Assembly: GCA_946403965.1 (NCBI GenBank) | Contig: CAMJBT010000032.1 | Location: 1-34,465, forward strand | Origin: an uncultured Pseudobutyrivibrio sp. | GTDB taxonomy: Bacteria > Bacillota > Clostridia > Lachnospirales > Lachnospiraceae | Length of the DNA: 34,465 bases | Direction: 5' to 3' | In this document: positions 1-34,465 of the stretch, piece after piece | Position numbering within the stretch: the stretch's first letter is position 1 | How the letters are laid out: every line of letters begins with the position of its first letter | The notes under the pieces: model-generated | Databases searched by the model: none | Told to the model about the DNA's origin: nothing | What the model saw: only the letters and a program-made list of their open reading frames with translations | Translations under genes and position numbers: made by a program

Positions 1-390
1 AGAAAATATGATGATATGCAGGAGCGCATGAATAAGCTGTATGAGGAAATTGGTGTAATAGAAGATGAGATTGATACTATCTCCATGAGAATCGATAACA
101 TCAACAAAAAGCAGCTTTCTAAAGACTCCATCTATCGCATACTTAAGAGCTTTGATAAAATATACAGTGAATTTACAGATTCAGAAAAGAAGCGTTTTAT
201 AAATTCTTTTGTGGAGCGTGTTGAAATCTTTGAAGAGGAACAGGAGGATGGTCGCTTCTTGAAGAGTATCAAATTTCGGTTCCCAGTATATTATAATGGG
301 GCTGAGACGCAGGAAGTGAATCTTTCTGATTCGAGTTGGGACTATCAAAGGAGCCTCGAAACCATCGCGGAACTGACTAAGATTAGTTAG
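1..390 (+). CDS. C-terminal part of a large serine recombinase (partial, 5' end outside window)
   Basis: The open frame runs in from the window edge and ends at TAG 388-390. The visible part is a charged, coiled-coil-like stretch followed by a segment containing FDKIYSEFTDSEKKRF and FLKSIKFRFPVY. The same architecture and order (coiled coil, FDKI..., E(E/R)Q..G..(L/I)KSIKF, then a short tail with an LETI/LETV motif) recurs at the end of the recombinase at 8929-10601, so this is the tail of a TnpX/Tn4451-type large serine recombinase. The catalytic and zinc-ribbon domains are not in view. In such elements the recombinase gene usually sits at one end of the integrated DNA, so an element boundary may lie just downstream. 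The family assignment is by similarity of motifs only. Confidence 0.8.
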   Translation, partial: RKYDDMQERMNKLYEEIGVIEDEIDTISMRIDNINKKQLSKDSIYRILKSFDKIYSEFTDSEKKRFINSFVERVEIFEEEQEDGRFLKSIKFRFPVYYNGAETQEVNLSDSSWDYQRSLETIAELTKIS

Positions 391-530
391 TTTATAAAAA
401 ATACTGGTATTATAGAGCATGAAAATTCTAATATTGTAAAGTCTGAAGATAGTAAGTAGTCCCAACTGCCAAGAAGAGAAGTGGGAGGCTATTGAAGAGG
501 CTTTGAAGTTTTTTCAGATGATATAAAAAT

Positions 531-567
531 AAGCACAAGAGACTGAATATGGTTTCTTGTGCTTTTT
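531..567. terminator. Bidirectional intrinsic terminator
   Basis: A 10-bp perfect stem (AAGCACAAGA at 531-540 with TCTTGTGCTT at 555-564) is extended by G-U and A-T pairs. It is preceded by an A-rich stretch and followed by a T run. It lies just 3' of the convergent ribbon-helix-helix gene (minus) and downstream of the recombinase tail (plus), so it could serve both strands. Confidence 0.8.
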
Positions 568-569
568 AA

Positions 570-728
570 TTATTTATTCTCAGCTTCATATTTCCTGATT
601 GCTTGTCGAACGAGGTAGAGAACTTCTCCGTTAATCGATCTACCTTCATACTCGGCAAGCTCTTTTAGTTTGTCGTGAGTTTCACTATCTATTCGTAATC
701 CTAAGTGTTTATCTTTTTCTTTGTTCAT
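570..728 (-). CDS. Small ribbon-helix-helix (Arc/CopG-like) DNA-binding protein
   Basis: A 52-residue protein starting MNKEKDKHLGLRI. The start at 728 is chosen because GAGGGA lies nine bases upstream on the minus strand; a longer frame to 773 has no such site. The pattern is that of an Arc-type RHH: a short beta strand (HLGLRID), helix (ETHDKLKELAEYEG), a turn with the RSINGE motif, then helix (VLYLVRQAIRKYE). RHH dimers bind repeated short operators, and the 147-bp gap to the divergent recombinase holds three AAGTACAT boxes. It is therefore probably an autorepressor that also controls the recombinase. That role is inferred from position; the fold call is from sequence pattern. Confidence 0.75.
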   Translation of the reverse strand: MNKEKDKHLGLRIDSETHDKLKELAEYEGRSINGEVLYLVRQAIRKYEAENK

Positions 729-752
729 AAATAAATCCCTCAATAATATTTT

Positions 753-819
753 ATAAGTACATTTTAAGTTCACAAATTGCTGATATGATTAAAATGTACT
801 TATTTTAAGTACATAAAAT
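753..819. promoter_or_regulatory. Operator cluster: three AAGTACAT boxes in the RHH/recombinase divergent gap
   Basis: A perfect 15-bp inverted repeat is seen: ATAAGTACATTTTAA at 753-767 and its reverse complement at 789-803. A third AAGTACAT copy lies at 807-814 (the others are at 755-762 and, inverted, 794-801). The cluster sits between the start of the RHH gene (728) and the serine recombinase (876). It fits a multi-box operator for the RHH protein. Binding sites for the recombinase itself are an alternative, since serine resolvases also use inverted sites. Confidence 0.6.
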
Positions 820-875
820 ATATGTTTCTTATTGCCTGCTTTAAAGTTTGAAAAAGCGATAAAGGAGGCGATTAC

Positions 876-1472
876 ATGGCTGAATATGGATACATAAGGA
901 TTTCTAGTAAAGATCAAAACCCAGATAGGCAATTTGATGCGATGGAGAGTAGAGGGATTATCACACGAAATATATATGTTGATAAGCAATCTGGGAAGGA
1001 CTTTGATAGGCCAGAATATCAAAAGATGCTTAAGAAGTTGAGAAGGGATGATTTGCTGGTCGTAAAAAGTATTGATAGGCTAGGTAGAAATTATGACGAA
1101 ATTCTTGAACAATGGCGAGTAATAACAAAAGAAAAAGAAGCAAATATAGAAATCTTAGATATGCCATTACTTAACACAGCATCAGAGCAAGATGGCCTTA
1201 CTGGAAAATTAATTGTAGATTTGGTGCTACAATTACTAGCCTACGTTGCAGAGACTGAGCGAGATTTTATTAAGCGAAGGCAAAGTGAAGGTATAGCAGC
1301 TGCTAAGATACGTGGAGTGAGGTTTGGCAGGCCCAAGTCAGATGTATCAGAAAATTTTTTTAGTGCATGTACAGCATGGAAAAATGGAGATATGACAAGC
1401 AGAAAAGCTGCCGAAATTGCTGGAATGTCTCATACAACTTTTTACAGACGTTGTAAGGAATATCAAATGTGA
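876..1472 (+). CDS. Serine recombinase of the resolvase/invertase family
   Basis: A complete 198-residue enzyme, the usual length for Tn3-resolvase/Hin-type recombinases. Catalytic residues fall at the classical positions: R8 and S10 in the YIRISS motif, and D67-R68...R71 in SIDRLGR. A long E helix (AETERDFIKRRQSEG) leads to the arm, and the last 45 residues hold a C-terminal helix-turn-helix (SRKAAEIAGMSHTTFYRRC). Start choice is clear: AAAGGAGG lies upstream of ATG 876. It diverges from the RHH gene. Two 26-bp inverted sites of Hin-like geometry lie immediately downstream (1490-1515, 1573-1598), so a local DNA invertase is the favoured role. Resolution or transposition-related activity cannot be excluded. 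Confidence 0.9.
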   Translation: MAEYGYIRISSKDQNPDRQFDAMESRGIITRNIYVDKQSGKDFDRPEYQKMLKKLRRDDLLVVKSIDRLGRNYDEILEQWRVITKEKEANIEILDMPLLNTASEQDGLTGKLIVDLVLQLLAYVAETERDFIKRRQSEGIAAAKIRGVRFGRPKSDVSENFFSACTAWKNGDMTSRKAAEIAGMSHTTFYRRCKEYQM

Positions 1473-1489
1473 ATTATTACTGAACTCTT

Positions 1490-1515
1490 GTTTCGTGAGG
1501 TAGACAATAAGAAAC
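1490..1515 (+). repeat. Candidate recombination site A (26 bp, GTTTC...GAAAC)
   Basis: Ends are GTTTC (1490-1494) and GAAAC (1511-1515), with the asymmetric core GTAGAC at 1500-1505. The central dinucleotide is AG. Two 12-bp half-sites around a 2-bp centre match the geometry of Hin/Gin sites. It pairs with site B in inverted orientation. Confidence 0.45.
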
Positions 1516-1524
1516 AATTTAAAA

Positions 1525-1555
1525 TAGACAGATATTAGACCTAATTGTCTATATA
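1525..1555 (+). promoter_or_regulatory. Possible promoter inside the putative invertible spacer
   Basis: TAGACA (1525-1530) resembles a -35 box and is followed after 17-19 bases by TCTATA/TATATA, a weak -10. The segment also contains TAGACA...TGTCTA inverted repeats, so a similar motif would face the same way after inversion, and orientation dependence is uncertain. Confidence 0.25.
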
Positions 1556-1572
1556 TTCATTCTATAACCTAT

Positions 1573-1598
1573 GTTTCAAAAAGTCTACATTGTGAAAC
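1573..1598 (-). repeat. Candidate recombination site B (inverted copy of site A)
   Basis: Also exactly 26 bp, with GTTTC at 1573-1577 and GAAAC at 1594-1598. On the minus strand it shares GTAGAC at the same offset as site A and matches it at 18 of 26 positions, including the AG centre. Sites A and B flank 57 bp (1516-1572) and lie between the recombinase stop and the TM2 gene ribosome binding site. Confidence 0.45.
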
Positions 1599-1626
1599 GG
1601 TTTAAAGGAAAGGAGAGTTTTACATT

Positions 1627-1962
1627 ATGGATAAGCAGAAAGTAGACTTGTATTTAACAACTAATGCAAAGTATTTTGAACCTCAATCAATTCCAATCAT
1701 AAGACAAAAATTGGAAAATGCTAGTGATGATTCCTTTTTGGTTGTGCAGTCGACTGAGTTAAAAGATCCAACAACTTTATTATTGGTTTCAATTTTCTTA
1801 GGAACATTGGGTGTTGATCGTTTTATGCTTGGTGAAACAGGAATGGGAATACTAAAACTATTAACAGCAGGTTGTTGTGGTGTGTTAACAATAATTGATT
1901 GGTTTACAATTAGTAAAAAGACTAAGCAGAAGAATTTTGCAACACTTTCATTGACCATTTAG
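1627..1962 (+). CDS. TM2 domain membrane protein
   Basis: 111 residues. The N-terminal 45 are soluble. Residues about 46-105 form a TM2 domain: a first hydrophobic helix (TLLLVSIFLGTLGVDRFMLG, with the hallmark DRF.LG), then GMGILKLLTAGCCGVLTIIDWF (second helix ending in IDW). TM2 proteins are small two-helix membrane proteins of mostly unknown function. A strong site (GGAAAGGAG) precedes ATG 1627. The DUF2752 gene begins two bases after the stop, so the two are co-transcribed. The upstream 57-bp spacer between inverted sites would carry or influence its promoter. Confidence 0.85.
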   Translation: MDKQKVDLYLTTNAKYFEPQSIPIIRQKLENASDDSFLVVQSTELKDPTTLLLVSIFLGTLGVDRFMLGETGMGILKLLTAGCCGVLTIIDWFTISKKTKQKNFATLSLTI

Positions 1963-1964
1963 CG

Positions 1965-2327
1965 ATGTGGAATAAAAAAAATATTATAGAAATTGTATTA
2001 ATGGGGGGATTATCGACATTATTGTTTGTATTGAATGTTCGATTATGCCCCTTTTTCTTTTTGTTTAAGATACCATGTCCTGGATGTGGATTTACTAGAG
2101 CATTTATAGCTCTATTGAGATTAAATTTTCTTGAGAGTTTTCAATATAATTTGATGTGCATTCCGATATGTATATTCTTAGCAACATATATTTTTCTATT
2201 AATACTGAAAAAAGAGCAATATGTACATAATTTGACTAAAAAATATCGTAAACAGATTATTATAATTTGTTTTGTTGTAATGCTTGTTTCATGGATAAAG
2301 AATATAAATAATCCTTTACTTTATTAG
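1965..2327 (+). CDS. DUF2752 family membrane protein
   Basis: 120 residues with three hydrophobic segments (about 9-27, 60-80 and 95-112). The diagnostic motif CPGCGFTRAFIALLRLNF follows the first segment; DUF2752 proteins carry CP.CG.TRA at this place. The function is unknown; the cysteine pair may bind metal or be redox active, which is speculation. It follows the TM2 gene at a two-base gap. TM2 and DUF2752 genes are often neighbours in Firmicutes, which suggests a shared membrane role. Confidence 0.85.
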   Translation: MWNKKNIIEIVLMGGLSTLLFVLNVRLCPFFFLFKIPCPGCGFTRAFIALLRLNFLESFQYNLMCIPICIFLATYIFLLILKKEQYVHNLTKKYRKQIIIICFVVMLVSWIKNINNPLLY

Positions 2328-2436
2328 CAAAAAGGAAGTTGCAGGTTAATGATAATTCATAGTAAGTTGATAATATAATTCAAGCTGAATCAAAATGGTA
2401 ATTTCATAATTAGAGGGTGTTGTTGGAGGTAAAAAA

Positions 2437-3729
2437 ATGAAAATTCTAAGATTATTATTTATACTTACCGTGATGTTGACAGCAGTATTATTTGTAGGAT
2501 GTAAATCTACCCCTAGTGAAAAGGATATAAAAAAAGATTTATTGAATTATGAAGATGAGGATTTCTTCGAAATTAGTAAGGTGACAATAGATAGAGAACT
2601 GACTGAAGAAAAGAAGGATGTTATAGATTGTACAGTAGAAACATCAAATGAATTTGCTGATATGATATTTTATCTCACTATTGATTACACAAAGTATGAT
2701 ACAGGAGGATGGCAAATCGATAGTATCGTAGATAGAAAGGACTATGCCGTTACAATCACAGATAAACCTAGTAATGATTCGGTTGAAACAGAAGTTGCTA
2801 AAATTATGCAGGGGGAAGGCATATCGGATTATTCTGTCATAGAAACAAGTTTTGATAAGGCTACGGGAGATGGTGCAGTAGAGGTTCAAGCCTTTGTTGA
2901 AGATGATACTTATATAAAGTATTACAAAGATATGATTTTTAATTGTTGCTTTGATAGAGGATATTGGAATATATCCTATGAAAATACGGGGGATGATGTG
3001 AAATATGCTCTCATTAAAGATACTATTGTAGGAAAGACATTTAGTGGTGATGATGGAGATGATTATGATCCTTCATATGCACAATTAACATTTACCAAAG
3101 TTGAAGGCAACACAGTCTATTTTTCTTATATATTAAAATATATAAAGCGTGAAGTAGAATGGGGAACAGGAAAAGAAACTCTAACATTATATGAAGATGA
3201 TGCAGGAGATGCTGTTGTTGCTACTGAATTTGAGAATCCAACTTTGACTGGACCTCATTATTATGGTTCTTTTGAGGCAGACTATTGGACAGATCCTTAT
3301 CTTATTATTTCAAATGAGAAAATTCATTTAAGGGAAGGTAGTACTTGGATTGAATTAAATGAAGGTGAGTTAGATAGTAAAATTAAGAATGTAACTGGTT
3401 CTTCTTCAACCAATAGTTTCGATGAAGGTGTAACCGAATCTAATAGTTCTTACGACGGTTATATTATTCCGGAAAGTAATGTGCGCATAATTACCGAAGA
3501 TGATTTATTAGATCTAACATCTCAGGAATTAACATACGCAAGAAATGAGATATACGCTCGCCACGGATATGTGTTTAAATCTTCAGAATTGAATAATTAT
3601 TTTTTATCGACATCCTGGTATGTAACTGATGAATTGTATGATGGTTCATTAAGTGATATAGAAAGGACGAATGCAAACTTTATCTCTGAGTATCAGAAGA
3701 GTAACGGCTTAGAATATGCACCACAGTAG
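2437..3729 (+). CDS. YARHG-domain lipoprotein
   Basis: 430 residues. A type II signal peptide ends in the lipobox FVGC, with the modified Cys at 22. The middle is an acidic, Asp/Glu-rich region without a fold I recognise. Residues about 367-420 form a YARHG domain, a small extracellular domain named for this motif: YARNEIYARHGYVFKS, then NNYFLSTSWY. GGAGG precedes ATG 2437. It is followed 12 bases later by an amidase lipoprotein, so the pair looks like a cell-envelope operon. YARHG domains occur in peptidase- and cell-wall-associated proteins; the binding target is not known. Confidence 0.85.
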   Translation: MKILRLLFILTVMLTAVLFVGCKSTPSEKDIKKDLLNYEDEDFFEISKVTIDRELTEEKKDVIDCTVETSNEFADMIFYLTIDYTKYDTGGWQIDSIVDRKDYAVTITDKPSNDSVETEVAKIMQGEGISDYSVIETSFDKATGDGAVEVQAFVEDDTYIKYYKDMIFNCCFDRGYWNISYENTGDDVKYALIKDTIVGKTFSGDDGDDYDPSYAQLTFTKVEGNTVYFSYILKYIKREVEWGTGKETLTLYEDDAGDAVVATEFENPTLTGPHYYGSFEADYWTDPYLIISNEKIHLREGSTWIELNEGELDSKIKNVTGSSSTNSFDEGVTESNSSYDGYIIPESNVRIITEDDLLDLTSQELTYARNEIYARHGYVFKSSELNNYFLSTSWYVTDELYDGSLSDIERTNANFISEYQKSNGLEYAPQ

Positions 3730-3741
3730 GAGTGTAAATAA

Positions 3742-4605
3742 ATGAAACTAAAAAGATTGTTTTTCTCTGTTTGTGCAATGTGTTTTCTTTTGATTTCATG
3801 TTCATCTGTAAAAACCAAAAGTTCTGAGAAGGTAATGGAGGAAAAAATCGCATCGGATACAAGCCAGAGGATAGAATTAGAGGATGTAAGTGATTACATA
3901 CAATCACAAATAATAGAGAATGAAGTAATAGAAGATGATATTGCTGAAACTGAACAGTTTGATAAAAAAATAGTTGTTATTGATGCCGGACATCAAATGC
4001 ATGCAAATACTGAATTAGAACCAATTGGACCCGGTTCTAATGATACGAAACCTAAGGTATCTGCAGGAACAAAAGGTTATCAATCTGGAATACCTGAGTA
4101 TGAGATTAATTTGATACTATCAAATTATCTGCAGGCAGAATTAATTGAACGAGGCTACACTGTAATAATGTGTAGGACGGAAAATGATGTTAATATCAGC
4201 AATATTGAAAGGGCTCAGATAGCTAATGATGCGGATGCAGATGTATTTGTGCGTATTCATTGTAATGGCTCCAACAATCATTCATTAAGCGGTGCTATGA
4301 CAATTTGTCAAACAGCGAATAACCCGTATAATTCCTATATTTATTCACAAAGTAAATTATTATCTGAGTGTATACTAGATGCACTAGTGGAATATACAGG
4401 ATGTAACAAGGAATACGTATGGGAGACGGATTCTATGAGTGGAATTAACTGGAGCAATGTACCAGTTACTATAGTTGAGGTAGGTTACATGACAAATGAG
4501 ATTGAAGAAGAACTATTGTTATCTGAAGATTACCAAGAAAAGATAGTTCAGGGTATAGCAAATGGCATAGATGCGTATTTTTCGCGGTGCTCAAACAACC
4601 CATAG
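3742..4605 (+). CDS. N-acetylmuramoyl-L-alanine amidase (Amidase_3), lipoprotein
   Basis: 287 residues with a lipobox (LLISC, Cys20), then an acidic linker to about residue 75. The rest is an Amidase_3 domain that cleaves the bond between MurNAc and L-Ala in peptidoglycan. Zinc ligands can be placed at H84 (VVIDAGH), E119 (IPEYEINL) and H173 (VRIHCNG), with the catalytic E246 in VEVGYMTN. All key residues are present, so it should be active. As a lipoprotein it would act from the outer face of the membrane. It sits directly downstream of the YARHG lipoprotein gene. Confidence 0.9.
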   Translation: MKLKRLFFSVCAMCFLLISCSSVKTKSSEKVMEEKIASDTSQRIELEDVSDYIQSQIIENEVIEDDIAETEQFDKKIVVIDAGHQMHANTELEPIGPGSNDTKPKVSAGTKGYQSGIPEYEINLILSNYLQAELIERGYTVIMCRTENDVNISNIERAQIANDADADVFVRIHCNGSNNHSLSGAMTICQTANNPYNSYIYSQSKLLSECILDALVEYTGCNKEYVWETDSMSGINWSNVPVTIVEVGYMTNEIEEELLLSEDYQEKIVQGIANGIDAYFSRCSNNP

Positions 4606-4644
4606 TTACTGATAGTAGAAATGTATTATATGGAGGACATTACT

Positions 4645-5078
4645 ATGAAAAAATATTTACTGAGTTTTTTGGTATATTATTTGTATCTATGATTTTTATC
4701 TCTAGTACTCCTTTAGTGGCTTTGGCCCAGGAGGTCGATAATTCTGGTACACAGGAAGAAATAGGGCTGATAACTGCATTTATAGCACTCATTGCGTTTA
4801 TTGTTGTTACAGTCTTTATATATAGGCTGCTTTACAGCAACACAGCCATAATAGGTACGAGGCAAGGCGTTAATTATGCAATTGGACGAAGGTTAGTAAT
4901 ACCTACACTTTGTGGCGGTGGAGCTGCTTGGGTTGTTATTAAGGTACTTAATTTCTTGAGTGGGATTTTAGGAATAATAATTATTATTGTGGCAGTAGTT
5001 GCTTTAGCTTATGCCATATATAAGTTCATAATTAAAAAAGGGACTTTAAATGTAACAAGCAATGAACAGCAAGCATAA
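4645..5078 (+). pseudogene. Secreted/membrane protein with signal peptide, frameshifted in a T6 tract
   Basis: A good start (GGAGG, ATG 4645) opens MKKYLLSF, but this frame stops after 15 codons. The -1 frame continues GILFVSMIFISSTPLVALAQE, a textbook signal-peptide core and cleavage site, then a short linker, one hydrophobic segment, and a C-terminal pair of membrane helices. The break lies in T6 at 4665-4670; one more T would join the frames exactly. The tract read in frame is T_TTT_TTG, a -1 slippery heptamer. The downstream frame can also be opened from GTG 4587, inside the amidase gene, but without a ribosome binding site. The product family is not recognised. An in-frame TAA at 5076 then separates it from the next segment. 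Confidence 0.6.
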
Positions 5079-5129
5079 AGTGAACCTGTTGGAGAGACAT
5101 GTTCTACAAATGATACATTTTCTGAGAAT

Positions 5130-5573
5130 ATGTCTATTGATTCTGTTTCGAATACGGGAAGTAATAAAATAAAAGAAGAGAATAAGATTGTTGTAGATAT
5201 AATAAAACAGAAAAAAGAAGATTTAATCAAAATTACAAATAAAAATGCAAATTGTGAGTTTGGCATCCCAGTACTAGAATGTGAACCATTAACAAAAGCA
5301 CGTGGAGCATTTGGAATTCCAGTTACTGAAAATGTATATCTAATCAATGATGGAGCTATATTATCGCCTTGGACAAAGGGGTTTGCGATTTGTGGAACAG
5401 GAATTTATTCACGAGTTAAACAGCAAAAGTATATTTCATGGAACGATATCAAGAAAATGCGTATTAAAAATGAAATATATCTTTACATAGGGGAAAACGA
5501 ATATTCAGTGACTGGTTCGGATTTGCAAAAGATGATATATGAGTTGCTGTGTGATATACAATCTTCAATATAA
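5130..5573 (+). CDS. C-terminal segment, possibly PH-like, separated by one in-frame stop from the upstream gene
   Basis: Reading without a break from 5079, the same frame as the preceding gene continues through this segment to 5573. ATG 5130 has no convincing ribosome binding site. The simplest reading is therefore one longer protein interrupted by TAA 5076-5078. The first part is charged linker. The last 85 residues (VYLINDGAILSPWTKGFAI..., GIYSR..., ISWNDIKKMRIK) have the alternating strand pattern and final helix of bacterial PH-like domains that face the cytoplasm after a membrane anchor. The PH-like idea is inference; I do not recognise the family firmly. Confidence 0.45.
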   Translation: MSIDSVSNTGSNKIKEENKIVVDIIKQKKEDLIKITNKNANCEFGIPVLECEPLTKARGAFGIPVTENVYLINDGAILSPWTKGFAICGTGIYSRVKQQKYISWNDIKKMRIKNEIYLYIGENEYSVTGSDLQKMIYELLCDIQSSI

Positions 5574-5614
5574 TAAGAATATTATGTAATTTATAAAAGT
5601 AATGGTATATATGT

Positions 5615-5643
5615 GGGCTTCCATGAGAGTGGAAGCCCTTTAC
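5615..5643 (+). terminator. Intrinsic terminator
   Basis: A 9-bp perfect stem, GGGCTTCCA (5615-5623) with TGGAAGCCC (5630-5638), six-base loop, then TTTA. It lies between the plus-strand envelope genes and the convergent repressor remnant at 5655. Confidence 0.75.
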
Positions 5644-5654
5644 TTATCTTAGGT

Positions 5655-6247
5655 TTAGTTTTCTTTATTATTATCTCTACGCTCTTTTAGACGTTTAACC
5701 TTACGGGTGTTCTTCTTCGACTTGAGCATGTCCTTATATTTTTTTGACCTATGCATCAGTTTTTTGAAGACGTTATATTCTTCTGGTGGGACAGTAGAAG
5801 GATTAATTCCACTGGTAGAGCAGAAGGATTTAAAGAAGATTTGGGCAACATCTTCGTCAGGGTCTTCCTCTGTGATTTCTGGTACATAGATATTTCCAAG
5901 AATAAAGTCTTTCAAAGTTGTGTCGGTAGCTGTTTCAGCATCTTTCTTATGAGCTTCTCTAAGGTCGTCCAAGATAGGAGAGAGCTCAGTGTTGATTCGG
6001 TTTATAAAGTAGTTTCTTTCTTCTACATGGTTTGCTTCCAGCAATGCAGCAAAAATATCATCTCTGTCAGGTTTGAGTTTTTAACTATCTTCTCGTGGTG
6101 GGCATTCATTACAGCTTGAATAGCCTGAAAATCCTGTCCAGCAATTCCATCGATATAGATTTCAATATCAGCCAAATCATCCTGTGATAATCCTTTTTCA
6201 ACTCGTAAATCTTTCAATCGTTCCTGTAGTGTTACATGAGTTTTCAA
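5655..6247 (-). pseudogene. XRE-family repressor remnant: internal deletion plus frameshift
   Basis: On the minus strand AAGGGGG lies eight bases before TTG 6247, opening (M)KTHVTLQERLKDLRVEKGLSQ. That is the typical first helix of an element-borne XRE repressor, but after about 25 residues it jumps to ADIEIYIDGIAGQDFQ, a stretch that in full-length relatives lies far beyond the HTH. The HTH core is therefore missing. Near 6067-6071 one base is lacking; restoring it joins ...NSNL to DRDDIFAALLEANHVEERNYF and the C-terminal 129 residues, which end in a Lys/Arg-rich tail. The relation to full-length relatives is from memory of the family. It is divergent from, and fused to, the truncated VapE gene. 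Confidence 0.55.
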
Positions 6248-7267
6248 TTTATATTCCCCCTTAAGAATCATCAACGGGATTATCTGAATAATTTGTACTG
6301 GGATGGCTCACCAAGAATTCGCTATGCATTGAATCATTTCCTAGGTGCTGAGATTTCTGATTATCATTACGAGGGCTTAAAGCTGTTTTTACTTGGCGCT
6401 ATAAATAGAGTCTTTAAACCAGGTTGCAAGTTCGAATACATGCTTTGTCTTGTTGGTGGACAAGGGGCGGGTAAATCTACCTTTGCTAGATTTCTTGCAT
6501 CAAAAGATATGTGGTTTTCAGATGATTTAAAGAGGCTAGATGATGAAAAGGTTTATGAGCATTTGGTAGGGCATTGGATTTGTGAGATGGCTGAGATGAT
6601 TCCTATTTTAAATACTCGTTTTATTGAGTCCACCAAAGCATTCCTAAGTAAGCAGTTTGACAACTATCGTGTGCCTTATGGAGTAAGAGCCGAGGATAGA
6701 CCAAGGCAGTGTGTGTTTGTAGGAACATCAAATGTAATCAACTTTTTGCCATTAGATAGAAGTGGTAACAGACGTTTCCTTCCTGGTATGTGTGATGCAG
6801 CGAAAGCTGAGGTTCATATCTTAGAGGATGAGAAAGAATCGCGTTATTACATTGAACAAATGTGGGCTGAGGCGATGGTGCTCTATAGGGAAGGAAAAGA
6901 TAAGCTGAAGCTTCCTAAAGAAATAGAAGAGGATTTGGCAGAGTACCAGCGTCCATTTATGCAAGAGGATACATGGACAGGATTGATTCAGGAATGGCTT
7001 GACCATACCAATAATAACTTGGTTTGCGTGCAGCAGATATACAACGAGGCCTTGAATGAATTTGGAAAGCCTAGAAATAGTGTGGCACGTGAGATAGGCC
7101 TGATAATGAATGGAACAATCACCGGATGGAAGCCTTATCCAAATCCGCGAAACATTCCTAAGTATGGAAAACAACGTGGATGGATGCGAGTGGAAACAAA
7201 CTCTGGAAACAAAGAGGAAACTTTTATTCCAGTGGATGGCACTCAGATGGAAATACCTTTTGATTAG
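6236..7267 (+). CDS. VapE (virulence-associated E) family ATPase, 5'-truncated
   Basis: The recognisable protein begins at about 6263 (NHQRDYLNNLYWDGSPRI), which in VapE proteins is the entry to the helicase-like domain. The upstream primase-like half is absent. Walker A is GGQGAGKS, a Walker-B-like stretch is HWICEMAEM, and the SGNRRF motif follows, all as in VapE. The C-terminal 110 residues resemble the usual accessory wing. VapE proteins belong to phages, satellites and integrative elements and act in replication of the element. ATG 6236 has no ribosome binding site and lies over the repressor's own start, so the gene was probably joined to the repressor's upstream region by a deletion. 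The ATPase core is intact but expression is doubtful. Confidence 0.75.
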   Translation: MSFQFIFPLKNHQRDYLNNLYWDGSPRIRYALNHFLGAEISDYHYEGLKLFLLGAINRVFKPGCKFEYMLCLVGGQGAGKSTFARFLASKDMWFSDDLKRLDDEKVYEHLVGHWICEMAEMIPILNTRFIESTKAFLSKQFDNYRVPYGVRAEDRPRQCVFVGTSNVINFLPLDRSGNRRFLPGMCDAAKAEVHILEDEKESRYYIEQMWAEAMVLYREGKDKLKLPKEIEEDLAEYQRPFMQEDTWTGLIQEWLDHTNNNLVCVQQIYNEALNEFGKPRNSVAREIGLIMNGTITGWKPYPNPRNIPKYGKQRGWMRVETNSGNKEETFIPVDGTQMEIPFD

Positions 7268-7388
7268 CCTATTTACAGGGCTTTTGCGATTTTGATTTTT
7301 TGTAACTTAATGAGAATAGAAAAGTTTTTAATCTGTTTCCAGACTTTGTTTCCATTGTTTGTAAGCAGATTATTTGGAGGTGATGTTA

Positions 7389-7604
7389 TTGGCAGGAAAG
7401 ATTGAAGTAAAGGATGATTTACAGATGCTAGCTGACTTTATGCTAGAAATGATATTGAAATATGGCAACAAGGTAGACGTTGATAGTCTGCCTGATCCAG
7501 AGGTTTATTTCCTGGTTCAGAGCATTAAAAAGTTGAACAAATTAATGGCTGAAAAGCGTGAAGAAGTCGGTAGTATGGATATTGAATACGTTATGTTTAC
7601 GTGA
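7389..7604 (+). CDS. Small hypothetical protein of the integrative element
   Basis: 71 residues from TTG 7389, chosen because GGAGG lies eight bases upstream; the frame is open to TTG 7374, which would overlap that site. It is a helical, acidic protein (LADFMLEMILKYG, then YFLVQSIKKLNKLMAEKREEV). No family is recognised. It lies between VapE and an XRE regulator on the same strand, a common position for small accessory genes of such elements. Confidence 0.55.
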   Translation: MAGKIEVKDDLQMLADFMLEMILKYGNKVDVDSLPDPEVYFLVQSIKKLNKLMAEKREEVGSMDIEYVMFT

Positions 7605-7655
7605 TAGAATATACGCAGTATCGAAAAAATAGTTTACGTAAAAACGGAGAGAGCA

Positions 7656-8006
7656 ATGACGATAAGTGAAAGAATATTCATGTTGATTGAACGCGAGAAT
7701 ATAACACAGAGCGAATTTTGTAGAAGAGTGGGGTTACGACCTAGTACGGTTAGCGACTGGAAGAGAAAGAATCACACTCCTTCTTCGGATAAGATAATGG
7801 ATATCTGTGTAGCACTTAATGTATCACCAGAACAACTTCTGACAGGAAAGGGCATTGATAGCGTTGAGGATTTAGTTGACTATCAGTTGGATTACCAAGG
7901 TAAACAATTGATTCTAGAGTACGAAGGACTCAATGACGATGCTCAGAAGAGGCTTTTAGCTTATGCTAAGAAGCTGAGTGAGTTGTCGAAGATGGAAGAA
8001 TTATAG
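7656..8006 (+). CDS. XRE-family transcriptional regulator (copy 1)
   Basis: 116 residues. HTH_3 domain at 1-65: ISERIFMLIERENITQSEF, RRVGLRPSTVSDWKRK, KIMDICVALNVSPEQLLTGKG. The C-terminal 40 residues carry YQGKQLILEYEGLNDDAQKRL, likely a dimerisation helix. It is closely related to the regulator at 14557-14904 along its whole length. It has GGAGAGAG upstream of ATG 7656 and is followed by a long inverted repeat and a DinD-like gene. Upstream, GTTTACGT occurs twice (about 7594 and 7632), a candidate operator. Confidence 0.9.
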   Translation: MTISERIFMLIERENITQSEFCRRVGLRPSTVSDWKRKNHTPSSDKIMDICVALNVSPEQLLTGKGIDSVEDLVDYQLDYQGKQLILEYEGLNDDAQKRLLAYAKKLSELSKMEEL

Positions 8007-8014
8007 ATATAAGG

Positions 8015-8042
8015 ATCACTTTCCCGGCTCCGGGAAAGTGAT
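8015..8042. repeat. 13-bp inverted repeat between XRE gene and dinD-like gene
   Basis: ATCACTTTCCCGG (8015-8027) and its perfect reverse complement (8030-8042) are separated by two bases. There is no T run after it, so it is a poor terminator. An operator or an mRNA processing/attenuation hairpin ahead of the dinD-like gene is likelier. The second XRE gene is also followed by an inverted repeat. Confidence 0.6.
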
Positions 8043-8068
8043 ATTAAAAGGAAAGAGGAATAAATTGA

Positions 8069-8917
8069 ATGGAAAAATGGAAAATTACAGCCTATAGAAA
8101 GCAATTCGATGAGTTACGTCATGAACAGGATGGCGTAGAATATTGGTTAGCAAGGGAGTTACAACCAGCTTTGGGGTATGCAAAATGGGACAAGTTTGAA
8201 GGGGCAATCCAGCGTGCTATGATTTCTTGCAAGACTGCCGAAATAGATGAGGATAATCATTTTCACCACTATGAGACAATGTCAAATGGCGGTAAAGGAG
8301 CTAAAATACCTACTGGTGACTATATGCTTACAAGATATGCTTGCTATTTAGTTGCTCAAAATGGTGATTCAAGAAAGGAAGAAATTGCATTTGCTCAAAG
8401 CTACTTTGCGGTTCAAACAAGAAAGCAGGAGCTTATTGAAGAAAGAATAGAATTAATAGAGCGTACAGAAGCTAGAGCTAAATTAAGAGAATCGGAAAAG
8501 CGTCTTTCACAAAATATTTATGAAAGAGGAGTTGATGACGAAGGCTTTGGGCGTATTCGTTCTAAAGGAGATCAAGCTTTATTTGGTGGTAAAAGTACAA
8601 AAGAAATGAAGGAAAGATTAGGGGTAAAAGATAATAGACCTTTAGCAGATTTTCTCCCAACATTGACTATTGCTGCTAAGAATCTTGCGACTGAAATGAC
8701 AAACTATAACGTTGAAGAGAAAGATTTATATGGTGAAAGTGCTATCACAGTTGAGCATGTCGAAAATAATACTACAGTACGTGATATGCTGAAACAACGA
8801 GGCATACAGCCAGAAAATTTGCCAGCAGCGGAGGATATCAAAAAGCTAGAACGTAAAGTTAAAAGAGAAGAAAAACTTCTCTCTAAGGATGGGATGAAAA
8901 AGGATTCTGAAAAGTAA
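8069..8917 (+). CDS. dinD: DNA damage-inducible protein D (DinD) homologue
   Basis: 282 residues, the usual DinD length. The N-terminal BRO-like part has EYWLARELQPALGYAKWDKF, and the core has DYMLTRYACYLVAQNGDSRKEEIAFAQ followed by YFAVQTRKQEL, all hallmarks of the family. The rest includes ERGVDDEGFGRIRSKGDQALFGG and DFLPTLTIAAKNLATEMT. E. coli DinD is SOS-induced and is reported to inhibit RecA strand exchange; that role here is inference. I see no GAAC-N4-GTTC LexA box immediately upstream. It follows an XRE regulator and precedes the recombinase, so it is element cargo or a control gene linking the element to DNA damage. Confidence 0.85.
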   Translation: MEKWKITAYRKQFDELRHEQDGVEYWLARELQPALGYAKWDKFEGAIQRAMISCKTAEIDEDNHFHHYETMSNGGKGAKIPTGDYMLTRYACYLVAQNGDSRKEEIAFAQSYFAVQTRKQELIEERIELIERTEARAKLRESEKRLSQNIYERGVDDEGFGRIRSKGDQALFGGKSTKEMKERLGVKDNRPLADFLPTLTIAAKNLATEMTNYNVEEKDLYGESAITVEHVENNTTVRDMLKQRGIQPENLPAAEDIKKLERKVKREEKLLSKDGMKKDSEK

Positions 8918-8928
8918 GTGGGGATATT

Positions 8929-10601
8929 ATGACCAAGGAGAAGACAAAAGTTTATATTTACACTCGTGTTTCTACCACAATGCAGGTTGATGGTTATTCG
9001 TTAGAAGCACAGAAGACTAGAATGAGAGGCTACTGTGCTTTTAATGAATATGAGATGGCTGATGAATATGAGGATGCTGGAAAGTCAGGCAAGTCCACTG
9101 TGGACCGCATGGCTTTTAATCAAATGATAGAAGATATTAAAGCTGGTAAGGATGATGTTAGATTTGTCCTTGTATTTAAGCTTTCTCGATTTGGTAGAAA
9201 TGCTGCTGATGTTCTTTCTACACTCCAAGTAATGCAAGACTTTGGTGTAGATCTAATCTGTGTTGAAGATGGAATTGATTCATCAAAGGATGCAGGTAAG
9301 CTTATGATTTCCGTTCTGTCAGCTGTAGCTGAAATTGAACGTGAGATTATTCGTGCTCAAACTACTGAAGGTTGTGTGCATAAAGCCAGAGAAGGAAAAT
9401 GGAATGGAGGTATGTCGCCTTATGGATATAAACTGATAGATGGTCAGTTAATATTGAATGAGGAAGAGGCAACTGTAATTAGAACTATTTTTGATTTGTA
9501 CGTGAATACAACTGCGGGCCCCTCTGGTGTAGCAAAGTATCTTGCAAATCATGGCGTTAAGAAGACTGCTAGACGAGCAAATGATAATGATTATTTTAGT
9601 GAGCATGTAATACGCAGTATATTAATCAATCCAGTTTATATGGGAAAGATAGCTTTTGGACGCAGGAAAATGGAAAAAATAAAAGGTACTAGAAATGAAT
9701 ATCACGTTGTTAATTCTGATGATTATATCCTAGCTGATGGTATTCATGAGGCTATTATTTCTGAGGAACTATGGGAAGCAGCTCAAGCTAAGATGCTAAG
9801 ACGACATAACAAATATAGACGCTCAAATAAGAGAGAGAATGAAAGAACTCATTTGCTAACTGGAATTGTTAAATGCCCTATATGCGGAACTGGTTTATAT
9901 GCCAACAAGGCAACAAAACGTAAAGCAGATGGAACTTTCTATAAGGATTTTTATTATTATGCCTGCAAGCATAGAAAAAAGATAGAGGCCATGTATGCTC
10001 ATACAGAAAGCAGATAAATGAGGAACTACTAGATGAAGCTGTCATTGAGATATTGAAAAGTGCGACTAGAGACAGAAAATTATCATCATCAATAAAGAAG
10101 AGAATAAATGCAGATGTTGATACTACAGCCATTGATAAGGAAATAAAAACTTATAAGACTCAGATGCGAAAACTCTATGGATGCAAGGATGTCATCAATA
10201 ATGACATAGAGGCTCTTGATGTTGAGGATAAGCATTATCTCAGAAGAAAAAGAGATTTGGAAGAAGGTTTATACAAAATCTATGATAGAATAGATGAAGT
10301 AGAAAGCTTAATACTTGAAGCCCAGTCAAAATGTCAATCAATTTTGGAAGAGAAGACTTCTGCGGATAATATTTATAAGTTGCTTGTATTCTTTGATAAG
10401 ATTTGTGATTTTATGACAGAGGAAGAACGCAGGATGTTTGTGACACAGCTCATTGATGAGATTAACGTCTATGAGGAACGACAGGCAAACGGACAGTGGA
10501 TAAAGTCAATTAAGTTTAAGGTGCCTATGATATGTAACGAGACAGTTTTTGGTTTGGACAAAAATAATTGTCTTGAGACGGTTGTTCTTCTGTCCCAATA
10601 A
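8929..10601 (+). pseudogene. Large serine recombinase (TnpX/Tn4451 type), -1 frameshift near 9985
   Basis: Frame one (8929-10017) holds the resolvase domain with YIYTRVSTTMQVDGYSLEAQ (catalytic Ser15), SRFGRNAADV and EIEREIIRAQ. The Recombinase domain follows (GMSPYGYKL... and SILINPVYMGKIAFG), then the zinc ribbon (CPICGTGLY...YYYYACKH). The frame then ends in MYAHTESR. The -1 frame carries on GHVCSYRKQINEELLDEAV, the coiled coil and the family C-terminus to 10601. One extra G at GAGGCC (9985-9990) would restore it. The in-frame A_AAA_AAG at 9975-9981 is the classical -1 slippery heptamer and also leads to the right frame. Total length when joined is about 557 residues, normal for the family. 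Confidence 0.85.
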
Positions 10602-10664
10602 AAACCAGATGATCATATAAAACTATGCGCTCGCAACCCAATTTAACAAAAAATAGCAAAATAT

Positions 10665-10703
10665 GTAAGCTTCGCTTGGTAGACAGGTGGAGCTTACTTT
10701 TTT
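10665..10703 (+). terminator. Intrinsic terminator after the recombinase
   Basis: GTAAGCTTCGC (10665-10675) pairs with the segment at 10687-10697, with G-U pairs, followed by T6. It is about 60 bases after the recombinase stop and just before the acyltransferase gene. Confidence 0.75.
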
Positions 10704-10748
10704 ATGATTAAGATAAATGTTAAAATATTTGGCAAAGGTGGTAGAAAT

Positions 10749-11816
10749 ATGAGGAAGGTGTACTTGGATAATATTCGCTGGATAACAGTAGTGCTGGTTG
10801 TCATCTATCATGTAATCTACATATTCAACGGTGTAACACAACATGGCATCATCGGACCTTTCAGTAAACATCAGCCCCAGGATACATATCAGTACATTGT
10901 ATATCCTTGGTTCATGTTACTTCTGTTTGTGGTATCCGGCATGTCAGCCCGCTATGAACTAATTAAACGAACAGAAAAGGAATTTATCAGCGTAAGGACG
11001 AGAAAGTATCTTGTACCATCAACAATCGGCCTTCTGGTTTTCGGCTGGGTTCTTGGCTATTACAACATGCTGATGTCTGGTGCATTTAATTCCATGAACA
11101 ACGTACCGGGGCCAATCCTTTTCCTGATAATGGCAGTCAGCGGCTCAGGCCCTCTGTGGTACGTTCAGATGCTTTGGCTCTTCAGCCTGATACTGGTACT
11201 GATCAGAAGGATTGAAAAAGACAGATTCTATAATATCTGTGGTAAAGCAAATCTTTTGATACTTATACTTCTTGTTATACCCGTATATGGAGCGGCGCAG
11301 ATACTTAACACACCGATAATTGTGGTATACAGATTCGGTATCTACGGACTGGGCTTTATGATCGGCTACTTTGTATTGTCCCATGAGGTCGTGATGGATC
11401 GACTTGGTAAAAACTGGCTGTTATTAAGCATCCTTGCCTTCGCATCCTGCATAGCCTTTGTGATTTTATATAAAGGTCAGCCTTATCCGGATCACGTAGT
11501 TCTGGACACAATCATGTGCAATGTATACGCATGGTTTGGAACTCTCGGTATACTTGCCTTCATGAAAAAATGGGGAAATTTCACGAATGCTTTCTCAAAG
11601 TGGATGTGCCGAAAATCATGGGGCCTCTACGTATTCCATTATCTGATGATAGCGGTCAGCGGATGGTATCTGCATACATTATGTCCGTTCCTTGCCCCTG
11701 TCATCGTATACCTGTTGGTTGCAATAGCAGCATTCGCAGGCTCCTACCTTCTGTATGAAATCATGAGCCGCATACCTTTCATAAGGTGGTGTGTTCTGGG
11801 AATAAAAAAGCCATAA
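10749..11816 (+). CDS. Acyltransferase family 3 membrane protein
   Basis: 355 residues from ATG 10749, chosen because AAAGGTGG precedes it; a longer frame to 10704 starts inside the terminator T run. About ten hydrophobic segments, with the family's opening motif YLDNIRWITVVLVVIYHV, where the His is the likely catalytic residue. Members O-acylate sugars, polysaccharides or lipids at the membrane. The substrate cannot be told. Third positions look more GC-rich than in neighbours, hinting at separate acquisition. It is flanked by the recombinase end and a decayed methyltransferase gene. Confidence 0.85.
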   Translation: MRKVYLDNIRWITVVLVVIYHVIYIFNGVTQHGIIGPFSKHQPQDTYQYIVYPWFMLLLFVVSGMSARYELIKRTEKEFISVRTRKYLVPSTIGLLVFGWVLGYYNMLMSGAFNSMNNVPGPILFLIMAVSGSGPLWYVQMLWLFSLILVLIRRIEKDRFYNICGKANLLILILLVIPVYGAAQILNTPIIVVYRFGIYGLGFMIGYFVLSHEVVMDRLGKNWLLLSILAFASCIAFVILYKGQPYPDHVVLDTIMCNVYAWFGTLGILAFMKKWGNFTNAFSKWMCRKSWGLYVFHYLMIAVSGWYLHTLCPFLAPVIVYLLVAIAAFAGSYLLYEIMSRIPFIRWCVLGIKKP

Positions 11817-11854
11817 CACTACCGGAAGAAAAGAAAAATGCAGAAGTAAAAGCT

Positions 11855-11929
11855 ATGATTGAAACGTATAATAAACAGGTGGATTTTGTGGATTTTAACA
11901 GTCTTGATTCAATAATTCAAGAGCTTTGA
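11855..11929 (+). pseudogene. Possible 3' remnant of an unknown gene
   Basis: A short frame ending TGA 11927-11929 encodes MIETYNKQVDFVDFNSLDS then IIQEL. It is open upstream through LPEEKKNAEVKA into the acyltransferase end, and codon use looks protein-like. No ribosome binding site is seen. It may be the tail of a lost gene. Confidence 0.25.
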
Positions 11930-11944
11930 ATTTGAGGTGTATCA

Positions 11945-12735
11945 ATGGAAATTATTGACGAAAGGATAGACGGTGGAAAAGCTTTTGATTGGGGTAAAAT
12001 ATCAAAAGACTATGCGATGTACAGAGATATTTATCCGGACATTTTTTATCAAAAAATCGTAGACAGAGGACTATGCATAAAAGGTCAAAACGTGCTGGAT
12101 CTCGGAACAGGAACAGGAGTTCTTCCGCGAAATATGTATTATTATGGTGCAACATGGACGGGAACAGATATTTCACCGGAACAGATCGAGCAGGCTGAAC
12201 AGTTGACTAAAGCTGCTGGTATGAATATTAGATTTCAAGCAGAAGCTACAGAAAACCTAAATTTCCGGTTGAAAGCTTTGATGTTATTACAGCCTGTCAG
12301 TGCTTTTGGTATTTTGACCATGAGAGAGTAATGCCACATTTGGCGAAGTTGCTCAAGCCCAATGGCAGGCTTCTCATTTTATACATGGCTTGGCTGCCTT
12401 ATGAGGATGCAATCGCAGGTGCAAGTGAAGAATTGGCATTGAAGTATAATCCTGAATGGACAGGAGCTAGTGAGACAAGACATCCGATATGGATACCGGA
12501 TGTGACCTATCGTTATTTTGAATCAGAAGATCATGAAGAATACGATGTTATGGTTCCTTTTACAAGAGAAAGCTGGCACGGCAGGATGAAGGCTTGTCGT
12601 GGTGTAGGTGCTTCACTTTCTGATAAGGAATTGCTTGCATGGGAAAATGAGCATAAAGAATTGCTTATGGAGAAGGCACCGGAAAAATTTGAAGTGCGCC
12701 ATTACGCCGCTCTTGCTGTGCTGAAGAAAAAATAA
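11945..12735 (+). pseudogene. Class I SAM-dependent methyltransferase, frameshifted
   Basis: GAGGTG precedes ATG 11945. Motif I is NVLDLGTGTGVLPRN, followed by GTDISPEQIEQAEQL (motif II acidic loop). After ATENLNF, at TTT 12262-12264, the frame slips; with one more T it would read PVESFDVITACQCFWYFDHER and continue into LLKPNGRLLILYMAWLPYED and on to 12735. The joined product, about 263 residues, is a typical small-molecule methyltransferase. Substrate unknown. The second half has an apparent ATG at 12331 but no ribosome binding site, so it is not an independent gene. Confidence 0.8.
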
Positions 12736-12743
12736 TAAATCAA

Positions 12744-12787
12744 GGCTCCTCACTACCGGCAATGAGTCGGCGGTGAGGAGCCTTTTT
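12744..12787 (+). terminator. Intrinsic terminator after the methyltransferase
   Basis: GGCTCCTCAC (12744-12753) pairs perfectly with GTGAGGAGCC (12773-12782), the inner part has further pairs, and T5 follows. Confidence 0.85.
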
Positions 12788-12944
12788 ATGCTTTGATGTC
12801 GAGGATGCCATCCAGGATATCACAGATAAAATCATCTTCCGAACTTGAAAGAGTTTGGGAGCTTTTTTGATTGAAGAAGGGGCGTTTTAATGATAATATA
12901 TACGTGATAACGGAATGAAATATACGGGAAGGCGTAAGAAATTT

Positions 12945-13505
12945 ATGGAGAGTAATAGAAACGTATCAGTTGTTAAGGATTCTGTAGGAAAGGATATTGT
13001 ATTAATTAATGATATTCAATTTAAAGGTAAAAGGAAAGTCGATTGGAATGAGGTCAAAGAGTATTTATATGGATATGTTGGAGATATATATGAAATATCA
13101 AATACTGATGATTATGTATACTTAGGTACAGATTTGCCAGATGAATATACAGGTTCTGAATATACTGAAAGTTTAAGAGGGGGTAATGCAAAAGCAAAAG
13201 CAAATGCTACGCAAGGAATACCAGAATTATTAAACATAGCAACAGGAAAGTTTTATAGAGAAAATACAACTAAGAAGCATTTACGAGATGCCCAATATGG
13301 TTGGTACAGATATGATTCACGATTTGCGCTTCCAGTCTTTGCAGATGATGGACGAGTTGAGCGTTACAATTTGTATCATGCATCTATGTTAATAAGACAT
13401 GCTAGTGATAATAAACTGTATCTGTACGATGTTATAGACATAAAAAAAGAAACGAGCAACCCTCTCGGCCTTAAAGGCTTACCAGACAAAAAACCCATTT
13501 CTTGA
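12945..13505 (+). CDS. Mobile-element protein with a probable BECR-fold nuclease-like domain
   Basis: 186 residues from ATG 12945. This start is preferred over 12915 because the truncated relative at 14962 begins at the equivalent residue (NVSV). Residues 15-60 are an N-terminal part (INDIQFKGKRKVDWNEVKEYL). The next region runs from DDYVYLGTDLPDEY through a KAKANATQGI helix to GWYRYDSRFALPV and LIRHASDNKLYLYDVIDIKKET. This C-terminal pattern (Y-R-Y-x-x-R-F, RHA..GK.YLYD...KKET) is what I recall from phage/element 'barnase-EndoU-colicin-RelE-like' nuclease domains. No enzyme activity can be asserted. It lies in a patch with XRE regulators, so toxin or element-control roles are possible. Confidence 0.5.
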   Translation: MESNRNVSVVKDSVGKDIVLINDIQFKGKRKVDWNEVKEYLYGYVGDIYEISNTDDYVYLGTDLPDEYTGSEYTESLRGGNAKAKANATQGIPELLNIATGKFYRENTTKKHLRDAQYGWYRYDSRFALPVFADDGRVERYNLYHASMLIRHASDNKLYLYDVIDIKKETSNPLGLKGLPDKKPIS

Positions 13506-13570
13506 TGTTTATATTAATATCGGAATGTGTTTGTGTCAATAGATTTTTTAGTTTTTTTGCGAGGAGAATT

Positions 13571-14518
13571 ATGATGAGGAAAGAATATTTATTTAAAAAC
13601 AGAGTAATAGTCGAAAATAAAGTGTTTTTGTTAGCTGAGGATGTAGCTAAAAAATTTGGATTTGAAAATATTAATGATTTTGCAAATGCGAGGCCAGAGC
13701 TGATTGTTGAAAAGAATGGACTTCCAAAACTTGTAGAAGAAACTAAATATAACAATATTATATTAGGTGATGTAGAGCTTTCAGATAGGATAAAGCATCT
13801 GGAATATACTAGAGTTGACACTTTGAGAAGCAGAGCTGAAACTCTTAGAAGTTTTTATCCACTAAAGTTTATGCTAGCAGGCGGAACCTTGGAACGTAAA
13901 GCATATGACGCAGGTTATGAATCAGTTGAAAAATATATAAATGATGTGGATTATCCAAAAGAGCTTGAGGAAGAAAAAGAGAATATGGTTCGTAAGGCTG
14001 ATTTAATCAGTTCTATGGAGGATACTAATAAGAAGATAAATGATTTGGTCGATTATGATATTCTGAAAAAATACAATATTAGGTTGACTCAATATATTCA
14101 TATAAATGAATATGGAGTATATATAGAATCATTCTTGGTAGGAAAGGGAATCTTTTTTGCGTTATATGATTCCGACTATGCTTTTGATGAGCTCAAAGTT
14201 ATCGACGGAGATTTAATTATTCCTACTTATGACGATTACGAAGACTCATTTATTGAAAAAAATTATGGACATGATATTTCCGATAGAGATTATAGTCAAT
14301 ATAGCTGTATTGAAAATCTACTGTATCTTATTTTGCATAAAGAGTTTGAAGATGCAGGGGTTGATTTGATGTATTGTCGGTGCCCGGGAATTGATTTTTA
14401 TATATCACAAAAAGAAATGATAAAAATGCTTTCACCAAGTCAGTATAGTAATATAATATTGGTAGATGGTGTTGAGGATTTTGATTTTGCAAAATATATT
14501 ACACCGATTGAGGATTAG
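13571..14518 (+). CDS. Hypothetical protein, accessory region
   Basis: 315 residues from ATG 13571, chosen for GAGGAG five bases upstream; ATG 13574 is an equal alternative. The upstream extension to 13502 is not supported. The N-terminal 60 residues (VFLLAEDVAKKFGFENINDF) faintly recall the start of BRO/antirepressor domains. A helical, Glu/Lys-rich middle (YPKELEEEKENMVRK...) follows, then a mixed alpha/beta C-terminal half with many Asp and Tyr residues. No family is recognised. No signal peptide or membrane helix. It sits between the BECR-like gene and the second XRE regulator, all on one strand. Confidence 0.7.
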   Translation: MMRKEYLFKNRVIVENKVFLLAEDVAKKFGFENINDFANARPELIVEKNGLPKLVEETKYNNIILGDVELSDRIKHLEYTRVDTLRSRAETLRSFYPLKFMLAGGTLERKAYDAGYESVEKYINDVDYPKELEEEKENMVRKADLISSMEDTNKKINDLVDYDILKKYNIRLTQYIHINEYGVYIESFLVGKGIFFALYDSDYAFDELKVIDGDLIIPTYDDYEDSFIEKNYGHDISDRDYSQYSCIENLLYLILHKEFEDAGVDLMYCRCPGIDFYISQKEMIKMLSPSQYSNIILVDGVEDFDFAKYITPIED

Positions 14519-14556
14519 TCAATTTAAGATTAATCGATGGAAATTTGGAGCAGAAT

Positions 14557-14904
14557 ATGACTATTACAGAAAGAATCTTTTATTTAATAAAGGCTAGAGG
14601 CATGAGCCAAAACTCATTTGGAAAAGCAGCGGGTATAGCTCCTAGCACAATAAGTGATTGGAAGACAAAAGGCCATACTCCTTCTGCTGATAAGATAATG
14701 GACATATGCAGAGTTTTAGAAGTAACACCTGAGGCTCTTCTTACTGGTAAAGGTATAGATGAAGCTGAGGTTAATGAGACTAAGGTGGATTATAAGGGAA
14801 AGCAGCTTTTATTGGAATATGAAGGCTTAAATGAGGACGCACAAAAGAGGTTACTGACATATGCGAAGAAGTTGGGGGAGCTGACGAAGCTAGAGGAGAT
14901 TTAA
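14557..14904 (+). CDS. XRE-family transcriptional regulator (copy 2)
   Basis: 115 residues from ATG 14557; TTTGGAG is six bases upstream, overlapping the in-frame TTG 14545, which is therefore not the start. HTH at 1-65 (SQNSFGKAAGIAPSTISDW) and the same C-terminal module as copy 1 (GKQLLLEYEGLNEDAQKRL). The two copies keep identical spacing and a common SDKIMDIC/ADKIMDIC stretch, so they are paralogues or derive from related elements. It is followed by an imperfect palindrome and then a truncated BECR-like gene. Confidence 0.9.
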   Translation: MTITERIFYLIKARGMSQNSFGKAAGIAPSTISDWKTKGHTPSADKIMDICRVLEVTPEALLTGKGIDEAEVNETKVDYKGKQLLLEYEGLNEDAQKRLLTYAKKLGELTKLEEI

Positions 14905-14906
14905 TT

Positions 14907-14933
14907 TTTGAAGTCACAATTTGTGATCTCAAA
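14907..14933. promoter_or_regulatory. Palindromic candidate operator after XRE copy 2
   Basis: The 27-bp element TTTGA..TCACAA-T-TTGTGA..TCAAA matches its own reverse complement at 22 of 27 positions and contains a perfect 13-base core palindrome. It lies between the regulator and the truncated BECR-like gene. No T run follows, so a protein-binding site is likelier than a terminator. Confidence 0.45.
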
Positions 14934-14961
14934 GAAGTAATATGAAAGGGATTTCTAGTAA

Positions 14962-15164
14962 TTGAAGAATAATGTAAATGTGTCTGTGATTCAAGATGCA
15001 GATGGAAATAATATTGTGATGATTAATGATATTGCTTTTAAGGGAAAGCGATCGATGAATTGGGATGATGTAAAGGAGTATTTAAAAGAATTTGTTGGAA
15101 ATAATTACACTATAGCTGGCTCTAATGAAGTTGTTTATATTGGAACTGATTTACCCGATGACTA
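14962..15164 (+). pseudogene. Truncated second copy of the BECR-like gene (N-terminal part only)
   Basis: From TTG 14962 (AAAGGG upstream) about 67 residues align with the start of the protein at 12945: NVSVIQDADGNNIVMINDIAFKG against NVSVVKDSVGKDIVLINDIQFKG, and VVYIGTDLPDDY against YVYLGTDLPDEY. After that the frame runs into sequence antisense to a lipoprotein gene and stops at 15210. The predicted catalytic half is lost. The join point is about 15159-15166. Confidence 0.8.
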
Positions 15165-15657
15165 CATCATTAGTATTGTCTCCATTTACATCGTCAAAAT
15201 AAACAAATGATACACCTTCACACATACCGTGCGTTCGGATGTTATCCTGGGTAACATATGGAAACTGGTATAATACTTTATTATCATTTGTTAAATAAAA
15301 AGATACATCAGTATAAGTATTAGTTGAATCATCTGGCATGCATGATACAAAATTAACTCTTCCCCAATTATTCAAATCAATTTCAAATGATTGTTCGTCA
15401 ATTTTGCTTTTATTAATCTTTTCAAACAATATCTTATCTTCTTCTGATACTTCTTCTGCCTCTTGAATAGAAGATTCCGGCTTTTTTTTACCGCTATTAT
15501 AGTCAGAATTGATTCTTGTTTTTGCAGATTTTTCATATTCAACAATTGGTTCTTTTTCGGGTTCAGTAGAATGTGTTTTGGAATCAACACTTTGACAACC
15601 TATTAGAAAGAAAATATTCATCGATATTAACAATAATAAATAGCTGATTTTATTCAT
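15151..15657 (-). pseudogene. Lipoprotein, 3'-truncated
   Basis: AAAAGG precedes ATG 15657. A type II signal ends in FLIGC (Cys21), followed by a long Glu/Ser/Lys-rich linker and then a beta-rich part. It ends in VYFDDVNGDNTNDVVI, a Ca-binding-like Asp/Asn loop that in such proteins normally lies well before the C-terminus. Two codons later it stops inside the truncated BECR-like gene. The two genes were therefore cut and joined tail to tail. The linker and lipobox indicate an extracytoplasmic anchored protein; function unknown. Confidence 0.65.
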
Positions 15658-15840
15658 GGGTTTACCTTTTCAAGTAACAAATAATTTAGCAAAATACACA
15701 ATAACATATACTAGTATCATATGCAACAAAGTAATAAAGAAGTTTCATTGTATTTTGAATACTGTGTTTACAGTTTTATTATATTTTTCTTTCTTATAAT
15801 TGTGCGCACAGAAAAGACATAATACAAGGAGGAAGAAATA

Positions 15841-15933
15841 ATGAATTTAAGAAAGGGTAGTAGAGGGAATACCGTAAAGTATATACAGCAGGGCTTAAGA
15901 ATGCTTTGTATTAATCCAAACTTGATTAAGTAA
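15841..15933 (+). pseudogene. N-terminal stub of a peptidoglycan-binding-domain protein
   Basis: GGAGGAA precedes ATG 15841. The 30 codons LRKGSRGNTVKYIQQGLRML... match the first helix of PG_binding_1 domains (RG..G..V..LQ..L). TAA follows at 15931, before the rest of the domain. Translation signals are intact, so a nonfunctional peptide may be made. Confidence 0.55.
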
Positions 15934-16033
15934 ATCTGGGAGAATAACTGGAAAGAGACATTTTTGTTGACATGAACAAACAACATGATTATACTCATAA
16001 ATAAAATTTTATGGAAAGAAAAGAAGAGAAGAT

Positions 16034-16144
16034 ATGAAATATACATTCCTCAATAATTTCAATACATCAGATTCGAATCCCGTGAATAATAATCAGGGGA
16101 TTATTGGTGTTACGAATGATGAGGAAAGACAGTATATTTGTTGA
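16034..16144 (+). CDS. Possible 36-residue peptide or gene remnant
   Basis: ATG 16034 with AGAAGAGAAG upstream opens MKYTFLNNFNTSDSNPV... to TGA. The Asn-rich composition does not match a family I know. It could be a genuine small gene or the start of a lost one. The terminator at 16171 follows it closely. Confidence 0.3.
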   Translation: MKYTFLNNFNTSDSNPVNNNQGIIGVTNDEERQYIC

Positions 16145-16170
16145 TACTGTTGATTTATATTAGAAATAGT

Positions 16171-16216
16171 AAAGCCTCATCAGACTTTTATAGTTTGATG
16201 GGGCTTTCTTTATATA
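16171..16216 (+). terminator. Intrinsic terminator
   Basis: AAAGCCTCATCAGA (16171-16184) pairs, with G-U pairs, with TTTGATGGGGCTTT near 16194-16207, followed by a T-rich stretch. It separates the decayed region from the GNAT gene. Confidence 0.7.
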
Positions 16217-16237
16217 ATATTACACGGAGGATTTGTT

Positions 16238-16732
16238 ATGGAACTAGTAAGAGTACAGGATTCTGATTATCGAAAGACATATGATCTTTATATGACCTTT
16301 CCAGAAAATGAGAATGGATTTATGAATAGTGTATATGGCTATAGCTATGATCAGTTTCTTGAGTGGATTGAACAAAAGAGAAATTGGTCATTGGGGAAGG
16401 AATTACCGGAGGGATTTGTACCTGATACTTCATATGTATTGGTTGATGAAGGTGTTTATGTTGGAATTTTTAATTTAAGACACTGCCTGAATGATTTCTT
16501 AAGAGAAGGAGCTGGCCATATTGGCTATGGTATCTCAACAAAATATCGTGGAAAGGGATATGCAACGAAAGGACTTGAGCTTACCCTGATAAAGGCTAGA
16601 CAGATGTGTATTCATGAAGTGTATATGTCTGTTAATAAAGATAATCCTGCAAGCCTCCGTGTTCAGATAAAAAATGGAGCATATATACATCACGAAAACG
16701 AAAAAGAGTATTTTACGAGGATAGCGGAATAG
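16238..16732 (+). CDS. GNAT-family N-acetyltransferase
   Basis: 164 residues, ATG 16238 with GGAGG upstream. The acetyl-CoA binding part is clear: HIGYGISTKYRGKGYATKGLEL, the R/Q-x-x-G-x-G/A signature, after the GVYVGIFNLRH strand. The last part (VNKDNPASLRVQIKNG) is the usual motif B. The substrate is unknown. It is a single gene between a terminator and the transporter gene. Confidence 0.85.
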   Translation: MELVRVQDSDYRKTYDLYMTFPENENGFMNSVYGYSYDQFLEWIEQKRNWSLGKELPEGFVPDTSYVLVDEGVYVGIFNLRHCLNDFLREGAGHIGYGISTKYRGKGYATKGLELTLIKARQMCIHEVYMSVNKDNPASLRVQIKNGAYIHHENEKEYFTRIAE

Positions 16733-16881
16733 ATTTTCTAAGAAAGAGGGGAGAAGTCACTGGAAACTAACCTTGCAAATCTAGTTCCCTATAATGTATA
16801 ATTAAATTAGCTGAAAATATTATATTATATAGTGTATTTACGGCTTTTTTAACTAATGAGGTTTTTAGGGGGAATTAAAAA

Positions 16882-18249
16882 ATGAAACAATTGAAACCAA
16901 TTACAAACAAGCTTTTATGGATTTTCGCGCTAGGGCAGTTTGGGTGGAGCTTGCTTTCGGGAGTGGTATCCAATTGGATGGTTTATTATTATACTGGTAC
17001 ACCATCTGAACAGAATCCAAACACTGGTATTTTTGCATCTGGCATCACTCAGGATCCTATTTTTTTTAAGCTTACATTATTTGGTTTAGTTCTTGCAGTT
17101 GGACGTATTTTTGATGCTATCACAGATCCTCTCATTGCAGGTTGGTCTGATAGAAGCAATTATAAAGGCGGGCGTCGTATTCCTTTTATGCGCGTGATGG
17201 CTATTCCGTTTGCGCTGTGTACAATCGGCCTTTTCACCATCCCACAGACATCAAACCACGGCCTTAATGATGCGACATTGTTTGTACTATTGATGGTGTT
17301 TTATCTATTTATGACTATGTTCTGTACTCCTTATACAGCGCTTATTGCAGAGTTGGGTGACACACAGCAACATAGAATCAATGTTTCAACATACATATCA
17401 TTTACATTTATTGTAGGTCAAAGTATCTCATTCCTACTTCCTAATCTTGCAGGAGCGCTTACAGGCGCTTTTGGTCAGGCTGGAGGAATTCGTATGGCGG
17501 TTGCAATTATGGCCACTGTTGCCTGTCTTGCTATGTTGTTTCCTGCTTTTTATATTAACGAGCGAGACTATATTAACAGCAAGCCAAGTGACACAAAGCC
17601 ATTTAAATCACTTGTCAAAACTTTCTCGAATGGCCAGTTCAGACGTTTTGTTGCCAGTGATGTAATTTATTTCTTTGCACTTACACTTTTCCAGACAGGT
17701 CTTGCATTCTATGAGACTCAGCTAATGGAAATTGAAGACACATACACATTCCTGCTTACAGCGACAATGACATTTATTAGTGTTTGCTTATACCCGGTTG
17801 TAAATATCCTTGCTAAAAAAATCGGTAAGAAACAGCTGATTATCATAGGATTTTTTGCATATAGCTTGGTATTCCTTATCACAACAATGTGCGGCGTTGG
17901 CCTTCATTGGGGATTTATTGTAGCTGTAACAGCAGCCATTCCAATGGCAATACTTGGAATTCTTCCTCAAGCTTGTGTTGCAGATGTGGCAGAGCTTACG
18001 AGACTTGAAACAGGCGAGGATAGAAGCGGAATGTTCTTTGCAGCCCGTACTTTTGCATTCAAAATGGGACAGGCAATTGCGATGGTAGTATTTACATCCG
18101 TTACTATTTCAGGAACAAAGCAAAGCTATCGTTCAACTGCGCTTATTGCCTTTATTACTTGCTTCATTGGTGCATGTATCTTCTTCACTTTCAATGAGAA
18201 GAAAATTCTAAATAGCATCAGAGAGCTTAAGGGCAGCGACGAAATATAA
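16882..18249 (+). CDS. GPH-family (MFS_2) sugar:cation symporter
   Basis: 455 residues with about twelve membrane helices. Family signature near residue 75: GRIFDAITDPLIAGWSDRS (the MelB/XylP-type conserved Asp pair), then GGRRIPFMR in the following loop. These carriers import glycosides or disaccharides with Na+ or H+; the sugar cannot be predicted. AGGGGG precedes ATG 16882. It stands alone, without glycosidase neighbours, and ends at a strong terminator. Confidence 0.85.
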   Translation: MKQLKPITNKLLWIFALGQFGWSLLSGVVSNWMVYYYTGTPSEQNPNTGIFASGITQDPIFFKLTLFGLVLAVGRIFDAITDPLIAGWSDRSNYKGGRRIPFMRVMAIPFALCTIGLFTIPQTSNHGLNDATLFVLLMVFYLFMTMFCTPYTALIAELGDTQQHRINVSTYISFTFIVGQSISFLLPNLAGALTGAFGQAGGIRMAVAIMATVACLAMLFPAFYINERDYINSKPSDTKPFKSLVKTFSNGQFRRFVASDVIYFFALTLFQTGLAFYETQLMEIEDTYTFLLTATMTFISVCLYPVVNILAKKIGKKQLIIIGFFAYSLVFLITTMCGVGLHWGFIVAVTAAIPMAILGILPQACVADVAELTRLETGEDRSGMFFAARTFAFKMGQAIAMVVFTSVTISGTKQSYRSTALIAFITCFIGACIFFTFNEKKILNSIRELKGSDEI

Positions 18250-18263
18250 ATCAAAATAAAAAT

Positions 18264-18297
18264 AGCGTCGGAGGTCAAACGACTTTCCGGCGCTTTT
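18264..18297. terminator. Bidirectional terminator between symporter and mscL
   Basis: AGCGTCGGA (18264-18272) pairs with TCCGGCGCT (18286-18294), with an inner GTC/GAC pair. A T run follows on plus and an A run precedes, so it can end both convergent genes. Confidence 0.8.
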
Positions 18298-18319
18298 AAT
18301 ATTTTGAGTAAGTAATAAA

Positions 18320-18766
18320 TTAAAGTTGAGCTGTGCAGTGTGGGCAACGTGTTGCCTTAATATTAATTTTGCTGTAGCAGTATGGGCAATCCTTTTCAGT
18401 TGGTGCAGCAGCTTCAGCTTCTTCTTTGTTCTTTTTCACCAATGCAGAAGCTTTTTCTGTGGCTCTGTTTAGCCCTTTGATTATGCAGAAAATAACAAGA
18501 GCTGTAATGAGGAAATTAATTACTGCTGTAATGAAATTTCCATAAGTAAGGGTTGGAGCGAATTCACCAACACCAAGTGTTACTTTTAGTTCTGAAAAAT
18601 CTGTACCTCCGAATATGCCAAGGATTGGAGTGAGGATATCTTCATTTAGTGATGTAACGATAGCGGTAAACGCGCCACCAACGATAACACCGACAGCCAT
18701 ATCCATCACGTTTCCACGCATAATGAAATCTTTAAACTCCGAAACAAAACTTTTCTTGTCGCTCAT
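18320..18766 (-). CDS. mscL: Large-conductance mechanosensitive channel MscL with C-terminal zinc ribbon
   Basis: 148 residues from ATG 18766 (GGGAGGT upstream on minus). It has the MscL N-terminus FKDFIMRGNVMDMAVGVIVG with the pore-lining first helix, a periplasmic loop, and the second helix (FITAVINFLITALVIFCII). MscL opens under extreme membrane tension and releases solutes on hypo-osmotic shock. The cytoplasmic end carries an unusual addition: CPYC (127-130) and CPHC (141-144), a zinc-ribbon pattern, after an Ala/Glu linker. All core elements are present. Confidence 0.93.
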   Translation of the reverse strand: MSDKKSFVSEFKDFIMRGNVMDMAVGVIVGGAFTAIVTSLNEDILTPILGIFGGTDFSELKVTLGVGEFAPTLTYGNFITAVINFLITALVIFCIIKGLNRATEKASALVKKNKEEAEAAAPTEKDCPYCYSKINIKATRCPHCTAQL

Positions 18767-18832
18767 AATTACCTCCCATTTTGTGAATGAAATGATTCTT
18801 GTTTTTTTATTCAAACAAGATATTACTCTAAC

Positions 18833-18861
18833 CTAATATATTGTAGCAGTATCATCTTCAA
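18833..18861 (-). promoter_or_regulatory. Possible mscL promoter
   Basis: On the minus strand TTGAAG (18861-18856) is followed after 17 bases by TATTAG (18838-18833). It is 67 bases upstream of the mscL start. Confidence 0.35.
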
Positions 18862-18911
18862 ATAAAAAGATTTTAAAGAAAAAACTTTTTGACAGCTACA
18901 TAGAAAGTAAG

Positions 18912-18940
18912 TTTTTTTTCTAGGTCAAGTGAGCTATAAT
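18912..18940 (+). promoter_or_regulatory. Possible promoter of the SseB-like gene
   Basis: A consensus -10 TATAAT at 18935-18940 has only a T-run as -35, 17 bases upstream. It is 48 bases before the gene start. Confidence 0.4.
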
Positions 18941-18987
18941 AACATTACTATGTCTTTATAGAATTTTTAGAACTAGGAGATTATGTT

Positions 18988-20259
18988 ATGGGTTTATTTG
19001 ACAAGAAAAAGACTGAAGAAAAAATCGCAGTAGAAGATACTGATGTTACAGCTACATTAGATGCAGGAAGAAGATTTCATGTTCTTATAGAAGGCGTTAC
19101 TAGCATGCTTGATGGAAATGGAAGCATTGTTACCGGCCAGCTATTCGGCAAGATTGTAAAGGGCGACAAGGTATTTGTTTGTATGGCTGCAACAAAGCCA
19201 ATAGCGTGTGAAGTACAGGCTATCGAGGCAACAGTTGATGAGCGTAGTACTATTGTGGATGAGGCTGAGGACACAGCAGTTTCTTTACAGCTCACACTTC
19301 CAGATGATGCAAATGTTAAGAAGTTTGCTATTGTCACTAATATCGCTCCACAAGAGAAGCTTGATCCTAAGGTATCAATAGAGAATCCAGCACTTGCAGG
19401 TATTATCAATGGTATGCAGGTTCATGCATCAGACAATGTTTTTCATGCAGCCGTTGCATACTGGGTTAGCCATGCTCGCTTCATTACACCTATCAAGATG
19501 GATATAGCTCCAGAAATTAATGAAGATGGTGTTGCAGTCATTAAAAAAGAAACAAAAATTGGATTTTACATGCTTAAATCTACTGTAAAGCTTGCAGGAA
19601 CACCTGAGGGAACAGATAGCATGGTGCTTCCACTATTTACAGATTGGGCTTCCTTAAAGAACTGGGAAGGTCTTGCAAAAAATGGCGAGAAGATTCACAC
19701 ACAGGTACTTTCCTTCCAGGATGTATATGCAATGCTCAAGCGTGGTGGAGCATATGCAGGAATAGCTATAAATCCATTCAACAAGATTCCTTGCACATTA
19801 CCTATTCCATATTTGGATACAATTACTGGAACACCAGGTTATCAGGCAGAGTTTGGCCCAAAGAACACACCAGCAAATGAGCAAAACGGTAAAGTTCAGG
19901 AACAGAAAATTAAAGCAGGACAGAGAATCCTTCTTGGTGTACCAAAGGTTTGTGATGAAAACAATGCTATTCGCCAAAAGCTTATTGAATATGGACAGTC
20001 TCATGAGGACATTAATTCAATGGCATTCCTCACAAAGATTGAAGAGGAGACAAAAGTAATTCGTCATTTGGTTGTATTAGAGTTTCCACAGGGCTATTCA
20101 AAGGATGATATGAAGGTTCATATGGAGGCTATTTATAAGGAATTAAATCCATTGGCTCATGAAATTAATCAGATTGAATATGCAATTAAGGGAGCAATTC
20201 CTGCAATTGATGATGTTGTAAGTCAGCACCAGGATCAGATGTTGATTTATACAAAATAA
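18988..20259 (+). CDS. SseB-like protein with N-terminal EF-Tu domain-2-like barrel
   Basis: 423 residues. After a charged start, residues about 25-85 (RRFHVLIEGVTSMLDGNGSI, VTGQLFGKIVKGDKVFV, CEVQAIEA) have the pattern of a translation-factor domain 2 beta barrel. The middle holds an SseB N-terminal domain (GFYMLKSTVK..., LPLFTDWASLKNWEG, FQDVYAMLKRGGAYAGIAINPF). The last 110 residues (GVPKVCDENNAIRQKL... HLVVLEFPQG) fit SseB_C. E. coli SseB is linked to serine sensitivity, but the mechanism is unclear. Cytoplasmic; AGGAG precedes ATG 18988. Confidence 0.7.
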   Translation: MGLFDKKKTEEKIAVEDTDVTATLDAGRRFHVLIEGVTSMLDGNGSIVTGQLFGKIVKGDKVFVCMAATKPIACEVQAIEATVDERSTIVDEAEDTAVSLQLTLPDDANVKKFAIVTNIAPQEKLDPKVSIENPALAGIINGMQVHASDNVFHAAVAYWVSHARFITPIKMDIAPEINEDGVAVIKKETKIGFYMLKSTVKLAGTPEGTDSMVLPLFTDWASLKNWEGLAKNGEKIHTQVLSFQDVYAMLKRGGAYAGIAINPFNKIPCTLPIPYLDTITGTPGYQAEFGPKNTPANEQNGKVQEQKIKAGQRILLGVPKVCDENNAIRQKLIEYGQSHEDINSMAFLTKIEEETKVIRHLVVLEFPQGYSKDDMKVHMEAIYKELNPLAHEINQIEYAIKGAIPAIDDVVSQHQDQMLIYTK

Positions 20260-20375
20260 GGAGCATACACCGAGATTGTACTATGAAGCAAAAATTTTAT
20301 AGAACAAGACTATTACTGAAAAGAGTGCGTGTTAGATTTTATAATCTAAGGGGCATCAGAAAAAGAGGCACCAAG

Positions 20376-21110
20376 ATGAATAGACCTTTAGTATGGGCAC
20401 ATAGAGGCGCAAGTGGATATCTTCCTGAAAACACTCTTCCAGCATTTGAAAAGGCTGTGGAAATGGGTGCAGATGGAATAGAGCTTGATATTCACAAGAC
20501 CAAAGATGGCCAGCTTGTTGTTATTCATGATGAAAAAATAGATAGAACCTCTAATGGTAAAGGCAATGTAAGAGATTATACACTAGAAGAGCTCAGAAAA
20601 TACAATTACAACGCCACCCATCCAGAGTGTAAGCATGCAGATATTCCTACAATGCGAGAGGTTTTTGAATTGATAAAACCTACCGATTTAATGATTAATA
20701 TTGAAATCAAGACCGGGGTTATTTTTTATGAGAATATAGAAGCTGACATACTTGCTATGACAAAGGAATTTGGTATGGAAGATAGAGTTCTTTATTCATC
20801 TTTCAATCACTACTCAATCAAGAAAATCCAAGAGCTGGACCCAACAGCAAGAACGGCCTTCCTATATATGGATGGAACATTGAACATGCCAGAATATGGC
20901 AAGGAACACGGTGTAGAGGCCTTACATCCTGCCTACTATAATGTTCAGTATCCAAACTTTGTGGAAAGAGCCCATGAGCTTGGCTTGAAAATTAATTCAT
21001 GGACAATCAATACAAAGCAGATTATGAATATGGCTTGTGAAATGGGGCTGGATGGAATAATTACAAATTATCCAGATGTAGCATTAGAAATTGTTAATAG
21101 TAAGTGTTAG
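20376..21110 (+). CDS. Glycerophosphodiester phosphodiesterase
   Basis: 244 residues from ATG 20376 (AGAGG upstream), the usual length for cytoplasmic GDPDs. The frame is open to 20283 but the added 31 residues are Arg/Lys-rich and not family-like. Catalytic motifs: WAHRGASGYLPENT, GIELDIHKTKDG and VVIHDEKIDRTSNG give the metal-binding and acid-base residues; NIEIK is the second Glu site. It hydrolyses glycerophosphodiesters to glycerol-3-phosphate and an alcohol. A lysophospholipase-like gene follows at 64 bases, so the two may act in sequence on phospholipids. Confidence 0.9.
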   Translation: MNRPLVWAHRGASGYLPENTLPAFEKAVEMGADGIELDIHKTKDGQLVVIHDEKIDRTSNGKGNVRDYTLEELRKYNYNATHPECKHADIPTMREVFELIKPTDLMINIEIKTGVIFYENIEADILAMTKEFGMEDRVLYSSFNHYSIKKIQELDPTARTAFLYMDGTLNMPEYGKEHGVEALHPAYYNVQYPNFVERAHELGLKINSWTINTKQIMNMACEMGLDGIITNYPDVALEIVNSKC

Positions 21111-21174
21111 ATTTTGTGGGCAATCGTTAGGTTTGTCCTGAAAGAGTTTACAGAAATTTTTTCGAGAGGCTACT

Positions 21175-22140
21175 ATGAAACTAATTGAAGATATAATAAT
21201 AAAAGAAGAGGATTTTACCGCAACTATGGAGGGTAAAATCCTCCCTTTTCTAAATGAAAATTTTAAAGAGGGATATATCAGTTCGACAGATGGTTTAAAA
21301 CTACACTACCAATTTCTTGTTAATCCAAATGAAAAGGCAGCGATTGTAATATCCCATGGATATTGCGAGTTTATCTCAAAATATGCCGAGTCTATCTATT
21401 ATTTTTATGAGATGGGGTATTCGGTATTTATGATGGAACACAGAGGACATGGATTTTCAGGTCGACTGGTGGAAGGCTTTTCTAAAGTACACGTAAGACG
21501 TTTTGAGGACTATGTATCGGATTTTAATTTATTTATTGAAAATGTAGTTATACCTGAAAGTCTGACGGAAAAGCTTTATCTTTTCGCTCATTCTATGGGG
21601 GGTGGAATAGGTGCCCTCTACTTGGAGAAATATCCAAATGTATTTAAAAAGGCGGTGTTGTCCTCACCCCTTATTCAGTTAAATATTGGAAGTACTCACA
21701 AGTTTATGTTTGGATTAATGTGTCTGTTGTCATATCTACCATTTTTGAATAAAAAATATTTGCCTGGTCATCATGACTATAATCATACATACAAATATCC
21801 TCGTTGCTCAATGATGTCCAAACCAAGATACAATTATGTTTTTAATGAAAGAGAACACGAGCCTCATTACAGAACCAATGGTGCTACATTTAGTTGGGGA
21901 CGTGAGGCGTTTAATGTTTATAAAAAAATTCTTAAAAACGCCAATTTAGTAAAAATTCCTGTTATACTAATGCAAGCTTCACAGGATACACTTGTTGCAC
22001 CTGAGGGGCAGGAGGAGTTTTCCAAGATGGCAGAAAACTGCACCCTTATTCGTTTCGAGGGTAGCAAACATGAGATATTCAATGCCACAGATGATATTAT
22101 CTTGGAATACTACGAGAAAGTGTTTGATTTTTACAAGTAA
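21175..22140 (+). CDS. Alpha/beta hydrolase, lysophospholipase (monoacylglycerol lipase-like)
   Basis: 321 residues of the Hydrolase_4/S33 type. The oxyanion loop is SHGYCEF. MEHRGHGFSGR is typical of PldB-like enzymes. The nucleophile is S140 in AHSMGGG, the acid is Asp in QASQDTLV and the base is His in GSKHEIFNA. All three are present, so it should be active on lysophospholipids or acylglycerols. No signal peptide. A ribosome binding site (GAGAGG) precedes ATG 21175. It is flanked by GDPD and, 24 bases on, ClpX. Confidence 0.85.
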   Translation: MKLIEDIIIKEEDFTATMEGKILPFLNENFKEGYISSTDGLKLHYQFLVNPNEKAAIVISHGYCEFISKYAESIYYFYEMGYSVFMMEHRGHGFSGRLVEGFSKVHVRRFEDYVSDFNLFIENVVIPESLTEKLYLFAHSMGGGIGALYLEKYPNVFKKAVLSSPLIQLNIGSTHKFMFGLMCLLSYLPFLNKKYLPGHHDYNHTYKYPRCSMMSKPRYNYVFNEREHEPHYRTNGATFSWGREAFNVYKKILKNANLVKIPVILMQASQDTLVAPEGQEEFSKMAENCTLIRFEGSKHEIFNATDDIILEYYEKVFDFYK

Positions 22141-22164
22141 CTATATGGTTGTAAGGAGAGTTAT

Positions 22165-23679
22165 ATGTCCAATCAAGATTTTAGAGAGTTTGATCCAGAA
22201 AACTCAAATGGAGCAGACATTTCAGATGAAATAATCGAAGAAGTAACAGCAGAGGGTTCGCATAATTCGGATTCTACTGATGAAAATAAAGAAAAAAAGC
22301 CAACAGAGTTCTGTTATATGTGCCGTAGACCTGATTCAATCTGCGGCCCGCTTATTAAGCTTGCACCAGGGATGGGGGTATGTTCGGAATGTATGCAGAA
22401 GACCTTAGATTCTATGGGCAACTTTGGCTTTGGAGGCGGAGATAATTCTAAAAGTAATATTGACAGAAATAATATGCCAAATATAAGTTTTTTAAATCTT
22501 GGCAATATTTTTGGTGAAGGTCCAAGGGTGAAAAATGCCCACGGTTCTTCAACAGCAAAAAAAGAAGAAGACAGACCTACACCAGCTATCGATATCAACA
22601 ACATTATTCCACCTCACAAGATCAAGGAGAAGCTTGATGAATATGTTGTAGGACAGGATTACGCAAAGAAGGTTATGTCTGTTGCTGTGTACAATCACTA
22701 CAAACGTGTTGCTACAGGAACAATGGATGATATCGAAATAGAAAAATCCAACATGCTGATGCTTGGACCTACAGGCTCAGGAAAAACATATCTGGTTCGC
22801 ACCCTTGCAAAGCTTCTTGATGTGCCTCTTGCAATTACAGATGCTACATCACTTACAGAAGCAGGATATATTGGTGATGATATTGAATCAGTTGTCAGCA
22901 AGTTGCTTGCCGCATCCGATAATGACGTGGATAGATGCCAGCAGGGAATAATTTTTATTGACGAAATCGACAAACTTGCTAAAAAGAAAAATACAAATCA
23001 GCGAGATGTAAGTGGAGAATCAGTGCAACAGGGAATGCTAAAGCTTCTTGAAGGCGCAGATGTTGAAGTTCCAATTGGAGCATCTAGCAAGAATGCTATG
23101 GTTCCAACTACAACAATCAATACAAGAAATATTCTCTTTATCTGTGGTGGTGCCTTCCCAGCTATGGATGAAATTATTAAGGCGCGATTAAACAAACATT
23201 CTTCTATGGGATTTATGGCTGATTTGAAGGATAAGTACGATGATGACAAAAACATCCTTCAGAAAGTTACAGTTGAGGATTTGAGAGAGTTTGGAATGAT
23301 TCCAGAGTTTATCGGCCGTCTTCCAATTGTGTTCGCTACAGAAATGCTCGATGAAGATATGCTTGTTCGTATCCTCAAGGAGCCTAAGAATGCTATCATC
23401 AAGCAATATGCAAAGCTTCTTGAACTTGATGAAGTAAAACTCGAATTTGATGAAGGCGCTCTTCATGCTATAGCCCGTAAGGCTCTGGATAAAAAGCTTG
23501 GAGCGAGAGGTCTTCGTTCTATTATTGAGGAGTTTATGCTGGATATCATGTACGAGATTCCAAAGGATGATAATATAGGTCAGGTAATCATTACTGAGGA
23601 CTATATCGAGAAAAAAGGTGGTCCTAAGATTTTGGTTCGCACAGCCGGAATGATACCTGAAAGGGCTGCGTCAAATTAA
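22165..23679 (+). CDS. clpX: ClpX-type AAA+ unfoldase, long N-terminal region
   Basis: 504 residues, about 75 longer than a usual ClpX. Residues 1-48 are an acidic extension. The zinc-binding domain is C50/C53 and C73/C76, followed by a Gly/Asn-rich linker. AAA+ core: Walker A GPTGSGKT (201-208), pore loop GYIG (234-237), Walker B IIFIDE (262-267), sensor 2 GARGLR. The ClpP-contacting IGF position reads MGF (348-350). ClpX unfolds tagged proteins for ClpP. No clpP or tig gene is next to it, so this may be a second ClpX paralogue rather than the housekeeping one; that is inference. GGAGAG precedes ATG 22165. Confidence 0.88.
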   Translation: MSNQDFREFDPENSNGADISDEIIEEVTAEGSHNSDSTDENKEKKPTEFCYMCRRPDSICGPLIKLAPGMGVCSECMQKTLDSMGNFGFGGGDNSKSNIDRNNMPNISFLNLGNIFGEGPRVKNAHGSSTAKKEEDRPTPAIDINNIIPPHKIKEKLDEYVVGQDYAKKVMSVAVYNHYKRVATGTMDDIEIEKSNMLMLGPTGSGKTYLVRTLAKLLDVPLAITDATSLTEAGYIGDDIESVVSKLLAASDNDVDRCQQGIIFIDEIDKLAKKKNTNQRDVSGESVQQGMLKLLEGADVEVPIGASSKNAMVPTTTINTRNILFICGGAFPAMDEIIKARLNKHSSMGFMADLKDKYDDDKNILQKVTVEDLREFGMIPEFIGRLPIVFATEMLDEDMLVRILKEPKNAIIKQYAKLLELDEVKLEFDEGALHAIARKALDKKLGARGLRSIIEEFMLDIMYEIPKDDNIGQVIITEDYIEKKGGPKILVRTAGMIPERAASN

Positions 23680-23780
23680 ATATATTGTATGTTGAAGTTA
23701 TGTTCTCCGATATTCATTTGAAATTGACGGTAAATAAGTAACGTTTTCTAAAATTTGTACAAAATATTCGTTACAATTCC

Positions 23781-23861
23781 TTTACTTTAATAAAGTGTTC
23801 TGTTACACTAAACCTAGTCAAACGAAGGGTTTGGCAAGTAATATATTGGAGGTACTTTAGC
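23781..23861 (+). promoter_or_regulatory. Likely cspA promoter and leader
   Basis: TTTACT (23781-23786) and TACACT (23804-23809) are spaced by 17 bases. The leader then contains CAAAC-GAAG-GGTTTG (about 23820-23835), a small hairpin, before GGAGG. Cold-shock mRNAs often have structured leaders; activity here is not shown. Confidence 0.35.
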
Positions 23862-24065
23862 ATGAGCAAGGGTACAGTTAAGTGGTTCAACAATTCTAAG
23901 GGCTACGGATTTATTTCAGACGAGGCTGGTAACGATGTATTCGTTCACTTCAGCGGCATCAACTCAGAGGGATTTAAGACTCTCGAAGAGGGCGCTACAG
24001 TTGAGTATGAAGTAACTGATGGAGCAAAGGGACCACAGGCTGTTAACGTAACTGTTGTACGTTAA
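23862..24065 (+). CDS. Cold-shock protein (CspA family)
   Basis: 67 residues, full-length CSD. RNP1 is KGYGFI, RNP2 is DVFVHF, and the start is [11 protein letters not shown]. It binds single-stranded RNA/DNA as a chaperone. GGAGG sits upstream of ATG 23862. Codon use (CTC, GGC, AAC, GTA) suggests high expression. It is a single-gene unit between a 180-base leader and a strong terminator. Confidence 0.95.
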
Positions 24066-24156
24066 TCAGATTTCAATTAATCATAAGTTTGGGATACCTT
24101 TGGTTGTGTTATGAAAAACAGGCTTTAAGGCAATACAAAGATGATTAAGGGGAGAG

Positions 24157-24190
24157 GCAGCGTAATATTTTATATTACGCTGCTTTTTTT
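24157..24190 (+). terminator. Strong intrinsic terminator after cspA
   Basis: A 12-bp perfect stem (GCAGCGTAATAT at 24157-24168, complement at 24172-24183), three-base loop and T7. The T run abuts the AGGAGG of the next gene, so read-through could supply that gene. Confidence 0.9.
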
Positions 24191-24200
24191 AGGAGGTTTT

Positions 24201-25340
24201 TTGAAACGATTAATTAATGCATTTATAAATACAGTTATTTCCTTGATTTTAGCTACCTGCATCTTTTTGGCAGGCTGTTATTTTATAAGACAATACAAAT
24301 CAGAGGAAATTATTAATTCAATGCTGGAGGAACCTGTAGCTGTGGAGAGCGTATCCTATGATAGATATGCATATCAGCAGCTTACAGACGAAGAAAAATT
24401 AACCTACGATCAAATATATAACTGTGTCAATGAATATAAAACTAAAATTACTGTAAGTACAAAGAGCAGCGCCAACCTCCAGAAGGCGTATGAGGCTATG
24501 ATGGCTGATTATGGTGATTTGTTTTGGATAAGTGGCTATCAGTACAACACATACAGTTCCGGGGATAGTATAGATGGAGTTGAATTTGAACCTAAATATA
24601 CTGTATCTAAAGAACAACGTGATTTGTATATGGCTACAATCGAGAATACGGCCAGTGAGTGGCTGGCTGGAATAGACACAGATGCAAGTGATTTTGAAAA
24701 GGCGTTATATGTTTTTGAGACTTTAATAGAAAAGGTGGATTACGATACAGAAAGTCCGGAAAATCAAAATATACTTAGTGTTTTTTTGTACCAGTCAACT
24801 GTATGTCAGGGATATGCCGATGCAGCATGGTATTTATTGGATAAGCTTGGCATAAAAAGCACTGTCATCACAGGCACAGCTAATGGTGAGAGTCACGCTT
24901 GGAATTTAGTGTATTTGGATGGAGCATATTATTATATGGATGTCACTTGGGGTAATAGTAGATATCTCAATGGCAACAATGAAAAGACTAAGCGTGTAAA
25001 CTATGCATATTTTGCTATGACAACTGAGGAAATTAGCCAAAATCATGTTATCCAATCTAGCTTTGAAGTTCCTGAATGTTTGTCAAACGCGGATAATTAT
25101 TTTGTTCACGAAGGTCTGTATTATGATTGGTTTGGCGTTGATGCTATTGGAAACCGTCTAGCAGAGTCATACAATTCGCAAGATAAGGAGATATCTCTTA
25201 AATTTAGTAGTTCTGACCTTTATTCGAGGGTTATAACATATTTTATAGATGATAATCACCTATCTGATTATTGTAAGGGATTATCTTCTGTGTATTATTT
25301 ACTAGACGAGAACGCAAATGTGATTACAATTCAGTGGTAA
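24201..25340 (+). CDS. Membrane-anchored transglutaminase-like protein
   Basis: 379 residues from TTG 24201, which follows AGGAGG by four bases. A longer frame from 24141 would read through the cspA terminator stem and is rejected. Residues 8-29 form a hydrophobic signal/anchor ending LAGC, a possible lipobox. The transglutaminase-like core has Cys202 (STVCQGYADA), His232 (GESHAWNLV) and Asp247 (YYMDVTWG), the full catalytic triad. Such extracellular proteins may be peptidases or cross-linkers. The substrate is unknown. Confidence 0.8.
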   Translation: MKRLINAFINTVISLILATCIFLAGCYFIRQYKSEEIINSMLEEPVAVESVSYDRYAYQQLTDEEKLTYDQIYNCVNEYKTKITVSTKSSANLQKAYEAMMADYGDLFWISGYQYNTYSSGDSIDGVEFEPKYTVSKEQRDLYMATIENTASEWLAGIDTDASDFEKALYVFETLIEKVDYDTESPENQNILSVFLYQSTVCQGYADAAWYLLDKLGIKSTVITGTANGESHAWNLVYLDGAYYYMDVTWGNSRYLNGNNEKTKRVNYAYFAMTTEEISQNHVIQSSFEVPECLSNADNYFVHEGLYYDWFGVDAIGNRLAESYNSQDKEISLKFSSSDLYSRVITYFIDDNHLSDYCKGLSSVYYLLDENANVITIQW

Positions 25341-25397
25341 TGCGACTTTTTAGACACATGTGGTTTTAAATACTATGTGTTGGAATAATAAAAACTA

Positions 25398-25426
25398 TTT
25401 ACGTGGTAAAAGCCTAGTGCTATAAT
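25398..25426 (+). promoter_or_regulatory. Promoter of the DegV-folC operon
   Basis: TTTACG (25398-25403), 17-base spacer, consensus TATAAT (25421-25426). It is 72 bases before the DegV start. Confidence 0.7.
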
Positions 25427-25498
25427 CTATTGCAGGATTATTAGTGAATTAGTGTAATTAAGGCATTAATAGACCAATTACCAATTTGGAGGATTACC

Positions 25499-26335
25499 AT
25501 GTACAAAATCATATTAGATAGTTGTGGAGAGCTTACAGAGGAAATGAAGGCTGATGGCCGCTTTGTGAATGTTCCACTTACTTTAGAATTGGATGGTGAG
25601 CATATCATCGATGATGAGACATTTGATCAGGCTAGCTTCATCAAAAAGGTTAAGGCCAGCCCAAATGCACCAAAGTCAGCATGCCCATCGCCTAATGCAT
25701 ATATGGTTGAGATGGAATGTGATGCTGAAAACATCTATGTCGTTACTCTTTCAGCAGAGCTTTCAGGTTCATATAATAGTGCTTGCCTTGGCAAGGATTT
25801 ATTCGAGGAAGAGGATGATTCAAAGAACATTCATATCTTCAATTCAAAGTCTGCATCTATTGGCGAGACACTTATAGCAATGAAGATTGCTGAGTGTGAA
25901 AACGCTGGCATGACTTTTGAAGAGGTTGTAAAGACAGTAGATGCATATATCGAAGAGCAACATACATTCTTTGTTCTTGAGACACTTGAAACATTCAGAA
26001 AATCTGGACGTTTATCTGGTCTAAAGGCAGTAATTGCTGATACACTTAATATTAAGCCTGTTATGGGTTCTACAGAGACAGGTTACATTCAGCAGTTGGC
26101 AAAAGGACGAGGCATGACACAGACTATCGACAAGATGACAAAATGTGTAATGGATGTTACTACTAATTGCGAAGAAAAAATAGTAGCAATTTCCCATTGC
26201 AACTGTCCAGAACGTGCTCTATCATTAAAGAAAAAAATGGAGTTGTTGGCCAACTTTAAGGAAATCTTAATTGTGGACATGCGTGGCGTCAGCACAATGT
26301 ACGCAAATGATGGTGGAGTTATTTTGGTCGTATAA
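25499..26335 (+). CDS. DegV family fatty-acid-binding protein
   Basis: 278 residues with the DegV layout: IILDSCGEL at the N-terminus, CPSPNAYM, the SAELSGSYNSA loop, then SKSASIGETL and FRKSGRLSGLKA, which line the lipid-head pocket. DegV/FakB-type proteins bind a fatty acid and present it to FakA for phosphorylation; no fakA gene is in view. GGAGG precedes ATG 25499. folC follows after seven bases. Confidence 0.9.
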   Translation: MYKIILDSCGELTEEMKADGRFVNVPLTLELDGEHIIDDETFDQASFIKKVKASPNAPKSACPSPNAYMVEMECDAENIYVVTLSAELSGSYNSACLGKDLFEEEDDSKNIHIFNSKSASIGETLIAMKIAECENAGMTFEEVVKTVDAYIEEQHTFFVLETLETFRKSGRLSGLKAVIADTLNIKPVMGSTETGYIQQLAKGRGMTQTIDKMTKCVMDVTTNCEEKIVAISHCNCPERALSLKKKMELLANFKEILIVDMRGVSTMYANDGGVILVV

Positions 26336-26342
26336 ATTTAGC

Positions 26343-27545
26343 ATGACATATGAACAGGTAGTAAAAACAATAGATAATAAGCGTCGATTTGGTAAGGCAT
26401 GTGGGCGTGATGTGACAGTGGAATTTTTGGAAGCTTTAGGGCATCCCGAAATGAGCAAACATATCATCCACATTGCTGGAACCAACGGCAAAGGTTCAGT
26501 AGCAGCTTTTGTGAGTAGTATCTTACAGGCTGCTTCTTTTTCGTCTGAAAAGCCATTCAAAGTAGGGCTTTTCACGTCCCCACATCTGATTGATTATACA
26601 GAACGTATTCAGGTGGATGGGAAGCAGATATCAAGAGATGAAGTGACAAGGCTAGGAGAGACGCTTCTTGGAATGGAGTTAAGTCTTGAACCGACTATGT
26701 TCGATTATTGGTTGGCAATGGCATTATTGTATTTTAAGGAACAGAACGTGGACTATATTGTTCTTGAAACGGGCCTTGGAGGGGCAAAGGATTCTACAAA
26801 TGGGTTAAAGCAAGCGCCGGAGGTTTGCTGTATCACATCCATTGGATTGGAACACACTCAATATCTTGGTGATACGCTAGGAAAAATAGCTGGAGAGAAG
26901 GCCGGAATAATAAAGCGGGGCGTGCCAGTGGTGATAGGGCAGATGGACCATGAGGCCGAGCAAGTAATCATTCACCAATGTGAGAAAATGGGATGTAAAT
27001 TCACTATCGCCAGTGAAGTGGATAAGAATCAAAAATTGGGATTGTTTGGTGAATATCAGAGAAAAAATGCTGCAGTTGCAGTAGAAACTGTTAAATGTTT
27101 GCAAATACACGTAGATAATCAGACGATTGCACAAGGACTTGCAAATGCAAAGTGGCCTGGAAGGATGGAAATCATCTCTAAAGATCCTTTTATTATGGTT
27201 GACGGTGCCCATAATCCTTCTGGTGTTAAGGCGCTGTATGATAGTTTGACCACAGAATTTCCAAATGAACGATTTTCATTTATAATGGCAGTAATGGCAG
27301 ATAAAGATTATATAGAGATGGCTCAAATCATTTCACCTATAGTGGATAGAGTATACACTATGACAGTTGATTCAGAAAGGGCACTTCAGGCTCAACAATT
27401 AGCACATGATTTGAAAGCATTATCAATAAATGCAATATCTTGTGATTCCTATCAGGAAGCCATTGATTTGTCCATTAAATCAGGGCTTAAAACAATAGTA
27501 TTTGGTTCGTTATATTTCATTGGGGATATTTTGAAAAATAATTAG
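26343..27545 (+). CDS. folC: Bifunctional folylpolyglutamate/dihydrofolate synthase
   Basis: 400 residues from ATG 26343, seven bases after the DegV stop; the longer frame from 26271 overlaps DegV and lacks family sequence. The P-loop is HIAGTNGKGSV, followed by GLFTSPHLIDYTERI, ETGLGGAKDSTN (Mur-ligase metal loop) and MVDGAHNPSG in the C-terminal domain. It adds glutamate to folates (and may make dihydrofolate). No strong ribosome binding site is seen, so translation is probably coupled to DegV. Confidence 0.92.
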   Translation: MTYEQVVKTIDNKRRFGKACGRDVTVEFLEALGHPEMSKHIIHIAGTNGKGSVAAFVSSILQAASFSSEKPFKVGLFTSPHLIDYTERIQVDGKQISRDEVTRLGETLLGMELSLEPTMFDYWLAMALLYFKEQNVDYIVLETGLGGAKDSTNGLKQAPEVCCITSIGLEHTQYLGDTLGKIAGEKAGIIKRGVPVVIGQMDHEAEQVIIHQCEKMGCKFTIASEVDKNQKLGLFGEYQRKNAAVAVETVKCLQIHVDNQTIAQGLANAKWPGRMEIISKDPFIMVDGAHNPSGVKALYDSLTTEFPNERFSFIMAVMADKDYIEMAQIISPIVDRVYTMTVDSERALQAQQLAHDLKALSINAISCDSYQEAIDLSIKSGLKTIVFGSLYFIGDILKNN

Positions 27546-27601
27546 GTTGCGGGCAAGTTAACTCGTTGCTCTAAAACCTGATGTTCGTTGGGGGCAAGGT
27601 T

Positions 27602-28069
27602 ATGATTAAAACACGCACAGAAGCATTGAAAACTCTTGGATTAGCACCAAATGCATCTCAGGAAAAAATCAAAATGGCCTATAAGGATTTGGTGAAGCGC
27701 TGCCATCCAGATGTAACAGGAAGCAGTGATACTACTTTGTATGAGAAAATTGTTGAAGCATATCAGTTTTTGTGCGCTGAAGCAGGGCAAAAGCCTATAC
27801 CTGTTACAAGGGTAATGGGGAGAACATCTGGATATTCATCCAGCAATGCGGAATACACGGCCTTCCAAAAGAAGATGGAAAAACAGAAAAAACAAAAGGC
27901 TCAGGAATTTGAACAGAAGCAAAAAGACCTAGCTGCTTTATATGAAAAACAGGAGGCAGATTACAAGAGGGCTATGGAAGCCATTGATGCTATCAGAGCA
28001 GCCAGGGCAATCCAATCAATGATATGGGCCAATAGTCTAGGGAAAGATAATGAAGATAGCAAAGAATAA
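27602..28069 (+). CDS. Short J-domain (DnaJ-like) protein
   Basis: 155 residues from ATG 27602 (GGGGGCAAGG upstream). The J domain spans about residues 3-58, with KRCHPDV (the HPD motif needed to stimulate Hsp70). It lacks the Gly/Phe and zinc-finger regions of DnaJ. The rest is a long Lys/Gln/Glu coiled coil (FQKKMEKQKKQKAQEFEQKQ...). It is probably a specialised Hsp70 co-chaperone. Its end overlaps the MATE start by 20 bases. Confidence 0.85.
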   Translation: MIKTRTEALKTLGLAPNASQEKIKMAYKDLVKRCHPDVTGSSDTTLYEKIVEAYQFLCAEAGQKPIPVTRVMGRTSGYSSSNAEYTAFQKKMEKQKKQKAQEFEQKQKDLAALYEKQEADYKRAMEAIDAIRAARAIQSMIWANSLGKDNEDSKE

Positions 28070-29387
28070 TTCTACTGCAAATATTTTTATATCAGTTGTC
28101 ATGGTTGCGTTGCCGACCATGCTAGAACAGATATTATCAGTTTTGATGCAATATGTTGATACAGCAATGGTTGGGCATTTAGGTGCGAATGCTACAGCTG
28201 CTGTATCTACCTCAACTACTATAACGTGGCTTATTGGCAGTATTCCAGTTGCCTTTGGTGTAGGTGCAATGACACAAATAGCCCAGGCAATTGGCGCAAA
28301 AGAATCTCATAAAATATCTAAGGTTGCAAAGCTAAGCTTAATGTTCGCTATTGGTGTAGGTGCAGTTGTCGAGGCGATATGTCTATGTTGTGCACCATTT
28401 GTGGCAGGTTGGATGGGAGCATCCGAGATAATTGCTCCAGCTGCAACTAGATATTTCTTTTGGATTTCCATTCCTATTATTTTCAAATCAATAAATATTG
28501 TTTTGGCATCAGCCATCAGAGCGACAAAGGATACAAAGACTCCAATGTATATCGGAGTTGGTATAAACCTTTTAAACGTAATCCTTGACTACATTTTTAT
28601 ATACATATTTAAGCTTGGAGTGGATGGTGCGGCATATGCTACATGTATTTCGGCAGTGGTTGGAGGATTATTGACTCTGATAGCATTTTGCAGGCATAAG
28701 GAATTTAAGTTTGAGGGCAATCTATTTGATATAGATAGAGATAGTATATTTAAAATGTGGAAGCTGGCCCTTCCTGTATTATTGATAAATATAGCCTCTA
28801 CATCTGGTTATGTGGTGTTTGCGGGGCTTGTATCCCATATGGGCACAATCATATTTGCAGCTCACAGCATTGCAGTTGGTGCGGAAGAACTGTTTTATAT
28901 TGGAGGCTACGGATTTAAATCAGCAGCCAACACTATGGTAGGAATATCATATGGAGAGCAGAACTATCAAAAATATCGTGCAGTGTGTCGAAGCAGTATT
29001 ATTGCTACAATTGGTATTATGACCATTAGTGGTATCCTTCTGTACGTTTTTGCAGGATATCTTATGGGATTTTTTACCAATGATAAAGAGGTTATTATGC
29101 TTGGTACCACAGTACTCAGAATTGTAGCATTTAACGAGCCATTTTTTGGACTATATATCATATCAGAAGGTATATACTATGGCTTGGGAAGAACAAAGTA
29201 TCCATTTATTATTGAATGTGGTGGCATGTGGCTTTTTAGAATTTTGTCCACATTTATAGGAATACATTTCTTTGGTATGGGTCTGATTTATGTGTGGTGC
29301 TGTATGATTGCAGATAATGTCTTGAAAGCGATTTTCCTAACAGTCCCTGTAAAAACTCTTTGGAGTAAAGCAAACAATTGTAATTAA
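28050..29387 (+). CDS. MATE family multidrug/metabolite efflux transporter
   Basis: 445 residues, twelve membrane helices in two repeats. Each repeat opens with the MATE pattern: VALPTMLEQILSVLMQYVDTAMVGHLG and LALPVLLINIASTSGYVVF. Transport is expected to be driven by Na+ or H+. The start overlaps the J-domain gene by 20 bases in another frame, so the two are co-translated or at least co-transcribed. The drug or metabolite exported cannot be predicted. Confidence 0.9.
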   Translation: MKIAKNNSTANIFISVVMVALPTMLEQILSVLMQYVDTAMVGHLGANATAAVSTSTTITWLIGSIPVAFGVGAMTQIAQAIGAKESHKISKVAKLSLMFAIGVGAVVEAICLCCAPFVAGWMGASEIIAPAATRYFFWISIPIIFKSINIVLASAIRATKDTKTPMYIGVGINLLNVILDYIFIYIFKLGVDGAAYATCISAVVGGLLTLIAFCRHKEFKFEGNLFDIDRDSIFKMWKLALPVLLINIASTSGYVVFAGLVSHMGTIIFAAHSIAVGAEELFYIGGYGFKSAANTMVGISYGEQNYQKYRAVCRSSIIATIGIMTISGILLYVFAGYLMGFFTNDKEVIMLGTTVLRIVAFNEPFFGLYIISEGIYYGLGRTKYPFIIECGGMWLFRILSTFIGIHFFGMGLIYVWCCMIADNVLKAIFLTVPVKTLWSKANNCN

Positions 29388-29420
29388 AGTTATAAAATGA
29401 AATAATATTGCAAATACATA

Positions 29421-29449
29421 TTGACATATAACGCTAGTCGTGATAAAGT
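29421..29449 (+). promoter_or_regulatory. Promoter of the small hypothetical gene at 29490
   Basis: Consensus TTGACA (29421-29426), 17-base spacer, TAAAGT (29444-29449), 40 bases before the start codon. Confidence 0.65.
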
Positions 29450-29489
29450 GTTGTCGTTTGAGAAAATGATTTTTTTTTAGAGGTGAAGT

Positions 29490-29852
29490 ATGGAACTTAC
29501 AACACTTAATAAAGAATATAAGCTTTTACGTGAGGAAGTAGAAGAGAAATTTGTTCGTATGACAATGATTGATGCCAATTTGAATCTTGTTGAAGAATAT
29601 TGGATTACTTCGGACCATACATTAGGAAATGCAACATCATATTTTAGCTCGTATGAAATGGGAGTTGAATATGCTCTTGATAGAGTTGATTATAGGATGA
29701 CACTTAATTGTGAAGGCCAGAAGCCATTTATTGTTTTATTTAATGGCAAGCCGGTTAATACACTTGGTCAGCTGGAGTCATTCCTTAAAGGGGAATTTCA
29801 GATTAGGACAGAAAGCATTATTGAAAGTAATGTAAAACGACTCTATTCATAA
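29490..29852 (+). CDS. Hypothetical protein
   Basis: 120 residues, ATG 29490 after GAGGTGA. Mixed alpha/beta, with a helical start (TLNKEYKLLREEVEEKF), no signal peptide and no membrane helix. No family is recognised. It has its own promoter and terminator, so it is a monocistronic gene, and the protein-like composition makes it a confident gene. Confidence 0.75.
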   Translation: MELTTLNKEYKLLREEVEEKFVRMTMIDANLNLVEEYWITSDHTLGNATSYFSSYEMGVEYALDRVDYRMTLNCEGQKPFIVLFNGKPVNTLGQLESFLKGEFQIRTESIIESNVKRLYS

Positions 29853-29868
29853 TTGAATAATATGGTGC

Positions 29869-29915
29869 AAAGGCTCTAGCGGTTAGATGAAGTCTAGCCG
29901 ATAGGGCTTTTTTTT
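29869..29915. terminator. Intrinsic terminator
   Basis: CGGTTAGA pairs with TCTAGCCG around 29880-29900, with outer imperfect pairs and T8 at about 29908-29915. It lies between convergent genes. Confidence 0.75.
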
Positions 29916-30414
29916 AGTTTTTAGGTAGATGCTTTATATGCTCTGCCTTTTTTATTATTTTGTCTTTCCAGTCATCATCTTCCGCTTCCAATTGATATGT
30001 TTGATAGCCATATTGTGGGCCCAAGGAACATACTATGGTCTCGTCGTCAATATGAAGAGAAATTCGATATTTGCTAGGTAGCTTTTGTGGGAGGATAGTC
30101 TTGCTATCGCCCTGAACTTCTTTTAGGTGTCTCTGAGCGTTTACTATACCGTCAAAATGTACATGATAATGCCTGAATAAATGCCTGATGTAGCTTTCGG
30201 TACGAAAAGAAGAGGTGTAAATCCACACCTCGTAGCCCAGGCTTTGCAACTCATTGATAAGATCTGGTGTGCCAAGCCTGAGTCTTTCTCGATAGATTTT
30301 GTTTAATGGAAAAGGTAGAGGTTTTTCTGTTTTATGGGTTTTGGGTGAAACGAAAAGTACTTCATCCAAATCAAATGACACTCTCATCTTTTCCTGGTCT
30401 TTCTTTGCTTTCAT
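29914..30414 (-). CDS. Small HAD-like hydrolase, paralogue of the adjacent fusion's C-terminal half
   Basis: 166 residues. HAD motif I is FDLDEVLF (D15, D17), motif II is the Thr/Ser in VWIYTSS, and motif IV is HIDDE (122-125). The order PLPFPLNKIYRERLRLGTP... LGYEVWIYTSS... RHYHVHF closely parallels the second half of the neighbouring protein. The start at 30414 overlaps that gene by 44 bases (AAGGAG ten bases upstream); ATG 30387, with AGGA nearby, is an alternative. It is probably a phosphatase or phosphotransferase. The substrate is unknown. Confidence 0.75.
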   Translation of the reverse strand: MKAKKDQEKMRVSFDLDEVLFVSPKTHKTEKPLPFPLNKIYRERLRLGTPDLINELQSLGYEVWIYTSSFRTESYIRHLFRHYHVHFDGIVNAQRHLKEVQGDSKTILPQKLPSKYRISLHIDDETIVCSLGPQYGYQTYQLEAEDDDWKDKIIKKAEHIKHLPKN

Positions 30415-31294
30415 CAGCGGCTATCTCCTTGATTATATCCATAACCTCTGTAGACCAGTGTGATGTATCTGGTATTTCAAAGTCTCTAAAGTCTTTTTTT
30501 ACATTATCTATCATTGCAATCATACTATTATCGATTAGAAGCGTATGTTTGTATTTTGCTGAGTAGATTGCTTCCATAGCTTGTTTTTCAGCACGACTTT
30601 GTCTCAACTTGTTTGTGCCGGTGACAATGCTGGTCACATTGACATGATATCTTTTGAACAAATATTTGATATATTCCATTGAATAATATTCGGAACTATA
30701 TACCCAGATATCATAGCCCTCTTTTTCGAGCATTCTAAATAAAGCGGGTATGCCACGTCTAAGTCGCTGTTTGTAAAATAAACTAATCGGAAATGGAAGA
30801 TTATCCTCTGGCTCGTCTAAAGAAGGGTTGTAAAACACGATTTCATCCAAATCAAGGGCAACACGTTTATCGTGAACGGAATTGATAATCATTTCTTTAA
30901 TTTCCTGATTGTGTAGGATGTTGACAATTTGAACAGGAATTTTCGAATAGCCTAATCTAAGTGCAGCAGCCCATCTATGATGACCATTCAAAATCATATA
31001 TCCACTAGGATATATTTTCTCCACGATAATAGGATCTTCGTCTTGAAAATATTCTTTGCCCATATTGGTATTTCTAATATATTTCTTTTCGTATTCTGAA
31101 ATGATTCGATAACTAGGTCCAACGTCGGGCTGTGAAAATTCATCCTCTGGATTAGGATGTAATTGCTTGCATTTTAATTTTTTTATTAATAGTCTTTTTA
31201 TAAAGCTTGATTTTACAGGAAATGCTATTTCGCTATACTTTGAGATTTCGTCAGCAATAAAGCTGTCAAAAGCTGTACCTGCTCCTGGTGCCAT
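30371..31294 (-). CDS. ParB/sulfiredoxin-fold domain fused to a HAD-like domain
   Basis: 307 residues from ATG 31294 (GGGGAG upstream on minus). Residues about 75-130 hold a ParB/Srx-type motif: YPSGYMILNGHHRWAAALRLGY, with GHHRW at 104-108. Residues about 143-275 are HAD-like: ALDLDEIVF (D148, D150), VYSSE (motif II) and LLIDNS (motif IV). ParB-fold proteins include nucleases, CTPases and free-serine kinases (SerK/SbnI), so a kinase-phosphatase-like pairing is possible but unproven. The second HAD gene overlaps its 3' end, so the two form one operon. No chromosome-partition partner is present, which argues against a partition role. Confidence 0.7.
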   Translation of the reverse strand: MAPGAGTAFDSFIADEISKYSEIAFPVKSSFIKRLLIKKLKCKQLHPNPEDEFSQPDVGPSYRIISEYEKKYIRNTNMGKEYFQDEDPIIVEKIYPSGYMILNGHHRWAAALRLGYSKIPVQIVNILHNQEIKEMIINSVHDKRVALDLDEIVFYNPSLDEPEDNLPFPISLFYKQRLRRGIPALFRMLEKEGYDIWVYSSEYYSMEYIKYLFKRYHVNVTSIVTGTNKLRQSRAEKQAMEAIYSAKYKHTLLIDNSMIAMIDNVKKDFRDFEIPDTSHWSTEVMDIIKEIAADESKERPGKDESVI

Positions 31295-31519
31295 ATACTC
31301 GTACTCCCCAATACATGTTGTTTTGAATAATTGAAACTTTGCGCATCATGCTAACTAAGCAGATATAAAAAGCTTGCATGAATATGTAATAACCCCTGTG
31401 ACTGAATATTGCTAGATGCAAACAGTCTTCTTGTTGTGATTATAGCATATATGAGGGAATCTTAGAATAAGATGGATTTATGAGATATTAATGATTGTAC
31501 TAGGAATCGTGATAGGTCG

Positions 31520-31611
31520 TCCCGTCTCGATTGAAGTGCTCTTTAATACAAAAAATGAGGTCACCCATTTGGATGACCTCATTATTTGCATTAAAAGAGC
31601 GCGAGACGGGA
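31520..31611. repeat. Long imperfect inverted repeat containing a copy of the tRNA-Gly 3' end
   Basis: Arms are 31520-31563 and 31574-31611. TCCCGTCTCG (31520-31529) is a perfect inverted copy of the tRNA 3' part (CGAGACGGGA, 31602-31611). GCTC-TTTAAT-CAAA-AATGAGGTCA then matches the downstream flank almost without mismatch. The left arm has about six extra bases. The inner part forms the tRNA terminator. Confidence 0.6.
31552..31583 (-). terminator. Terminator of the tRNA-Gly gene
   Basis: AATGAGGTCA (31554-31563) pairs perfectly with TGACCTCATT (31574-31583). On the minus strand a T run follows. Confidence 0.8.
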
Positions 31612-31670
31612 CTCGAACCCGCGACCCCCACCTTGGCAAGGTGGTGCTCCACCAACTGAGCCACTCGCGC
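31598..31670 (-). tRNA. tRNA-Gly (anticodon GCC)
   Basis: 73 bases read on the minus strand. The acceptor stem is GCGCGAG/CTCGCGC with discriminator T. The D arm is GCTC/GAGC, the anticodon stem CCACC/GGTGG has loop TTGCCAA (GCC), and the T arm has TTCGAGT. CCA is not encoded. All arms pair. Confidence 0.97.
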
Positions 31671-31703
31671 ATAAACATTGTGTCGTTCCTGACGACAAAT
31701 GCT

Positions 31704-31732
31704 ATTCTAAAGGATGATTAAGAATAAGTCAA
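31704..31732 (-). promoter_or_regulatory. Promoter of tRNA-Gly
   Basis: On the minus strand TTGACT (31732-31727), 17-base spacer, TAGAAT (31709-31704), each one base from consensus, 33 bases before the tRNA. TGTCGT/ACGACA forms a small inverted repeat (31681-31697) in the leader. Confidence 0.75.
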
Positions 31733-31809
31733 GAATAAATTTACTATTATTGTGAGAAAATCAAAAAAATGATAATATTTGTATTGAAAAACATGAAAAG
31801 GTTGAAGGG

Positions 31810-32523
31810 ATGGAGCGGATTTCACTTAAAGGAAAATATATTAGCATAGCTGAAAGAAACGGAAGAAAATCCTTCGGCGGAAGCCAGGAATGGTATCCGG
31901 GTTCAGTGCGACAGAATGTTAAAGGGCAGGGGTGTGGATTGATTGCTGCTGTAGATTGTGCTTTATATATTTCAGGAGTGGATAGTCTTAATATCGAAGA
32001 ATATAATTCTTTTGTTGAACAGTTTCTAAATGAGAGAAGGCTGGCTGGGTTTTGTCTTCGTGAATTCCAAATTCGTAAATACGATAATTTAATATTTTCA
32101 TTAGGGATTCTACCAATACAGATATCAAAATATTTAAATAAACGAATGCGAATTTTAGGTTCGCAAAAACGTTTTAGATGGAACGGGATTCATGGTCACA
32201 AAGACATGTATGATAAAATTAAAAATATGATTTCAGCTGATATTCCAGTTATTTGGGCATTGTATTCTCCAGGGAGACGGATCAAAATGTATACTGGTAG
32301 GGAATCAGATGGAACATTTATAGACCGACAAATCTATATAAATAATCATTATGTGACTATTACTGGGGTTCTGGAGAATAAAGCGGAAAAATCATGTCAT
32401 GCTCGTATGTTGGAGGTTTCCAGCTGGGGGAAAAAATATTATATAGATTTTGATGAATATCTTGCTTATGTAACAGGTTCGATTGTGAGTAGATATTGTT
32501 CAAATATAATGTATTTTAAATAA
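31810..32523 (+). CDS. Putative papain-like cysteine peptidase-fold protein (C39-like)
   Basis: 237 residues without an obvious signal peptide. GQGCGLIAAVDCAL places a nucleophile-like Cys42 at the head of a helix, NNHYVTITGV gives His180, and SSWGKKYYIDF (204-214) stands where papain-fold enzymes have (N)SWG. The order Cys-His-(N/S)SWG is that of papain/C39-type peptidases, although the Asn is replaced by Ser. Peptidase activity is therefore plausible, not shown. It has GAAGGG just before ATG 31810 and precedes a secreted transglutaminase-like protein by 16 bases. Confidence 0.5.
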   Translation: MERISLKGKYISIAERNGRKSFGGSQEWYPGSVRQNVKGQGCGLIAAVDCALYISGVDSLNIEEYNSFVEQFLNERRLAGFCLREFQIRKYDNLIFSLGILPIQISKYLNKRMRILGSQKRFRWNGIHGHKDMYDKIKNMISADIPVIWALYSPGRRIKMYTGRESDGTFIDRQIYINNHYVTITGVLENKAEKSCHARMLEVSSWGKKYYIDFDEYLAYVTGSIVSRYCSNIMYFK

Positions 32524-32539
32524 GATGTAGGGATTGATT

Positions 32540-33775
32540 ATGAAAAAAAGGAAATTAATTGTATGTTTAGTGCTGCTTATAGTTGTTCTTGTAGGAATGG
32601 TTATTAGTGGCTTTGCTTTCTATGAGACAAAATCAGATCTTGTATATAAAGAAGTTTATGTGGAGGCAGGAACGTCACAATGCGATGTGAGTGAATTTTT
32701 AAAACGCCCTGAAAAGACAGCTAAGTTTACTAAAGATTCAAAGTTTGATGTGCTGGTCCCAGGTGATTATGATTTGAAGATACAATGGGATATGCCTGTA
32801 TTTGGCAGACAGACAGAACAAACTGTTTTGCATGTCCAGGATACAGTGGCACCAAAGGTCACACTTACCAAAGATTCTATAGATATGTATACAACAGCTT
32901 CAGCACCAACCTTGACGGATCTGGTAGATACAATTGATGACGTTACAAATTGCACAATTGATTTTGAAAAGGAATATGATTTTACAAAAGAAGGTCAATT
33001 TGATATAACAGTTGTGGTTACTGATGCCGGTGGAAATGAAACAAAATGTAGTGTCCCTTGCAAGGTAATTGAGGACACCACACCTCCAGAAATAAAAGGC
33101 GTAGAACCTTTGGTTATATCACAAGGAGATGCTGTTTCATTCAAAAAGAACGTTGAAGTAGTGGACGATTATGATGATAATCCAACACTTGAGGTAGACA
33201 ACTCAGGCGTGAATGTTGATAAGCGTGGAGTATACACAGTGAAATACATCGCAAAAGATGCGGCAGGTAATGAGTCCGAGGTTTCAACTACGGTAAAGAT
33301 TATCTCTGCAAAAATATCGGCAGCTACAGAAGAGGTAGTTTATGCAAAGGCCGATGAAATCCTTGCGGATATTATTACACCTGGTATGACTCAGTTGCAA
33401 CAGGCTAGGGCTGTATTTGATTGGGTCGTAAAGAACATAACATATTCTGAAACTGCAGGAATTGATGATGTATTATCTGCAGCCTACAAAGGTATGTTTA
33501 ATAGAATAGGAGACTGTACTGTTAAACAAAAAACAGCAGAGGTTATGCTTAATAGACTTGGTATCAAAAATATGGAAATTGAGAAAATTAGAGATACCAG
33601 AGGTCATTATTGGCTCCTAATTGATGTGGGGGAGGGCTGGTATCATTATGATCCTAATTTACAGCTTGATGGCACCCTTATCTTTTACTGGCATGATGCA
33701 GATTTATGGGAATATTCAAATGCACACAAAAATACACACAACTATGACCCAAGTAAGTATCCTCATATTCAATAA
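32540..33775 (+). CDS. Secreted or anchored protein: Ig-like repeats plus transglutaminase-like domain
   Basis: 411 residues from ATG 32540 (AGGG upstream); TTG 32534 is unlikely. An N-terminal hydrophobic anchor is followed by two bacterial Ig-like repeats with the DUF5011/HYR signature (DTVAPKVTL...VVTDAGGNE, DTTPPEIKG...YIAKDAAGNES). The final 140 residues are a transglutaminase-like domain with Cys326 (GDCTVKQ), His356 (RGHYWLLI) and Asp371 (YHYDPN). The complete triad suggests activity on cell-surface proteins or peptidoglycan. It sits between the papain-like gene and a lipoprotein gene. Confidence 0.85.
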   Translation: MKKRKLIVCLVLLIVVLVGMVISGFAFYETKSDLVYKEVYVEAGTSQCDVSEFLKRPEKTAKFTKDSKFDVLVPGDYDLKIQWDMPVFGRQTEQTVLHVQDTVAPKVTLTKDSIDMYTTASAPTLTDLVDTIDDVTNCTIDFEKEYDFTKEGQFDITVVVTDAGGNETKCSVPCKVIEDTTPPEIKGVEPLVISQGDAVSFKKNVEVVDDYDDNPTLEVDNSGVNVDKRGVYTVKYIAKDAAGNESEVSTTVKIISAKISAATEEVVYAKADEILADIITPGMTQLQQARAVFDWVVKNITYSETAGIDDVLSAAYKGMFNRIGDCTVKQKTAEVMLNRLGIKNMEIEKIRDTRGHYWLLIDVGEGWYHYDPNLQLDGTLIFYWHDADLWEYSNAHKNTHNYDPSKYPHIQ

Positions 33776-33816
33776 CCTGAGTGATGGTTGTGGTTTAAAT
33801 GCAAAGGAGAATATAA

Positions 33817-34359
33817 ATGAAAAAAAGAATTTTGATTTTTAGTATGATTTCTGTAATGGCATTTACTATGTTTGCCTGTGGCAACTCAGATGATACAAAA
33901 GTGATTGAGTCTAGCGCAAACGTTGGTACAGAATCAACAAGTTCATCTAGCAAAGCAGGGGGATATGTTTTTCATTACAATGATTTGCAGATAGGAGTGG
34001 ATGAAGATGCAGCCCCTATAGTTGAAAAGCTGGGAGAGCCTAGTCAGTATTTCGAATCACCTAGTTGTGCAGCAGATGGTATTGGTAAACTTTATACCTA
34101 CAATGACTTTGAAATTCAGACATATCCAGAAGGAGACAAGGATTTAATACTTTATGTTCGTCTTCGCACAGATAATGTTGCAACAGATGAAGGCCTAGAT
34201 CTATCTAGCACCAAAGAAGATATAATTTCAGCATATGGCAATCCTACGGCAGAAGCCACAGGCTCTATGACATATGAAAATAATGGTGTCTCACTTGTGT
34301 TTATTTTTGATGGCGATAGCCTTAGCTCTATTGAGTATGATAGTGAGATGAATAAGTAA
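33817..34359 (+). CDS. Lipoprotein of unknown function
   Basis: 180 residues. A type II signal ends in FACG (Cys21), with a Ser/Thr-rich linker to about residue 47. The rest is a globular part with two similar halves: FHYNDLQIGVDEDAAPIVEKLGEP, and later LDLSSTKEDIISAYGNP. Both contain a 'GxP after helix' pattern reminiscent of SmpA/BamE-like or PepSY-like small repeats, but I do not assign a family. AAAGGAG precedes ATG 33817. It probably shares a transcript with the Ig/transglutaminase gene 41 bases upstream. Confidence 0.8.
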   Translation: MKKRILIFSMISVMAFTMFACGNSDDTKVIESSANVGTESTSSSSKAGGYVFHYNDLQIGVDEDAAPIVEKLGEPSQYFESPSCAADGIGKLYTYNDFEIQTYPEGDKDLILYVRLRTDNVATDEGLDLSSTKEDIISAYGNPTAEATGSMTYENNGVSLVFIFDGDSLSSIEYDSEMNK

Positions 34360-34465
34360 TTATTTATAATTGAAGCATACAGAAAAAACAAAGGGATTTT
34401 TTAGCCTTGTAAGATTAGGGTGTCAAAAGATAGTTTGTTTTGACTACTATATACTATTTGTACCT

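What the first reader, a model, noticed from the sequence alone, without database searches (positions are those of the whole stretch)
1490..1598. Putative minute invertible DNA switch next to a serine recombinase
Two 26-bp sites, each bounded by GTTTC and GAAAC, lie immediately after the recombinase stop and before the TM2 gene. On opposite strands they share the asymmetric core GTAGAC at the same offset, match at 18 of 26 positions, and have the same non-palindromic central dinucleotide (AG). Hin/Gin-family invertases use 26-bp sites with a 2-bp centre, and the enzyme here has the R8, S10, R68 and R71 pattern. Inversion would flip only 57 bp, which includes promoter-like boxes facing TM2/DUF2752 and perhaps the downstream envelope genes. 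An invertible segment this short would be unusual. Such short spacing may need DNA bending.
Basis: partly seen in the sequence, partly recalled or inferred. Interest (0 to 1): 0.75.

Follow-up and report, generated by a model that had tools for sequence, protein, structure and literature searches.

The report
Tiny flip-flop promoter beside its recombinase
A gut bacterium carries a recombinase gene next to a very short stretch of DNA that, in related bacteria, has been caught turned end over end; the stretch seems to hold a promoter, so flipping it should switch the neighbouring cell-surface genes on or off.

Summary
The two 26-bp sites are as described and not chance (0 of 100 shuffles had two matches). 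A strict set of 32 loci (window plus 31 relatives) has the same pair just downstream of the recombinase, while the next gene varies. In three relatives the intersite DNA is inverted against near relatives, half-sites exchanged at the core: L034 versus L045/L048/L067, L170 versus L169/L175/L182 and, more weakly, L199. Site distances cluster at whole helical turns (about 83, 94, 105, 116, 127 bp; 38 recombinase clusters, Rayleigh p about 6e-10), as synapsis across a tiny loop would require. A predicted promoter has a fixed place: -35 box at the crossover core, mostly TAGACT, 17 bp, TATAAT (25 of 32). In the window a weaker version (TAGAAT) points at the recombinase; inversion would turn it toward TM2/DUF2752. 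The enzyme is closer to Sin resolvase than to DNA invertases, and no Hin-type enhancer fits between the sites. Inversion in the window's own strain was not observed.

The parts
876..1472 (+). small serine recombinase, 198 aa, N-terminal catalytic domain and probable C-terminal HTH
   Evidence: Pfam Resolvase E=3.8e-27; HTH_50 E=8.1e-5 but below its curated cut-off; R8, S10, R68, R71; nearest solved relative 2r0q, 105.8 bits, which is Sin
1490..1515 (+). recombination site A, core GTAGAC
   Evidence: conserved in relatives
1573..1598 (-). recombination site B, inverted relative to A, core GTCTAC on the + strand
   Evidence: more conserved than A across relatives
1516..1572 (.). 57-bp spacer, 79% A+T, of the proposed invertible segment (core to core, about 83 bp)
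   Evidence: corresponding segments are inverted in L170, L199 and L034 relative to their near relatives
1559..1587 (-). predicted promoter TAGACT-17-TAGAAT; the -35 box overlaps the core of site B; now faces the recombinase, would face TM2 after inversion
   Evidence: same place in relatives, mostly with TATAAT
824..839 (-). third site-like element C (GTTTCTTATTGCCTGC), upstream of the recombinase start; resembles the right half of site A
   Evidence: function inferred
570..773 (-). divergent Arc-like ribbon-helix-helix protein, possible regulator of the recombinase
   Evidence: Pfam Arc E=1.3e-7; palindrome TGTACTTATTTTAAGTACA at 795-813 between the two genes; link inferred
1627..1962 (+). 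TM2-domain protein, first proposed target
   Evidence: Pfam TM2 E=4.7e-17
1965..2327 (+). DUF2752 protein, proposed target
   Evidence: Pfam E=1.2e-15
2437..3729 (+). YARHG-domain protein, lipoprotein-like by eye, possible further target
   Evidence: Pfam E=3.1e-22
3742..4605 (+). N-acetylmuramoyl-L-alanine amidase, possible further target
   Evidence: Pfam Amidase_3 E=3.4e-39

Best explanation
This is a self-contained phase-variation switch. The recombinase binds sites A and B as dimers. Because the sites are about a whole number of helical turns apart, the dimers can meet across a DNA loop of about 83 bp, cut at the central AG/CT and rejoin the segment inverted. The segment carries a promoter whose -35 box is made by the crossover core itself, so it is rebuilt at either site. 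In the assembled (OFF) state it reads toward the 3' end of the recombinase gene; inverted (ON) it reads into TM2-DUF2752 and perhaps the envelope genes behind them. Shown: the sites, their co-occurrence with the recombinase, helical phasing, promoter placement as a sequence pattern, and inverted forms in three relatives. Inferred: that this recombinase does the cutting, that the promoter works, and that the window's own copy switches.
For: Inverted forms: L034 carries the segment of L045/L048/L067 inverted (local scores 80/74/72 inverted against 10.5-15.5 same direction), with similar flanks on both sides and recombinases 91-92% identical. L170 is inverted relative to L169/L175/L182 (65.5-68 against 10.5-12.5; recombinases 90-93%). 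L199 is inverted relative to 13 of the 15 loci listed with it, for example L182 (35.5 against 7), and in the same direction as L170 (36 against 7.5). Co-occurrence: 52 of 100 downstream regions hold an inverted pair of at least 16/26, against 13 of 413 regions elsewhere in the loci and 14 of 485 shuffles; at 18/26, 38 of 100 against 1 of 413. Phasing: 38 clusters at 80% aa, R=0.748 at 10.5 bp, p about 6e-10, 0 of 3000 jittered sets as good over a scan of periods; the strict 32 give R=0.85; distinct distances alone (n=23) give p about 8e-4; control distances are unphased (n=13, p=0.57). Promoter: perfect TATAAT at the canonical place in 26 of 32 loci against 35 of 1600 shuffled segments; in the other 25 loci the best promoter of one strand starts 24-27 bases from the core with a 17-bp spacer in 15, against 16 of 500 shuffles.
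Against: No inverted form was seen for the window's species, and no reads were available. The window's -10 (TAGAAT) is weaker than the TATAAT of relatives. 28 of 32 strict-set loci stand in one orientation (2 ON, 2 undecided), so switching may be rare or regulated. L182 (87 bp) and L038 (121 bp) lie off the helical phase. L178 aligns with L199 in the same direction (26 against 17) although its promoter is called OFF. Downstream of B the flank of L170 differs from its relatives, so only the left side is collinear there. L181 and L186 are relatives at E<=1e-72 without the strict pair, and 48 of 100 downstream regions fall below 16/26. Control regions were probably mostly coding, and loci are not fully independent.
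Confidence: 0.83

Rival explanations
1. A and B are operators only: recombinase dimers bound at both sites form a small repression loop, and strand exchange does not normally occur.
For: Helical phasing is also the mark of looped repressors (recalled); a predicted promoter lies between the sites; most assemblies show one orientation.
Against: Three relatives have the segment inverted with half-sites exchanged at the core. In the strict set the pair was required to have centres AG and CT, so that agreement is by selection and is no separate evidence.
Confidence: 0.08
2. A and B are a resolvase res site for resolving dimers of a mobile element, Sin/Tn3-like.
For: The closest solved relative is Sin resolvase; the recombinase is accessory in its genus (2 of 29 genomes at E<=1e-65, own included); an open frame at 1-390 looks by eye like the end of a large recombinase (not tested).
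Against: A and B are inverted relative to each other and downstream of the gene; inversion is documented in relatives; the scanned next genes are mostly not replication or transfer genes.
Confidence: 0.05
3. The inverted repeats act as RNA, as a hairpin, attenuator or terminator.
For: The two 27-nt arms are 70% complementary.
Against: Each arm is itself a near-palindromic 26-mer; the halves that would close the hairpin differ (commonest A inner half ACAATAAGAAAC, B inner half ACTTTTTGAAAC); the scan listed no terminator there; phasing and inversion are not explained. No RNA fold was run.
Confidence: 0.02

Closest known systems
Hin/Gin/Cin DNA invertases (Salmonella flagellar switch and phage tail switches)
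   Same: Small serine recombinase, 26-bp dimer sites with a 2-bp centre, inversion of a promoter segment (recalled for Hin; mechanism passages seen in PMC4817059 and PMC3798978).
   Different: Wild-type Hin needs a 65-bp Fis-bound enhancer, which does not fit in the 57-bp spacer; chains labelled DNA-invertase (Gin, recalled) score 59-60 bits against 105.8 for Sin; the segment is about 83 bp.
Mpi of Bacteroides fragilis and its invertible promoters
   Same: Serine recombinase inverting segments at polysaccharide loci (PMC5903667 passage).
   Different: Mpi acts on at least thirteen scattered regions; here A and B are the only exact sites found in the genome. NCBIfam Mpi model 47.7 bits against cut-off 272.
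Sin resolvase
   Same: Closest solved relative; short spacer bent by HU or IHF between two dimer sites (PMC2764113 passages).
   Different: Sin resolves; its site II is regulatory only. Here half-sites of both sites are exchanged in relatives, and the sites are inverted relative to each other.
C. difficile RecV switches and other Clostridia invertons
   Same: Invertible segments upstream of operons in Clostridia (abstracts in listing).
   Different: RecV is a tyrosine recombinase (PMC5903667 passage). In the inverton survey PMC11892184 the word serine does not occur in the main text, and its Clostridia group 139 is linked to tyrosine-type recombinases (passages). That RecV acts on several unlinked switches, and that these are longer, is recalled.

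Membership tests
Invertible promoter (inverton) | Inverted repeats flanking an intergenic segment | tested here: met
Invertible promoter (inverton) | Both orientations exist | tested here: inconclusive
   Met in three relatives; not testable for the window's own strain (no reads)
Invertible promoter (inverton) | Segment carries a promoter | tested here: inconclusive
   Predicted only; fixed position across relatives
Hin/Gin DNA invertases | Catalytic serine and arginines | tested here: met
   R8, S10, R68, R71; their role is recalled
Hin/Gin DNA invertases | Fis-bound enhancer in cis | not tested
   A 65-bp enhancer cannot fit between the sites; one elsewhere was not searched for
Hin/Gin DNA invertases | Closest by sequence to invertases rather than resolvases | tested here: not met
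   Sin 105.8 bits, Tn3/gamma-delta 67, DNA-invertase chains 59-60 (solved structures only)
Mpi family (NF009949) | Score above the curated cut-off | tested here: not met
   47.7 against 272
Sin/Tn3 resolvases | One crossover site with accessory dimer sites forming res | tested here: not met
   In relatives half-sites of A and B are exchanged with each other; tested in relatives, not in the window's strain

The most novel reading that the evidence does not exclude
A widespread family of Sin-like serine recombinases in gut Clostridia are enhancer-free invertases, each tied to its own private mini-switch, mostly 83-130 bp from core to core. The sites must lie on the same face of the helix, and in the window's subfamily the crossover core doubles as the -35 box, so the switch is a minimal recombinase-plus-promoter cassette that turns up in front of different operons. 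A third copy of the half-site in front of the recombinase gene (C) may let the enzyme repress itself, or even flip its own gene.
Probability: 0.6. Interest if true: 0.75.

Novelty: new variant of a known kind. Interest (0 to 1): 0.66.

Why it matters
Invertible promoters are well known, but inversion of about 83 bp, below the persistence length of DNA (recalled), with sites spaced in whole helical turns, would be a natural example of a serine recombinase working across a minimal loop. It makes testable how such enzymes are controlled without a Fis enhancer between the sites. Read-based surveys can miss segments this short: in PMC5903667 the authors' method detected no reads for a simulated 100-bp inversion with 150-base reads (passage). 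Phase variation in Lachnospiraceae and Oscillospiraceae may therefore be undercounted. The module is also a compact candidate part for genetic switches.

Tried and rejected
Chance: rejected by shuffles, control regions and the reversed control pattern. In one search, 3 of 397 genomes (the window's own included) matched the strict paired pattern; the reversed control showed 0 in every row. Trans targets: no other exact site in the genome. Phage or plasmid origin: a viral-collection search gave 8 relatives; of the 7 whose flanks were read, L085 has a clear pair with core GTTGAC, and L088 and L090 have pairs in the automatic scan. The plasmid search gave one weak match. 128 phage records hold relatives below 60% identity, whose flanks were not read. 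The 72 viral stretches from a single-site pattern were not followed. A separate inverted-repeat scan gave 27 of 100 regions with at least 14/16, against 2 of 180 shuffles.

Rows dropped or weak: L069, L091 and L017 were left out by hand; L069 met the threshold but was out of register, the other two were below it. Core placement was automatic and looks shifted in L075, L077 and perhaps L063; the strict set does not depend on these. L009 and L011 show identical sites. In one search, 36 of 51 loci scored OFF, 6 ON and 9 undecided; L026, L064, L072 and L090, which scored ON, and L038, which I had noted as possibly ON, rest on promoter scores only and are not counted as inversions. The jitter control used a coarser grid for the null; one search repeats it on one grid. 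One search counts 30 of 32 as OFF or ON; with L168, which matches equally well both ways, 31 of 32 reach 5/6. The 5/6 level is weak evidence, as 172 of 640 shuffles reach it (386 of 1600). L176 is cut by a contig end; L205 could not be placed by the script. One search stopped with a script error and was replaced.

Site C: the own right half of A matches the upstream region better than that of other loci (means 8.9 and 7.05; 0 of 10000 permutations, 26 loci), but relatedness was not corrected, the halves of L170 were swapped back by hand, and several loci lack a clear C. Literature: eight answered searches listed no paper that I recognised as describing this module; only the listings and passages were seen. 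No structure was predicted.

Full report
Observation. Sites A (1490-1515) and B (1573-1598) are present as described: both match GTTTC-N5-GTNNAC-N5-GAAAC exactly, lie in inverted orientation, share centre AG and agree at 18 of 26 positions. Two matches occurred in 0 of 100 shuffles. In the whole genome only these two match the pattern with core GTNKAC exactly. The recombinase at 876-1472 has R8, S10, R68 and R71.

Co-occurrence. A scan of genome contigs found 176 stretches encoding relatives of the recombinase, of which the best 80 were kept. Family, order and genus searches gave further loci. In the 397-genome family sample all 10 genomes with a homologue at E<=1e-75, the window's own and 9 others, have the A/B pair. 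In genus g23, of 15 loci in 14 of 138 genomes, 12 have the pair, L176 is cut by a contig end, and L181 and L186 lack the strict pair. Only 2 of 29 genomes of the window's own genus, itself included, have a recombinase at E<=1e-65. Both, the window and L188, carry the pair in the same orientation in front of different genes: TM2 and an AMP-binding enzyme. Over 100 loci with enough flank, 52 downstream regions have an inverted pair of at least 16/26 around a GTNNAC-like core, against 13 of 413 regions taken elsewhere in the loci and 14 of 485 shuffles. The 413 regions were drawn without regard to genes and are probably mostly coding, so they are an imperfect control.

Direct evidence of inversion. 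I compared the core-to-core segments of 51 loci pairwise. Of 39 pairs with a score of at least 30, 29 align in the same direction and 10 in reverse; these 10 all involve L034 or L170. L034 against L045: the 116-bp segment aligns end to end in reverse, the outer halves of both sites and the flanks on both sides stay alike, and the inner halves are exchanged at GTATAC. The centre of that core, AT, is palindromic, unlike the AG of the window's group. L170 against L175 and L182: the same at GTAGAC, except that beyond B the flanks differ. L199, found later, is inverted relative to 13 of the 15 loci listed with it, runs in the same direction as the inverted L170, and has the exchanged half-sites; it also aligns in the same direction with L178, whose promoter is called OFF. 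L199 is thus the weakest of the three. The inverted pairs whose recombinases were compared are 88-93% identical, so these are not the same strain; but I know of no simpler process that exchanges half-sites at the crossover core.

Helical phasing. Distances between core centres cluster near 83-84, 93-97, 105-106, 114-117 and 126-129 bp, with 87, 121, 136, 158-159, 188, 192 and 214 as single or rare values. With one locus per 80%-identity cluster (n=38), the Rayleigh value at 10.5 bp is R=0.748, p about 6e-10, and the best periods tried are 10.7-10.8; 0 of 3000 jittered sets did as well over the same scan of periods. The strict 32 loci give R=0.85. Distinct distances alone (n=23) give p about 8e-4. 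Control distances are unphased (n=13). The p-values treat loci as independent, which they are not fully. Phasing is what synapsis over so short a loop would demand; a promoter alone gives no reason for it.

Promoter. In the strict set 28 loci are OFF (promoter facing the recombinase), 2 ON (L170, L199) and 2 undecided. A perfect TATAAT stands at the canonical distance from the core in 26 of 32, with a 17-bp spacer in 25, against 35 of 1600 shuffled segments; the -35 there is TAGACT in 18, CAGACT in 6 and TAGACA in 2. In the other 25 loci scanned, the best promoter of one strand starts 24-27 bases from the core with a 17-bp spacer in 15, against 16 of 500 shuffles; several of these use other cores. 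In the window the match is TAGACT-17-TAGAAT on the minus strand, 1587 to 1559, score 9.3, against 7.2 for the best match facing TM2.

Targets. I picked the first downstream gene by a simple ribosome-site or length rule, so some picks may be wrong, and scanned 40 of 47 with Pfam. Six of 40 are AMP-binding enzymes; others are leucine-rich-repeat proteins, PMT_2 enzymes, CpsB/CapC, a Wzz-like match below cut-off, SPFH proteins, an EAL/GGDEF protein, and SIR2, Eco57I and helicase proteins of kinds found in defence systems (recalled). Further ones are a symporter, a phosphatase, an FMN-binding protein and a TetR-like match below cut-off; 9 of 40 have no match. With TM2, DUF2752, YARHG and amidase in the window, many of these are functions often under phase variation (recalled), and the switch is not tied to one operon.

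Mechanism. The closest solved relative is Sin (105.8 bits), ahead of Tn3/gamma-delta (67) and DNA-invertase chains (59-60). Wild-type Hin needs a 65-bp Fis enhancer, and HU helps form its loop of about 100 bp (passages); Sin uses HU or IHF to bend a short spacer (passages). With 57-80 bp between the sites and spacers averaging 73% A+T, I infer direct A-B synapsis, probably helped by HU. This step is untested.

Third element. Upstream of the gene lies C (824-839), which resembles the right half of A; in many relatives C and A change together (0 of 10000 permutations, relatedness not corrected). Autoregulation by the recombinase is the simplest idea; a third crossover site that could flip the gene is possible but unseen. 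A divergent Arc-like gene (570-773) and a palindrome at 795-813 suggest a second layer of control.

Verdict. The switch is real as a conserved module and has moved in relatives; in the window it is very likely but unproven. It is a new variant of a known kind (the serine-recombinase invertible promoter), notable for its size, helical phasing, core-made promoter and lack of room for an enhancer between the sites.

Noticed in passing
window 824-839 and 1500-1515: A site-like element upstream of the recombinase resembles the right half of site A, and the two vary together across relatives; purpose unknown.
   Followed up: partly
window 570-773 and 795-813: Divergent Arc-like ribbon-helix-helix gene with a palindrome between it and the recombinase; similar palindromes stand upstream of several relatives.
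   Followed up: no
window 1-390, 6236-7267 and 8929-10017: An open frame that by eye looks like the end of a large recombinase (not tested), a VapE-like gene and a second large serine recombinase, suggesting mobile elements beside the switch.
   Followed up: no
L085 (IMG/VR contig): A viral-collection contig carries a related recombinase with a mini inverted pair 84 bp apart whose core GTTGAC would make a better -35 box (TTGACT); the next gene has a cohesin domain.
   Followed up: partly
L045, L048, L067: Segments with predicted promoters in both directions, so inversion may swap promoter strength rather than switch fully on and off; the picked next gene in L045 is an Eco57I-like methylase.
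   Followed up: partly
L182: Segment 7 bp shorter than in L175, putting the sites off helical phase (87 bp); a possible naturally locked switch.
   Followed up: no
L186, just after the recombinase gene: No strict site pair, but a single TAGACT-17-TATAAT facing downstream in the printed sequence; it might be a remnant fixed in the ON direction.
   Followed up: no
window 31598-31670: A tRNA gene on the minus strand.
   Followed up: no
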